Positions 1 through 64,000 of a DNA stretch of 64,000 bases are shown in pieces. Below the pieces are notes generated by a model. It made no database searches. It was not told the DNA's origin and saw nothing but the letters and a program-made list of their open reading frames with translations. The stretch is from assembly GCA_029263115.1 (NCBI GenBank), contig JAJCYC010000032.1, positions 1 to 64,000 of the forward strand. Reading direction: 5' to 3'. The DNA comes from Pseudonocardia sp. (GTDB lineage: Bacteria; Actinomycetota; Actinomycetes; Mycobacteriales; Pseudonocardiaceae). Within the stretch, counting starts at the first letter, position 1. The number at the start of each line of letters is the position of its first letter. The position numbers and the translations under genes were made by a program.

Positions 1-501
1 CGGCACGGCCTGCCGCCGCACCCCGGGCCGCCGATCACCGGAGTGCCCGCCGAGGACGGCCTGCGCGCCTGGCGCACCCTGCGCGACGCGATCGCCGACC
101 TGCCCGAGCCGCTCGGCGACAAGCTGGAGCACCCGGACTGGATCCACCACGTGGGTTGGCCGGGCGCCCGCAGCTACCCCGGGCACACCCCGAACACACT
201 GGACCGGCCGGCCAAGACGGTCAAGGCCGGGGTGCACGGGGTGCCCGGCGGGGAGAGCGTGCTGCGCCGCGACGACGGCTCGATCCGCTACCTCACCGTC
301 CGCGAGGTCGCCCGGATCATGACCTTCCCGGACCACTGGCGGCTGGCCGGCCCGCGCGGAGAGCAGATGCGCCAGCTGGGCAACGCGGTCCCGGTGCGGC
401 TCGGCCGGGTGATGGCCGACGCGGTGCGCAACGCCCTGCGCGACACCCCGGTGCCGGGCCGCGTGGCGACCGCCGTTGCGGAGTCCGCCGTCGCGCGTTA
501 G
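1..501 (+). CDS. DNA (cytosine-5-)-methyltransferase, C-terminal part (5' end outside window)
   Basis: C-terminal Dcm-type motifs RYLTVREVARIMTFPDHW and QLGNAVPV; frame open to window start. Confidence 0.85.
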   Translation, partial: RHGLPPHPGPPITGVPAEDGLRAWRTLRDAIADLPEPLGDKLEHPDWIHHVGWPGARSYPGHTPNTLDRPAKTVKAGVHGVPGGESVLRRDDGSIRYLTVREVARIMTFPDHWRLAGPRGEQMRQLGNAVPVRLGRVMADAVRNALRDTPVPGRVATAVAESAVAR

Positions 502-545
502 ACCGGGCAGCTGGCATGGTGTCCCACAACCCCCGGAGGATCGGT

Positions 546-722
546 ATGCGCAACGGTGTGTCGCTGGGAACCCTGCTCTGGCTGATCATCGGAGTGGTGG
601 TGGCCCTGTCCAACGGCTACCCGATCACCAACGTGTCCTCGCTGCTGTCGTTCCTGCTGGCCATGTTCCTGTGGCCACTCGTGCTGCTCGGCGTCGACCT
701 GCACATCAACCTCGGCGTCTGA
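546..722 (+). CDS. small membrane protein (58 aa)
   Basis: ATG at 546 after GGAGG; two hydrophobic segments. Confidence 0.5.
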   Translation: MRNGVSLGTLLWLIIGVVVALSNGYPITNVSSLLSFLLAMFLWPLVLLGVDLHINLGV

Positions 723-756
723 GCCGCGCGGCGAAGCAGGTCGGCGCGTGGCAACC

Positions 757-772
757 GCGTTCAGCTGAACGC
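757..772. repeat. 16-bp perfect palindrome gcgttcagctgaacgc
   Basis: read directly; intergenic. Confidence 0.6.
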
Positions 773-971
773 ACCCCGGCCGGGGTCGGGCCGAGCCCGG
801 ACGCGCCGTGGCGGTCTGTCCGCCGGGCAGGCCGTCGGGAACGGCAGGAGGCCCCGAAATCGGCACATCGGGATCGGGCGGGCCGGCGGAGAGACCGGCC
901 CAGCCGGCGCTTCTCGGCGCGCTAGCCTGAACGAACCCCGCCTCGCCCACCCCAACCCCAAGGAGCATCCG

Positions 972-1379
972 GTGGCCTCTCGGCTCAACCCGTACCTCGG
1001 ATTCGCCGGCGACGCCCGACCGGCCCTGGAGTTCTACCGGTCGGTGTTCGGCGGCACGCTGACGCTGCACACGTTCGGCGAGTTCGGCGCCTCGGACGCG
1101 CCCCAGGCCGACCAGATCATGCACGGGATGCTGGAGACCGACAGCGGCTACACGCTGATGGGTTCGGACACCCCGCCCGGCATGCCGCACACCCCGGGCA
1201 ACACCATCTCGATCAGCCTCAGCGGCGACGACGGCGACGAGCTGCGCGGCTACTGGCGGCAGCTGTCCGAGGGCGGCGCGGTCACCGTGCCGATGGAGAA
1301 GCAGACGTGGGGTGACGAGTTCGGCATGTGCACCGACCGGTTCGGCACCGTCTGGATGGTCAACGTCACCCAGGGCTGA
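972..1379 (+). CDS. VOC/PhnB-like family protein
   Basis: LNPYLGFAGDARPALEFYRSVFGG ... WGDEFGMCTDRFGTVWMVN. Confidence 0.8.
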   Translation: MASRLNPYLGFAGDARPALEFYRSVFGGTLTLHTFGEFGASDAPQADQIMHGMLETDSGYTLMGSDTPPGMPHTPGNTISISLSGDDGDELRGYWRQLSEGGAVTVPMEKQTWGDEFGMCTDRFGTVWMVNVTQG

Positions 1380-1384
1380 GCGCG

Positions 1385-2203
1385 ATGACCAGCATCGAGG
1401 TGACGCCGACCGAGGTGGTCTCCGCCGACGGCACCCGGATCCGGGTCGACCGCCTGGGCTCGGGTCCCGCGTTGGTCGCGGTGCACGGCGCGACCGCGTC
1501 CCGCACCCGGTGGGCCGAGGTCGCGCCACTGCTCGCCGGCCGGCGCACCCTGCACCTGATGGACCGGCGCGGCCGGGGCGACAGCGGCGACGGCGGGGTG
1601 CACGGCGCCGGGCCGTACCACCTGGACCGCGAGGTCGAGGACGTGGTCGCGGTCGTCGAGGCGGTCGGCGCCCCGGTGGTGCTGCTCGGGCACTCGTTCG
1701 GCGGTCTGTGCGCGCTGGAGGCGGCCACCCGCACCGACGCGGTGGCCGCGCTGCTGCTCTACGAGCCTGCGGTGGCGGTGCCCGGTCACCCGGTGGCGCC
1801 GCCGACCCTGGTCACCCGGATGCGCGCGCTGCTCGAGGCCGGCGACCGGGACGGCGTGCTGGCCACGTTCCTGCGCGAGGCGCTCGGTCTGGACGACGCG
1901 ACGATCGACGCGATGCGTCCCACCCCGCTGTGGGCCGCCCGGATCGCCGCCGCGCACACCATCGGCAGGGAGATCGACGCGGTGGCCGGCTACGCACCCG
2001 ACCCCGGGCGGCTGGCCGGCCTGCGGATGCCGGTCCGGCTGCTCGTGGGCAGCGCCAGCCCGCCAGGGTTGGTCGCCGCCGCGCACGCGGTGCACGCCGC
2101 GGTTGCGCACAGCGACCTGGTGGAGCTGCCCGGTCAGGGCCACATCGCGATGGACACCGCGCCCCGGTTGTTCGTCGACGAGGTCCTCCGCTTCGGCGGC
2201 TGA
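1385..2203 (+). CDS. alpha/beta hydrolase
   Basis: GHSFGG nucleophile elbow, VAVHGA oxyanion motif, terminal GHIAM. Confidence 0.8.
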   Translation: MTSIEVTPTEVVSADGTRIRVDRLGSGPALVAVHGATASRTRWAEVAPLLAGRRTLHLMDRRGRGDSGDGGVHGAGPYHLDREVEDVVAVVEAVGAPVVLLGHSFGGLCALEAATRTDAVAALLLYEPAVAVPGHPVAPPTLVTRMRALLEAGDRDGVLATFLREALGLDDATIDAMRPTPLWAARIAAAHTIGREIDAVAGYAPDPGRLAGLRMPVRLLVGSASPPGLVAAAHAVHAAVAHSDLVELPGQGHIAMDTAPRLFVDEVLRFGG

Positions 2204-2217
2204 CCCGCCGGTCGGAC

Positions 2218-2742
2218 ATGACCTCACGAACCCGGCCCGCCGCGCGTCCTCATGGTGTGAGACGCCGACCGTTCGACGAGATCGTGACCGAGTTCGGTCC
2301 GGTGGTGCTGCGGGTGTGCCGCGCGGCACTGGGCTCGGGCTGGAACGACGGGGCCGCCGACGACGCCTGGTCGGAGACCTTCCTGGCCGCGCTCAAGGCC
2401 TACCCGGAACTGCCGGCCGACGTCGACATGCAGGCCTGGCTGGTACGGGTGGCACACCGCAAGGCGATCGACCAGCACCGGGCCCGGGCCCGCCGCCCGG
2501 TGCCCACCGACGAGCTGCCGGATCGGCCGCCCGACCCGGCCCCCGACCACCGGGACCTGTGGCGGGAGGTGGCCACGCTGCCGAAGAAGCAGCGGTTCGC
2601 GGTGGCCTACCACTACCTCGCCGGGCTGCGGTACGCGCAGGTCGCGGAGCTACTGGGCAACACCGAGGCCGCCGCGCGGCGGGCCGGCGCCGACGGGGTG
2701 GCCGCGCTGCGCCGCCGACTGGTCATGACGGAGGAGCGATGA
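2218..2742 (+). CDS. ECF-type RNA polymerase sigma factor
   Basis: sigma-70 region 2 (AWLVRVAHRKAIDQHRAR) and region 4 (LPKKQRFAVAYHYLAGLRYAQVAELLG). Confidence 0.8.
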   Translation: MTSRTRPAARPHGVRRRPFDEIVTEFGPVVLRVCRAALGSGWNDGAADDAWSETFLAALKAYPELPADVDMQAWLVRVAHRKAIDQHRARARRPVPTDELPDRPPDPAPDHRDLWREVATLPKKQRFAVAYHYLAGLRYAQVAELLGNTEAAARRAGADGVAALRRRLVMTEER

Positions 2743-3440
2743 ACGGAATCAACGAACTGTCCGCGCTGCTGTACGGGGCGGGACCGGACCTCGACACGGC
2801 GACCGACGGGACGCCGGCCGCTGACGACCGGAACCCGCGCGGTCCGGCAGGGACCGCCCCGGACGAGTCGCCGACCGACGCCACCGTGCCGCGCGCGCTG
2901 CGCGACCGGCTGGCCGCCGAGGCCCAGCGCGACGGGCTGCTCGACATCGCCTACCGCACGCTCGACTCGCCGGTCGGGTCGCTGCTGCTCGCGGCGACCG
3001 ATCAGGGGCTGGTGCGGGTGGCGTTCGCGGTCGAGGGCCACGACAGCGTGCTGGCCGGGCTCGCCAACACCGTCAGCCCACGGATCCTGGCCGCGCCGAC
3101 CCGGCTGGACGCCGCCGCCCGCGAGGTGGACGAGTACTTCGCCGGCCGGCGCACCCGGTTCGGGCTGGCGCTGGACTACCGGCTGGCCAGCGGCTTCCGC
3201 CGCGAGGTGATCATGCGGCTGGTCGACATCGGCTACGGCCGCACCGCCAGCTACGCCGAGCTCGCGGCCGCTGCCGGCAACCCGAAGGCGGTCCGCGCGG
3301 TCGGCACCGCGTGCGCCCGAAACCCGCTGCCGATCGTGCTGCCCTGTCACCGCGTGGTGCGCAGCGACGGCAGCCCGGGCGGCTACCTGGGCGGGCCGGA
3401 CGCCAAGCGGGCGCTGCTCGCCCTCGAGGCGAGCTCGTGA
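2739..3440 (+). CDS. ogt: methylated-DNA--[protein]-cysteine S-methyltransferase with ~60-aa N-terminal extension
   Basis: active-site IVLPCHRVVRSDGSPGGYLGG; ATGA overlap with upstream sigma gene. Confidence 0.88.
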   Translation: MNGINELSALLYGAGPDLDTATDGTPAADDRNPRGPAGTAPDESPTDATVPRALRDRLAAEAQRDGLLDIAYRTLDSPVGSLLLAATDQGLVRVAFAVEGHDSVLAGLANTVSPRILAAPTRLDAAAREVDEYFAGRRTRFGLALDYRLASGFRREVIMRLVDIGYGRTASYAELAAAAGNPKAVRAVGTACARNPLPIVLPCHRVVRSDGSPGGYLGGPDAKRALLALEASS

Positions 3441-4186
3441 GTGGCGAGTGCGGCTATGCCGGCACCCGCCACGCACAGGTACTGGCCCGCGCCGACTGGG
3501 CGCGGGTGCACAGCGAGCTGGACGAGTTCGGCTGCGGGTCGGTGGGCCGGGTGCTGGAGCCGGAGCAGTGTCGGGAGCTGGCCGCGCTGTTCGACCAGCC
3601 GGAGCTGTTCCGCTCCACGGTGGACATGGCCCGCCACCGCTACGGCCGCGGGGTCTACCGGTACTTCGCCCACCCGCTTCCGCCGCTGGTCACCGCGCTA
3701 CGCGCGGAGTGCTACCGTGGGCTGCTGCCGCTGGCCCGGGACTGGGCGGCGCGGCTGGGTCGGCCGGCGCAGTGGCCGGACACCCTCGACGAGTGGCTGG
3801 CGCAGTGCCACCGGGCCGGCCAGACCCGCCCCACGCCGCTGCTGCTGAGCTACGCCGCGGGCGACTGGAACGCGCTGCACCGCGACCTCTACGGCGAGCT
3901 GGTGTTCCCGCTGCAGGTGGTGATCTGCCTGGACCAGCCGGGCCCGCCCGAGCTGGGCGGAGACCACACCGGCGGCGAGTTCCTGCTGGTCGAGCAGCGG
4001 CCGAGGGCGCAGTCGAAGGGCATCGTGCGAGCCCTCGGTCGCGGCGAGGCGCTGGTGTTCACCACCCGGGACCGGCCGGTGCGCTCGGCGCGGGGCTGGT
4101 CGGCGGCCCCGGTGCGGCACGGGGTGAGCACCCTGCTGTCCGGCCGCCGACGCACCCTCGGTCTGGTCCTGCACGACGCGGCGTGA
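3437..4186 (+). CDS. 2OG-Fe(II) oxygenase family protein
   Basis: YAAGDWNALHRDLYGELVFPLQVVICL ... GGEFLLVEQRPRAQSKG ... RHGVSTLLSGRRRTLGLVLHDA; GTGA overlap with ogt. Confidence 0.8.
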   Translation: MSGECGYAGTRHAQVLARADWARVHSELDEFGCGSVGRVLEPEQCRELAALFDQPELFRSTVDMARHRYGRGVYRYFAHPLPPLVTALRAECYRGLLPLARDWAARLGRPAQWPDTLDEWLAQCHRAGQTRPTPLLLSYAAGDWNALHRDLYGELVFPLQVVICLDQPGPPELGGDHTGGEFLLVEQRPRAQSKGIVRALGRGEALVFTTRDRPVRSARGWSAAPVRHGVSTLLSGRRRTLGLVLHDAA

Positions 4187-4277
4187 GCGGGCTACCACCG
4201 ATTGTTTCACGTGGAACGGTGGCAGGCGGCCACCAGAAGCAGCCCGAACTCGACCGTTGCCGGTGCGCGCGTCGAAC

Positions 4278-4763
4278 TCAGTCGTCGTCGGGGTCCGCGC
4301 CGCCGGGCACCAACGTGCGGACCTGCTCGCCGAGCCGGGCCAGTGCCTCCTCGCCGAGGTCGTTCAGCTCGTCGACCGCGTACTCCAGGCGGCGGGCGAA
4401 CTCGGCGGTGGCCTTCTCCACGGTGCCCCGCGCCCGCACCACCTCCGGCCGCTCGCCGATCCGGTCGAGCGTCTGCTGGCCGCGGTCGGTGAGCTCGACG
4501 TAGATCCACCGCAGCTGGCCGCCGTCCCCGCCGGACCGGAAGTCGGTGAGCGCGGCGGCCGTGCGCGGCGGCTTGACCCCCCAGAGCTCGGCGCCCGGCA
4601 GCGAGGCCTGGACCTCGGCCAACGTGGAGACGGCCAGCTCACCGGCGCCCAGGCAGGCCAGCAACGGCCCGCGCACGGGCTCGATGTGCCGCCCGAGCAC
4701 GCTCGACGCCCGGGCGCGCGCCCGACGCAGATCACCGGACACCGGCAACGACGCGATCACGAC
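4278..4763 (-). CDS. conserved hypothetical protein
   Basis: in-frame ORF with actinobacterial codon bias; start uncertain. Confidence 0.5.
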   Translation of the reverse strand, partial: VVIASLPVSGDLRRARARASSVLGRHIEPVRGPLLACLGAGELAVSTLAEVQASLPGAELWGVKPPRTAAALTDFRSGGDGGQLRWIYVELTDRGQQTLDRIGERPEVVRARGTVEKATAEFARRLEYAVDELNDLGEEALARLGEQVRTLVPGGADPDDD

Positions 4764-4815
4764 ACCACCACTTCCACGATCGCCTTCCAGGGTACCGACC
4801 TCCGGCGACAGCCAG

Positions 4816-4831
4816 CAGTGAGCGCTCACTG
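4816..4831. promoter_or_regulatory. 16-bp perfect palindrome cagtgagcgctcactg (TetR-type operator-like)
   Basis: read directly; sits between a minus-strand ORF and DoxX. Confidence 0.55.
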
Positions 4832-5035
4832 TAGCCATGGCGAAAGGCGCAGGTCACGCAGCTACCGCGTGAAACAGATCCCGTGCAGGGTCACGCACAT
4901 CACCCCATTCGGGCCACCGAACGCGAGCCGCCGGCGCCGCTCGGCCGGTACCCGCCGAAGGCCACCGACCAGTTCCGCCCCCGCGGCCCGACTACACCGT
5001 TGAACGCCACACCGGACCGCACACTGGAGCCCACG

Positions 5036-5434
5036 ATGACCGTGACCACCCCCACCACCTCCCGCGCCGCGAACATCGGCCTCTGGACACTGCAGGTGCT
5101 GCTCGCGGCGGCCTACGCGTTCTCCGCGTACGCCAAGCTCACCGCCGACCCGCGCAACGTCGAAGGATTCGAGGCCATGGGCCTGGGTAACACGGGCATG
5201 TACATCATCGGGGCGCTCGAGCTGGCCGGCGCGATTGCGATGTTCATCCCGAAGCTGACCGGCCTGGCCGCGGCGTGCCTCGTCGCGTTGATGATCGGCG
5301 GCGTGGTGGCCACGCTGGCCATCGGCGGCGGCTCGCTCGCGCTGATCCCCGCGGTGTTCGGGGTGGTGGCCGCTGTGGTGGCGTGGGGCCGCCGGCACAG
5401 CACGCGGGCGCTGGTGCACGCCGTCCGGGGCTGA
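5036..5434 (+). CDS. DoxX family membrane protein
   Basis: four hydrophobic helices; AAAYAFSAYAKL...GALELAGAIAMFIP. Confidence 0.75.
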   Translation: MTVTTPTTSRAANIGLWTLQVLLAAAYAFSAYAKLTADPRNVEGFEAMGLGNTGMYIIGALELAGAIAMFIPKLTGLAAACLVALMIGGVVATLAIGGGSLALIPAVFGVVAAVVAWGRRHSTRALVHAVRG

Positions 5435-5537
5435 CCCGCCGGAGTCGGGCGCCGGGCCAGACCGGATCGGGTTCGGCGAGCCGACGGGCGGACGGGCGGA
5501 CGGGCCGGCGGGGCCTCCCACCGGGCGGCCGGATCCC

Positions 5538-5559
5538 GATGTGCCGATATCGGCACATC
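5538..5559. repeat. 22-bp perfect palindrome gatgtgccgatatcggcacatc (REP-like; related half copy at ~855-877)
   Basis: read directly. Confidence 0.7.
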
Positions 5560-5575
5560 ACTGCGCCGGAGCCCC

Positions 5576-6526
5576 GTGGTGAGACCGGCCCCGATCCACC
5601 CGATCGCGGCCAACCGATCGACCGGGCGCGCGCGAACACCCGGTGTGCGATTCGACGACCGCGTCCAGGCCATGCTGATGCACGCCGGCGCCCGCTGGAG
5701 CGTCCGCTACGGCGACAACCTCCGGTTCGCCGGGGCCGACCTGCCGGCGCCGACGACGGTCAGGCTGCCGACCCGGCACGGCCGGGTACCGGTGCACGTC
5801 TACCGCCCGCCGGGCACCGACCTACCCGTCTACCTGCACTTCCACGGCGGAGCCTGGCTGATGCGCTACCCGGCGATGGACGACTGGTGGTGCCGCTACG
5901 TGGCCGCCACCGCGGGTGTCGCGGTGCTCAACGTCGACTTCCGCACCGGCCCCTACGTGGCCTACCCGGTGGCGCAGCACCAGTGCCACGACGTCGCGCA
6001 CCACGTCGCCACCAGCGGCGGCGGGCTCGGGCTGGACGGTGGCCGGCTGGTCGTCGGCGGGTTCTCCTCCGGCGGCGGACTGGCCGCGTCGGTGTGCCTG
6101 CAGGCCCGCGACGCCGGATCGTTCGCGCCCGTGCTGCAGGTGCTCGGGGTGCCCGCGCTGGACCTCGCCCGGGATCCGGTGACCGACCCGCCGGGGATGA
6201 TCTCGCCGGCGCTGCGCGCGCTGGTCCGGCGGGTCTACTTCCCGGATCCGGCGACCCGGACGCACCCGTACGCCTCACCGGTGCTGGCCCCCGACCTGAG
6301 CGGGCTGCCCCCGGCGGTGATCTGCACCGCCGAGCGGGACACCCTGCGCGCCGACGGTGAGCTGTACGTGCGGCGGCTGCGCGAGGCGGGAGTTCCGGTG
6401 CGGCACGACCTGTCCCCCGGCGTCGACCACTACTTCCTCACCGAGAACCCGACCCGGGCCCGCGCCACGATGGCGATGATCGCCGACGCGATCACCCGGG
6501 CCACCGCCCCGGCGACCGCAGGCTAG
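5576..6526 (+). CDS. alpha/beta hydrolase, HSL/esterase-like
   Basis: HFHGGAWLMRYP oxyanion motif, GFSSGGG, PGVDHYF; exact start uncertain. Confidence 0.78.
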   Translation: MVRPAPIHPIAANRSTGRARTPGVRFDDRVQAMLMHAGARWSVRYGDNLRFAGADLPAPTTVRLPTRHGRVPVHVYRPPGTDLPVYLHFHGGAWLMRYPAMDDWWCRYVAATAGVAVLNVDFRTGPYVAYPVAQHQCHDVAHHVATSGGGLGLDGGRLVVGGFSSGGGLAASVCLQARDAGSFAPVLQVLGVPALDLARDPVTDPPGMISPALRALVRRVYFPDPATRTHPYASPVLAPDLSGLPPAVICTAERDTLRADGELYVRRLREAGVPVRHDLSPGVDHYFLTENPTRARATMAMIADAITRATAPATAG

Positions 6527-6590
6527 GCCCCGGCCAGCTCGTACCTGGCCACGGTGGTGTACGGCGGCCACCGGCCGAACCGGATCGGGC

Positions 6591-7698
6591 TCACCGCGCG
6601 TCGGCCCGCCGGGCCCGATCGAGCGCCCGCGTCTCGTCCGCCGGGTCGGGTCGCAGCAGGGAACCGGGTGCCGGCGCACCGCCGGCGCCGAGCTGGTTCA
6701 TCCGCTTGGGTACCGGGGCACACTGGCAGGCGAGCGGAACCGGGTGCCCGTTGCGGCCGAGGCCGGCAAGCCGCTGGTGCACCTCGACGAACTCGCCGTG
6801 CGGCAACCGTTTAATGATCCCGGTCTCCACACCGTGCTCCAGCACCGCCCGGTCGCCGCGCTGCAGGCCGAGACAGAGCCGGTAGGTGAGCCAGTAGGCC
6901 AGCGGCGGCAGCAGGAGCAGCCCGATCCGTCCGGCCCAGATGGTCGCGTTGATGGACAGGTCGAACACGTAGGCGAAGATGTCGTTGCCGGACGCGATCA
7001 GCAGCCAGGTGTAGCGCGAGCAGGATGCCCGGCAGCAGCAGCACGTGCACGATGTAGAGCTGCGGGATGATCTCGGTACCCGGGAACTCCCCGCCGAACA
7101 GGGCCCAGTGCGTCCAGGTCCCCACCACCGGCACGGACAGGGTGATCCCCGACCCGATCCGCAGCCCGGTCCCGGACAGCAGGTCGTCGGCCAGCGAGTA
7201 GCCGCTGAACCCCTCGAAGGTGCCGACCAGCAGCAGGACGCCGAGCAGCCAGTTGGACTCGCCGGGCTTGCGGAATGCTCCGGTGAAGAACGTCCGGAGC
7301 ATGTGCACCATCATCGAGGCGATGAACAGCAGCGCCGCCCAGTGGTGCAACTGCCGCATGAACAGCCCGCCCCGGACCTCGAACGAGATGTCCAGCGTGG
7401 TCTCGTAGGCCCGGGTCATCTCCACCCCGCGCAGGTTGGCGAACGCGCCGTCGTAGACGACGTCCTCCATCGAGGGGTCGAAGAACAGTGCCAGGTACAC
7501 GCCGGTGAGCAGCAGGATCACGAAGCTGTAGAGCGCGATCTCGCCCAGCATGAACGACCAGTGCGTCGGGAACACCTTGTTGAACTGGCGACGCAGCCCG
7601 GCCGCCGGGTGGAAGCGCTGGTCCAGCTCGTCCAGGCCGGCGGCGGCCCTGGACCGTCCGGCGCCCGACGATCTGGTCGGCGTGGTGAGCGAACTCAT
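6591..7698 (-). pseudogene. qcrB: cytochrome bc1 cytochrome b subunit (QcrB-like), internally deleted and out of frame
   Basis: N-terminal part ([24 protein letters not shown]...LHHWAALLF...[16 protein letters not shown]) is followed directly, in another frame, by a C-terminal part ([45 protein letters not shown]). Confidence 0.8.
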
Positions 7699-7812
7699 CG
7701 GTCGGCTCCTGGAGTGTAGAAAACGATGCGCTACCGACGCGCCGTATCCCTTTTTCTCACCCAGCGGAGGTAAACCCGCTGGGTGGGTCCGTAGACCCGA
7801 CGCCGACCCACG

Positions 7813-8907
7813 TCACCGGGTTGGCGTGGGAGGCTCCGCCGCCGGCCGGGCGGGAGGCAGCGGGGCGCGCAATGAGGACTCGTCCCGGTCCCACCGGGTG
7901 ATCAGGTGCTGCTCGAACCGCCGCCCGAGCAGCCCCGCCGCCCGCATGCCGAACACCACGTCGCCGGCCAGCTCCGGCTCCGCGGCCAGCAGCGGTTCCC
8001 ATACGCCGGTGCGGATCAGCTGCTCGTGCACCGCGTCGGCCTCGACGTGCTCGTCGTAGAACTCGGTCGCCGCCGCGCCCAGGCCCAGCCGCCGCATCGC
8101 CCGGACCATTCTCAGCGATCCGGGTGAGGAGGTCAGCTCGACCACGGCGAACTGGCCGACCAGCGCGCCGCGCAGTGCCCGGTGCAACCCGCACAGGGAC
8201 ATGAGGTTGACCTCGGCGAGGGTGCTGGCCGGTGCGGCGTCGAGGTACCCGCCGTACCCGGGATCGAGGCCCAGCGCGGTCATCATCTCGGCGAACAACC
8301 GGGAGTGCATGCGCGCCGGGCGTCCCGCGCCGTACTCATCGTGTTCGACCGCGACCAGGGCGGACTTGGCCGGGCCGGTGAGTCGGGGAATGACCCAGGC
8401 CTGCGGGTCGGCCTCCTTGAGGTGGTAGAGCGAACGGTGGGCCACGTACTCGCGCAGCTGCCAGAGCCGGCCCCGCCCCAGCAGGTGATGGGACACGCCG
8501 GTGTCGCTGCCCGGTCCGGTGGGCTCGACGAGCAGGCCGTCCACCTCGGCCGGCACGTCCCGGCCGGGTTCGGTGTCCGCGCGCAGCGCGCCCAGGAACA
8601 CCCGCTCCAGTTCGCGCCGCGCGGTCAGCAGGCCCGGTTCCCACTCGCGGTCGTCGACGGCACCCTGTTCAGCACCGTCGTCGACGCCGGCGAAACCCCG
8701 GTAGTGCAGCTCGTAGCAGCAGTACAGCGCCAGCTGCAGGTCGTCGCCGTAGGCGTCGGCGCCGGATGCCGGCGGGCACCCGCCCGGCCGACCGCGGATC
8801 AGCTCCAGCACGGCGGCCGACAGCGGCCCCCGGGGCCGGGGCAGCGGCGGCGCGACCGGGTGTTCGGTGGCGGTGGTCCGGTTCGCTGTCGAGCTCACCG
8901 GTCCTCG
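7813..8907 (-). CDS. iron-containing redox enzyme family protein (haem-oxygenase-like fold)
   Basis: RLFAEMMTALGLDPGYGGYLDAAPASTLAEVNLMSLCGLHRALRGALVGQFAVVELTSSPGSLRM ... EFYDEHVEADAVHEQ; start approximate. Confidence 0.75.
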   Translation of the reverse strand, partial: RGPVSSTANRTTATEHPVAPPLPRPRGPLSAAVLELIRGRPGGCPPASGADAYGDDLQLALYCCYELHYRGFAGVDDGAEQGAVDDREWEPGLLTARRELERVFLGALRADTEPGRDVPAEVDGLLVEPTGPGSDTGVSHHLLGRGRLWQLREYVAHRSLYHLKEADPQAWVIPRLTGPAKSALVAVEHDEYGAGRPARMHSRLFAEMMTALGLDPGYGGYLDAAPASTLAEVNLMSLCGLHRALRGALVGQFAVVELTSSPGSLRMVRAMRRLGLGAAATEFYDEHVEADAVHEQLIRTGVWEPLLAAEPELAGDVVFGMRAAGLLGRRFEQHLITRWDRDESSLRAPLPPARPAAEPPTPTR

Positions 8908-9098
8908 CCGCCGCGGGTCCGGGCCCGATGGCTGGTGTCGCAGAACGGGTAGCGGCGGCTGCGCCGGCACACGCAGAGCGCGGTGACCGGGCGCTCCGAC
9001 CGCACCCGCCGGCCGTCGGGCAGGACCACCTCGACCGGGCCGGGCACCAGGACCGGGCCGTCGGCGGTCACCGTGACCACCGCATACTCATCCGCCAT
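8895..9098 (-). CDS. CDGSH iron-sulfur domain protein
   Basis: C-V-C-RRSRRYPF-C-DTS-H ligand pattern. Confidence 0.88.
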   Translation of the reverse strand: MADEYAVVTVTADGPVLVPGPVEVVLPDGRRVRSERPVTALCVCRRSRRYPFCDTSHRARTRGGEDR

Positions 9099-9765
9099 GC
9101 TGTCCTCCGATCACCACGAGTTCCTCGGTCCGGGCCCCGACGACGGTCAGTCCCCGACGCTCGAGCAGGGCCGAGCGGCCGCGCATCACCGGTCCGTAGG
9201 GCACCGCCGTACGCATCAGCACCTCGGCCCGGACGCCGACGTCGGCCAACCTGGTCATGGTCAGGTCCGGGTCGCACACTCCCGAGTGCACCAGCAGTAC
9301 CCGGCCGTCCGGGGTCAGGTGCGCGGCGAGGCCGGCGCACACCCGGTCCAGCACCGCGCGTCCGTCCGTTCCCCCGTCCCACGACCGGGCCGCGCGGTGC
9401 CGGGTCAACCGGGCCGACGGTGAGGGCACGTAGGGCGGGTTGACGGTGACCAGGTCGAAGCGCCGGCCGCGCACCGGACCGAAGAGATCCCCGCACCGGA
9501 CCGCGACCGGTAGCCGCCGCGCCCGGGCGTTCAGCCAGGCCGCCGCCGCCGAACGCCGGGACAGCTCGACCGCGGTCACCGACCTCGCGCCGGCCGCGGC
9601 GGCGGCCAGGGCCACCGTGCCGGGTCCGCTGCACAGGTCCAGCACGCTGCGCCCGGCCGCCCAGCCCTGCCGCCGCAGCACCTCGATCAGCAGTTCGGAG
9701 TCGGTCTGGGCACGGTAGGTCCCGGGCGGACAGAACATCAGCATGTCTCGGAGCCTTTCGGTCAC
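9088..9765 (-). CDS. SAM-dependent methyltransferase, HemK2/MTQ2-like
   Basis: VLDLCSGPGTVAL and NPPYVPS motifs. Confidence 0.82.
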   Translation of the reverse strand: MTERLRDMLMFCPPGTYRAQTDSELLIEVLRRQGWAAGRSVLDLCSGPGTVALAAAAAGARSVTAVELSRRSAAAAWLNARARRLPVAVRCGDLFGPVRGRRFDLVTVNPPYVPSPSARLTRHRAARSWDGGTDGRAVLDRVCAGLAAHLTPDGRVLLVHSGVCDPDLTMTRLADVGVRAEVLMRTAVPYGPVMRGRSALLERRGLTVVGARTEELVVIGGQHGG

Positions 9766-9926
9766 GTGCTCGAACGAGGCCCTCGCCCGCCGATCCCTGG
9801 TCGGATGCCCGCTGATCGGCGGATCAAACGTGGCGAGGGCTCAGCCTCGTTCCACCGGAGCGGGTCCCCGGGCCGACGGCGCTGCGACCTCGATGGGTAC
9901 CAGAAACCGGTGCGGTGGCTCCGCGC

Positions 9927-10853
9927 TCAGGCCGCGACGGCCGCGTCCTGGATGAGGTGCACCGCCGCGCCCAGCGAGTCGACGGCCAGCACGCCGGGCA
10001 GCAGCCGTTCGGTGTCCCAGCCGGGGCCGGCCGCGACGACCAGCCCCGGCCGGTACTCGGCGGCGCGCAGGACCCGCAGTCTGGACGGCCGCGCGGTGCT
10101 CGTCGACTGGGCCCACAGAACCAACACGTCGGGCCGGAGCCGGATGAGCGCGGGGACCAGCGCGGCGTCCGGGGTGTCGGCACCCAGCATGTGCGCGGGT
10201 GTCCCGCGCTCGGCCAACGCGGCACGCAGCGCCTCGAGCGCCAACGTGTGTCGCTCGCCGGTCACGCAGGCCAGGACGGCGGTGCGCGAGCCCGGCACCC
10301 GGCTCGTCTCCACGACCTGGTGCAGCGCGGCGGAGATGCTCCACGACAGCAGATGCTCGGCGTCGATGCAGCCGCCCTGCTCACGGTGCACCCGGTTGAT
10401 CTCGCCCAGCACCGGCCGACACACCTGCTCCCAGGTGTCGATGACCCCCCGCTCGTCGAGGTGCCGGCGCAAGGCGGTCGACATCGCCGCCGCCTCGAGC
10501 CGTTGGGTGGCGACCAACAGGCTGGTCACCGCGGCGGGCGGAACCGGGCGCGGTACCGGGTCCGGGTCGGGGCTCGGGTCCGGAAGGTCCCGGTGGGCCC
10601 ACCGGGCCGCCTCGGCGGGCGGGATCCCGGTGGTGACCAGGGCCCGCATGCGCTCCAGGCGGGCGATGTCGGCGGCGGTGTAGCGCCGGTGCCGGCCGGG
10701 GTGGTGCCCGGACGGGCCGAGGCCATAGCGCTGGTTCCACGAGCGCAGGGTCGAGGCGGCGACGCCGAGGCGCGCGGCGACCGCCCCCGCGCGCCACCCC
10801 GGCCCGGCGTCCGGCCCGTGCACCTGGTCCCCCGGCACCTGGTCCTGCGGCAT
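9927..10853 (-). CDS. MerR-family regulator with cobalamin-binding-like C-terminal domain (CarH/LitR-like)
   Basis: MerR HTH (STLRSWNQRYGL...HRRYTAADIARLE), B12-domain-like ACVTGERHTLALEALRAALAERG and AEHLLSW. Confidence 0.75.
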   Translation of the reverse strand: MPQDQVPGDQVHGPDAGPGWRAGAVAARLGVAASTLRSWNQRYGLGPSGHHPGRHRRYTAADIARLERMRALVTTGIPPAEAARWAHRDLPDPSPDPDPVPRPVPPAAVTSLLVATQRLEAAAMSTALRRHLDERGVIDTWEQVCRPVLGEINRVHREQGGCIDAEHLLSWSISAALHQVVETSRVPGSRTAVLACVTGERHTLALEALRAALAERGTPAHMLGADTPDAALVPALIRLRPDVLVLWAQSTSTARPSRLRVLRAAEYRPGLVVAAGPGWDTERLLPGVLAVDSLGAAVHLIQDAAVAA

Positions 10854-10986
10854 CCGGCCATCGTGGCACAGGGTGGCCCGCCGCACTGCTCTCCTCGGTG
10901 GACCGAGGTGCGGGACGCTTACGAATCGATGGAGACAGACAGCTACTAGGCTGCTGCGTTCCAGCGGCAGCGAGGGGTGTCCGACG

Positions 10987-13900
10987 ATGGTGACCGGAAC
11001 CGGCTCGGCGGATTCGCTGTTCGCCGGGCCAGGGAAGGTCAGCCGGGCGATGGCCGCCCGGGACTGGTCGGCCACCCCGGTCGGGCCACCGGAGCAGTGG
11101 CCGGCGAGCTTGCGCAGCATCGTGCGGGTGCTGCTCACCTCTCGGTTCTCCATGTGGCTGGGCTGGGGGTCGGAGCTCGCGTTCTTCTACAACGACGCCT
11201 ACCACCGCGACACCCTGCGGGACAAGCATCCATGGGCGTTGGGCCAGCCGGCACGCGAGGTGTGGGCGGAGATCTGGGACGCGATCGGCCCCCGGATCCA
11301 GTCGGTCCTGACCAGCGGCGAGGCGACCTGGGACGAACAACTGCCGCTGCGGTTGGAACGGGCCGGCTACCCGGAGGAGACCTACCACACGTTCTCCTAC
11401 AGTCCGCTGGCCGACGACGACGGTCGGGTCGTCGGCATGCTGTGCGTGGTCCGCGAGGACACCGAGCGGGTGCTCGCGGAGCGGCGACTGCGGGTGCTGC
11501 GGGAACTGGGTGACATCTCCGCGGTGACCGCGCCGACCATCGAGCTGGCCTGCGCGGCCGCCGTCGAGGTGCTGACCCGGTCCCGGGTGGATGTGCCGTT
11601 CGGCTCCGTCTACCTGCTGGACCGGGCCGGGGACCGGGCGCGGCGGGCGGCGCACTTCGGCATGCGCGAGGACCCCGAGATCGTGCCCACCGAGATCGAC
11701 CGGGTCCGGGATGCCGATCAGCCTCTGTGGCGCGTCCTGGACGCGAAGCAGCCGACGGTCCTCACCGACCTGGCCGCCACATACCGGGGCCTGTTCCTGC
11801 CCCACCAGGGTCCGGTCGGCTGTGCCGAGCCGGACACTGCGCTGGCGGTCCCGCTGGCCGGCCCGGGCGGCGGCGCCCCGCTCGGGGTCCTGTTCGCCGG
11901 GATCAGTCCGTTCCTCGTCCTGAACGATGAGTATCGGCGGTTCGTCGACCTGGTGGCTGGCCAGGTGGCCAACGCCCTCGCCGACGCACAGGCCTCGCAG
12001 ACCCAGCGACGCCGGGCCGAGGAGCTGGCCGAGCTGGATCGGGTGAAGACCGAGTTCTTCACCGGGGTGTCCCATGAGCTGCGCACCCCACTGACGCTGA
12101 TCAGCGGACCGGCCGAGGACGCGCTGTCCGACACCACGAACCCGTTGGCCGGCCAGCAGCGGACCAGGATGGAACTGGTGGCCCGCAACGCCGGACGGCT
12201 GCGTCGGCTGGTGGACACCCTGCTGGAGTTCTCCCAGCTCGAGGCCGGGCGCCTGGTCCCGCACCCGAGCCCGGTCGATCTGGCGGCGCTGACCAGGGGG
12301 TTGGCGGAGTCGTTCGCGCCCGCCGTTCGGCGCGCGGGGCTGGACTTCGGGATCGACTGCCCACCCCTGGACTCCGCGGTGATGGTCGACGGGGACATGT
12401 GGGAGAAGATCGTGCTCAACCTGCTGTCCAACGCGGTCAAGTACACCCTCACCGGTCGGGTCGAGGTGGCGCTGCGACCTGGTCCCGCCGGCGGGGTGCT
12501 GCTGCGGGTCACCGACACCGGAATCGGCATCCCGGCCGGTGAGCACAGTCGGCTGTTCGAGCGGTTCCACCGGGTCCGGGGGGCCGTCGGGCGCAGCCAC
12601 GAGGGATCCGGGATCGGATTGGCCCTGGTCGCCGAACTGACCGGCCTGCACGGCGGCGCGGTGGCTGTGGACAGCGAGGCCGGCCGGGGCTCGGTGTTCA
12701 CCGTTGAGCTGCCGGCCACCGCCTGGACCACCACCCCGGCCACCCCGTGGGAGGCGTCGTCCACCGCGCGGTTGTACCGGGAGGAGGCTCTGCAGTGGAG
12801 CGCCGACCGCCCCGGGTCGGCGCTGGACCAGCCGGAACCGCTCGACCTGCCGGAACCGGACGACGACGACGGAACGGACGCCGCGGGCGGCGTGGCGAGG
12901 GTCCTGGTGGCCGAGGACAACGCGGACCTGCGGCGGTTCATCGCCGGCCTGCTGCGGCCGAACTACGCCGTGTCGCTGGCCCCGGACGGTGCCGCCGCGC
13001 TGGAACTGGCCCGCACCCGACGCCCCGACCTGGTCCTGACCGACGTGATGATGCCCGGGCTGGATGGGTTCGAGCTGCTGGGCGAGCTGCGCGCGCACCC
13101 GAGCACCGCGACCATCCCGGTCATCATGCTGTCCGCCCGGGCCGGGCCCGAGGCCGTCGAGGTGGGCCTGGCCGCAGGCGCGGACGACTACCTGGTCAAG
13201 CCGTTCTCCAGCCACGACCTGCTCGCCCGGGTGCGCTCGAACCTGGCCCTGGCGCGGCTGCGCAACCGGGAGAGCGCCTGGCGCGTCGCCCTGCTGAACA
13301 ACCTCAGCGACGGGTTGTTCGTCCTGGACGGGGACCGCGCCGTGGTGGAGATCAACGAGGCGTTCAGCGAGATCCTCGGCTACGGGGCCGAGGGCATGCC
13401 CTACCGGTGGCCGCATCCGTGGTGGCCCGACCCGGAACAGGAACCCGCCGAACACACCGCGTTCGCCGACGCGCTGGCCGAGCTCGCCACGCTCGACGGC
13501 GGAGCGCGCTGGCGGCTACCCGCCCGGCACCGGGACGGGCACCGGGTGTGGGTCGAGGTGTCCATGGACCCGCTGTCCACCGACCTGGACGGTGACCGGC
13601 GGGTGGTCGGGCTGGTCCGGGACGTCACCGACCAGTACCGCGCCACGGTGCGCGATCGACTGCTCGCCGACATCGGGCGGGCGCTGGCCCAGCCCGGCGA
13701 CCTCGCGGATCGGCTGGCCGCGTGCGCGCGGTCTGCCTCGGCGGCGTTCGACGACGTGGTGCTGATCACCCGGTCCGGTCCCGACGGCCACCTCGACCCG
13801 GTCGCGGCGGCACATCCCAGCCGGCCGGACCTCGCCGAGGCCGCGATGACGGTCACCCCCCGGCACGTCCCCGCCGCGCTGGCCGACCGGTACCGGGCCG

Positions 13901-15390
13901 GCCGGGCGTTCGTCCTGGCGCCGGTAGCGGTGGAGCCGCCGCACCGGCCGGACGGCGGCCCCGGGTTCGACCGGGCCGTCCGGGCGTTGGGCGGCCATAC
14001 CACTCTCGTCGCGCCCCTGCTGGTCGCCGGACGGCTGCACGGCATGCTCGTGGTCCTCTCGGCACACCGTCGTCGGGCCTACGACGACGCCGAGCTGGCG
14101 CTGGTCGAGGAGCTCGCGGTCCGGCTCGGCGGGGCCATGGAGACCGACTGGATCCTGACCCGGGAGCGGCGGCTGCACGAGGCCAGCGCCGCGTTGGCCG
14201 CCGCCGCGACCGTTCGGGACGCGGCCGCGGCGCTGGGCACCGCGGTGGTCGAGGCGATGGGCGCGTCCGTCGTCCTGGTCTTCCTGCACGACCCGACGGA
14301 ACCCCACCGGCTGCGCCTGCGGCACACCATCGGCTGGTCGGCCGGCGACGCCCAGCGGTTCGACGCCGGGGTGCGCCTGGACGACCGGACGCCGGTCAGC
14401 GATGCGGCCCGCACCGGCAGACCGGTCTGGATGCACGACCGGCAGGACTGGTGGCAGGCCTACCCGAACCTCGCGGACGATGCGGGACTCGCCCACATCC
14501 AGGCCACCGCCGCGTTGCCGCTCAAGCTGGGAGACCGGGTTCTCGGCGTGTTGTTCGTCGGGTTCCCGCGCGCCCGCGAGTTCGCCCAGGTCGAACGGGC
14601 CTTCGCGATGGCCCTGGTCAGCCAGGCCGCGCAGGCGTTCGCCCGGGCCGCGGTCACCGACGCCCGGTGGCAGGTCTCGCGCACCCTGCAGAAGAGCCTG
14701 CTGCCCGCCGCGCTGCCCGACGTGGACCGCATCGCCTGGGCGGCGCACTACCAACCCGCCGGCCAGGACATCCAGGCCGGCGGCGACTGGTACGACATGC
14801 TCGTCCTGGACGGCCAGCGGGTGGCCATCGTGGTGGGTGACGTGGTCGGCAGCGGTGCGCTGGCGGCCGCGACGATGGGCAAGCTGTCCAGTGCACTGGC
14901 CGCCTACCTGCGCGAGGGGCACGGGCCGGGCCGCGCGCTGGACCTGCTCAGCGAGTACGCGGCCACCGTCGGTCACGCGGTGGGCAGCACCGCGGTCTGT
15001 CTGATCCTGAGCACCCGGACCGGCGAGCTGCGTGGGGCCTGTGCCGGGCATCCTCCGCCGCTGCTACTCGCGCCCGGCCACGCCACGCACCACTGGCACG
15101 ACCTGACCGGAGTGGCGCTCGGCGTACCGAGAGGCCCCCGCCACGGCGAGGAACGGCTCACCCTGACCGCAGGGACCAGCCTGATCGTGTACACCGACGG
15201 ACTCGTCGAGCGCCGCCGCGAGGTGATCGACGACGGGCTGCGCCGGCTGGCCGACGCGGTGGCCGACCACGCCGACGCCGCCCCGTCGGAGTTGCTGGCG
15301 ACGGCGCTCACCCACTGCCTTCCCCCGGGCAGCCCCCCGGCCGACGACGTCGCACTGGTCGTGACCCGTTACCTCCCGCAGCAGGGCTGA
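10987..15390 (+). CDS. multidomain hybrid sensor kinase / SpoIIE-type PP2C phosphatase (PAS-like, GAF, HisKA-HATPase, REC, PAS, GAF, GAF, PP2C)
   Basis: GVSHELRTPLTLI, NLLSNAVKYT, GSGIGLALV, REC LTDVMMPGLDGFELL/DDYLVKPF, PP2C AGGDWYDMLVLDG/YTDGLVERR. Confidence 0.88.
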   Translation: MVTGTGSADSLFAGPGKVSRAMAARDWSATPVGPPEQWPASLRSIVRVLLTSRFSMWLGWGSELAFFYNDAYHRDTLRDKHPWALGQPAREVWAEIWDAIGPRIQSVLTSGEATWDEQLPLRLERAGYPEETYHTFSYSPLADDDGRVVGMLCVVREDTERVLAERRLRVLRELGDISAVTAPTIELACAAAVEVLTRSRVDVPFGSVYLLDRAGDRARRAAHFGMREDPEIVPTEIDRVRDADQPLWRVLDAKQPTVLTDLAATYRGLFLPHQGPVGCAEPDTALAVPLAGPGGGAPLGVLFAGISPFLVLNDEYRRFVDLVAGQVANALADAQASQTQRRRAEELAELDRVKTEFFTGVSHELRTPLTLISGPAEDALSDTTNPLAGQQRTRMELVARNAGRLRRLVDTLLEFSQLEAGRLVPHPSPVDLAALTRGLAESFAPAVRRAGLDFGIDCPPLDSAVMVDGDMWEKIVLNLLSNAVKYTLTGRVEVALRPGPAGGVLLRVTDTGIGIPAGEHSRLFERFHRVRGAVGRSHEGSGIGLALVAELTGLHGGAVAVDSEAGRGSVFTVELPATAWTTTPATPWEASSTARLYREEALQWSADRPGSALDQPEPLDLPEPDDDDGTDAAGGVARVLVAEDNADLRRFIAGLLRPNYAVSLAPDGAAALELARTRRPDLVLTDVMMPGLDGFELLGELRAHPSTATIPVIMLSARAGPEAVEVGLAAGADDYLVKPFSSHDLLARVRSNLALARLRNRESAWRVALLNNLSDGLFVLDGDRAVVEINEAFSEILGYGAEGMPYRWPHPWWPDPEQEPAEHTAFADALAELATLDGGARWRLPARHRDGHRVWVEVSMDPLSTDLDGDRRVVGLVRDVTDQYRATVRDRLLADIGRALAQPGDLADRLAACARSASAAFDDVVLITRSGPDGHLDPVAAAHPSRPDLAEAAMTVTPRHVPAALADRYRAGRAFVLAPVAVEPPHRPDGGPGFDRAVRALGGHTTLVAPLLVAGRLHGMLVVLSAHRRRAYDDAELALVEELAVRLGGAMETDWILTRERRLHEASAALAAAATVRDAAAALGTAVVEAMGASVVLVFLHDPTEPHRLRLRHTIGWSAGDAQRFDAGVRLDDRTPVSDAARTGRPVWMHDRQDWWQAYPNLADDAGLAHIQATAALPLKLGDRVLGVLFVGFPRAREFAQVERAFAMALVSQAAQAFARAAVTDARWQVSRTLQKSLLPAALPDVDRIAWAAHYQPAGQDIQAGGDWYDMLVLDGQRVAIVVGDVVGSGALAAATMGKLSSALAAYLREGHGPGRALDLLSEYAATVGHAVGSTAVCLILSTRTGELRGACAGHPPPLLLAPGHATHHWHDLTGVALGVPRGPRHGEERLTLTAGTSLIVYTDGLVERRREVIDDGLRRLADAVADHADAAPSELLATALTHCLPPGSPPADDVALVVTRYLPQQG

Positions 15391-15397
15391 GCTCCGG

Positions 15398-15853
15398 CTA
15401 GGGCTGGCCCCCGCCGACGGACCGCTGCTCGTCGAGCACCTTGGTGAGCTGCGCCATGGTGTCGTCGGCCAGCGCGTTCAGGCTGCCGCGGACGAACGGC
15501 GCGGCGAGCTTGGCCACCCCGTGGAAGTCGAACCGTGCCCGGTAGCGGATGCGCGTACCGCTGCCCTCGGACTCGAATGTGAGGTCGTCGACGGTGGAAA
15601 CGGTCTTGTTCCGGCCCTCGAAGGTGACCCGTTGCGGCTCCCACCGGACGAGGGTGTACTCGATCTCGGTGGCCCTGCCGCGGAACTCCGAGATGTTTCG
15701 CCAGCGAGCCCCGACCCGCACCGGCCCGCCGTCGACGCGGGTGCAGCTGACGGTCCCGGCGTCCCACTGCTCGGCGTTCGAGAAGTCGACCAGGTAGTCC
15801 ACCACGTCGGTCATCTTCATCTGCGCCGTCGTGGACCGCACCAGCTCGGGCAT
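15398..15853 (-). CDS. SRPBCC family protein
   Basis: polyketide-cyclase/dehydrase-like pattern; overlaps upstream SRPBCC gene. Confidence 0.72.
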   Translation of the reverse strand: MPELVRSTTAQMKMTDVVDYLVDFSNAEQWDAGTVSCTRVDGGPVRVGARWRNISEFRGRATEIEYTLVRWEPQRVTFEGRNKTVSTVDDLTFESEGSGTRIRYRARFDFHGVAKLAAPFVRGSLNALADDTMAQLTKVLDEQRSVGGGQP

Positions 15854-16293
15854 CAGCGGGCCTCGATCACGATCTTGAACTCGTCCACGGCCTTGCGCAC
15901 CTTGGCCTGCGGGTCGTCGAACAGCGACGCCACCGCCTCGCCGAGCTTGCCGGCCGGCGGGTGGTACTCGAAGCTCACCTCGACCCCGGTCACACCGTTG
16001 CCCTTGTCGTCGAACCGCACCACGCCGGAGCTCTTCACGTCCGGGTCGGACGAGTCGAGGGTGGTCCAGGCGATGGTGTGCGGCGGGGAGTCCTCGGCGA
16101 TGGTGGCGTCCCAGCTCAGCGACTTGCCCAGCGGGCCACTGACGGTCCAGCGGGTGCGGTCGCCGGCTCCGTCGATCGGCTCCACCTTCTTGACGTCGTC
16201 CATGATCTCCGGCAGCCGGGTGAACGGGCGCCACCAGTCGTAGCAGGCCCGGGCGGGAGCGTTGACCTCGACGTAATGCGCGACAGCAGCCAC
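15853..16293 (-). CDS. SRPBCC family protein
   Basis: VEVNAPARACYDWWRPFTRLPEIMDDVKKVEPID ... DSSDPDVKSSGVVRFDD. Confidence 0.75.
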   Translation of the reverse strand: MAAVAHYVEVNAPARACYDWWRPFTRLPEIMDDVKKVEPIDGAGDRTRWTVSGPLGKSLSWDATIAEDSPPHTIAWTTLDSSDPDVKSSGVVRFDDKGNGVTGVEVSFEYHPPAGKLGEAVASLFDDPQAKVRKAVDEFKIVIEAR

Positions 16294-16385
16294 GTGGTTC
16301 CACCTTCCATCGATTGCTTCGGAACACTGGATTACCCGTTATCGCAACGGTTACGCATCGACTGTGTGATGCTATCGGCGACGGC

Positions 16386-17100
16386 GGGTGTTCGTGCAGA
16401 AGCTCCGGGGCGAGCTGCGCCGCGGCGGCTACGACGTGCTGCACAGTCACGGCTGGCTCGCCGGCCTGGCCACCCAGCTCGCCGCCCCCACCGGACGGGG
16501 CACCGGCGGCCCCGCCCGGGTGCCGCTGGTGCACACCCTCGGCCGACCGAGGCTGACGGCCACCCCCGACGACGACCCCGGCGCCCCTGCGCTCTGCGCG
16601 CCGACCACCTGATCGCCACCAGCGCACACGAGCGCGACACGCTGCTCGGCGCCGGCGTCGCCCGGCACCGGATCTCCGTGGTGCCCCCCGGAACCCGCAC
16701 CGACGAGCGGGCCGACCCGGCGACCAGGCCCCGCGGCTTCGGCACCCCCCGCCAGCGCCGCACCCCCACCGGCTGCTCCTTTTCGGCCCACCCACCCGGG
16801 CAGCCAGCAAGGTGGCCGCGCTCACCGCGCTACCGCGCACCGAGCTCACCGTCTGCCCCACCGAACCCGCGCCGGGCGACGCGGTGCTCCGGTTGGGCGA
16901 GCTGGCCGCCCGGCTGGGGGTGGGCCACCGGGTGCGCGTGGAGCACGGACCGACCCCGTCGCTCCGGCGGCCGCTGATCGGCCGCGCCGATCTCGTCCTG
17001 TGCGCCGATCTCGTCCTGTGCCTGGCCGCTTCCGGGCACGACGGCGCCGAGCACCTCGAGGCCATGGCACAGGGTGTGCCGGTGATCGCCGGGAACGCGC
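16386..17100 (+). pseudogene. GT4-type glycosyltransferase remnant with several frameshifts
   Basis: YDVLHSHGWLAGLATQLA, ADHLIATSAHERDTLLGAGVARHRISVVPPG and HDGAEHLEAMAQGVPVIA lie in three different frames. Confidence 0.72.
16984..17019 (+). repeat. 18-bp perfect tandem duplication gcgccgatctcgtcctgt x2
   Basis: read directly. Confidence 0.9.
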
Positions 17101-17112
17101 AGGCTTTCCCGA

Positions 17113-18081
17113 TCAGCCCACCCCGGCGGCCTCCCTCGCGATGGCCGCCACCCGGGCCTGGGCGGCGGAGACCACACCGGCGCGATCCTTGTGGGCCTCC
17201 TCGTAACGCACGATCGCCCGCACCTCGTCGGTGTCGTCCAGCTCCTTGATGCGCGTGATCGCCTCCGGCATGCCGAGCTCGTGGTATCCCGGGATTGGCA
17301 GCTCGGCCTCGGTAAGCGAACCGAGCTCCTCCCGGGTGCCGCGCACGGCCCGCGCCGTGCCGTCGGCGCCATCCCGGCGTGCCACCGATTCAGCGCGCTC
17401 CAGCGCCGCGTCCCGCCCGGTGCTCAGCACGTCGCGGGCGTCCCGGCCGAGGGTCACCGCGCGGTCGGAGATCTCGCCGAGGGTGTCCCGGGCCTGGTCG
17501 GCCGAGCGCCGGGTACGGTCCACCGCCCGGTTGAGCTGTTCGCGGGCCACCCGGGCCGGTACGTTCAGCACCAGGGTCATGCCCCCCGCGACCCGCTGGA
17601 ACGGGGTCGCCCGCAACGCCGCCGGCCCGCCCAGTGCCTCCTCGGCGAGCACGGTGGAGATCCAGTCGATGGTCTCGGTATGGGCGGCCTCCAACCGGTC
17701 GGCCAACTGGCGGGTCGAAGGTCGGTGGGCCGCCTCGGCCAGCGTTCTCAGGTAGCGGGCCCGCCCCTGGAGCTGCTGCTCGAGGGCGAGGTCCTGGAGC
17801 AACGCCTCGTCGAACGACACCGCCTGCTCCACGGTTGCCTTGAGCAGCGCGGTGAGCCGGCCGACCAGCGGGGTGACCACGTCCGGCACCCCACCGGCCG
17901 CGCGCAGCTCCTTGGCGATCTGGCGACCACGCCGGTCGGCGTTCTCCGCGTTCTGGGTCAGCTCGCGACGGACCGCGTCGGTACGGGCCTGAACGACCCT
18001 GGTCCGGGCGATCTGGGCCTCGGTACTGGTCAACTGCAGGATGGTCCGCAACTGTCGGATGAGCGGTGCGTTCGACCTCAT
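17113..18081 (-). CDS. ferritin-like/helical-bundle protein with C-terminal YExxHKxR motif
   Basis: long helical [44 protein letters not shown] tail. Confidence 0.55.
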
Positions 18082-18307
18082 ACACGTCCTTCGTGTTGGT
18101 TCTCCGCGTTCATGGCCGACTCTGCTTACCCGGCCAGCGCGATGTCAAAGATCCCGCCGCCCCCCGATCCGGCCGGATCTCCAGCCGGTGCCCTGCCGTG
18201 CTCCGGCCCGAGGACGGCCACCGATCCGGGTTTCGGCCGCGGCCTCCCGGGTATGCCGAGCGCCGGCCCCGATCGCCCGGCCGACACCCGCCACGAGGAG
18301 GCACAGC

Positions 18308-19831
18308 TTGCCCGAGGAGCGCACCAGCCCGACCACCACCGACGCCGGTATCCCGGTCGAGAGTGACGAGCACTCGCTCACCGTCGGACCCGGTGGGCCG
18401 ATCCTGCTGCAGGACAGCTACCTGATCGAGCAGATGGCGCAGTTCAACCGGGAGCGGATCCCCGAGCGGCAACCGCACGCCAAGGGCAGCGGCGCCTTCG
18501 GCCGCTTCGAGGTGACCGGCGACGTGAGCGCGTTCACCAGGGCCGCGCTGTTCCAACCCGGCGCCGACACCGAGCTGGCGGTCCGGTTCTCCACCGTGGC
18601 CGGCGAACGCGGCAGCCCGGACACCTGGCGCGACCCCCGAGGGTTCTCGGTCAAGTTCTATACGCCCGAGGGCAACTACGACATGGTGGGTAACAACACG
18701 CCGGTGTTCTTCATCAAGGACCCGATGAAGTTCCAGCACTTCATCCGGTCCCAGAAGCGGCGGGCGGACAACAACCTGCGCGACCACGACATGCAGTGGG
18801 ACTTCTGGACGCTCTCCCCGGAGTCTGCGCACCAGGTGACCTGGCTGATGGGCGACCGGGGGATCCCGCGCACCTGGCGGCACATGAACGGCTACACCTC
18901 GCACACCTACCAGTGGATCAACGCCGAAGGCCGCCAGTTCTGGGTGAAGTACCACTTCAGGACCGACCAGGGCGTCGAGTTCTTCACCCAGCACGAGGCC
19001 GACCAGATGGCCGCCGTCGACACCGACTACCACACCCGGGACCTGTTCGAGCACATCCGGGACGGCGAGTACCCGAGCTGGACGATGTACGCGCAGGTCA
19101 TGCCCTACGACGACGCGCCCGGGTACCGCTTCAACCCGTTCGACCTGACGAAGGTGTGGCCGCACGAGGACTACCCGCTGATCGAGGTCGGCCGGATGAG
19201 GCTGGAGCGCAATCCCACCGACAACCACACCGAGATCGAGCAGTTGGCGTTCCAGCCGAACAACCTGGTGCCCGGCATCGGCCCGAGCCCGGACCGGATG
19301 CTGCTGGCCCGGCTGTTCGCCTACGCCGACGCGCACCGCTACCGCCTCGGCGTCAACTACCAGCAGATCCCGGTGAACGCGCCGGTGTGCCCGGTGCGCT
19401 CGTACAGCAAGGACGGCGCCATGCGGATCGACAAGGTGTCCGACCCGGTCTACGCGCCCAACTCCCAGGGCGGCCCGGCCGCGGACACCGAGCGCTACGG
19501 CCGGGTGCCGACCTGGCAGGCCGACGGTCAGATCATGCGGTCGGCCTACGTCGAGCACGCGCAGGACGACGACTGGGGCCAGGCCGGCACCCTGGTGCGC
19601 GACGTCATGGACGACGCCGGTCGGGAACGCCTGGTCGACAACGTGGTGGGCCATCTGCTCAACGCGGTCACCGAACCGGTGCTGGAGCGCGCCTTCGAGT
19701 ACTGGCGCAACGTCGACAAGTCGATCGGCGAGAAGATCGAGTCCGGCGTGCGCGCGAATGCCCGGGATCAAGACCCGAAGGCCGGCCAGCAGGCCAACCC
19801 GGCAAGGGAGAGCATGCGGACCAAGGCCTGA
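18308..19831 (+). CDS. catalase (haem monofunctional)
   Basis: [52 protein letters not shown] start. Confidence 0.93.
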
Positions 19832-19999
19832 CCCCGCACAGCGCTGCCCTCCGGCCGACCCGACCCGGCCGGCACCGCGACCGCGGAGATCGGCCGAGCG
19901 AGGAGGACGAGGTTGTCGGAGCCCACGCGCCAGCACGTAGAGTGACGCCGTATCGGGCCGCGAGCCCCGGTCGACCATGGCCGGACGTCACGCAAGGGG

Positions 20000-21865
20000 G
20001 TGCTCGTGGGATACCACCTGGGGGTCGACCTGGGGACCACCTATGTCGCGGCAGCCCTGACGTACGGCTCGCAGCCGGAGATGGTCACCCTCGGTGGACG
20101 CTCGGTGATGATCCCGTCGGTGGTCTACCTCGGCGAGGACGGTCAGCGGCTGTCCGGCGAAGCCGCCGTCCGGCGGGCGGCGACCGAGCCGGGGCGGGTC
20201 GCGCGGACGTTCAAGCGTCGGCTGGGCGACCCGATCCCGGTTCGCGTCGGCGGGCAGACGGTGCCGGTGACCGAACTGCTGGCCGAGCTGCTGCGCGACG
20301 TCGTCCGTACGGTGACCCAGCAGGAGGGTGAGCCGCCGGAGCGGGCCGTGCTCACCCATCCCGCCAGCTGGGGCCCCTACCGCCGCGGCGTGTTCGACGA
20401 GGTCCCCGCACTGGCCGGCCTGCGTGCCGGGCCCACGGTGACCGAACCGGCCGCCGCCGCGATCCACTACGCGAGCACCCACCGCAGGCCCGAGGGCGAG
20501 GTCGTGGCGGTGTACGACCTCGGGGGCGGCACCTTCGACGTCACGGTGTTGCGCACCCGGGCCGACGGTTGCGAGATCCTCGGCGTGCCGGAAGGGATCG
20601 AACGGCTGGGCGGCATCGACTTCGACGAGGCCCTGTTCGCGCACATCGACCACGAGACCGGCGGCGAGCTCACCGCGCTCGACCTGCGCGAGCCACAGGC
20701 TGCACTGGCCGTGTCCAGGGTCCGCCAGGACTGCGCGCTGGCCAAGGAGAACCTCTCCCACGACTCCGAGGCCCTGATCCCGGTGTTCCTGCCCGACCGC
20801 AACTTCGACATCCGGGTCACCCGGGAGCAGTTCGAAGGCCTGATCCACGCCCACCTGGAGTCGACGGTCGGCGCGCTGGAACGGACCCTGCGCTCCGCGC
20901 ACCTCGACGCGGACGAGGTCGACGCGGTCCTGCTGGTCGGCGGGTCGTCGCGGATCCCCCTGGTCGCCCGGATGGTGCGGGATCTGCTCGGACGACCGAC
21001 CGTGGTCGACACCCACCCGAAGTACGCCGTCGCCCTCGGCGCCGCCATCCTGTCCGACACGTTGATCGACGAGCCGGTACCGGCCGCGGCCGAGCGGCCG
21101 GCACGACGCCCGCCGGTGGCCGCTCCCCCGCCCGCCGAGGTGGGCGACCCGCCGACACTGACGTTGGTCGCGGACGGGCGGCGCATCGCCGTGCCGCCGG
21201 AGCGGCCCTTCGTCATCGGCCGCTGCGACGACGCGCAGGTGGCGCTGACCGACTCGCTCGTCTCCCGCCGGCACGCGGTCGTCGAGCTGACCGACCAGGG
21301 CTGGACCCTGACCGACTTCAGCCGCAACGGCACGTACCTCGGCGACGAGCGGATCGCCGAGATCCGGGTGACCCGGCCGATGACCCTGCGCCTCGGTGAC
21401 CCTGCGGACGGGGTCCGGATCGAGCTCGTCCCGGGAGCCGCCGGCCCGGTCTACGCCCTCGGCCCACCGCTGGACGTCGGGGCCAGCGTGCACGGGCGGC
21501 TGACCGCGGTGCACAGCCTGAGCACCGGGCTGTTGCGGGTGGGCAGGTCGGCGGACAACGACGTGGTCCTGGACGACGATCTCGTGTCCCGCCGGCATGC
21601 CGAGCTTCGGCGCTCCGGCCACTCGTGGCAGCTGGTCGACCTCGACAGCGCCAACGGCACCTTCGTCAACGACCACCGGATCACCTCGGCCCCCATCACG
21701 CCGCACGACGTGATCCGGGTGGGACTCAGCCTGCTGCAGCTCGACGGTGACCGGCTCGTGGAGTGCCTCGCCGTCGCACCGCGCAGGCCGGCCGGCGCCG
21801 GGCGCACCGGCGGCCGAGGCTGGCGCACCATCTACCCGCCCGGCGCGGACGACCCCGACGCCTGA
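20000..21865 (+). CDS. Hsp70 family protein with two C-terminal FHA domains
   Basis: LGVDLGTTYVAAAL, YDLGGGTFDVTVL, LVGGSSRIPLV, then two FHA motifs FVIGR...SRRHAVVE...SRNGTYL and LRVGRSADNDVVL...SRRHAELR...SANGTFVN. Confidence 0.88.
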   Translation: MLVGYHLGVDLGTTYVAAALTYGSQPEMVTLGGRSVMIPSVVYLGEDGQRLSGEAAVRRAATEPGRVARTFKRRLGDPIPVRVGGQTVPVTELLAELLRDVVRTVTQQEGEPPERAVLTHPASWGPYRRGVFDEVPALAGLRAGPTVTEPAAAAIHYASTHRRPEGEVVAVYDLGGGTFDVTVLRTRADGCEILGVPEGIERLGGIDFDEALFAHIDHETGGELTALDLREPQAALAVSRVRQDCALAKENLSHDSEALIPVFLPDRNFDIRVTREQFEGLIHAHLESTVGALERTLRSAHLDADEVDAVLLVGGSSRIPLVARMVRDLLGRPTVVDTHPKYAVALGAAILSDTLIDEPVPAAAERPARRPPVAAPPPAEVGDPPTLTLVADGRRIAVPPERPFVIGRCDDAQVALTDSLVSRRHAVVELTDQGWTLTDFSRNGTYLGDERIAEIRVTRPMTLRLGDPADGVRIELVPGAAGPVYALGPPLDVGASVHGRLTAVHSLSTGLLRVGRSADNDVVLDDDLVSRRHAELRRSGHSWQLVDLDSANGTFVNDHRITSAPITPHDVIRVGLSLLQLDGDRLVECLAVAPRRPAGAGRTGGRGWRTIYPPGADDPDA

Positions 21866-21888
21866 GCCGTGCCCGGCACGTGCCCACT

Positions 21889-24507
<2,619 letters not shown>

Positions 24508-24671
24508 CCACGAGCAAGCGTCTCTCCTCAGGTCGGTGACCAGCAGGTTACCCGCCGACCGCGGTGACCCGGATCACCGGACCACCCCGCGACGATTCGC
24601 CGGCCGGCGCCATCCAACCTGGTGGGCCCGCACACCGGTGCGCGGTCGAACGGGGAACGAAGGGAACGATC

Positions 24672-24866
24672 ATGGGTCTCGGGGACAAGATCTCGAACAA
24701 GGCCGAGGAACTGAAGGGCAAGGCCAAGGAGGCGGTCGGCAAGGCCACCGGCAACGAGGAACTGGAGGCCGAGGGCAAGGTCAACCAGGGCAAGTCCGGC
24801 CTGAAGCAGGCCGGGGAGAGCGTGAAGGACGCGGCCAAGGACGTGAAGGACGCCTTCAAGAAGTGA
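24672..24866 (+). CDS. CsbD family stress protein
   Basis: MGLGDKISNKAEELKGKAKEAVGKATGNEELEAEGKVNQ. Confidence 0.92.
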   Translation: MGLGDKISNKAEELKGKAKEAVGKATGNEELEAEGKVNQGKSGLKQAGESVKDAAKDVKDAFKK

Positions 24867-25064
24867 CCCGTGCGGGGTGGTGCCCGATCTCAGGGACCGG
24901 GCTCCACCCCGGCGCGTGCAGGACGCCGGCTGACCGGCGGTGTCCGTCGATCCCGCGGCGGCGCTCAGGTCGTCGGCAGAGCCGCGCGGACCACGTCCAC
25001 CGGTTCGTCGCGCGTCGGACCGGGTGCGTAGGCCGGTCGCCAGCTGCCCTGCTCCCGGTCTCAG

Positions 25065-25470
25065 CCGGTAGGTGCGGTAGACGTACGCGAGGCCGCAGTC
25101 GCCGTCGAGATTCGGGCCGCGCCCGTGGGCGCCGGTCCGGTCAAGGCGCCCGGCCCGAGGCGTCCATGACCAGGTCGGCCTGCACGAGGGACCCGTCGAC
25201 CCGGGCGCCGACGACCCGACCGCGCTCGGAGACCAGTCCGTCGACGTGACCGGTACGCAGGGTGATCCCGGGCTGCCTCCCTGTCGTGTGCCGGAGCGCC
25301 CGCTCGAAGGTCGATCGACGGGAGAGCACTCCCAGCGGCTGGGGAGATCCGGCGGGGTCCGGCGCTTCCACGGGCCGGACCCGGGCGACCGTGGCCGAGC
25401 CGCTCGAGGTCGACAAGGCCGACGGCCAGACGAGGAAACGCTGAGTGGGAGGACCCCACCACGGTGACGC
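25065..25470 (-). pseudogene. FAD-dependent oxidoreductase remnant
   Basis: LRTGHVDGLVSERGRVVGARVDGSLVQADLVMDASGRAP and GLAYVYRTYRLRPG in different frames; no intact N-terminus. Confidence 0.6.
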
Positions 25471-25533
25471 AGCCGGCGCGGCAGGTCGGACCGGAGACGT
25501 CGTTGTCCGTCTCGCACGCCACGCCCGACCGGT

Positions 25534-25908
25534 TCACTCAGGGGCGTCGGCCTTGACGGTGTAGACCTCCCACGCCTCGGCGCCGGGGCCGTGGACCCAC
25601 ACCTTGTCCTGCAACGCGTAGCAGCAGGTGGTGTCGTTCTCGACCTGGGTGAACAGGCCCAGCTCCGCCAGGCGCCCGGTGGCGGCGTTGACCTGTTCGG
25701 TGGACTCGACCTCGACGCCGAGATGGTCCATGACGGTCGGCTGGTCCCCGTCCCCTTCGATGAGCACGAGCTTCAGTGGAGGCTCGGTGATCGCGAAGTT
25801 GGCGTAACCGGGGCGGCGCTTGGCCGGCTCGACGCCGAACAGCGAGCGGTAGAACGCGATCGATCCTTCGAGGTCGGATACCCGCAACGCCAGCTGAACA
25901 CGGGACAT
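25534..25908 (-). CDS. ArsI/CadI family VOC metalloenzyme
   Basis: VQLALRVSDLEGSIAFYRSLFGVEPAK..., TTCCYALQDKVWV Cys-Cys motif. Confidence 0.85.
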   Translation of the reverse strand: MSRVQLALRVSDLEGSIAFYRSLFGVEPAKRRPGYANFAITEPPLKLVLIEGDGDQPTVMDHLGVEVESTEQVNAATGRLAELGLFTQVENDTTCCYALQDKVWVHGPGAEAWEVYTVKADAPE

Positions 25909-25987
25909 GTGCCAGTCACTCCCTCTTGCTTCGATTTCTGTCGAGATAGACCTTGCGCCCTGATTAGAGTCCTGTCAAGGTAGAAGG

Positions 25988-26356
25988 GTGTCGAATCAAA
26001 CGGGCCTGTTGACCGAGTTGCCGGGCGTGGCGGGCTGCTGCTCCCCACTGGTCCGTAAGCCACTGACTGCTCCTCAGGCGGTGGACCTGTCCCGCTTGTT
26101 CAAGGCGATGGGCGACCCGGTCCGGCTGCGCCTGCTCTCCCTGATCGCCTCCCACGAAGGCGGCGAGGCCTGCGTGTGTGACCTCTCCGGGGTGTTCGAT
26201 CTGACCGGGCCGACGATCTCGCATCACCTCAAGGTGCTGCGTGAGGCCGGTCTGATCGCCGGCGAGCGACGAGGCACCTGGATCTACTACCGGATCCAGC
26301 CGGAGGTCCTGGCCCAGCTCGCGGCGGTACTCCGGCCGGCCGGGGCCTCGGTGTGA
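25988..26356 (+). CDS. ArsR/SmtB family regulator
   Basis: FKAMGDPVRLRLLSLIA...ACVCDLSGVFDLTGPTISHHLKVLREAGLI. Confidence 0.92.
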   Translation: MSNQTGLLTELPGVAGCCSPLVRKPLTAPQAVDLSRLFKAMGDPVRLRLLSLIASHEGGEACVCDLSGVFDLTGPTISHHLKVLREAGLIAGERRGTWIYYRIQPEVLAQLAAVLRPAGASV

Positions 26357-27135
26357 GCGCACCTCTCGCGCGCCGGTTGTTGGCCGAGCTGGTCGGCACC
26401 GCGCTGCTGGTCACCGTCGTGGTCGGGTCGGGCATCGCGGCACAACAACTGTCCCCGGGCGATGTCGGGCTGCAGCTGTTGGAGAACTCGATGGCCACGG
26501 TGTTCGGTCTCGGGGTGCTGATCCTGCTGTTCGGCCCGGTCTCCGGGGCGCACTTCAACCCCGTCGTCTCCGGTGTCGACTGGTTGCTCGGGCGCCGCGC
26601 GGGCACCGGTCTGACGGGGCGGGAGGTAGCGGCCTACACCCTCGCCCAATGTGCCGGCGCGGTACTCGGGGCGATGCTGGCGAACGCCATGTTCGAGCTC
26701 GCAGTCGTGCAGATCTCGACGAAGTACCGGGCGGGCGGCGGGCACTGGATCGGTGAGATCGTCGCCACCGCCGGGCTGATCGCGCTGATCTTCGCACTGA
26801 GCCGTACCGCTCGGGCGTCGTTGTCGGCCGTCGCGGTCGGTTCGTACATCGGCGCGGCCTACTGGTTCACCTCCTCCACCTCGTTCGCCAATCCGGCGGT
26901 CACCATCGGCCGAATCTTCTCCGACTCCTTCGCCGGCATCGGGCCGGCGTCGGTGCCAGGTTTCATCGTGGCCCAACTGATCGGCGCGGGCCTCGGTACC
27001 ACGCTGGTCCTCGCCCTGTACCCGGACGTCGGTGGTAGCGCGTCCGGCGGGGTGGTTCCCCGGGATATCGACGGGCCCGCCACCGGCAGTCCTTCCCCCA
27101 CAGGTCCCGACCCGGTTCTATCCGAGTCGCCGTAG
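26353..27135 (+). CDS. MIP family channel (aquaporin, AqpS-like by context)
   Basis: two NPA-type loops (SGAHFNPVV, SFANPAVTIGR); ATGA-type overlap with arsR. Confidence 0.88.
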   Translation: MSAPLARRLLAELVGTALLVTVVVGSGIAAQQLSPGDVGLQLLENSMATVFGLGVLILLFGPVSGAHFNPVVSGVDWLLGRRAGTGLTGREVAAYTLAQCAGAVLGAMLANAMFELAVVQISTKYRAGGGHWIGEIVATAGLIALIFALSRTARASLSAVAVGSYIGAAYWFTSSTSFANPAVTIGRIFSDSFAGIGPASVPGFIVAQLIGAGLGTTLVLALYPDVGGSASGGVVPRDIDGPATGSPSPTGPDPVLSESP

Positions 27136-27201
27136 TTCGCACTCCCGCTGCGGCAGGTAGGCCACTGAGGGCCTGCGTCCGAACCGAAAAGGATCACGAT
27201 C

Positions 27202-27490
27202 ATGCCCAGTGTCGAGATCTACGACCCGGCGATGCTCGACCGGGGTCTGTGGCCCCTCGGTCGACCCGGCGCTGACCCGGTTCGCGGCCGACATCGCCTC
27301 GCTGGACGCCACCGGGATCGAGGTCCGGCGCTACGGACTGGCCTCCGAGCCCGCCCGGTTCGTCGAGCGCGGCGAGGTGCACGCGGTGCTGTCCGCGCAG
27401 GGCGAGGAAGGTTTGCCCGTTGTCGTCATCGATGACGTGCTCAAGTGCACCGGGCGCTACCCCAGCCGCGCCGAGCACCGCCGCCGCCCC
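27202..27490 (+). pseudogene. arsD: arsenic metallochaperone ArsD, frameshifted
   Basis: MPSVEIYDPAM in one frame, then CSTGVCGPSVDPALTRFAADIASL...EEGLPVVVIDDVLKCTGRYPSRAE in another. Confidence 0.82.
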
Positions 27491-27529
27491 GCACACGGAC
27501 CTGCCGGGCGGGGATCCGGGCGATGGCCT

Positions 27530-28310
27530 CGACGGGCTCGTTGCCGACGCGACGCCATTCGTGTTCTTCACCGGCAAGGGCGGAGTCGGCAAGACCTCCA
27601 CCGCCTCTGCCACCGCGATCGCGCTGGCCGACGCCGGGCGACGGGTGCTGCTGGTCAGCACCGACCCGGCCTCGAACCTCGACGAGGTCCTGGGCATCCG
27701 CGCGGGGCGTGAGCCCGGCCCGGTCGGCGAGATCACCGGGCTCGACGCGATGGACATCGACCCGGGCGCCGCCGCCACCACGTACCGCGAGAAGGTGCTC
27801 GGCCCCTACCGCGATGCGCTCCCGGCATCGGTTGTCGCAGCCATCGAGGAACAGCTCTCCGGATCGTGCACCGTCGAGATCGCCGCGTTCAACGAATTCG
27901 TGGCATTGCTGACCGACCCCGGGATCGCCGGACGCTACGTTTGGCCAGTGCCGGCCGCCGGCCCGCGATCTCGCCATCCGACTCACCGACCCCGGCTACA
28001 CCCCGAATCCTGCTGGTCACCCTCCCCGAGGCCACCCCCGTCCACGAGGCCGCCGCCCTGCAGGCCGACCTCGCCCGCGCCGGCATCAAGCCGTATGCGT
28101 GGGTGGTCAATCAGAGCCTGGCCGCGGCCGCACCCACCGACCCCCTACTGGCCGCCCGGGCCGGATCGGAAGGCCGCTACCTCACCGAGGTCGCCACCCG
28201 GCACGCCGACCGAACCGCTGTCCTGGCCTGGAGTCCCGCCCCGCCGGTGGGCGCGGAGGCCCTCGCACAGCTCGCCGCCCCGCCCGTGGACGTCCCTGAT
28301 CGCGGTGACC
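27530..28310 (+). pseudogene. arsA: ArsA ATPase remnant, internally deleted and frameshifted
   Basis: FVFFTGKGGVGKTSTASATAIALADAGRRVLLVSTDPASNLDEVLG at N-terminus; then ILLVTLPEATPVHEAAALQADLARAGIKPYAWVVNQSL in a different frame. Confidence 0.82.
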
Positions 28311-28333
28311 AGGGCACAACGAAGGAGCCCACA

Positions 28334-28762
28334 GTGGCAGAACTCCCCGAGGTCCTGTTCGTCTGTGTGCACAACGCCGGCCGTTCCCAGATGGCTGCCG
28401 CCCTGCTGCACCACCATGGCGCCGGCACGGTGCGCGTCACCTCCGCCGGGTCCGCGCCCGCCGCCCAGATCAACCCCGCCGTCCGCGAGGTCATGAACGA
28501 GATCGGCATCGATCTGTCCCACGAGTTCCCCAAGCGACTGACCACCGACGCGGTCGAGTCCGCAGACGTCGTGATCACCATGGGCTGTGGCGACGCCTGT
28601 CCGGTCTTCCCCGGCAAGCGCTACCTCGACTGGCAACTCGAGGATCCTGCTGGCAGGGCCGCGGCAGAGATCCGGCCCATCCGCGACGACATCGACGTGC
28701 GGGTCCGAGCCCTCCTCACCGAGCTGACGAATCAGCCGGCCGACGCACCCCCTCGGCACTGA
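28334..28762 (+). CDS. arsC: arsenate reductase, LMW-PTP fold (ArsC)
   Basis: VLFVCVHNAGRSQMAAALL...VVITMGCGDACPVFPGKRYLDW. Confidence 0.9.
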   Translation: MAELPEVLFVCVHNAGRSQMAAALLHHHGAGTVRVTSAGSAPAAQINPAVREVMNEIGIDLSHEFPKRLTTDAVESADVVITMGCGDACPVFPGKRYLDWQLEDPAGRAAAEIRPIRDDIDVRVRALLTELTNQPADAPPRH

Positions 28763-28779
28763 CATCGCCCTCGGTCCCG

Positions 28780-29115
28780 GCGGGGGAAGGCAGCCTTCGG
28801 GTGGAGCCCGCCGAGTAGGACCGCGGTGCTGGCCAGCCCGGCGAGCAGTGTCAGCGCGGTGACGCGTCGTGGTCCCCACCACCGGGTGAGCGCGGCGATC
28901 GAGCCGGCGGTCATCGGTTGGCGTGGACCGGTCCAGCCAGCGTCCCACCGGCACGCCCACCACCGCTGAAACGGTCAGCCCGACGGTGAAGGCCGCAGTG
29001 ACCAACGGGACGGACCAACCGATGTCACCGGCAATGCTCGGGGCCATCACCGGGATCGAGTAGTACAGGACTCCATAGCTGGTGATCTGTCCGACGCACA
29101 GGCCCACAGGACCCG
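28780..29115 (-). pseudogene. MFS transporter remnant
   Basis: LCVGQITSYGVLYYSIPVMAPSIAGDIGWSVPLVTAAFTVGL and AALTRWWGPRRVTALTLLAGLAST in two frames. Confidence 0.65.
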
Positions 29116-29190
29116 GCGCCGCTCAGGGCTCCGGCGGGTTGCGGCGTGACGTCGGCGGGCACGGAGCCGGCCCTTGGCCGTACACCGCGG

Positions 29191-30492
29191 TCAGACCGCG
29201 GCCGCGACACGGCGGTCTCCACCGCCGTCCCGCTCCGTGGATCGGTCGAACAGTCCTGCGCCGCCGCACACGCCGGTCTCTGGCAGGACCAGTTCCACCC
29301 GCTCAGCCGCCTCCCGATCGCCCGCGAGCGCGGCCGCGATCGAGCGGACCTGCTCATACCCGGTCATCGCCAGGAAGGTCGGGGCGCGCCCGTAGCTCTT
29401 CATCCCGGCGAGGAACACGTTCGGTTCCGGCTGCGCCAACTCGCTGGCTCCGTGCGGGTACACGGTCCCACAGGAGTGCACGTTCGGGTCGATCAGCGGG
29501 GCAAGTGCGCTCGGTGCCTGCAGGGTCGGGTCCAGGCCCAGGCGAAGTTCGGACAACCACGACAGATCGGGCCGGAACCCGGTGAGCACGACGACCTCGT
29601 CGACGGGCCCCAGCAGCCGGCCGCCGAGCGACTCGAGCACCAGTCCGGAGGCCTGCGGGTGCACCGCGGCCGTGCGGAACCCGGTCACGATGCTGATCTG
29701 CCCCGCAGCGACCGCCTCCGCCGCGCGCTTACCCAGCGCGCCCCGCGCGGGCAGTTGGTCGGCCGCGCCGCCGCCGAAGGTGTTACCGACCTCGCCCCGA
29801 CGCAGCAGCCATGACACGCGCGTGCCGGGATGGGTCGCGGCCAGTTCGGCGAAGGCGACCAGCGCGGTCAGCGCCGAGTGCCCGCTGCCGGCGACCGCGA
29901 CGTGTCCACCCCCGTAGCGGGACCGCGCACCGGAATCGGTCAGGTTCGGCACCCGGTAGGTGATCCGGCCCGCAGCGGCCTGCTCGCCGAGCGCGGGCAG
30001 GCCGTCGGCGCCGAGCGGGTTGGGTTGGTTCCAGGTGCCGGAGGCGTCGATCAACGCGCGAGCGTCGATGCGTTCCTGCGTTCCGTCTCCCGACTCGACG
30101 TGCACGGTCAGCGGTTCGCTGTCGCGGCCGGCGTCGACCACGCGGTCGCGGCCCCGCCGAGCGACCCCGATCACCCGTGTGCCGAAACGCACCCGGTCAG
30201 CCAGGGCGTCCGCGAGCGGGTCGAGATAGCGCTCTGCCCAGTGCGCGCCGGTCGGGTAGGTCTCCTCGTCCGGGCCGGACCAGCCGGCCGGCGCCATCAA
30301 CCTCACCGCGGCGGGATCGATCAGCTCCGCCCACCGCGAGAACAGCCGCACGTGGTGCCACGCCCGCACTCCGGTTCCCGCTGATGTGCCGGCTTCCAGC
30401 ACCAGTGGTCGCACACCACGCTCGACCAGATGCGCCGCGGCGGCCAGACCGATCGGTCCCCCACCCACGACCACCACCGGCAGTTCGTGCAC
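29191..30492 (-). CDS. FAD/NAD(P)-binding monooxygenase-like protein (ArsO-like by context)
   Basis: VVVVGGGPIGLAAAAHLVERGV Rossmann motif, GGGHVAVAGSGHSALTAL second nucleotide site. Confidence 0.78.
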   Translation of the reverse strand: MHELPVVVVGGGPIGLAAAAHLVERGVRPLVLEAGTSAGTGVRAWHHVRLFSRWAELIDPAAVRLMAPAGWSGPDEETYPTGAHWAERYLDPLADALADRVRFGTRVIGVARRGRDRVVDAGRDSEPLTVHVESGDGTQERIDARALIDASGTWNQPNPLGADGLPALGEQAAAGRITYRVPNLTDSGARSRYGGGHVAVAGSGHSALTALVAFAELAATHPGTRVSWLLRRGEVGNTFGGGAADQLPARGALGKRAAEAVAAGQISIVTGFRTAAVHPQASGLVLESLGGRLLGPVDEVVVLTGFRPDLSWLSELRLGLDPTLQAPSALAPLIDPNVHSCGTVYPHGASELAQPEPNVFLAGMKSYGRAPTFLAMTGYEQVRSIAAALAGDREAAERVELVLPETGVCGGAGLFDRSTERDGGGDRRVAAAV

Positions 30493-30494
30493 GT

Positions 30495-30592
30495 CCGTTC
30501 CTCGTCTCCATCGATCCAGATCGATCCAAGGTCGTGACTGTATCGAGGCTTATCGATTGACGCAACCATCGATCGTGGTCGATACTTGTGGG
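30495..30592. promoter_or_regulatory. divergent promoter/operator region with repeated ATCGAT/TCGAT half-sites
   Basis: atcgatccagatcgat, tatcgaggcttatcgattgacgcaaccatcgatcgtggtcgata between divergent genes. Confidence 0.6.
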
Positions 30593-31471
30593 GTGAACGC
30601 CGTTCGAGCCGCCACGCCGGCCGCCTCCACCGGTGCCTTGCCTGGACCAGCCCTGCTTTCCACGGCCGACGCCACGACCTTCGCGGAGTGCTTCGCCTGC
30701 ATAGCGGAGCCGACCAGGATCCGGCTGCTGCACGCCGTCGCGGCCGGCGGTCGGGAGGTCTCCATCGGCGAACTCACCACCGCGCTCGACATCAGCCAGT
30801 CGACGTGCTCCCACCATGTCCGCAAGCTGGCCGAGGTCGGCTTCGTGCTGCTGCGCAAGCACGGCACAGCCACGCTGGTGAAGGTCAACCCAGCGTGCTG
30901 CACCTGGCTGCCCCATGCGGCCGACGCCGTCATGGGCATGCTCGGCGCCCGACCGTGCTGCCCCGAGGATGTGCCAGCCGACGTGACCGTGCGCGCCATG
31001 CGGACCGACGACTGGCCGGCCGTGCGACGCATCTACGCCGAAGGCATCGCCACCGGTCACGCGACCTTCGAGACCGAGGTCCCCGACCGCCGAACCCTCG
31101 AACAGAAATGGTTGGCAGGTCATCGCTGGGTCGCGGAGATCGACGGCCGGGTCGCCGGATGGGCAGCCCTCACAGCGGCCTCGAACCGCGGCGTCTACGC
31201 CGGAGTGGCGGAGAACTCGATCTATGTAGGTGAGGCCTCCCGGGCCCGAGGTGTCGGCAAGGCGCTGATCCGTCACCAGGTCATCGCCGCCGACCACCAC
31301 GACATCTGGACCCTTCAAACCTCGATGTTTCCCGAGAACCGGGCCAGCATCGCTCTGCATCTCTCCGCCGGCTTCCGCACCCTCGGCGTCCGCGAACGCA
31401 TCGCACAGCACCACGGCACCTGGCGGGACACCGTCCTGCTCGAACGGCGCCGCGCCGCCGACCCAGCCTGA
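30593..31471 (+). CDS. fused ArsR-family regulator / GNAT acetyltransferase (ArsN1-like)
   Basis: HTH IAEPTRIRLLHAVAAGG...SQSTCSHHVRKLAEVGFV plus GNAT VRAMRTDDWPAVRRIYAEGIATGHATFE...EASRARGVGKALI. Confidence 0.87.
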   Translation: MNAVRAATPAASTGALPGPALLSTADATTFAECFACIAEPTRIRLLHAVAAGGREVSIGELTTALDISQSTCSHHVRKLAEVGFVLLRKHGTATLVKVNPACCTWLPHAADAVMGMLGARPCCPEDVPADVTVRAMRTDDWPAVRRIYAEGIATGHATFETEVPDRRTLEQKWLAGHRWVAEIDGRVAGWAALTAASNRGVYAGVAENSIYVGEASRARGVGKALIRHQVIAADHHDIWTLQTSMFPENRASIALHLSAGFRTLGVRERIAQHHGTWRDTVLLERRRAADPA

Positions 31472-31545
31472 GGCAGGACCCGTTCCTGCCTGGCGACCAG
31501 CTGCGTCCATCTGCCTCCGTCGACGTCAGTAGGAGGGGGCCCACC

Positions 31546-32187
31546 GTGGGTGCCGAAATCGACAGGAGGCCGGACATGGCGACGCCGCAGCTCTCCCCCG
31601 AGGCACATCCCCTCACCGAGCAGATGTGGCACGACGTACTGGCCCGGCTGCGAGCGTTCGTGGGTCGGCGGATCGCTGACCCGCACCGGGCGGACGACCT
31701 GGTCGGTGAGATCGTGCTGCGCATCCACCAGCACGTCGACTCGGTGGACGACCGCGAACGGCTGCTCAACTGGGTCGGCCGGGTCGCGCGCAACGCCGTG
31801 ATCGACGAGTACCGTCGCGCCGGGCGAGCCCGGGAGCAGGTCGGGCCGGTACCCGATGACACCGCGGCCCCGGATGCGGTGTCGACCGGGGTGGACGAGT
31901 CCGCCGTGCTCCGCGAGCTGGCCGCCTGCATGCGTCCGCTGCTCGGTGGTCTGCCGCCCGAGCAGCACCGGGCCGTGGAACTGATCGACCTCGAGGGATG
32001 GACACAGCAGCGGGCCGCGCAGCAGGAGGGCATCTCGTTGTCGGGCATGAAGTCTCGGGTCCAGCGCGGCCGCAGACGCCTGGCCGAGCTGCTCAACCAG
32101 TGTTGCGCGCTGACTCTGGACGTCCGGGGCCTACCGATGGACTACACCCCGCAGCAGCGCTGCGACTGCGGGTCCGAGCAACGGTGA
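31546..32187 (+). CDS. SigZ-like RNA polymerase sigma factor with Cys-rich tail
   Basis: region 2/4 motifs; tail NQCCALTLDVRGLPMDYTPQQRCDCG. Confidence 0.8.
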   Translation: MGAEIDRRPDMATPQLSPEAHPLTEQMWHDVLARLRAFVGRRIADPHRADDLVGEIVLRIHQHVDSVDDRERLLNWVGRVARNAVIDEYRRAGRAREQVGPVPDDTAAPDAVSTGVDESAVLRELAACMRPLLGGLPPEQHRAVELIDLEGWTQQRAAQQEGISLSGMKSRVQRGRRRLAELLNQCCALTLDVRGLPMDYTPQQRCDCGSEQR

Positions 32188-32228
32188 CCAGACCGTCCGG
32201 GGCTGGTCACCGTCCCCGGTCCGGACGG

Positions 32229-32690
32229 TCAGGTGCAGCAACTGCTCGTCGCGGTGTCCTCGGCCGCGCACTTCACCGCGCACACCGACGTTGCCGAGCC
32301 CTCGGGGTTACCCGGGGCGTCCTCGATGACGCTGTAGTACTCCCACCAGCCGTGCGGCACGTCCGGGGCTGCCACGAAAACCTTGTCCTGGCTGGCATGG
32401 CAGCACACGTCCCGCTCCGCCACCGTCGTGTCGAGACCGGCGGACCGGAAGCGGGTCAGCGCAGAGGCGACGTCCTCGGCCGTTGCCGCTTCCACCCCGA
32501 GATGGTTCAGCCGTTCGCCGGCCTCGCGGTTCTCGATCAGGACCAGTTTCAGCGGCGGGTCCTCGACCGCGAAGTTGGCGTATCTGTCGTGCAGCTTGTA
32601 CGGCTCGGCACCGAACATGCGGCGGTAGAACGCGACCGCCGCGCTCAGGTCGGTGACATTGAGCGCCAGCTGGACTCGCGTGGTGGACAT
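32229..32690 (-). CDS. arsI: ArsI/CadI family VOC metalloenzyme with Cys-rich C-terminus
   Basis: VQLALNVTDLSAAVAFYRRMFGAEPYK..., DVCCHASQDKVFV, tail CAVKCAAEDTATSSCCT. Confidence 0.85.
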   Translation of the reverse strand: MSTTRVQLALNVTDLSAAVAFYRRMFGAEPYKLHDRYANFAVEDPPLKLVLIENREAGERLNHLGVEAATAEDVASALTRFRSAGLDTTVAERDVCCHASQDKVFVAAPDVPHGWWEYYSVIEDAPGNPEGSATSVCAVKCAAEDTATSSCCT

Positions 32691-32805
32691 CGCTCGAACT
32701 CCTCTTCATTCGGAAACGCGGACACCACCACTGACGTCAGGACCGCGAGAAGGACGCGCCGGCTGACGGTGCCGGCTGATTGACACCGGAATCTCACTCA
32801 GTCAT

Positions 32806-32818
32806 CATTGACTCAATG
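32806..32818. promoter_or_regulatory. palindrome cattgactcaatg overlapping predicted start codon
   Basis: 6-bp arms around a central base; includes ATG 32816-32818. Confidence 0.6.
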
Positions 32819-33580
32819 AGCACTGAGCGAACATCCGAGTTGGAGCGGCGGGCCGCCATCCACCGCGCCCTGGGTGACCCGGGGCGGCTCGCGCTGGTCG
32901 ACGCGCTGGTCCACGGAGATGCGTCCCCCTCCGAGCTCCAGCGGGCGCTGGGGATGACCTCGAACCTGCTGGCGCACCACGTCGACGTCCTGGCTGGGGT
33001 AGGTCTGGTGCGACGGGGCCGCTCGGAGGGCGACCGTCGCCGTTCCTACCTCACCCTCGTGCCCGACTCGCTCGACCGCCTGGGTGTCAGCGACGGGTTC
33101 CGCGCGGAACGGATCGTGTTCGTCTGCACCGAGAACGCCGCCCGATCCCAACTCGCCGCCGCGCTGTGGACCGGGCAGAGCCAGGTGCCGGTCGCCTCCG
33201 CCGGCACGCACCCCGCCGTCCGGATCCACCCCGGCGCACTCGCGGCCGCGCACCGCCACGAGCTGGACCTCACACCGCAGCGGCCGCGCAGGCTGGACGA
33301 CGTTCTCCGCGCCGGGGACATGGTGATCACCGTGTGCGACCGCGCGCACGAGGAACTGCCCACCGACCCACCCCACGCGCACTGGTCGATCGCCGATCCC
33401 GCACGGGCCGGCACCGACGAAGCGTTCGACGCCGCGTTCCGCGAGCTGACCGACCGCGTCGGGCGACTCGCTCCCACCGCTCGACCGGCCCAGTCCGACC
33501 CGGCCCAGTCCGACCCAGCCCAGTCCGACCCGGCCCAGTCCGACCCAGTGCAGTCCACCCGCCGATGGAGGCAGAAATGA
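32816..33580 (+). CDS. fused ArsR-like HTH / LMW-PTP arsenate reductase-like protein
   Basis: HTH HRALGDPGRLALVDALVHGDASPSELQRALG plus IVFVCTENAARSQLAAALW; AQSDP repeat tail. Confidence 0.85.
   Translation: MSTERTSELERRAAIHRALGDPGRLALVDALVHGDASPSELQRALGMTSNLLAHHVDVLAGVGLVRRGRSEGDRRRSYLTLVPDSLDRLGVSDGFRAERIVFVCTENAARSQLAAALWTGQSQVPVASAGTHPAVRIHPGALAAAHRHELDLTPQRPRRLDDVLRAGDMVITVCDRAHEELPTDPPHAHWSIADPARAGTDEAFDAAFRELTDRVGRLAPTARPAQSDPAQSDPAQSDPAQSDPVQSTRRWRQK
33488..33547 (+). repeat. four 15-bp in-frame tandem repeats (gcccagtccgaccc[g/a]) encoding AQSDP
   Basis: read directly; final base alternates g/a/g/a. Confidence 0.93.
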
Positions 33581-34233
33581 CCAGCACCTGGCACCGCGAC
33601 ACCCTTTCCATCGACCAGAAACTCGCGCTGAAGACAGCGGCCGGCAACCTCGGCCGGGAGTTCGACGGGATCTTCGGCGTGGAAACGATCGAGCGTTTCC
33701 TGCACTCCTCCTACGACGATTTCGCCGGCCGCGCCGTCATCATGAACTACCTCCCCCTGCTGGCCGAGCGCTTCGCCCGCCAGCGCCTGCGCGCACTGGC
33801 CAAGGTAGAGGGCAAGGCCCTGACCGGAACCCCCGTCGTACTGTTCCTGTGCACCCACAACGCCGGGCGCTCCCAGATGGCGCTCGGGTTCTTCACCCAC
33901 CTCGCCGGCGACCGGGCTCTCGCGTGGTCGGGCGGCTCCGAACCCGCGGGCACCATCAACCCGGCCGCTATCGAGGCGATGGCGGAACGCGGCATCGACA
34001 TCTCGGGCGAGTACCCCAAGCCCTGGACCGACGAGATCGTCCGCGCCGCCGACGTCGTGATCACCATGGGCTGCGGCGACGCCTGCCCGGTCTTCCCCGG
34101 GCGCCGCTACGAGGAATGGGTCCTCGACGACCCCGCCGGCAAGACCATCGACGAGATCCGCCCGGTCCGCGACCAGATCGAACACCGCGTGCGTAACCTG
34201 CTCACCGAGATCACCGCTCCGGGGCCCGTCTGA
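33577..34233 (+). CDS. arsC: arsenate reductase (LMW-PTP) with N-terminal helical domain
   Basis: N-terminal helical domain (KTAAGNLGREFDGIFGVETIERFLHSSYDDF) then LFLCTHNAGRSQMALGFF; ATGA overlap with upstream gene. Confidence 0.9.
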   Translation: MTSTWHRDTLSIDQKLALKTAAGNLGREFDGIFGVETIERFLHSSYDDFAGRAVIMNYLPLLAERFARQRLRALAKVEGKALTGTPVVLFLCTHNAGRSQMALGFFTHLAGDRALAWSGGSEPAGTINPAAIEAMAERGIDISGEYPKPWTDEIVRAADVVITMGCGDACPVFPGRRYEEWVLDDPAGKTIDEIRPVRDQIEHRVRNLLTEITAPGPV

Positions 34234-34274
34234 ACAGGCCACCCGAGGGAGCAGAACGAGCAGCACCGGACGTC

Positions 34275-34856
34275 TCAGCCGTGGGAGAGGTAGCCGGTGG
34301 CGAGTTCCGCGATCTCGGACGCTGCGTGCTCGATGCTGTCGCCGGGCCGGACAATGTGGCTGAGGGCGAGCCGGACGGTGGCCTTGGCGGCGAGCCGGGT
34401 CCGACGTGGGGCCAGTTCGGGCCAGCGTTCCAGGGTGGCCGCGGTCATCCGTTCGGTGGCGTAGTCGATGACCGCGGTGCCCTCGCTGGTGAGCAAGGGT
34501 AGGAAGTCCACGCTCGCGTCCCCGGTGAGCACTGAGGTGAGCAGCGGGTCGGACGCTGCGGCGCGCAGTGCCGAGAGCGTGGCCTGTTCCCAGCCGGTAC
34601 GCAGATCCGTCGAGGTGGTGAGCACGGACCGGACATCGTCGAGGAACCGTGCGGTGACCCGCAGGATGAGCGCCTCGGCCAGGCTGGCCTTGCTGCCGAA
34701 TTCGTTGTACACGGTCCGGCGGCTCACCCCGGCCTGCTCGGCGATCGCTTGCATGCGCAGGCCCCGCCACCCGCCCCTGGACACCTCTGCCCCAGCGGCG
34801 TCGAGCAACTCCTCGCGCAGTTGGACGCGTACCCGCTCGGTGAAGGTCGGCAACAT
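34275..34856 (-). CDS. TetR family regulator
   Basis: MQAIAEQAGVSRRTVYNEFGSKASL HTH. Confidence 0.88.
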   Translation of the reverse strand: MLPTFTERVRVQLREELLDAAGAEVSRGGWRGLRMQAIAEQAGVSRRTVYNEFGSKASLAEALILRVTARFLDDVRSVLTTSTDLRTGWEQATLSALRAAASDPLLTSVLTGDASVDFLPLLTSEGTAVIDYATERMTAATLERWPELAPRRTRLAAKATVRLALSHIVRPGDSIEHAASEIAELATGYLSHG

Positions 34857-34922
34857 GACCACAGTGTGCACGGAAGGCCGACTCAGGAGCAATGTCTGCA
34901 CGGACCTGCGATCAACGCCCAT

Positions 34923-34954
34923 GTAGTGCACAGAATCTTTTTCTTGTGCACTAC
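34923..34954. promoter_or_regulatory. 10-bp inverted repeat gtagtgcaca-N12-tgtgcactac, probable TetR operator
   Basis: perfect arms between divergent tetR and P450; further tgtgcac half-sites nearby. Confidence 0.75.
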
Positions 34955-35009
34955 TCGCACTCTGTGGCATCATCTGTGCACCACCACGACGACCGATGGG
35001 GGCTCGACG

Positions 35010-36344
35010 ATGAGCGACACCGGAGTGTTCGAGGGCCAGGGAACCGGCCTCACCCAGCACGCGAGCGGAGATCCGGACCGGCCGCACGACGAGATCAATA
35101 TTTCGGCGAAGGCGTTCTGGTCGACCACCGCCGACGAGCGGGAGAAGACCTTCGCGATGCTGCGCGGGGAGCGACCGATCACCTGGCAGCCGCCGTTGGA
35201 GGACAATCTGCTGCCGGTCGCGGATGACTACGGCTACTGGGCGGTCACCACGCACCGCCACCTGGTCGAGGTCACCAAGCGTCCGGACGATTTCCTGTCC
35301 GGTCCGGGCATCGTCGGGGACAACATGCCCACCGAGATGCTGGAGGCCGCGCAATCGATCATCGCAATGGATGCGCCCCGGCACACCAAGCTGCGCCGCT
35401 TGATGTCGGCGGCGTTCACTCCGAAGCAGATGCGCCGCATCGAGGACCGGATCAAGGCCAACGCGACCAAGGTCGTGGACAACCTGATCGAGCAGGCACG
35501 CAGGTCACCGGACGGCTGGGTGGACTGGGTGGCCGAGTGCGGTTCGCTGCTGCCGATGCACAACTTCAACGACATGATGGGGGTGCCCGAGGGGGAGCGT
35601 GAGCGCACCAGCCATGAGATGACGGTGTTCATGTCCTGGGGCGACGACGAGGTCTCCGGGGCCACCCTCGAGCAGAAGTTCGCCACCATGCTCGGTTCGC
35701 TGACCTACATGCACGAGCTGTCGGCGCGCACGGTGGCCGAGCGTCGGGAGAATCCGAAGGACGACCTGTTCACCTCGCTGGCCCAGGCGGAGGTGGACGG
35801 TGAGCGGCTGACCGACCACGAGATCGGCTCGTTCTTCGTACTGCTGACCATCGCCGGCAACGACACCACCCGCCAGTCCTTGGCCCACGGCGTGCGGGCC
35901 CTGACCACCCACCCCGAACAGCGGGCCTGGCTGGTCGGGGACCTCGAGGGCCGGGTGGGCACGGCCGTCGAGGAGATGGTGCGGTGGGCGACGCCGATCA
36001 TGACCTTCCGGCGGACCGCCTCGCGGGACTGCGAGCTGGACGGTGTGCGGATCACCAGGGGCGACAAGCTGATCATGTTCTACAGCTCCGCCAATCGCGA
36101 CGAGCAGGCCATCGAGCGGCCGCACGAGCTGGATCTCTCGCGGCATCCGAACCCGCACGTCTCCTTCGGCGGGGGCGGCATCCACCACTGCCTGGGCAAC
36201 CAGCTGGCCCGCTTCCAGCTACGGGCGTTGTTCGTGGAGCTGCTGACCCGTTGCCCGGATGTCGTGGCCGGGGAGCCTGAGCTGTCCCCGGGCAGCTTCT
36301 TCCACGTGGTCAAGCGCATGCCCTGCCGCCCGCTCCCGCGCTGA
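35010..36344 (+). CDS. cytochrome P450
   Basis: IAGNDTTRQ I-helix, EEMVRWATP, FGGGGIHHCLGNQLAR haem loop. Confidence 0.93.
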   Translation: MSDTGVFEGQGTGLTQHASGDPDRPHDEINISAKAFWSTTADEREKTFAMLRGERPITWQPPLEDNLLPVADDYGYWAVTTHRHLVEVTKRPDDFLSGPGIVGDNMPTEMLEAAQSIIAMDAPRHTKLRRLMSAAFTPKQMRRIEDRIKANATKVVDNLIEQARRSPDGWVDWVAECGSLLPMHNFNDMMGVPEGERERTSHEMTVFMSWGDDEVSGATLEQKFATMLGSLTYMHELSARTVAERRENPKDDLFTSLAQAEVDGERLTDHEIGSFFVLLTIAGNDTTRQSLAHGVRALTTHPEQRAWLVGDLEGRVGTAVEEMVRWATPIMTFRRTASRDCELDGVRITRGDKLIMFYSSANRDEQAIERPHELDLSRHPNPHVSFGGGGIHHCLGNQLARFQLRALFVELLTRCPDVVAGEPELSPGSFFHVVKRMPCRPLPR

Positions 36345-36356
36345 GGAAGGCCGGTC

Positions 36357-37835
36357 ATGGACGTCGACCAGCCCCACGGCCCCGGCCGAGACACGAGAGG
36401 AGTACGCCCGCCCGTGAACAGCAGAGCCAGTACCCGCAGGGTCAGCTTGTTGGATTCGGTCTTCCTGTACGGCGAGACCCCCAGCACGATGATGCACGTC
36501 GCCAGCCTGCTGCGGTTCGCCCCGACCTCGGACGCCCACGAGCGGCTGCGCCGCCTGACCGAGGACGTCCACCGGGAATCGGTGGTGTACAGCCCATGGA
36601 ACCGAAAGCTGCGACACCCGGCCGCGCTCACCACCCCGCTGCAAGGCTGGGCGGTGGACGAGGGCATCGACCTCGACTACCACCTGCGGCGCTCCGCCCT
36701 GCCCGGCCCCGGGGACGAACGCGAACTCGGGATCCTGGTGTCCCGGCTGCACAGCAACCCGCTCGACCTCAGCCGCCCGCCATGGGAGATGCATGTCATC
36801 GAGGGTCTGGAGGACGGCGGGTTCGCCGTCTACATCAAGGTCCACCACGCCCTCGTGGACGGCTACACCGGCACGAAGCTCATCGCGCGGGGACTGTCGA
36901 CCGACCCGGACGACCGCGCGACACCACCCATGTTCGCGGTCCCGCCCAGGACCCGCCGGCGACCGCCGACCGAACCCGGCAACCCCCTGACCAACGCGCT
37001 CGAGCAGCTCACAGGGGCGGCCCGAGGTGTGGGTGCCGGGGTAACCGCGGCCTATCAGCTGGGCTCGGCGCTGGGCAGACACGTCGTCCACCGGGGAGCG
37101 GGCGAGGCGCTGGTCGGTCCCGGTCAGGCACCGAACACGATCCTCAACCGCCGGATCGGCCGCAACCGCCGCTTCGCCACCCAGCAGTTCTCCCTACCCA
37201 CGATCAAGGGTGTGGGCAAGGCGCGCGGCGCGACGGTCAACGACGTCTGCCTGGCCGTCCTGGGCGGTGGGCTGCGGCGGTTCCTCGACGAGGCCGGCGA
37301 GCTGCCGGGGAAGCCGCTGATCGCGTTCGTCCCGGTCAACGTGCGACCGAAGGACGACCCCGGTGGCGGTAACTCGGTCGGCGCCATCCTCGCCACGATG
37401 GGCACCGACATCGACGACCCCGTGCAGCGGCTGCGCACCGTGACCGCCTCCACCCGCGCGGCCAAGGCACAGCTGGAGGGAATGTCGCAGGCCGCGATGG
37501 TCGCCTACGGCGCCGCGATCCTGTCACCGCTGGGGCTGCAGGCCGGCCTGGCCTACACGGGCCTGCCGTCCCCGCTGCCGCTGACCTTCAACGTCATCGT
37601 CTCGAACGTCCCGGGCCCGAAGCAGGACTGCTACTTCCGGGGCAGCCGCCTGCAGGCGATGCACCCGGTGTCGATCCCGATCCACGGCGCGGGACTGAAC
37701 GTGACGATGATGAGCTACGCCGACACGCTCAACTTCGGCTTCGTCGGCGACCGCGACGCGGTTCCGCACCTGCAACGTCTGGCCGTCTACACCGACGACG
37801 CCTTCACCGCACTCCGTACGGCCCTCGGGTTCTAG
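36357..37835 (+). CDS. wax ester synthase/diacylglycerol acyltransferase (WS/DGAT)
   Basis: KVHHALVDGYTG active-site motif, VNVRPKDDPGGGNSVGAI. Confidence 0.9.
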   Translation: MDVDQPHGPGRDTRGVRPPVNSRASTRRVSLLDSVFLYGETPSTMMHVASLLRFAPTSDAHERLRRLTEDVHRESVVYSPWNRKLRHPAALTTPLQGWAVDEGIDLDYHLRRSALPGPGDERELGILVSRLHSNPLDLSRPPWEMHVIEGLEDGGFAVYIKVHHALVDGYTGTKLIARGLSTDPDDRATPPMFAVPPRTRRRPPTEPGNPLTNALEQLTGAARGVGAGVTAAYQLGSALGRHVVHRGAGEALVGPGQAPNTILNRRIGRNRRFATQQFSLPTIKGVGKARGATVNDVCLAVLGGGLRRFLDEAGELPGKPLIAFVPVNVRPKDDPGGGNSVGAILATMGTDIDDPVQRLRTVTASTRAAKAQLEGMSQAAMVAYGAAILSPLGLQAGLAYTGLPSPLPLTFNVIVSNVPGPKQDCYFRGSRLQAMHPVSIPIHGAGLNVTMMSYADTLNFGFVGDRDAVPHLQRLAVYTDDAFTALRTALGF

Positions 37836-38531
37836 CCCGGGGATCACTTTTCCCGGGCGGTCGCGCTCGAGGCGGACGTCACCGACATGGCCGCTCTCGA
37901 GCGTGCCGCCCACGCGACCGCGGACGCCTTCGGCGGAATCGACCTCGTCGTGGCCAACGCCGGCATCGCGCCGCCATCGGGCACCATCCGGACGATCGAC
38001 CCGGCGGCGTTCGAGCGCACGATCGAGGTCAACCTCCTCCTCGGCCAGTGGCGCACCATCAGAGCGACCCTGCCCGACATCGTGGAGAGCCAGGGCCACA
38101 TCCTGGTCGTCGCCTCGATCTACGCGTTCATGAACGGGGCGCTCAACGCCTCCTACGCCGCGAGCAAGGCCGGCGTTGAGCAACTCGTCCGGGCCCTGCG
38201 GGTCGAACTCGCCCCCACCGGCGCCACGGCCGGGGTCGCCTACCTCGGCTTCATCCAGACCGACCTCGCCGCCGAAGTGTTCGCCCAGGACCAGGTCGCC
38301 CAGGCCCGCAACGCCCTACCGGCGTTCGTCACCCGACCCATCGGAGTGCCTGACGCCGGGAAAGCGCTGATCAACGGCCTGGAACGGCGAGCGGCGAGAG
38401 TGTGTGCGCCGGCTTGGGTGTCACCCATGCTGCACCTGCGCGGCACGCTGACGAACGCCATGGACGAGGTGCTCATCCGTAACCGCGCCCCGGCCGCGGC
38501 GATCACCCAGGCCGAACAGAACCGCCGATGA
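37836..38531 (+). pseudogene. short-chain dehydrogenase/reductase lacking its N-terminal NAD-binding segment
   Basis: GIDLVVANAGI and YAASKAG present; no TGxxxGIG motif, sequence begins directly after the WS/DGAT stop. Confidence 0.7.
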
Positions 38532-38587
38532 ACCCGACCGGACCAGGAGGCCGCACGTGACCACGAATCGGCAGGAACGACTCGATC

Positions 38588-39000
38588 ATGGTGATGGACA
38601 AGGTCCTGGACTCCCACCCAGCCGGCGACCACACGCTGCATGTCGGCCGGGTCGACGAGCTGTGGTCCTGCCACGGTGATCCGCTGGTGTTCTTCACCGG
38701 CACCTTCCGCGCCCTGGAGATCGTGCGGGAGGACGCCCCATGGGGGGTTCTAGAGACGCCCGGTTGCCCGGTGGCGCGCGACTTCGACCCGTTCGACGGG
38801 ACGCCGCAGCAGTTCTTCGCCAGGTCGCGTCGGGAGACCCCGGTCTTCTGGCACGACGACATCCGCACCTACATGCCCACGAAATACGACGACTGCCGCC
38901 TGCTGCTCGGCGACCGCAGCGCCACCCGCGTGGCCCGGATGGCCACCGAGGTCGGCGTACCCCCGCTCGGCCCGTCGTCGGCAGATGAGCGGAACAGTCA
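38588..39000 (+). pseudogene. chimeric remnant: flavin reductase C-terminus joined to P450 N-terminus
   Basis: VLDSHPAGDHTLHVGRVDELWSCHGDPLVFFTGTF then VARDFDPFDGTPQQFFARSRRETPVFWHDDIRTYMPTKYDDCRLLL. Confidence 0.62.
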
Positions 39001-39027
39001 GGTTCGGGGACCTGGCAGGCTGAGCAC

Positions 39028-40131
39028 ATGACTACCTTGTCCCCCGGGCCGCATCCGGTGATCCTGGGCGGCCGGGCCCTGCCGCTGGTCAGCCCCGCCC
39101 GGGTCTACCTGTGCGGGATCACCCCGTACGACGTCACCCACCTCGGTCACGCCGCCACCTTCGTCTGGGCCGATGCGGCCACCTCGATCATGGGGCTGGC
39201 CGGCGCCGAGGCGGTGGTGTGCCGCAACGTCACCGACATCGACGACGTGCTCACCCGGGCCGCCGCCGAGCGCGGCCGCGCCTATGACGAGTTCGCGGCC
39301 ACCCAGGAGTACCTCTTCGAGCGGGACATGGCCGCTCTTCGGGTACGGCGCCCCACACACAACCCCCGCGCGCGCCACTTCGTCGACCACGTGATCCAGC
39401 TGGCAGCGGCGCTCCTGGAGACCGGTCACGGCTACCAGCGGGACGGCCAGGTCTACTTCCGCGGCTTCCCGGCAATCCCGGGCGGCGCTCCCGCGCTGGA
39501 CCAGGAGCACGGCGAACTCACCGAGGGCCCCGAACGCGCGGAGCCCTACGACGTGGCGGTGTGGCGTGCCTCCGGCCCGGACGACCCCGGGTGGCCCAGC
39601 CCGTGGGGCCGGGGACGGCCCGGCTGGCACGCGGAATGCGCCGCGATCGCGATGAGCGTGCTCGGTTCGACGGTCGACCTCGTCGTCGGCGGCGCCGATC
39701 TGACCTTTCCGCACCACGTCTACCAGGCCGCCCTGGTCGAGGCGGCAACCGGTGCGCGCCCGTTCTCCCGAGCCCAGCTCTCGATCGGCACCGTCGAGAT
39801 CGGCGGGCAGAAGATGGCCAAGTCGACCGGCAACCTCGTCCTGGTCAGCGACCTGCTCAAGGAGCACTCCCCGGCGGCGGTACGCCTGCTGCTGCTCGAC
39901 CGGGACTGGCGGCAGGCCTGGTCCTACCGACCCGAGGACCTGCGCACCGCCGCGCAGAGACTGGAACGGCTCTACTCCGCGGGCGGACGCCACACCGACC
40001 CACCAGCCGCGACGGACGCCGTGCGATCGGCACTCCTGACCGAGCTCGACGTCCCGGCGGCACTGGACATCGCCGAGGAGGCCGGCGGCGAGGCCGCGCG
40101 CCTGGTCATGCACACGCTGGCGCTGAGGTAG
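39028..40131 (+). CDS. cysteinyl-tRNA synthetase-like cysteine ligase (MshC family)
   Basis: YLCGITPYDVTHLGHAATFVWAD, GWHAECAAIAMSVLG, GGADLTFPHH, KMAKSTGNLV. Confidence 0.82.
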   Translation: MTTLSPGPHPVILGGRALPLVSPARVYLCGITPYDVTHLGHAATFVWADAATSIMGLAGAEAVVCRNVTDIDDVLTRAAAERGRAYDEFAATQEYLFERDMAALRVRRPTHNPRARHFVDHVIQLAAALLETGHGYQRDGQVYFRGFPAIPGGAPALDQEHGELTEGPERAEPYDVAVWRASGPDDPGWPSPWGRGRPGWHAECAAIAMSVLGSTVDLVVGGADLTFPHHVYQAALVEAATGARPFSRAQLSIGTVEIGGQKMAKSTGNLVLVSDLLKEHSPAAVRLLLLDRDWRQAWSYRPEDLRTAAQRLERLYSAGGRHTDPPAATDAVRSALLTELDVPAALDIAEEAGGEAARLVMHTLALR

Positions 40132-40223
40132 CGGTCAGCAGAAAGGCCAGCACAAGTTCGTGGGCGTCTGCCAGCCGAGGGGCTGGCGGGACGGGCGAGG
40201 CAGACGCCGCCGCGGCCTGTTCT

Positions 40224-40254
40224 GACCCGAATCAACTACTCGCGGATTCGGGTC
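40224..40254. promoter_or_regulatory. 10-bp inverted repeat gacccgaatc-N11-gattcgggtc upstream of iclR
   Basis: perfect arms; could be terminator or IclR operator. Confidence 0.6.
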
Positions 40255-40311
40255 TGAGGCCCGTCCGGCTTCGATAATGTGACGGGCCGCCGTCGGTGAG
40301 GGAGGTGCGGG

Positions 40312-41142
40312 ATGCTCCAGACCGTTCAGAAGATCGGACCCGTGCTGGATCTGTTCACCGTGGAACGCCCGGAGTGGGGCGTCTCGGAGGTCGCCGAAGC
40401 CGTCGGCATGCCCCGCTCCAGCGCCCACGCGCTGCTGTCCAGCCTGGCCGAGACGGGACTGTTGCAGTGCCGGGCCCGCGGCCGCTACCGGGTCGGCTGG
40501 CGGGTGGTCGAGCTCGGCGAGACGCTGCGCGGCTCCGCGAACGTGCGGACCATCGCCTACCCGGTGCTCGAGCAGCTCGTCGACGAGTACGGCGAGACGT
40601 CACACCTGGCCATCATGGAACGCTCCCGGGTGCTCTACATCGACAAGATCATCGGAACGCACATGGTGACCGTGGTCGGGGCGCGGATCGGGGCGCAGCT
40701 GGAGCCGCACTGCAGCGCGGTCGGCAAGGTCCTCCTCGCCTACCGGCACGCCGACGAGGTGCGGCGCATCCTGGGCGACCGACCACTGCGGCGGTTCACC
40801 GGAACCACGATCACCGACGTGGACGCGCTGCTCGCCGAGCTGGTGGAGGTGCGCCAGGCCGGGGTCGGCTACGACGCCGGCGAGGCGATCTCCGAGGTGC
40901 ACTGCGTCGCCGCGCCGGTCCGCGACGAGATGGGCGTCGTCATCGCCGCGGTCAGCATGACCGTTCCGGTCAACCGGTTCGCCAGGTCCCGCGCGGAGTT
41001 CAGCCAGGCCGTACGCACGGCGGCCACGGAGATCTCGACCCGGCTCGCGGCCGCCGGCGACCTGCCGCCCCCGCCGCCCCTGGACGACCCGACAAACGGG
41101 AGCGCCCGACCGACGGGGCTGGCCGCCACCCGTGCTCGCTGA
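40312..41142 (+). CDS. IclR family regulator
   Basis: WGVSEVAEAVGMPRSSAHALLSSLAETGLL wHTH plus IclR effector domain. Confidence 0.9.
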   Translation: MLQTVQKIGPVLDLFTVERPEWGVSEVAEAVGMPRSSAHALLSSLAETGLLQCRARGRYRVGWRVVELGETLRGSANVRTIAYPVLEQLVDEYGETSHLAIMERSRVLYIDKIIGTHMVTVVGARIGAQLEPHCSAVGKVLLAYRHADEVRRILGDRPLRRFTGTTITDVDALLAELVEVRQAGVGYDAGEAISEVHCVAAPVRDEMGVVIAAVSMTVPVNRFARSRAEFSQAVRTAATEISTRLAAAGDLPPPPPLDDPTNGSARPTGLAATRAR

Positions 41143-41144
41143 GC

Positions 41145-41165
41145 GCATTCGGCCAATCCGAATGC
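41145..41165. promoter_or_regulatory. 8-bp inverted repeat gcattcgg-ccaat-ccgaatgc between iclR and ferredoxin gene
   Basis: perfect arms immediately after the iclR stop. Confidence 0.55.
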
Positions 41166-41273
41166 TCGCCGTGTGGCGGTACGCACCATCCGGCCACCAC
41201 GAAGAACCGCCCCGATCCTCCCGGCCACGTGGTGAGCTGGCACCGAGCGACGACGCGGAAGGGAGACCGACCG

Positions 41274-41600
41274 GTGACCAGCCACCGTGTCATCGTGGAC
41301 GTCCCCGGCCGCGAGCCCGGGCACATCTCCTGCCCGCGCGGAACCAGCGTACTGCGCGCCATGGTGGCCGCCGGGCTGCGCCACCTCCCGGTGGGTTGCC
41401 GCTCCGGCGGGTGCGGCGTCTGCCGGATCCGGGTCGAGCACGGCGAGTACACCCTCGGCCGGATGAGCGCCACCCAGGTCGACGACACCGCCGCGGCCCA
41501 GGGCGTCGCGCTGGCCTGTCAGCTGTTCCCGACCAGCGATCTACGCATCACACCCCTGCGTCCCACCGAAGCGACCACCCCACCAGAGGAGAATCCGTGA
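41274..41600 (+). CDS. plant-type 2Fe-2S ferredoxin
   Basis: GCRSGGCGVCRIRV...LACQ cysteine pattern. Confidence 0.88.
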   Translation: MTSHRVIVDVPGREPGHISCPRGTSVLRAMVAAGLRHLPVGCRSGGCGVCRIRVEHGEYTLGRMSATQVDDTAAAQGVALACQLFPTSDLRITPLRPTEATTPPEENP

Positions 41601-42529
41601 CCATCAGCGGCGTCATGCGAACCGGCGAAGTCTGCATCCGGGTGATGGACCTCGACGCCGCCCGCGAGCACTACGGCGAGCGGGTCGGGTTGATCGAGAC
41701 GCTTCGCGACGAGGACGGCACCACCTACTACAAGGCGTGGGACGAGCACGACCTCTACAGCCTGGTGATCCGCCCCGCCGACCACCCGGGCATCGAGCAC
41801 GTCGCGTTCAAGGCCGTCGACGACGCCACGCTCACCGAGGTCGCCGCGAAGCTCGACGCGCTGGGGTTCCCGACCACCGAGCTGCCGGCCGAGACCATGC
41901 CCCGCAGCGGTCGCCGCTTCCGGTTCACCCTGGCCACCGGCCACGAGGCGCACCTCTACGCCGAGAAGGAACAGTGCGGCAACGGCATGCCGCTGCGCAA
42001 CCCGGGCACGATTCCCCCACCCGGGACCGTCCGCGGCATGCGGGTCGTCCGGCTGGACCACTGCCTGCTCGGCGGCGGCGACATCGACGGCAACATCCCG
42101 GTCTTCAAGGACGCCTTCGGTTGGAGCCTCAGCGAGAAGCTGATCGACCACGAGACCGAGATGACCCTGGCGATGTTCTGGACCGGGTCGAACACGCCGC
42201 ACGACATCGCGTTCGTCCGCCAGCCCGACGACAACCGTTTCCACCACGCGTCGTTCCTGCTGGAGTCGGTCAACGACGTCTACCATGCCGCCGATCTGAT
42301 GGGTTACTACGACATCCCCGTCGACGTCGGCCCGACCCGGCACGGCATCACCCGCGGCGCGACCATCTACTTCTTCGACCCCTCGGGCAACCGCAACGAG
42401 GTCTTCACCGACGGCTACTTGCACTACCCCGACACCCCGACCCTGGTGTGGGACACCAGCAAGCTCGGCCAGGCCACGTTCTCCCAGGACAACACGCCCC
42501 GGCAGAGCTTCCTCGAGGTCCTCACCTAG
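41597..42529 (+). CDS. extradiol catechol 2,3-dioxygenase
   Basis: EVCIRVMDLDAAREHYGERVGL, HASFLLESVNDVYHAADLM, YFFDPSGNRNEVFTDGY; GTGA overlap with ferredoxin. Confidence 0.92.
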   Translation: MTISGVMRTGEVCIRVMDLDAAREHYGERVGLIETLRDEDGTTYYKAWDEHDLYSLVIRPADHPGIEHVAFKAVDDATLTEVAAKLDALGFPTTELPAETMPRSGRRFRFTLATGHEAHLYAEKEQCGNGMPLRNPGTIPPPGTVRGMRVVRLDHCLLGGGDIDGNIPVFKDAFGWSLSEKLIDHETEMTLAMFWTGSNTPHDIAFVRQPDDNRFHHASFLLESVNDVYHAADLMGYYDIPVDVGPTRHGITRGATIYFFDPSGNRNEVFTDGYLHYPDTPTLVWDTSKLGQATFSQDNTPRQSFLEVLT

Positions 42530-42533
42530 ACCT

Positions 42534-43526
42534 GTGTCCGTACCGTCGGCCGTCGTCTCGCGGGACCTCGACGAGGCCCGCGAGATCGGCGGGTCGGTGT
42601 ACTTCCCGCACCGGCTCACCTGCACCGGCGACAGCTCGGCCTTCGCCATGCAACTCCAGAGCCTGACCGTCGGACCGCTGATGGTGGGCGTGCTCAGCTA
42701 CGACGTCGAGGTACACATCGAGACGACGCGCGAGCTGGACACCGCCTACGAGATCAACGTGCCGCTGGCCGGCGACCTGGACTGCTGGGTGGGCGGCCAC
42801 CACACGGTCGGCAGCCCGAGCCGGGCCGTGGTGAACGGTCCGCACCGCACGTCGACGCTGCACGGCTTCGGCCGTGGCCGGCCGCTGTTCGGGCTGAAGG
42901 TGCAACGGGCCGCGCTGGAGACCCAGTACCGGGCGCTGCACGGATATCCGGCCCGCGGTCCGGTCGACCTGCGGCCGACGATCGAGCTGGACCGGGATCG
43001 GGGACGGCAGTGGTGGGCCCTGGCCCGGACGTTGCTGGACGCCGTCGAGCAGCCCGACGGGCTGTTGAGCACACCGATGGTGGCCCGGCCGCTGGTGGAC
43101 AGCATCCTGCGCGGGCTGCTGGTGGTCGCCGGTGACAGCGCCGAAGCCGGGCCCGAGGCGGCCTGCCCGGCCACCCTCCGCACCGCCATCGAGTTCCTCC
43201 GGGCGCACGCATCCGAGCCGCTGACGGTGTCGGACATCGCCACCGCCGGCGGGTGCTGCGTGCGCGCGTTGCAGGACGGGTTCCGACGCCACCTCAGTAC
43301 GACACCGATGGCCTACCTGCACCAGGTGCGCCTGGCAGGGGCGTACGCCGACCTGCTGAACGCCGATCCCCACCGCGAGACGGTGAACGACGTCTGTTGG
43401 CGGTGGGGATTCACCCACGCCGGCCGATTCGCCTCGACCTACCGCCGCCGCTACGGCACCCGCCCCTCACACACCCTCCGCACCCACCCCCCGACCCAAG
43501 CCGAGCCCAAGCCGAGCCCGGGGTGA
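42534..43526 (+). CDS. AraC family regulator (XylS-like)
   Basis: C-terminal AraC HTHs (VSDIATAGGCCVRALQDGFRRHLSTTPMAYLHQVRL...CWRWGFTHAGRFASTYRRRYGTRPS). Confidence 0.88.
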   Translation: MSVPSAVVSRDLDEAREIGGSVYFPHRLTCTGDSSAFAMQLQSLTVGPLMVGVLSYDVEVHIETTRELDTAYEINVPLAGDLDCWVGGHHTVGSPSRAVVNGPHRTSTLHGFGRGRPLFGLKVQRAALETQYRALHGYPARGPVDLRPTIELDRDRGRQWWALARTLLDAVEQPDGLLSTPMVARPLVDSILRGLLVVAGDSAEAGPEAACPATLRTAIEFLRAHASEPLTVSDIATAGGCCVRALQDGFRRHLSTTPMAYLHQVRLAGAYADLLNADPHRETVNDVCWRWGFTHAGRFASTYRRRYGTRPSHTLRTHPPTQAEPKPSPG

Positions 43527-43547
43527 ATGAGCGGGCTCATTCACCCC
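43520..43547. terminator. 13-bp inverted repeat ggggtgaatgagc-gg-gctcattcacccc overlapping araC stop
   Basis: perfect arms; no obvious U-tract, so terminator or REP-like. Confidence 0.6.
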
Positions 43548-43647
43548 CAAGTCGGGCCACGCACGTCCAATGCGCCCGCTCATTGCCCATGAGATGACGT
43601 GCGCGATGTGGATATCACGTGGGTTCGGCGGGTTTTAGCGTTGGGGG

Positions 43648-44949
43648 ATGACCACTGCGGAGCGTCCGGTTGGCGAGATCGGGGAGAACGGTTCCATCTG
43701 CGACATCTGGGACCCGCTGAACCCGCACACCATGTACGACTTCTACACCCGCGCCCGCGCCGAGCAGCCGGTGTTCCACAACCCGCGCCTGGGGTTCTGG
43801 GTGGTAACCCGCTACGCCGACATCGACGAGATCGAGAACCTCACCGGCGGCGACACCGTCTCCGCGAACGGCGCCCTGAACCTGATCAGGCCGCCGTGCC
43901 CGGCGGCGCTGGAGGTCATCGTCGAGGCCGGGATCAAGGTCGACAACAGCATCGTCGACGAGGACCCGCCCGACCACGCCCCGAAACGCAACGCGCTGCG
44001 TGAGCGGCTGCACGGCAAGATCGTGCAGACCTACGAGCCGCAGATCCGCGAGCTGGTCACCCGCAAGCTGGACGGGATCGTCGCTCGCGGCGAAGCCGAC
44101 CTGGTCCGCGACTACGTCCACGAGATCCCGGCCTGGGTCATCTTCCAGCTGATGGGCGTACCCGAGGCGGACATGGAGATGGTCCGCGAGTACGCCAAGG
44201 GCAACGGGAAGTTCGGCTTCGGCATCCCCACCGACGCCGAGCAGGTCGAGGACGCCCAGGGCATCGCCAAGTACTGGGAGTACGCCAAACGCCACGTCGA
44301 CGCCCGCCTGGACGACCCGGGCGAGGGCATCATGAGCCACTACATCCAGCGGCTGCGCGAGTTCGAGGACGGACGGCTGTTCTCCGTGCAGGACTGCTAC
44401 ACGGTCATGCTGCAACTGCTGTTCGCCGGCCACGAGACCACCACGAACTCGGCCGGCAACGCCTTCCGCGCGCTGCTGGAGCACCGCGACCAGTGGGACG
44501 CGGTCTGCGCCGACCCGTCGCTGATCCCGGCGGCCGTCGACGAGTGCCTGCGCTTCGCCACCCCTGTCCCGCATTGGCGGCGTACGACCCTGAAGCCGCT
44601 GACCGTCGGCGATGTGGTCATTCCCGCCGGCGAGACCGTGATGATCGCGCTGGCCTCCGGCAACCACGACGAGCACGTCTTCCCGCACGGCGACCAGCTC
44701 GACATCCACCGGGCGAACGCCCGCAAGCACCTGGCGTTCGGCCGCGGCCGGCACCGCTGCCTCGGCGAACAGCTCGCACTCCTGGAGCTCAAGGTCATCC
44801 TCGAGGAGCTGACCCGGAGACTCCCGCACGTACAGCTGGTCCCCGACCAGGAGTGGATCTACAACCCCAACGTCTCCCACCGGGGCGTCGAGCACGTCCT
44901 GGTCACCTGGGACCCCTCGACGAACCCGGACCCGGCGGACCGGCCCTGA
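43648..44949 (+). CDS. cytochrome P450
   Basis: LLFAGHETTTN, DECLRFATPVPHWRR, FGRGRHRCLGEQLA. Confidence 0.93.
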   Translation: MTTAERPVGEIGENGSICDIWDPLNPHTMYDFYTRARAEQPVFHNPRLGFWVVTRYADIDEIENLTGGDTVSANGALNLIRPPCPAALEVIVEAGIKVDNSIVDEDPPDHAPKRNALRERLHGKIVQTYEPQIRELVTRKLDGIVARGEADLVRDYVHEIPAWVIFQLMGVPEADMEMVREYAKGNGKFGFGIPTDAEQVEDAQGIAKYWEYAKRHVDARLDDPGEGIMSHYIQRLREFEDGRLFSVQDCYTVMLQLLFAGHETTTNSAGNAFRALLEHRDQWDAVCADPSLIPAAVDECLRFATPVPHWRRTTLKPLTVGDVVIPAGETVMIALASGNHDEHVFPHGDQLDIHRANARKHLAFGRGRHRCLGEQLALLELKVILEELTRRLPHVQLVPDQEWIYNPNVSHRGVEHVLVTWDPSTNPDPADRP

Positions 44950-45358
44950 GCACCATTGGCGGCACGAGAGATTCGTTCGCCCAAGCACAACCGGAGTCGG
45001 AGCGATCTCTTTCGTCTCACGGGGATCGACGAGTTGCTATTTCACCGATGCCTTCGCTGGTCAAGCTGGTGGACACGCCAGAAATCGACCCTGACCCCCG
45101 CCTTGACAATCCCCAGTGCTGCTCGGCGGCGGTGAACACACCCCGGATCGCGAAGTGGATCCTGCGGATGTTGCTCCGGACAACGGCTTGCACCGGCAGG
45201 GAGGGCGCACCTCTTCCACACACCCGGCTTCCGCGCACTCGTGAACCTCGTCGGCCCATAGCCCAGACTGGATAATCACCCGGACATCCAGACGGGGACC
45301 GGGACGACGGGTCAGTCCGCGGATCCAGGTTTAGGGCGGACCCGGTCCGGCGGCGGAG

Positions 45359-46981
45359 TCAGTTGTCGGCCCCGCCGGCCAGTAGTGGCTCGATGTGGAG
45401 CCTCGGGTTCGTCGCCTGCACCGACCGCAGACGATGGATATGTGGGAAGAGGGCTAGGAGCGCCCCGTCAGCGATACGGGTGAGGACTTCGACTCCCGGT
45501 TGGCGATCCAGCACCTGGGCACTTGCGGCGTCGGTCAGGCGGGCCAGGCTGTATTCGAGGTGCTCGAACGTGACGGGCGCGCTGAACTCGGCTTCCAGGC
45601 GCGCCGCGGCGACGTCGAACTGCAGCGGGCCGACCGCGGCGAACACCGGCGCCTGCTCGCCTCGGCGGTCGGACACCAGGATCTGGATCACGCCCTCGCG
45701 ATCGAGCTGCGCCACGCCCTTGCGGAACTGCTTGGTCTTGGACATGTCCGCGACACGGGCCACCGCGAAGTGTTCCGGGGAGAAGCTCGGGATGGCCGGA
45801 AACCGCACCCGGGGCCCGGCGTACAGGGTGTCCCCCGGGCGGAGGGATGAGGCGTTGACCAGGCCCACTATGTCGCCCGGAAAGGCCTCGTCGAGGCTGT
45901 TGCGTTGGCGTCCGAACAAGGACTGGGCGTACTTGGTTGCGAACGGGCGGTCGGTGGCGGCATGAGTAAGGACCATGCCGCGTTCGAATCTGCCCGAGCA
46001 GACTCGCACGAACGCCACCCGGTCGTTGTGCGCCCGATCCATCGAGGACTGCACCTTGAACACGAGCCCGGAGAAGGGCCCTCCGACCGCGCGCGGTCGC
46101 CCACCATCGTCGAGGCGCGCGGATGGCGCCGGGGCCAGGTCCACCAGGGCGTCCAGCAATCGACGGACCCCGATGTTCGGTAGGGCGGCCCCGAACATCA
46201 CCGGTGTCGCCGTGGCGGAGGCGAACGCCTCGGGGTCGAACTGCGCGCCGATCTCGTCGAGCAGCGCGAGCTCGTCCTGGGCACTTGCCCAGTCGGCGCC
46301 CGCACACTGCTCGGCCTCCTCGCGGGTGAGCGGATACTCGAGGGCCGCGGTCGCACCGCCGGGCGCCCGCTCGAAACGGGTCATCACGCCGGTCGCCCGG
46401 TCGATGAGCCCGTGAAGCTGCCCCGCTGGTCCGACCGGCCAGGTCAGCGGCATCGGGCGCAAGCCGATGGTCTGTTCGACCTCATCGAGCAGCTCCAGCG
46501 CCTCCCGTCCGGGTCGGTCCCACTTGTTGACGAAGGTCAACACCGGAATCCCGCGCGAACGGCAGACCTCGAACAGCTTGAGCGTCTGCGCTTCGAGACC
46601 CTTCGCCGCGTCGAGCAACATCACCGCCGCATCCACCGCCGCGAGTACCCGGTAGGTGTCCTCGGAGAAGTCGCCGTGGCCGGGAGTGTCGAGAAGGTTG
46701 ATCACACAGCCGCGATAGTCGAACCGCAGGACCGCGGAGGTGACCGAGATGCCCCGCTTCTGCTCGATATCCATCCAGTCCGAGGTCACTCCCTTACGGC
46801 CGGCCTTCCCGTGGACCGCACCGGCCTCGGCGACTGCGTGAGCGTGCAGGGCCAGCGCCTCGGTCAGGGTCGACTTGCCCGCATCAGGGTGGCTGATCAC
46901 GGCGAACGTCCTCCGGCGGGCCGCCTGCAGCTCCGGCGCCTCGGCGACGGACGAGTCGTTCACCGGAGCGGCGGCGTTCAT
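45359..46981 (-). CDS. prfC: peptide chain release factor 3 (RF3)
   Basis: translational GTPase motifs SHPDAGKSTL, DTPGHGDFSEDTYR, NKWDR; QKRGISVTSAV. Confidence 0.92.
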   Translation of the reverse strand: MNAAAPVNDSSVAEAPELQAARRRTFAVISHPDAGKSTLTEALALHAHAVAEAGAVHGKAGRKGVTSDWMDIEQKRGISVTSAVLRFDYRGCVINLLDTPGHGDFSEDTYRVLAAVDAAVMLLDAAKGLEAQTLKLFEVCRSRGIPVLTFVNKWDRPGREALELLDEVEQTIGLRPMPLTWPVGPAGQLHGLIDRATGVMTRFERAPGGATAALEYPLTREEAEQCAGADWASAQDELALLDEIGAQFDPEAFASATATPVMFGAALPNIGVRRLLDALVDLAPAPSARLDDGGRPRAVGGPFSGLVFKVQSSMDRAHNDRVAFVRVCSGRFERGMVLTHAATDRPFATKYAQSLFGRQRNSLDEAFPGDIVGLVNASSLRPGDTLYAGPRVRFPAIPSFSPEHFAVARVADMSKTKQFRKGVAQLDREGVIQILVSDRRGEQAPVFAAVGPLQFDVAAARLEAEFSAPVTFEHLEYSLARLTDAASAQVLDRQPGVEVLTRIADGALLALFPHIHRLRSVQATNPRLHIEPLLAGGADN

Positions 46982-47466
46982 CGGGACCCGCCCCGGGAGT
47001 CGAGCGGGCCGTCGACCGACGCCGGCGCCCGCAATAGCTGTGCGAAGTCTTCCGTGCGGTGCAGTTGCTCGCGCAGGGTGGCGATCCGGGCGTCGACGAT
47101 GACCTGGAACATGCTCAACCGGTCGCGCAGCTCGCCGATGCGTTCGGCGTCGCCGTCGGATGCGGCGGCCAGCTCCTCGACGGTGGTCAGCAGGTCGCGC
47201 ATCTGCTCGAGGGAGAACTCCAGCGGCTTCATCTGCTTGATCAGGCGCAGTCGCTGGATGTCGCGCTCGGGGTAGAGCCGGAAACCGCCCGGTGAGCGCT
47301 CCGTCGGCGCGACCAGGCCGACCTCCTCGTAGTACCGGATGGTCCGCAACGACAGACCCACCCGCTCGGCCACCACACCGATCTGCATCAGCTCACCGCT
47401 CAGGGTGCCCACCTCTGCATCCTCCACCAGGCATTCCTGCCACTCGGTGCCCTCGGCCGGGGTCAT
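46978..47466 (-). CDS. MerR family regulator (copy 1), overlapping prfC start
   Basis: QIGVVAERVGLSLRTIRYYEEVGLVAP HTH; stop/start overlap with prfC. Confidence 0.9.
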   Translation of the reverse strand: MTPAEGTEWQECLVEDAEVGTLSGELMQIGVVAERVGLSLRTIRYYEEVGLVAPTERSPGGFRLYPERDIQRLRLIKQMKPLEFSLEQMRDLLTTVEELAAASDGDAERIGELRDRLSMFQVIVDARIATLREQLHRTEDFAQLLRAPASVDGPLDSRGGSR

Positions 47467-47475
47467 CGACGAAAA

Positions 47476-47508
47476 CTCTTCCCTAACGTTAAAGTACTGT
47501 ACCTCTCC
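47476..47508. promoter_or_regulatory. putative MerR-type operator (minus strand tactttaacgttaggg)
   Basis: matches motif upstream of ABC-F gene; lies between divergent merR1 and ADP-ribosylglycohydrolase-like gene. Confidence 0.6.
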
Positions 47509-47648
47509 AAGGCGAGACGAGGGACGCCGGGTCGCTCGTGTGGAGCCGAACCTCGCCGCGCCCGGGCGGCAGCCGTCTCCAGGCACCGCCGGGCCGGCGG
47601 GCGGGGTCCGTTGTCGTCGACGCCCCAGCGCTACGGAAGGAATCGATT

Positions 47649-48602
47649 GTGAGCACCTCCGCGGATGTCGTCACCGAGTACTGGCAGGACAAGGCTCGCG
47701 GTCTGCTGCTGGGCTGCCTGTGTGGAGATGGCCTCGCCAACCGCCTCGCCGGCGACCCCGCCCCCGATACCTCCGGGAACGGGGGGCGAAGCAGCTTGCA
47801 TTACACCCTCACGGGGGCACTCGCCCTCGCCGAGGCCGACTTCATCGGCACACACGGACCGCTGCACGAGTCCGATCAGGAAAGCCTGGCCATCGCGCTG
47901 GGCCATACTTGGTGGCGCAACCGACATCGCTCCCATCGGGGGCGCGCGGCGGGGGTCCTGCAGGCGGTGCTCGAGGGCACGTCCTGGCGTGAGGCGCGAT
48001 CAGTGGGCGATCAACCCGGTATCGATGACACGCCAGCCGCCGTCGCCGGGGTAGCCGCACTGTCCGCGATCGGTGAACGAACCTCCGCCGCCTTGAAGTC
48101 GGCGGCGGCGGGCGCGGCGGTCCTGCATCCGAACCCGCTCGCTCGGGAGACCGCCAGATGCCACGTTTCGGCGGTCGCGCTCGCCCTACGGAGTACGCCG
48201 GGGCGCGACCTGCCCATGGCCCAGTTCCTTCCTCGCGTGACAGAGGTGTGCGGGCCGAGGCTGCGCGCCCGGCTCTCCATGGTTCGGCAGCTGCACCAGG
48301 ACGCACGTCCGTCCGATGTCGCAAGCAGCTTCGGCACCAGCGGCTGTGCCGTCGACTCCGTGCCCTCGGCGCTGGCGGCATTCCTGCGTCATCCGGACGA
48401 TCCGCGACAGGCCCTGGACTTCGCGTGTCGAATCGGTAGCCAGTCCACCGGTGTTGCGGCCATGACCGGCGCCCTCATCGGGGCACGACATGGTGCCTGC
48501 GGCCTCCCCGTCGACTGGGTGGATGCCGTCGAGCACAGCGAGAAGATCAAGCGCATCGCCGATGACAACGTCCGGCGGTACCGCTCCGAGGTGGCCAAGT
48601 GA
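47649..48602 (+). CDS. ADP-ribosylglycohydrolase-fold protein, degenerate active site
   Basis: RGLLLGCLCGDGLANRLAG...CAVDSVPSALAAFLRHPDDPRQALDFACRIGSQSTGVAAMTGALIGARHG. Confidence 0.78.
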   Translation: MSTSADVVTEYWQDKARGLLLGCLCGDGLANRLAGDPAPDTSGNGGRSSLHYTLTGALALAEADFIGTHGPLHESDQESLAIALGHTWWRNRHRSHRGRAAGVLQAVLEGTSWREARSVGDQPGIDDTPAAVAGVAALSAIGERTSAALKSAAAGAAVLHPNPLARETARCHVSAVALALRSTPGRDLPMAQFLPRVTEVCGPRLRARLSMVRQLHQDARPSDVASSFGTSGCAVDSVPSALAAFLRHPDDPRQALDFACRIGSQSTGVAAMTGALIGARHGACGLPVDWVDAVEHSEKIKRIADDNVRRYRSEVAK

Positions 48603-48645
48603 CCAGCGGAGGGCTTCGGGCGCTCTGACTTCCAGGATGATGCGT

Positions 48646-50055
48646 TCAGCGCGGGTGGGCGCTGCCACGGCGTGCCGGCAGCAACAGCGCGATCGCGGCG
48701 GTCAGAGCGAGCAGGATCGCCATGGCAAGGAATGCGTGGCGGTAGCCCGCGATCGGGTCGGTGGACGCGCCGGGCGGGGCGGCGGTGAGGGCGACGAGGG
48801 CGCTCGGTCCCACCGCCCCGCCCGCCTGTTTGGCGGTGTTCATCAGCCCGGACGCGGCTCCGGCGTCACCTGCGGCCGTTCCTCCGACGACGATGCCGGT
48901 CAGTGGGGTGATGAACAGCCCGCCCCCGACGGCGATGAGGACGGCGGGACCGAGAACGCCGTCCAGATAGGTGCTCTGCGCGGTGACCAGGCTCTGCCAG
49001 CAGAAACCGCAGGCGGCGAGCAGTCCGCCCGCGACGACCAGCGCGCGGTGGCTGACCCGACGCATCAGCCTGGGCGTGACCCAGAGACCCACGGCGATGC
49101 TCAGCAGAGTGTGCGGCAGGAAGCCGAGTCCGGCGCGAACCGCGTTGAAGTGCAGCTCTTCCTGCATGTACAGGGTCAGGAAGTACCACATGGGCACCTG
49201 GAAACTGGCTCCGGCCAGCAGCATCGCGAGGTTTCCCAACCGGACCGGTCGGCTGGCCAGCAGAGCCGGTGGGAGCAGGGGGAAGCGAGCGCATCGGGTC
49301 TCGATCAGGGCGAACAGGCCGAGCCCGAGCACGGCCACACACACTGGGGCCAACGTTTCCGAGCTGCTCCAGCCCTCGACGGGTGCTCGGGCTGTGCCGT
49401 AGGCCAGCGCGACGAGCCCGGTGGTCACCGCGAGGGCTCCGGGCAGGTCCAGGCGGGCCAGGCTCGCGCGACTGTCCGTTCCCGGCAGCCGCCGCAGTGC
49501 CATGGTCATCGCTACGACGCCGATCGGCACGTTGATCAGCAGGACTGCTCGCCAGGTGGCGAACTCGGTGAGGACGCCTCCGAGCAGGTTGCCGCCCGCC
49601 CCGCCGGCGATGCTGGTCGCGGTCCAGATGGCCAGGGCCCGGGTGCGGGCCGCGCCTTCGGGATGGCTTGTGGTCAACAGGGTCAAGGTGACCGGAGCGA
49701 GCGCGGCCGCGGCTAGGCCCTGCGCCGCTCGGGCGGCCACCAGCGTCGTCGCGTCGCCGGCCAGCCCGCCGACCAGACTCGCCGCGACGAATGACGCCAG
49801 ACCGAGCAGGAGGATCCGCCGGCGGCCCCACACATCTGCCAGGCGGCCGCCCACCAGGAGAAATCCGCCGAAGGCGAGCGTGTAGGCGTTCGTCACCCAG
49901 TGCAGTTTGAGCGGGTCGAACTCGAGCGCGCGCTGGATCGTCGGCAGGGCGACGTTGAGCACCGAGACGTCCAGCACGACCATCAGTTGCCCGATGCACG
50001 CCACCGCGAGCACCGACCGTGACCTCGGTACGGGCTGTGTCGTTCGCGAGGCCAT
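48646..50055 (-). CDS. MFS transporter, DHA2/EmrB-QacA type
   Basis: LDVSVLNVALPTIQRAL...GGRLADVWGRRRILL, 12-14 hydrophobic segments. Confidence 0.88.
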   Translation of the reverse strand: MASRTTQPVPRSRSVLAVACIGQLMVVLDVSVLNVALPTIQRALEFDPLKLHWVTNAYTLAFGGFLLVGGRLADVWGRRRILLLGLASFVAASLVGGLAGDATTLVAARAAQGLAAAALAPVTLTLLTTSHPEGAARTRALAIWTATSIAGGAGGNLLGGVLTEFATWRAVLLINVPIGVVAMTMALRRLPGTDSRASLARLDLPGALAVTTGLVALAYGTARAPVEGWSSSETLAPVCVAVLGLGLFALIETRCARFPLLPPALLASRPVRLGNLAMLLAGASFQVPMWYFLTLYMQEELHFNAVRAGLGFLPHTLLSIAVGLWVTPRLMRRVSHRALVVAGGLLAACGFCWQSLVTAQSTYLDGVLGPAVLIAVGGGLFITPLTGIVVGGTAAGDAGAASGLMNTAKQAGGAVGPSALVALTAAPPGASTDPIAGYRHAFLAMAILLALTAAIALLLPARRGSAHPR

Positions 50056-50089
50056 CCGTCTCCTCCCGGCCGGGCTCCCAATACCAAAT

Positions 50090-50105
50090 CAATGTAACCA
50101 CATTG
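50090..50105. promoter_or_regulatory. inverted repeat caatgt-aacc-acattg, probable TetR operator
   Basis: perfect arms between divergent MFS and tetR. Confidence 0.72.
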
Positions 50106-50118
50106 CTAAGATGCTGGG

Positions 50119-50724
50119 GTGAGGAGCCGAGCCAGGGGGTTAGGCGCTGCCCACGATCAGCGCAGGACCTCGATCGCGGACGCGGTACTGGCGATCGTGG
50201 CCGAGCGGGGTCTGGGCGCGGTGTCGCTCGCTGCGGTCGCAGCGCAGGCCGGGGTGTCCGGCGGCCGGGTGCAGCACTACTTCCGCACCAAGCAGGAGCT
50301 GATCGAAGCCGCCTTCGAGCGGGCCAACCAGTTAGCCACCGCCCGCATCGAGGCCCACTCCGGGATCGACGACCCTGGCGTTCTGCTACGTGTGGTGCTC
50401 ACCCAGTTGATTCCGCACGACGCGGTGACGGAGTTGCACATGCGGGTACGCCAGTCGTTCACCGCGCTCGGCCTGGCCGACGACGCGATCGCCGCCCGTC
50501 TTCGTTCGCAGTATGCGGACCTGCACCGTCGGCTGGCCGAACTGATCGCCGCCGAGCAGGCCGGCGGGTGCATCTCGGCCGGCACCGATCCCCACGCCGC
50601 GGCGGCCTCATTGGTCGCGTTGGCCGAGGGGCTGGCCTACTACGTGTTGATCGGGGTGACGCCCGCCAAGCGTGCCCACGAGGCCGTGCTCACCGCGCTC
50701 GAACGGCTGCACCACGCGGGATAG
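50119..50724 (+). CDS. TetR family regulator
   Basis: VSLAAVAAQAGVSGGRVQHYFRTKQELI HTH. Confidence 0.88.
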   Translation: MRSRARGLGAAHDQRRTSIADAVLAIVAERGLGAVSLAAVAAQAGVSGGRVQHYFRTKQELIEAAFERANQLATARIEAHSGIDDPGVLLRVVLTQLIPHDAVTELHMRVRQSFTALGLADDAIAARLRSQYADLHRRLAELIAAEQAGGCISAGTDPHAAAASLVALAEGLAYYVLIGVTPAKRAHEAVLTALERLHHAG

Positions 50725-50761
50725 CGCTCCTTCTCACCGGTGCGCCGCCAGCCGGCATCAC

Positions 50762-51472
50762 TCAATAGCCGAGGTACACCGTATTGGCCGAACGGCCGCC
50801 GGTGAGAGGGTTCGGGAACGTGATCACCTGTGCCTCCGTACGGCCGAAGACCCCGGACAGCACAGCGCGGAACTGCTCATCGGGTGGATCGTCGGACCAC
50901 AGCGCGAAGACGCCGCCCGGGAGCAGTTGGCGGGCAAGGCGACCGAGGCCCGCGGCGGTGTAGAAGGGGGCGTGGCTCGGGTACAGAAGGTGCCGGGGTG
51001 TGTGGTCGATATCTACGATGATGGCGTCGAACCGCCGTCCCGGTGCTCCCGGGTCGAGCCCGGCGTCGGCGTCAACCAGCGCGAAGAAGTCGCCCTCGCA
51101 CAACCGGGTGCGGGTGTCGGCGGCGAGACCCTCGGTCTCCGGCAACAGTCCGCGTTGATGCCAGTTGATCACCTCGTCGAGTGCCTCCACCACGACCAGC
51201 GAACGAACACGAGGATCGTCCAGTACCGCTTTCGCGGTGTAGCCGAGCCCCAGGCCCGCGACGACGACATCGAGATTGTTGCCTGGTAGTCGCGCCAGGG
51301 CGAGACGCGCGAGTTCGATCTCGGCGACGGTGAACAGGCTCGACATGAGGAACTCGTCACCGAGCTTGACCTCGTAGATGTCGACCTTCAGCGACGGCTC
51401 GAGCCGCCGCCGCAGGCTGAGGGTTCCCATGGGGGTCTCACCCCAGGCGAGTTCCTCGAATCGTGCGCTCAA
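50762..51472 (-). CDS. spermidine synthase-like / class I SAM methyltransferase-fold protein
   Basis: VVVAGLGLGYTAKAVLDDPRVRSLVVVEAL...FDAIIVDIDHTPRHLL. Confidence 0.75.
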   Translation of the reverse strand: MSARFEELAWGETPMGTLSLRRRLEPSLKVDIYEVKLGDEFLMSSLFTVAEIELARLALARLPGNNLDVVVAGLGLGYTAKAVLDDPRVRSLVVVEALDEVINWHQRGLLPETEGLAADTRTRLCEGDFFALVDADAGLDPGAPGRRFDAIIVDIDHTPRHLLYPSHAPFYTAAGLGRLARQLLPGGVFALWSDDPPDEQFRAVLSGVFGRTEAQVITFPNPLTGGRSANTVYLGY

Positions 51473-51526
51473 GACCGACCTACCTTGTAGGCGTACCGGG
51501 GCATCAGCCGAACCGACTCTCCGTCG

Positions 51527-53215
<1,689 letters not shown>

Positions 53216-53217
53216 AA

Positions 53218-53238
53218 CCTTTACGTTACGCGAGAGTA
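53218..53238 (-). promoter_or_regulatory. motif tactctcgcgtaacgtaaagg directly upstream of RNase J start
   Basis: shares tactctc[a/g]cgtaa with 54931-54943. Confidence 0.6.
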
Positions 53239-53298
53239 TGTGGCGACCAGTCAGCGACCACGCCACGGCGGCGGGATCGGGCGATCCTCTTGCCGAGT

Positions 53299-53523
53299 TC
53301 AATCGCCGATCGGGATGTCCGGCAGGTGATCCCACAGGTCGCGGACGTCTCGGAAACTGCGCTCGGGCAGTCGTTTTAACGTCGTCAACACATCTGCACC
53401 GCTGCCGTACTGGACCGCTGCGGTGATGATTTCCTGCTTGGTCGCCGACGAGCGGGTGAAGGCGTGGTCGACCGCGTCGATGATCTCGATACGGGTGACA
53501 TCCTGAGGTCGATCATTCTCCAT
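53299..53523 (-). CDS. DUF2795-like small protein
   Basis: IEIIDAVDHAFTRSSATKQEIITAAVQYGSGADVLTTLKRLPERSFRDVRDLWDHL. Confidence 0.65.
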   Translation of the reverse strand: MENDRPQDVTRIEIIDAVDHAFTRSSATKQEIITAAVQYGSGADVLTTLKRLPERSFRDVRDLWDHLPDIPIGD

Positions 53524-53592
53524 GTCTGCCACTCGTCATACTTTACCTTGACGTAAGCGTTGTCTTTGGTGACGGTCGCCACCGCCTCGCAC

Positions 53593-54642
53593 TCACCGAC
53601 CCCCTGCTGGATCCCGTGGCACGTCACCGGCGCGAAGGAGAGCGGGACTACCAGTAAGGACCGCACAGCGGGTCAGCGTGTCCGCCGCCGCCCGGATCAG
53701 CGGACCGATCTCGAGGCGACCGAGGACCTCCGTCGGCAGGCCGGTGGCGCCGCAGCGCGCCCCGGCCAGAGCGCCGGCCATGGCGGCGATCGTGCCCGTG
53801 TCCCCGCCCACCCGGACCGCGAAGTCCAGCACCTCGTCCGGATCATCCGGAGCGTGCAGGAAGGCGGCGATCGCGGTGGGCACCGACTGCAGCGCCGACG
53901 GCCCGCTGCCGAGGGCCCGCCGCGTCCGATCGGGACTCTCGTTGCCGGCCAGTGCCCAGATGCGCGACAGCCGGGACAAGTACCCCGTCTCGAGGTCACA
54001 GGCGCACAGCGCTTCGATGAAACGGTCCGCGACCGACGGCTTCATCCGGTCGCTGCCGGCGGCCAGCGCGACTGCCACCGCTTGCAGCGCCGCTCCGGCG
54101 TGGCCATGCGGATGCTGATGGGTCACCCGCGCGCTTCGGCGGGCCCAGTCCATCACCTGCCGGACAGGCAGACCGAGCAGGCCAACGGCCACGACGCGAG
54201 CGGCGGCGCCGTTGCCGTCGGAACCGGCACCGTCGAACAGGCCGCCGGCCACCGCCGGCCAGGGCGCCCCGACCAACGCGGCCCGCAGAACGTCCTCCGA
54301 ACCGCATCCCAGGCTCCGACAGACGGCTCGCCGCCAAGCCCAGGCCAGATCGTGGACCAGCGCGGTCTCCTCCAACTCGGCACCTCTAGCCAGCCGGCTC
54401 GAGAGATGCTGGGCGAGCGCGAGCACCATCACCGTGCCCCCGCTGTAGCTCAACATCATGGTGCGATCGCGGTGCCGGCGGTACTCGGACTCGTCGACCT
54501 CGCCGACACCGTCGAACGGCCGACCCAGCGCGTCTCCGCATGCCGAGCCCAGCAGCGCGCCACGCACGCGGTTGGCAACTTCATCGTCTCCCAAGGCATT
54601 CCAGCCGGACTTCCGTGCAGTCTCGACCTCAGACAGGTCCAT
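53593..54642 (-). CDS. ADP-ribosylglycohydrolase-fold protein, altered metal ligands
   Basis: RGALLGSACGDALGRPFDGV...LSYSGGTVMVLALAQHL...VRVGGDTGTIAAMAGALAGARCG. Confidence 0.8.
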   Translation of the reverse strand: MDLSEVETARKSGWNALGDDEVANRVRGALLGSACGDALGRPFDGVGEVDESEYRRHRDRTMMLSYSGGTVMVLALAQHLSSRLARGAELEETALVHDLAWAWRRAVCRSLGCGSEDVLRAALVGAPWPAVAGGLFDGAGSDGNGAAARVVAVGLLGLPVRQVMDWARRSARVTHQHPHGHAGAALQAVAVALAAGSDRMKPSVADRFIEALCACDLETGYLSRLSRIWALAGNESPDRTRRALGSGPSALQSVPTAIAAFLHAPDDPDEVLDFAVRVGGDTGTIAAMAGALAGARCGATGLPTEVLGRLEIGPLIRAAADTLTRCAVLTGSPALLRAGDVPRDPAGGR

Positions 54643-54930
54643 CGGCCCTCCACGCCTCTCTAAGCCCAGTCCAGATGGCTGGATCTCTACAGTAACGTGA
54701 GATATTCCTGATAGGCAGGACTACTGGCGCAGGCCCGTGACCTCAAGCCCGACGGGGCCCGGATTGGACGTGATGGACCGCAGCAGGGTCCTCATCCAGG
54801 TCTTTCACCTGGCCTATTGTCCACTCTCTCCCATATCGGGTTCATCCACCCGAACGCGAGAGACGAAGGACGGTGGACAGCTCGCGGCAGGTGATCGCCA
54901 CCGTGACGCGGGTGACCGACAGCGCTGGCG

Positions 54931-54953
54931 TACTCTCACGTAAGGAGATACTA
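54931..54953 (+). promoter_or_regulatory. motif tactctcacgtaaggagatacta upstream of ABC-F gene
   Basis: shared with other island promoters. Confidence 0.6.
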
Positions 54954-55049
54954 GGCAACTAGACGTCGGCTCTCGCCGCCGCTGGTCCATCCGGACCCCG
55001 GCGCGCGAGCCACCGTCACCGCAGCCGCCAGCGGATCGGGAGGGCATAC

Positions 55050-56672
55050 GTGATCGTCGCCGTGGACCTGGAGCTGCGCGCGGGATCGCGCACGCTCGTC
55101 GCGCAGGAGGTCCTCCAGGTTCAGGCCGGGGAGCGCGTCGGGCTGGTGGGACCCAACGGAGCCGGCAAGACGACGCTGATGCGCGTTCTCGCGGGGGCCG
55201 CCGACCCCTTTCGCGGGTCGATCCGGGCCACTGGAGCAGTCGACTACCTCTCCCAGGAACCGCGTGACTCCGAGGCTGAGACGACCGGACGCGACCGGAT
55301 CCTGTCCGCGCGAGGTCTGGACACGCTCCTGCGCCAGCTCGAGAAGGCCAGGCTGGAAATGGGTGAGCACGCCGAGGACGACGCCCTGGCGAGATCGATC
55401 GAGCGGTACTCGGAGCTGGAGGAACAGTTCACCGTACTGGGCGGCTACGCCGCGGACGCCGAGGCGGCGGAGATCTGCGCGGCGCTCCGCCTTCCCGAGC
55501 GGGTCCTGCGGCAGCGTCTCGGCACCCTGTCCGGAGGGCAACGCCGCCGTGTCGAGCTCGCGCGGATCCTCTTCGCCGCCGGCGAGCACCGCGCCGGGGA
55601 GTCACACACCCTGCTGCTGGACGAGCCCACCAACCACCTCGACAGCGACTCGGTGGAGTGGCTACAGACGTTCCTGTGCCGTTTCGACGGCGCCGTCGTG
55701 CTCGTCTCACACGACACCACCCTGCTCGCGGGCGTGGTCAACCGGGTGTGGGCGCTCGAGCCGGGAACCGCGACCGTGCAGACCTTCACCGGAAGCTGGG
55801 AGTCCTTCACCACCGCACGGGCCAACGCCCAGCAGCGACGTAGCCGCGAAAGGGTGAGCGCCGAGAAGTCGGCCGCGAAGATGCGCTCGCAAGCCGCGCG
55901 GATGGGGGCGAACGCCAATCGCGCGACCGCCGCGAAGCAGCTCGCGCGGCGTGCCGACGACCTCCTCGAGGCCGCCGCCCAGTCTCCGACCCCGGCGAAG
56001 GCCGCCCGTATCCGCTTTCCCACTCCCGCCCCGTCTGGCCGCACCATCTTGCGCGGGACGGATCTGACCAAGGGCTACGGGGAGCTGTCCGTGCTCGACG
56101 GGGTGGACCTCGCCATCGACCGAGGCTCGCGGGTGGTGGTGCTCGGACTCAACGGCGCCGGCAAGACCACCCTGCTGCGGCTGCTCGTCGGGGACGAGAC
56201 GCCCGACCGCGGACACGTGTCGCACGGCACCGGACTGCGGATGGGCTACTTCGCCCAGCAGCACGACACCCTCGACTTCGAGGACAGCGTGTGGACCAAC
56301 GCCGTTCGCGCGTCCCCGGACGTGCCGGACCGAGACCTCCGAACCGTCCTCGGCACCTTCCTGCTCAGCGGCGACCAGCTCGACCAACCGGTGGGAACGC
56401 TGTCCGGCGGGGAGCGCACCCGCCTGACCCTGGCCACGCTGGTCGGCGGCCGCGCCAATCTGCTGCTGCTCGACGAGCCGACCAACAACCTCGATCCGCA
56501 GAGCCGCGAGCAGGTACTCCTGGCCCTTCGTAGCTACGAGGGCGCGGTCGTGCTCGTTTCGCACGATCGGGACGCCGTCGAGGCACTACGGCCCGACCGG
56601 GTCATCGTGCTGCCCGACGCGACCGAGGACTACTTCTCCGAGGACTACCTCGACCTGGTCTCTCTGGCATAG
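55050..56672 (+). CDS. ABC-F family ATPase (ribosome-associated, candidate antibiotic resistance protein)
   Basis: two ABC domains without TM segments: GPNGAGKTTL, LSGGQRRRVELA, LNGAGKTTLL, LSGGERTRLTLA, LLLDEPTNNLDP. Confidence 0.93.
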   Translation: MIVAVDLELRAGSRTLVAQEVLQVQAGERVGLVGPNGAGKTTLMRVLAGAADPFRGSIRATGAVDYLSQEPRDSEAETTGRDRILSARGLDTLLRQLEKARLEMGEHAEDDALARSIERYSELEEQFTVLGGYAADAEAAEICAALRLPERVLRQRLGTLSGGQRRRVELARILFAAGEHRAGESHTLLLDEPTNHLDSDSVEWLQTFLCRFDGAVVLVSHDTTLLAGVVNRVWALEPGTATVQTFTGSWESFTTARANAQQRRSRERVSAEKSAAKMRSQAARMGANANRATAAKQLARRADDLLEAAAQSPTPAKAARIRFPTPAPSGRTILRGTDLTKGYGELSVLDGVDLAIDRGSRVVVLGLNGAGKTTLLRLLVGDETPDRGHVSHGTGLRMGYFAQQHDTLDFEDSVWTNAVRASPDVPDRDLRTVLGTFLLSGDQLDQPVGTLSGGERTRLTLATLVGGRANLLLLDEPTNNLDPQSREQVLLALRSYEGAVVLVSHDRDAVEALRPDRVIVLPDATEDYFSEDYLDLVSLA

Positions 56673-56723
56673 CAGGGGTCCGTCCTCGTTCCAGCATGAC
56701 TTGACTCGAACACGTCAAACCGA

Positions 56724-58892
56724 ATGGAAGATCAATTGACCGACCAGCAAGCGTGGGATGACGAACACGAGCAGCGCTACCTGGCCGCAACGCTCGACCT
56801 ACTGACGCTGGAGCGGGAACGGCTCGTCGACTCCATCGACCGGTCCGCCATGACCATCGAGGAGCAGAAGGAGCACATGTGGTTGAACTGGCGCGACATG
56901 GACAGCGCCGAGAAGGCCAACTTCCGCTCGACGATCGACATGTCGATCATGCTGGGCGAGCACTCGGTGATGCTGCGTCAACGCGTCGACCGGCTTCTGG
57001 ACTCCCCCTACTTCGGGCGGGTGGACTTCCAGGCCGACGGTGAGACGAACACCAACCCGCACTACCTCGGAGTGCACAACTTCTCCGACCCGGAGACCCA
57101 GGAGATCCTGATCCACGACTGGCGGGCCCCGGTGTCGAGCCTCTACTACGACTTCGAGTCGGGGGAGGCCCAATTCACGGCCCCGGCCGGCACGATCAGC
57201 GGCGAGATCACCGGTAAGCGCCAGTACAAGATCCGGGGCGGGCGCCTGGAGTACATGTTCGAGAGCGCGCTGAACATCGGCGACGACATCCTGCAGCGGG
57301 AGCTGAGCCAGTCGGCCGACGACAAGATGCGGAACATCGTCGCCACCATCCAGCGCGAGCAGAACGCGATCATCCGGAACGAGACGGCACAGGTACTCAT
57401 CCTGCAAGGCGTCGCGGGCTCCGGGAAGACCTCGATCGCACTGCACCGGGTGGCGTTCCTGCTCTACCGCTTCAAGGACACCCTCTCCTCCGACAACGTC
57501 ATGATCCTCTCCCCCAACAAGGTGTTCGGCGACTACATCGCCGGCGTACTCCCGGAGCTGGGCGAGGAGCAGGTCGCGGAGATCGACTTCGGCCGGATAG
57601 CCGAGACGCTCCTCGGCAAGATCACCGACTACGAGACCTTCAGCGAACAGGTAGTCGGCCTGCTCGACCGCATCGACGACGCGGCCGCCGCGCGGATGCG
57701 CCACAAGGCCACCCCCGAGTTCGTCACCGATCTCGAGCAGTGGATCACCTCACGAGCGCGGGAGGAGTTCACGCCCGCGGAAATCGAGCAGCGCAACCAA
57801 CGACTGTCCGCGGAGTGGGTCGCGGACCTCTTCGACGAGTCACCGACCGTGCCGGTGTTCACCCGCCTCGACCATGTGGCCGACAGCGCCGTCCACATAC
57901 TCAAGAACAAGGTCCGCGACCGGGGCGGCAAATGGTCGGCCGCCGACACGGCCGGGGTACGCAAGCAGGTCCGCGCCATGTTCGCCTACAAGGACGCGCT
58001 TGCGATCTACAAGGCGTTCTACGACGAGCCCGGCCGGCGCCACCTGTTCAACCCGCTGGGCCGGAAGAAGATCGAGTACGCGGACGTCTTCCCTTTGATC
58101 TACACCATGATCAGGACAGCCCGGCACGAGAGCTACCGTCGCATCCGGCACCTCCTGGTCGACGAGATGCAGGACTACACCCCCATCCAGTACGCCGTGG
58201 TGCGCGAGCTGTTCTCCTGCAAGATGACCATCCTCGGAGACGCCAACCAGACGGTGAACCCGTTCAGCTCCTCGACGCTGTCGACGATCCGCAGCATCTT
58301 CCCGGAGGCAGACTGCCTGGAGCTGTGCAAGAGCTACCGCTCCACGACCGAGATCACGGACTTCGCCCAGAACATCTCGCGCAACGACAAGCTGGTCCCG
58401 ATCGAACGGCACGGGCCGGAGCCCCGGGTCATCGCCTGCTCCGACCAGGCGGACCAGCAGGTGCGGCTCCTGAACCTGATCGAGAGACACCGGCACACCG
58501 ATCACCGTTCCCTGGGCATCATCTGCAAGACGCTCACCCACGCGGACACACTTCATCGGGCGTTGTCGGATGGCGGTCTCGAGTCGACCTTCCTCGACTA
58601 CGACAGCACCACCTTCGCCGGCGGCATCGTCGTCACCTCGGCACACATCGCCAAGGGACTCGAGTTCGACGTCGTGATCGTTCCCCATGTCGATGACCTG
58701 ACGTACGCCAACGAGATGGACAAGGCCATGCTCTACATCGCGTGCACCAGGGCCATGCACGAGCTCCACCTGACCCACGACGGGCCTGTCTCCCGCTTCC
58801 TCGAGTTCGCGGTCGGGGCGCCTGACGAGGGAGGCGGCGACGTCGTTGAACCCGAGGCGCCGGAGAATCGCTACTGCAGTGCCACCGCATGA
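56724..58892 (+). CDS. HelD-like superfamily 1 helicase/RNAP-associated ATPase
   Basis: N-terminal coiled region, GVAGSGKTSIALHRVAFLLY, MILSPNKVFGDYI, VDEMQDYTPIQY, TSAHIAKGLEFD. Confidence 0.9.
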   Translation: MEDQLTDQQAWDDEHEQRYLAATLDLLTLERERLVDSIDRSAMTIEEQKEHMWLNWRDMDSAEKANFRSTIDMSIMLGEHSVMLRQRVDRLLDSPYFGRVDFQADGETNTNPHYLGVHNFSDPETQEILIHDWRAPVSSLYYDFESGEAQFTAPAGTISGEITGKRQYKIRGGRLEYMFESALNIGDDILQRELSQSADDKMRNIVATIQREQNAIIRNETAQVLILQGVAGSGKTSIALHRVAFLLYRFKDTLSSDNVMILSPNKVFGDYIAGVLPELGEEQVAEIDFGRIAETLLGKITDYETFSEQVVGLLDRIDDAAAARMRHKATPEFVTDLEQWITSRAREEFTPAEIEQRNQRLSAEWVADLFDESPTVPVFTRLDHVADSAVHILKNKVRDRGGKWSAADTAGVRKQVRAMFAYKDALAIYKAFYDEPGRRHLFNPLGRKKIEYADVFPLIYTMIRTARHESYRRIRHLLVDEMQDYTPIQYAVVRELFSCKMTILGDANQTVNPFSSSTLSTIRSIFPEADCLELCKSYRSTTEITDFAQNISRNDKLVPIERHGPEPRVIACSDQADQQVRLLNLIERHRHTDHRSLGIICKTLTHADTLHRALSDGGLESTFLDYDSTTFAGGIVVTSAHIAKGLEFDVVIVPHVDDLTYANEMDKAMLYIACTRAMHELHLTHDGPVSRFLEFAVGAPDEGGGDVVEPEAPENRYCSATA

Positions 58893-58933
58893 GTGGGTTG
58901 ACCGTCAACAGCAGCGCACCGGCGCGTCCGCCG

Positions 58934-58945
58934 GACACTAGTGTC
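58934..58945. promoter_or_regulatory. 12-bp perfect palindrome gacactagtgtc upstream of merR copy 2
   Basis: read directly. Confidence 0.5.
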
Positions 58946-58974
58946 GCGGAGGTGCGGCGGGATGGGAGCGCGCG

Positions 58975-59403
58975 GTGAGTCGTGAGCTGATGCAGATCGG
59001 TGTGGTCGCCGAGCGGGTGGGCCTGTCGTTGCGGACCATCCGGTACTACGAGGAGGTCGGGCTGGTCGCGCCGGCGAAACGCTCAGCGGGCGGTTTCCGG
59101 CTCTACACCGAGCGCGACATCCAGCGGCTGCGCCTGATCAAGCAGATGAAGCCACTGGACTTCTCCCTCGAGCAGATGCGCGACCTGCTGACCACCGTCG
59201 AGGAGCTGGCCGCCACGCCCGACGGCGACGCGGAACGGATCGGCGAGCTGCGCGACCGGTTGAGCATGTTCCAGGTCATCGTCGACGCCCGGATCGCCAC
59301 CCTGCGCGAGCAACTGCACCGCACCGAGGACTTCGCGCAACTCCTGCACTCGTCCGTCCGCGAAACCACCCCCGGGCGACCTCGCGGCCTGCAACCCGGC
59401 TGA
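58975..59403 (+). CDS. MerR family regulator (copy 2)
   Basis: ~115/123 residues identical (counted by eye) to the merR at 46978-47466; different C-terminal tail. Confidence 0.9.
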   Translation: MSRELMQIGVVAERVGLSLRTIRYYEEVGLVAPAKRSAGGFRLYTERDIQRLRLIKQMKPLDFSLEQMRDLLTTVEELAATPDGDAERIGELRDRLSMFQVIVDARIATLREQLHRTEDFAQLLHSSVRETTPGRPRGLQPG

Positions 59404-59458
59404 CATCGCGCCCGGGCGCGGCGCGGTCCTCTCCTGGACGAACTCTTGGAGGAGCTGC

Positions 59459-60742
59459 TTGATCGCCCGTGCCTCGCTGGCACCACCGGCTCAGACGTCG
59501 CGGAAGGATTTCTCCCGCGTCGTGACGGCCTCGGCGCTCGCCTTGGCTATGACGGCTCCGGGTCAGACGGTGGCGGTGTCGGTCTTCGTCGATCCGATCA
59601 TCGCCGACCTGAGGATCTCCCGGTCGGCGGTGTCGGCCGCCTACCTCACCGGAACCCTGGTCGGGGCGTTCGTCATGCCGGTGCTCGGGCGAGCCATCGA
59701 TCACTTCGGACCCCGACGGGTCATGGCCGCGATCGCCGTGGCTTTCGGGGCGGTCCTGGTCGCCTCCAGCGTGATGAGCGAGATTGTCGGCCTGACCGCC
59801 GCGTTCGTCGGGATCCGGGTCGCCGGCCAGGGGGCGCTCACTCTGGTCGCGACCACCGCCGTAGCCGTGTACGTCCGGCACCGGGCCGGGTTGGCGGTCG
59901 GCTTGGTGTCGGCGCTCGGTACGGCCGGGATCTCCCTGGCACCCGTGCTGTTGGAGCGGGTGATCAGTTCGTTCGGCTGGCGGTCGGTATGGCTCGCCGA
60001 GGGGCTCGCTGTGTGGCTGCTGGTCGTGCCGGCGGCGCTGCTGCTACCTCGAAATCCGCCGCCCGCTCGGGCCGCCGGGCGCCCGAACAGGGGCGCGCGA
60101 ACACATGGCAGCCGAGCGACCGTGCTCCTCGAGGACTGGACTCTCCGCCAGGCCGTGAGCACCGGGATGTTCTGGGTCGTCGGCGGCGGCGTCGCCGCGT
60201 GCGGCCTGATCGCCACCGCATTGAACTTCCACCAGGTGTCACTGCTCGGCGAACGAGGCCTGTCCGCGACCGAGGCGGCCGCCACCTTCATACCGCAGAC
60301 CGCGGCCGGCCTGGTCGCTTCGTTCGGACTGGGCTGGTTGGCGGACCGGTACTCCGACCGCCTGCTGATCATCCTCACCATGCTCGTTCTCGCCCTGGCC
60401 ACGGTCGGCGCGAGCCAGCTGACCCCCGGATGGACTGCGGCCCTCTACGGAATCGCACTCGGATTCTGCGGCAACGGCGTGCGAACGCTGGAGGCCGTCG
60501 CCTTCCCGAAGTTGTTCGGCGTCCGCCACCTCGGCGCGATCCGCGGGGTCGTACACGCCATCGCGGTGGGTGCCTCGGCCTTCGGACCCGTCATGCTGGC
60601 CGAGGGCCGCGCGCTGAGCGACACCTACCGCCCCGTCCTGATCGCGTTGGCGGTCATCCCCTTGGTCATCGTCGCGGCCGCCGTCACAGTCCGCGCCCCC
60701 GAGCGGCCCGGCCGTGGGCCCAGCCGTGGGCGCCACCGGTGA
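59459..60742 (+). CDS. MFS transporter
   Basis: GPGQTVAVSVF-like N-terminus, GRAIDHFGPRRVM, FGLGWLADRYSDRLLI. Confidence 0.88.
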   Translation: MIARASLAPPAQTSRKDFSRVVTASALALAMTAPGQTVAVSVFVDPIIADLRISRSAVSAAYLTGTLVGAFVMPVLGRAIDHFGPRRVMAAIAVAFGAVLVASSVMSEIVGLTAAFVGIRVAGQGALTLVATTAVAVYVRHRAGLAVGLVSALGTAGISLAPVLLERVISSFGWRSVWLAEGLAVWLLVVPAALLLPRNPPPARAAGRPNRGARTHGSRATVLLEDWTLRQAVSTGMFWVVGGGVAACGLIATALNFHQVSLLGERGLSATEAAATFIPQTAAGLVASFGLGWLADRYSDRLLIILTMLVLALATVGASQLTPGWTAALYGIALGFCGNGVRTLEAVAFPKLFGVRHLGAIRGVVHAIAVGASAFGPVMLAEGRALSDTYRPVLIALAVIPLVIVAAAVTVRAPERPGRGPSRGRHR

Positions 60743-60790
60743 TTCAACCCTCAATCCGGCCCGCGGGCACCCGAACCGGCCGACCTCTCG

Positions 60791-60810
60791 TCTAACGTAA
60801 GGTCAGATTT
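60791..60810 (+). promoter_or_regulatory. motif tctaacgtaaggtcagattt, same family as island promoters
   Basis: tct[a/c]acgtaagg shared with 54934-54945. Confidence 0.5.
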
Positions 60811-61059
60811 CACGGACGGCCGCGCAACGAGTGCGAGCCGGCCAGCCGGGGTCGCCGAAGCTCCCGAACCTCATCTACGAGCCGAGGAGCCCCGTGTCCG
60901 CTGCAGCTGTGTTGTGACCACACGCCGCTAGCGCACCCCGGTCCGGCCCCTTCCGACCGGCCTCGCTCAACACCGCTCCCCACCCGCGCTCCCGCCCGCC
61001 GGGAACGCGGGCAGTCTCGCGCGCCCCAGCGGCCGCGCCCCACCACGTCAGGTTGTCAC

Positions 61060-62559
61060 TTGCCGAAAATGCCGGTCCTTGCCTCAACGCGCCCGCGCTG
61101 CCTCACCCCGAGCTGGCTGAACCCCCGGATCGCCCGAACCGAGGTCCTCTCCGGCCTGGTCGTGGCACTGGCCCTCATCCCGGAGGCCATCTCCTTCTCG
61201 ATCATCTCGGGCGTGGACCCGAAGGTGGGCCTGTACGCCTCGTTCACGATGGCGATCGTCATCGCCTTCGCCGGCGGCCGCCCGGCGATGATCTCCGCCG
61301 CCACCGGCGCGATCGCACTGGTCGTCGCCCCCGTCGTGCACCAGTACGGGCTGGGCCACCTGCTCGCCGTGGTGATCCTGGGCGGCCTGATCCAGATCGC
61401 CCTCGGCGGCCTCGGCATCGCCCGCCTCATGCGGTTCGTGCCACGCAGCGTCATGGTCGGCTTCGTCAACGCCCTGGCCATCCTGATCTTCATGGCCCAG
61501 GTCCCGGAACTGGTGCACGTGCCCTGGCCGGTGTACCCGCTGTTCGCCGCCGGCCTGGCGCTGATGATCCTGCTCCCCCGCCTGAGCAAGGCCGTACCCG
61601 CACCCCTACTCGCGATCATCGCGCTCACCACGATCACCGTGGCCGCCGGGATCGCGGTACCCACCGTCGGCGACAAGGGCGCGCTGCCCTCGGCCCTGCC
61701 CACGCTCGGCATCCCCCACGTGCCGTTCACCCTGCACACCCTGGCCATCCTGACCCCGTACGCGCTGGCCTTCGCCCTGGTCGGGCTCATGGAATCCCTG
61801 ATGACCGCCAAGCTCGTCGACGACCTCACCGACACCCACTCGAACAAGACCCGCGAGTGCCTCGGACAGGGCGTGGCCAACATCGTCACCGGATTCTTCG
61901 GCGGCATGGGCGGCTGCGCCATGATCGGCCAAACCATGATCAACGTGAAGAGCGGGGCACGCACCCGGCTCTCCACCTTCCTGGCCGGAGCGTTCCTGCT
62001 GGCTCTCTGCCTGCTGCTCGGGCCGGTAGTGTCCCAGATCCCCATGGCCGCGCTGGTCGCAGTGATGGTCCTGGTCGCGTTCGCGACCTTCGACTGGCAC
62101 AGCATCGCCCCGGCCACGCTGCGCCGGATGCCGCTCGGCGAGATCACGGTCATGACGGTGACCGTGGCGGTCGTGGTGGCCACCGACAACCTGGCCATCG
62201 GCGTCGTCACCGGCACCATCGTCGCGGTGCTCATCTTCGCCCGCCGGGTCGCCCACCTGGTCGAGGTCACCGCCACCACCGACCCCGACGGCACCCACGC
62301 CATCTACTCGGTGACCGGTCAACTGTTCTTCGCCTCCAGCAACGACCTCGTCTACCAGTTCGACTACGCCGGCGACCCGGACCAGGTGCTCATCGACCTC
62401 ACCGACGCCCACATCTGGGACGCCTCCAGCGTCGCCGCACTCGACGCCATCACCACCAAGTACCACGCCAAGGGCAAGCAGGTCGAGATCATCGGACTTG
62501 AAGGCTCTAGCGCCGCCATGCACCGCCGCCTCACCGGGGAGCTCACACCCGCTCATTGA
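61060..62559 (+). CDS. SulP family anion transporter with STAS domain
   Basis: [37 protein letters not shown]-terminal [21 protein letters not shown]. Confidence 0.92.
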
Positions 62560-62696
62560 CGCCGCACGTGCGGTTGGGAGCCAGGTCAAGAGCGGGCCGC
62601 TGGACAACGTTCGCAGGGCCGTTCCGGGGCTCCTGCAGCGCCGCAATGGTGAGCTGCTCGCCTCGTCGGCTGTGAAGAGAATCGACCGTAGCCGGA

Positions 62697-63983
62697 CTAC
62701 GCGACCTTTTCGAGGGTGACTCGGTAGCCGAGGTTGTGGAGTTGGTTGATGAGTCGTGCGCGTTGATGGTCGGTGTTGCGGCGGGTGAAGTAGTCGCCTC
62801 CGAGGTCGTCGTAGTCGCAGTCGTTGGTGAGGAGATGCCAGCAGATCACCAGGATCGAGTGCGCGACGGCGACGGCGGCCTTCTTCTTGCCGATCCGTCG
62901 GGCCAGGCGCCAGAACTGGGCCGCCAGGTAAGTGTCGTGGGTGTGTGAGGCGGCCCAGGCGCATTGGGTGAGGATGTCGATCAGCCACACGTCGCCCTTG
63001 GTGGTCTTGCCCGAGCCCCGTTTCCCACCGGTGATGTTGTTGCCCGGCGCGACCCCGGCCCAGGAAGCCAGGTGAGCCGCGGTGGGGAACCGGGACATGT
63101 CGGTGCCGATCTCGGCGATGATGGTCTCGGCGGCCCGTTTCCCGACCCCGGTGATGGTGTCGAGTCGGTCACGGGCCTGGACGAAAGGGACACCGGCCTC
63201 GCTGGTGTGCGTCGCGAACAGGACATCGACGTGGTCATCGAGCCGGGCGATCGCGGCTTCGAGGTGGGCGGTGTGTTCCAGGCACAGCCCGATCAGCAGG
63301 GCGTGGTGTTCACCAAAGCGCCCACGCAGCGCCTGACGCAACGCGGGGATCTTGCGGCGCAGCGTGCCCTTGGCCAGCTCGGCGAGCACCTGTGGGTCGC
63401 GCTCACCAGCGACCAACGCGGCGAGCATCGCCCGACCGGATACCCCGAGCACGTCCGAGGCGACCGAGCCCAGCTTGATCCCGGCATCTTCCAGGGTTTT
63501 CTGGATGCGTTGGCACTCGCTGGTGTGGGCCTGGATGAGCCGCTTGCGGTAGCGAGTCAGGTCGCGCAGCTCCCGGATCGCTGGGGGCGGCACGAAACTG
63601 CCCCGCAGCAGCCCGTGTTCGAGCAGCTCGGCCAGCCACTCCGCGTCGAGCACGTCGCTCTTGCGGCCGGGCAGGATCTTCACGTGATGGGCGTTGACCA
63701 GCTTCAACTCGAACCCGCGGTCTTCCAAGACGTACCAGACCGGTTTCCAGTACGACCCGGTCGCTTCCATCGCGATCTCGGTGACACCCTCAGCGGCGAA
63801 CCAGTCGGCCATCGCCTCCAACGAGCCGGTGAACGAAGAGAACGTCTCGGTCTGTTTCCGCCGTCCCCGGCCGTTCGCCGCGGGGCCTCGGACGCAGGCG
63901 ACGACCTCGTCCTTGCCGATGTCGATCCCCGCGCAGCACTCGATCAACACATCCACCAGCAGCCTCCTCGCCGTTGTGATCAC
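62697..63983 (-). mobile_element. IS110 family transposase
   Basis: GIDIGKDEVVACV, AMEATGSYWKPVWYVLE, GRKSDVLDAEWLAELLEHGLL, TITGVGKRAAETIIAEIG, SWAGVAPGNNITGGK. Confidence 0.92.
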
Positions 63984-64000
63984 CGAAGGTGGGACCGGCG

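Follow-up and report, generated by a model that had tools for sequence, protein, structure and literature searches.

ECF122, a group of sigma factors from Casas-Pastor et al. 2021, is summarised in a 2022 review (PMC8999054) as having no anti-sigma factor, 6-O-methylguanine DNA methyltransferases in its neighbourhood and an unknown mechanism, and the review's summary gives no mechanism, promoter or regulon for the group. With ECF122 the association of sigma factor and methyltransferase is already known; the promoter, regulon, link between an N-terminal helix and the sigma factor, and shared losses reported here were not found in the literature searched. We have analysed a window of 64,000 nucleotides from Pseudonocardia sp. 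(contig JAJCYC010000032.1) that contains such an association. The window sigma factor very probably belongs to ECF122, as compared with the published description of the group rather than with its reference sequences (e.g. WP_057211282.1): it has the ECF architecture (sigma regions 2 and 4), its conserved neighbourhood includes an O6-methylguanine DNA methyltransferase, and it comes from Actinomycetota. In the neighbourhoods scanned, those of the window and of a few relatives, no anti-sigma gene was found.

The locus also resembles Ada, in that a suicide methyltransferase domain is connected with the transcription of genes for alkylation repair (ogt, alkB, glycosylase), the co-regulation of these genes being predicted from promoters in relatives. 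It differs in that the window Ogt contains only PF02870 and PF01035, with neither the Ada zinc domain nor an AraC-type DNA-binding domain, and in that transcription here proceeds via a separate sigma factor; PF02805, the Ada zinc domain, is absent from the window's own genome. Ada is somewhat rarer in genomes carrying the present system, 7 of 55 versus 60 of 242, a difference (p = 0.07, uncorrected for relatedness) too weak for mutual exclusion of the two systems to be retained. With ECF sigma/anti-sigma pairs the locus shares gene order, translational coupling and a partner that would hold the sigma factor until a signal arrives. In contrast to those pairs, the partner is an enzyme without a known anti-sigma domain, the Ogt matching no anti-sigma family in Pfam at E ≤ 1, and the proposed signal is covalent and irreversible. 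In fold and catalytic residues the linked Ogt is similar to canonical Ogts such as M. tuberculosis Ogt (4bhb), which together with E. coli Ada-C provides its nearest solved structures, and the PCHR active site, Tyr, Arg finger, Asn and Glu of Ogt/MGMT suicide methyltransferases are all present. The canonical Ogts of the regulon described below differ, however, having no N-terminal helix and being 35-40% identical to the linked Ogt.

Organization and occurrence of the sigma-ogt operon

Three consecutive genes on the + strand of the window encode an ECF sigma factor, an Ogt-type methyltransferase and a 2OG-Fe(II) oxygenase, downstream of an alpha/beta hydrolase gene ending at 2203 (Table 1). The sigma and Ogt genes overlap by ATGA at 2739-2742 and the Ogt and oxygenase genes by GTGA at 3437-3440, so that the gene order and junctions given in the initial annotation are present as described, and Ogt does occupy the slot in which an anti-sigma factor is usually encoded. 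Pfam matches are to Sigma70_r2 (4e-10) and Sigma70_r4_2 (7e-8) for the sigma factor, PF02870 (Methyltransf_1N, 6e-10) and PF01035 (DNA_binding_1, 7e-30) for Ogt and PF09859 (1e-74) for the oxygenase. The sigma start had previously been placed at ATG 2218, a position that is probably wrong and is rejected here because it lies in the conserved promoter, whose elements are at 2223-2227 and 2245-2248. GTG 2257 is the probable start, as it aligns with the starts of relatives and agrees with the promoter position; because it lies at about the expected transcription start, the sigma mRNA is probably leaderless.

Table 1. Features of the sigma-ogt-oxygenase operon, in window coordinates
Feature	Position	Strand	Basis
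-35 element CTCACG of the predicted sigma-specific promoter	2223..2228	+	Conserved at fixed spacing in linked operons
-10 element CGTC	2245..2248	+	17 nt after CTCAC; conserved with the -35 element
ECF sigma factor, 161 aa	2257..2742	+	Pfam sigma regions 2 and 4; alignment of relatives; promoter position; start at GTG 2257 probable
Sigma-linked Ogt, 233 aa, active-site PCHR	2739..3440	+	Pfam; alignments; nearest folds Ada-C and M. tuberculosis Ogt
Ogt residues 1-50, predicted disordered tail with weak helix at residues 4-11	2739..2888	+	AlphaFold pLDDT about 50; variable in relatives
Ogt residues 52-64, N-terminal helix tied to sigma linkage	2892..2930	+	pLDDT above 90; counts in linked and unlinked Ogts
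Cys203 codon, methyl acceptor	3345..3347	+	Invariant in 68 linked sequences; kept wherever readable in the larger set
2OG-Fe(II) oxygenase PF09859 (Oxygenase-NA), 249 aa	3437..4186	+	250 bits; ligands invariant; unlinked relatives with the same promoter

The catalytic core of the linked Ogt is conserved, with Cys203, His204, Arg205, Arg186, Asn195, Tyr172 and Glu230 invariant in 68 linked sequences and PCHR present in 110 of the 112 linked Ogts of a larger set. In the two remaining cases, one sequence (L043) reads ACHR, retaining the cysteine, and the match to the other (L093) ends early. Given this conservation, the linked Ogt should be active as a suicide methyltransferase. The iron and 2OG ligands of the oxygenase, H148, D150, H228 and R238, are likewise invariant in six sequences. 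Elsewhere in the window, inspection by eye indicated that 43-501 (+) is likely the C-terminal part of a C5-cytosine DNA methyltransferase truncated where the contig begins, and that a QcrB-like cytochrome b frame at 6591-7698 (-) is seemingly broken, with its N-terminal part in one frame, its C-terminal end in another and the middle missing.

The arrangement is not confined to the window. A sigma gene lies directly upstream in every one of the 22 close relatives (59-74% identity) among 28 loci fetched by similarity to the window Ogt. Regions fetched after surveying 297 genomes from the phylum and 395 from the class yielded 130 Ogt loci of this family after thinning, 112 with sigma directly upstream and 95 of these 112 with the exact 4-nt overlap; the 18 loci without sigma include one (L068) in which the contig end alone explains its absence. 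In hold-out loci from the window's own family sigma is upstream in 19 of 19, a count that includes L208, whose locus has sigma, Ogt and oxygenase in that order. Thus, the proportions in the 130 family loci and in these 19 further loci argue that the arrangement is not due to chance, and sigma and Ogt are an old, widespread pair. This Ogt is found in 24 of 121 genomes of the window's own family but is absent from all four other congeners sampled. The searches covered Actinomycetota, with the exception of the similarity fetch for the window Ogt, whose non-actinobacterial matches are canonical Ogts without this sigma factor.

Ogt is the sole gene always coupled to sigma, the third gene varying between loci, and genomes without sigma at the Ogt locus contain no clear copy of this sigma factor elsewhere. 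A direct comparison is provided by two loci of the same genus, L041 (G140), with the order ogt-ogt, and L182 (G556), with the order ogt-sigma-ogt; L041 lacks only sigma, the helix being retained, and is a recent sigma loss. One genome (G262) carries two sigma-linked Ogt pairs (L045, L067). No natural sigma-Ogt fusion was found, the sole candidate (L160) being a sigma gene read in two frames.

Predicted promoter and regulon

Sequence upstream of sigma in relatives contains the consensus CTCAC(A/G), 16 nt, CGT(C/T), or CTCACR-N16-CGTY, which is predicted to be the promoter recognised by the linked sigma factor. A looser search detected it in 64 of 76 loci, where shuffled sequence gave 2.3 on average, and the spacing between CTCAC and CGTY was exactly 17 nt in 60 of 68 of these matches. 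Of 111 linked operons, 96 carry the element before sigma or before a canonical ogt next to it, and none of the 18 sigma-less ogt loci of the family has it (Fisher test, 2e-13); random windows of the same loci contain it in 2% of cases. In the hold-out loci it is directly upstream in 15 of the 18 scored, and in the remaining three a canonical ogt stands before sigma. Promoter and sigma gene are lost together.

The strict form of the promoter gave 30 matches in 20 genomes versus 1 for the reversed control. In addition to sigma operons it precedes canonical ogt genes (Rhodococcus, Streptomyces L018, L038) and, elsewhere in the genome, PF09859-type oxygenase genes at L111, L114, L122 and L132, assigned by Pfam for the first three, with the start codon 5 nt downstream of the promoter at all four. 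Since unlinked PF09859 genes carry the same promoter, the window oxygenase is a regulon member in its own right. In Arthrobacter (L012) a single promoter is followed by ogt, sigma, linked ogt, AlkB-type oxygenase and Tag-type glycosylase genes. An alkylation-repair regulon under the CTCACR-N16-CGTY promoter is thus well supported at the sequence level, and the sigma factor very likely runs an alkylation-repair programme. The alkylation response proposed in the initial annotation is supported by this promoter prediction, through the shared element on canonical ogt and PF09859 oxygenase genes and through alkB and tag in relatives. In many genomes the regulon includes a canonical Ogt in addition to the linked one, indicating that the latter is not there for capacity only.

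In the window's own genome two further promoter sites were detected, neither before a sensible target, and no site is present near the canonical ogt locus (L029); the regulon may here consist of this operon alone. A search of deep-branching lineages returned 18 matches versus 3 in the control, of which, apart from the sigma sites, most look like chance and were set aside.

The N-terminal region of the linked Ogt

Sixty-nine residues precede the first core strand of the window Ogt, so that the extension of about 60 residues described initially is roughly right in length. AlphaFold predicts residues 1-50 to be disordered and residues 52-64 to form a confident helix ahead of the core. The extension had been expected to be conserved only in sigma-linked Ogts. 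This holds for the helix, which was scored with a cross-validated position matrix and is present in 106 of 112 linked versus 2 of 17 unlinked Ogts (Fisher test, 4e-13). It does not hold for a 60-residue unit, and a conserved domain of this size was rejected, as both length (28 to 70 residues among relatives) and sequence vary; the only recurring parts are the helix of about 13 residues and a degenerate N-terminal hydrophobic motif. The motif lies ahead of the helix in 46 of 81 sequences versus 19.5 in shuffles, with a pattern chosen after looking. At one locus (L001:3857-3990) the tail ahead of the linked Ogt's helix and core contains ELARDLARTFPAAPGE two times in tandem, which gives the impression of a duplicated short binding motif.

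A FastTree phylogeny of the enzyme core, in which many forks are weak, places sigma-less Ogts in the midst of linked ones and shows at least 7 changes on its supported branches. Among 7 independent pairs, the helix follows sigma in an average of 4.7 and runs counter to it in none; the number of pairs limits the sign test (p = 0.06). The helix has been lost repeatedly, at separate positions in the tree (L078, L086/L088, L178, L184, L186), and most linked relatives near these Ogts keep it; six sigma-less sequences form one clade. The helix thus tends to be lost along with sigma. The association is not absolute, the helix being kept without a neighbouring sigma in L181 and replaced in one linked clade (L077, L085, L087) by a different extension (RPPRL...DV-Y). 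An analysis of sigma-Ogt coupling in 108 pairs, underpowered at an effective number of 79 for 350 columns, gave a top pair that touches the helix and is indistinguishable from noise.

Proposed regulation by the linked Ogt and alternative explanations

The sigma and Ogt genes are retained and lost jointly, a pattern suggestive of damage sensing by the repair enzyme itself. An autoregulated ECF sigma factor needs a brake, and the one irreversible change open to Ogt is methylation of Cys203, which occurs on meeting the damage that the regulon repairs. Because Ogt is always coupled to sigma, a brake is needed, a second canonical Ogt is present in the regulon and methylation takes place on damage, Ogt is the candidate regulator of the sigma factor, and an anti-sigma factor released by self-methylation is the simplest model. 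We consider it somewhat probable that the operon constitutes an autoregulated alkylation-damage response in which the sigma factor drives the regulon and the coupled Ogt is a brake released by methylation. The sigma factor would recognise CTCACR-N16-CGTY before its own operon and, in relatives, would also drive canonical ogt and the PF09859 oxygenase, with alkB and tag added in some genomes. The translationally coupled Ogt would be its regulator, unmethylated Ogt holding sigma inactive via the N-terminal helix and tail. Transfer of a methyl group from DNA onto Cys203 would cause Ogt to let sigma go, repair capacity would thus track the number of lesions repaired, and new unmethylated Ogt made from the same operon would bring back the off state. 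In this scheme we infer physical contact between sigma and Ogt, the direction of control and methylation as the signal. That a suicide methyltransferase serves as the anti-sigma factor, freeing an ECF sigma factor upon lesion repair such that sensor, repair and switch are one irreversible event, is in our estimate evenly balanced.

A positive switch resembling that of Ada, in which unmethylated Ogt is neutral and methylated Ogt is a co-activator of sigma or of the holoenzyme, is just as compatible with the data on linkage, helix and promoter. E. coli Ada acts in this positive sense and the core of the linked Ogt is closest in fold to Ada-C; an autoregulated ECF sigma factor devoid of a brake would, however, be expected to remain on, and as ECF sigma factors are as a rule held by inhibitors, we regard co-activation as improbable. 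Ogt could instead be only the first output gene, sigma being controlled otherwise, through transcription of its own gene, through proteolysis or through an unlinked factor, with the gene overlap matching expression levels. In agreement with this possibility, the third gene likewise serves as an output, and the review (PMC8999054) lists ECF122 among groups of unknown mechanism. It offers no account, however, of the N-terminal helix lost along with sigma, of near-universal coupling while the third gene varies, or of the second canonical Ogt kept in the regulon, and we consider it unlikely, if conceivable.

Alternatively, the helix, a high-confidence prediction adjacent to the core, might belong to the architecture of this Ogt subfamily and have nothing to do with sigma binding, in which case ancestry or decay would account for its absence from the sigma-less genes. 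The single clade formed by six sigma-less sequences is consistent with this, whereas recurrence of the loss at separate places in the tree, near linked relatives that mostly have the helix, is not, and a purely structural role appears very unlikely. If release of sigma by methylated Ogt is correct, bacteria have arrived at an adaptive response to alkylation at least twice, through Ada and through a sigma factor, and the role of anti-sigma factor can be filled by a repair enzyme whose one-shot trigger is covalent. For ECF122, the promoter, regulon and sigma-tied helix predicted here make the mechanism accessible to a concrete, cheap test. Co-regulation also ties the poorly studied PF09859 oxygenases, for which no treatment was found in the literature searched, to alkylation repair.

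Weak matches to Ada_Zn_binding (PF02805) were observed in three other genomes (G038:C1:2812790-2812939, G198:C21:59407-59562 and G293:C74:3241-3393), each immediately following the sigma-linked ogt or the oxygenase gene that accompanies it, and perhaps represent a further small protein of the system.
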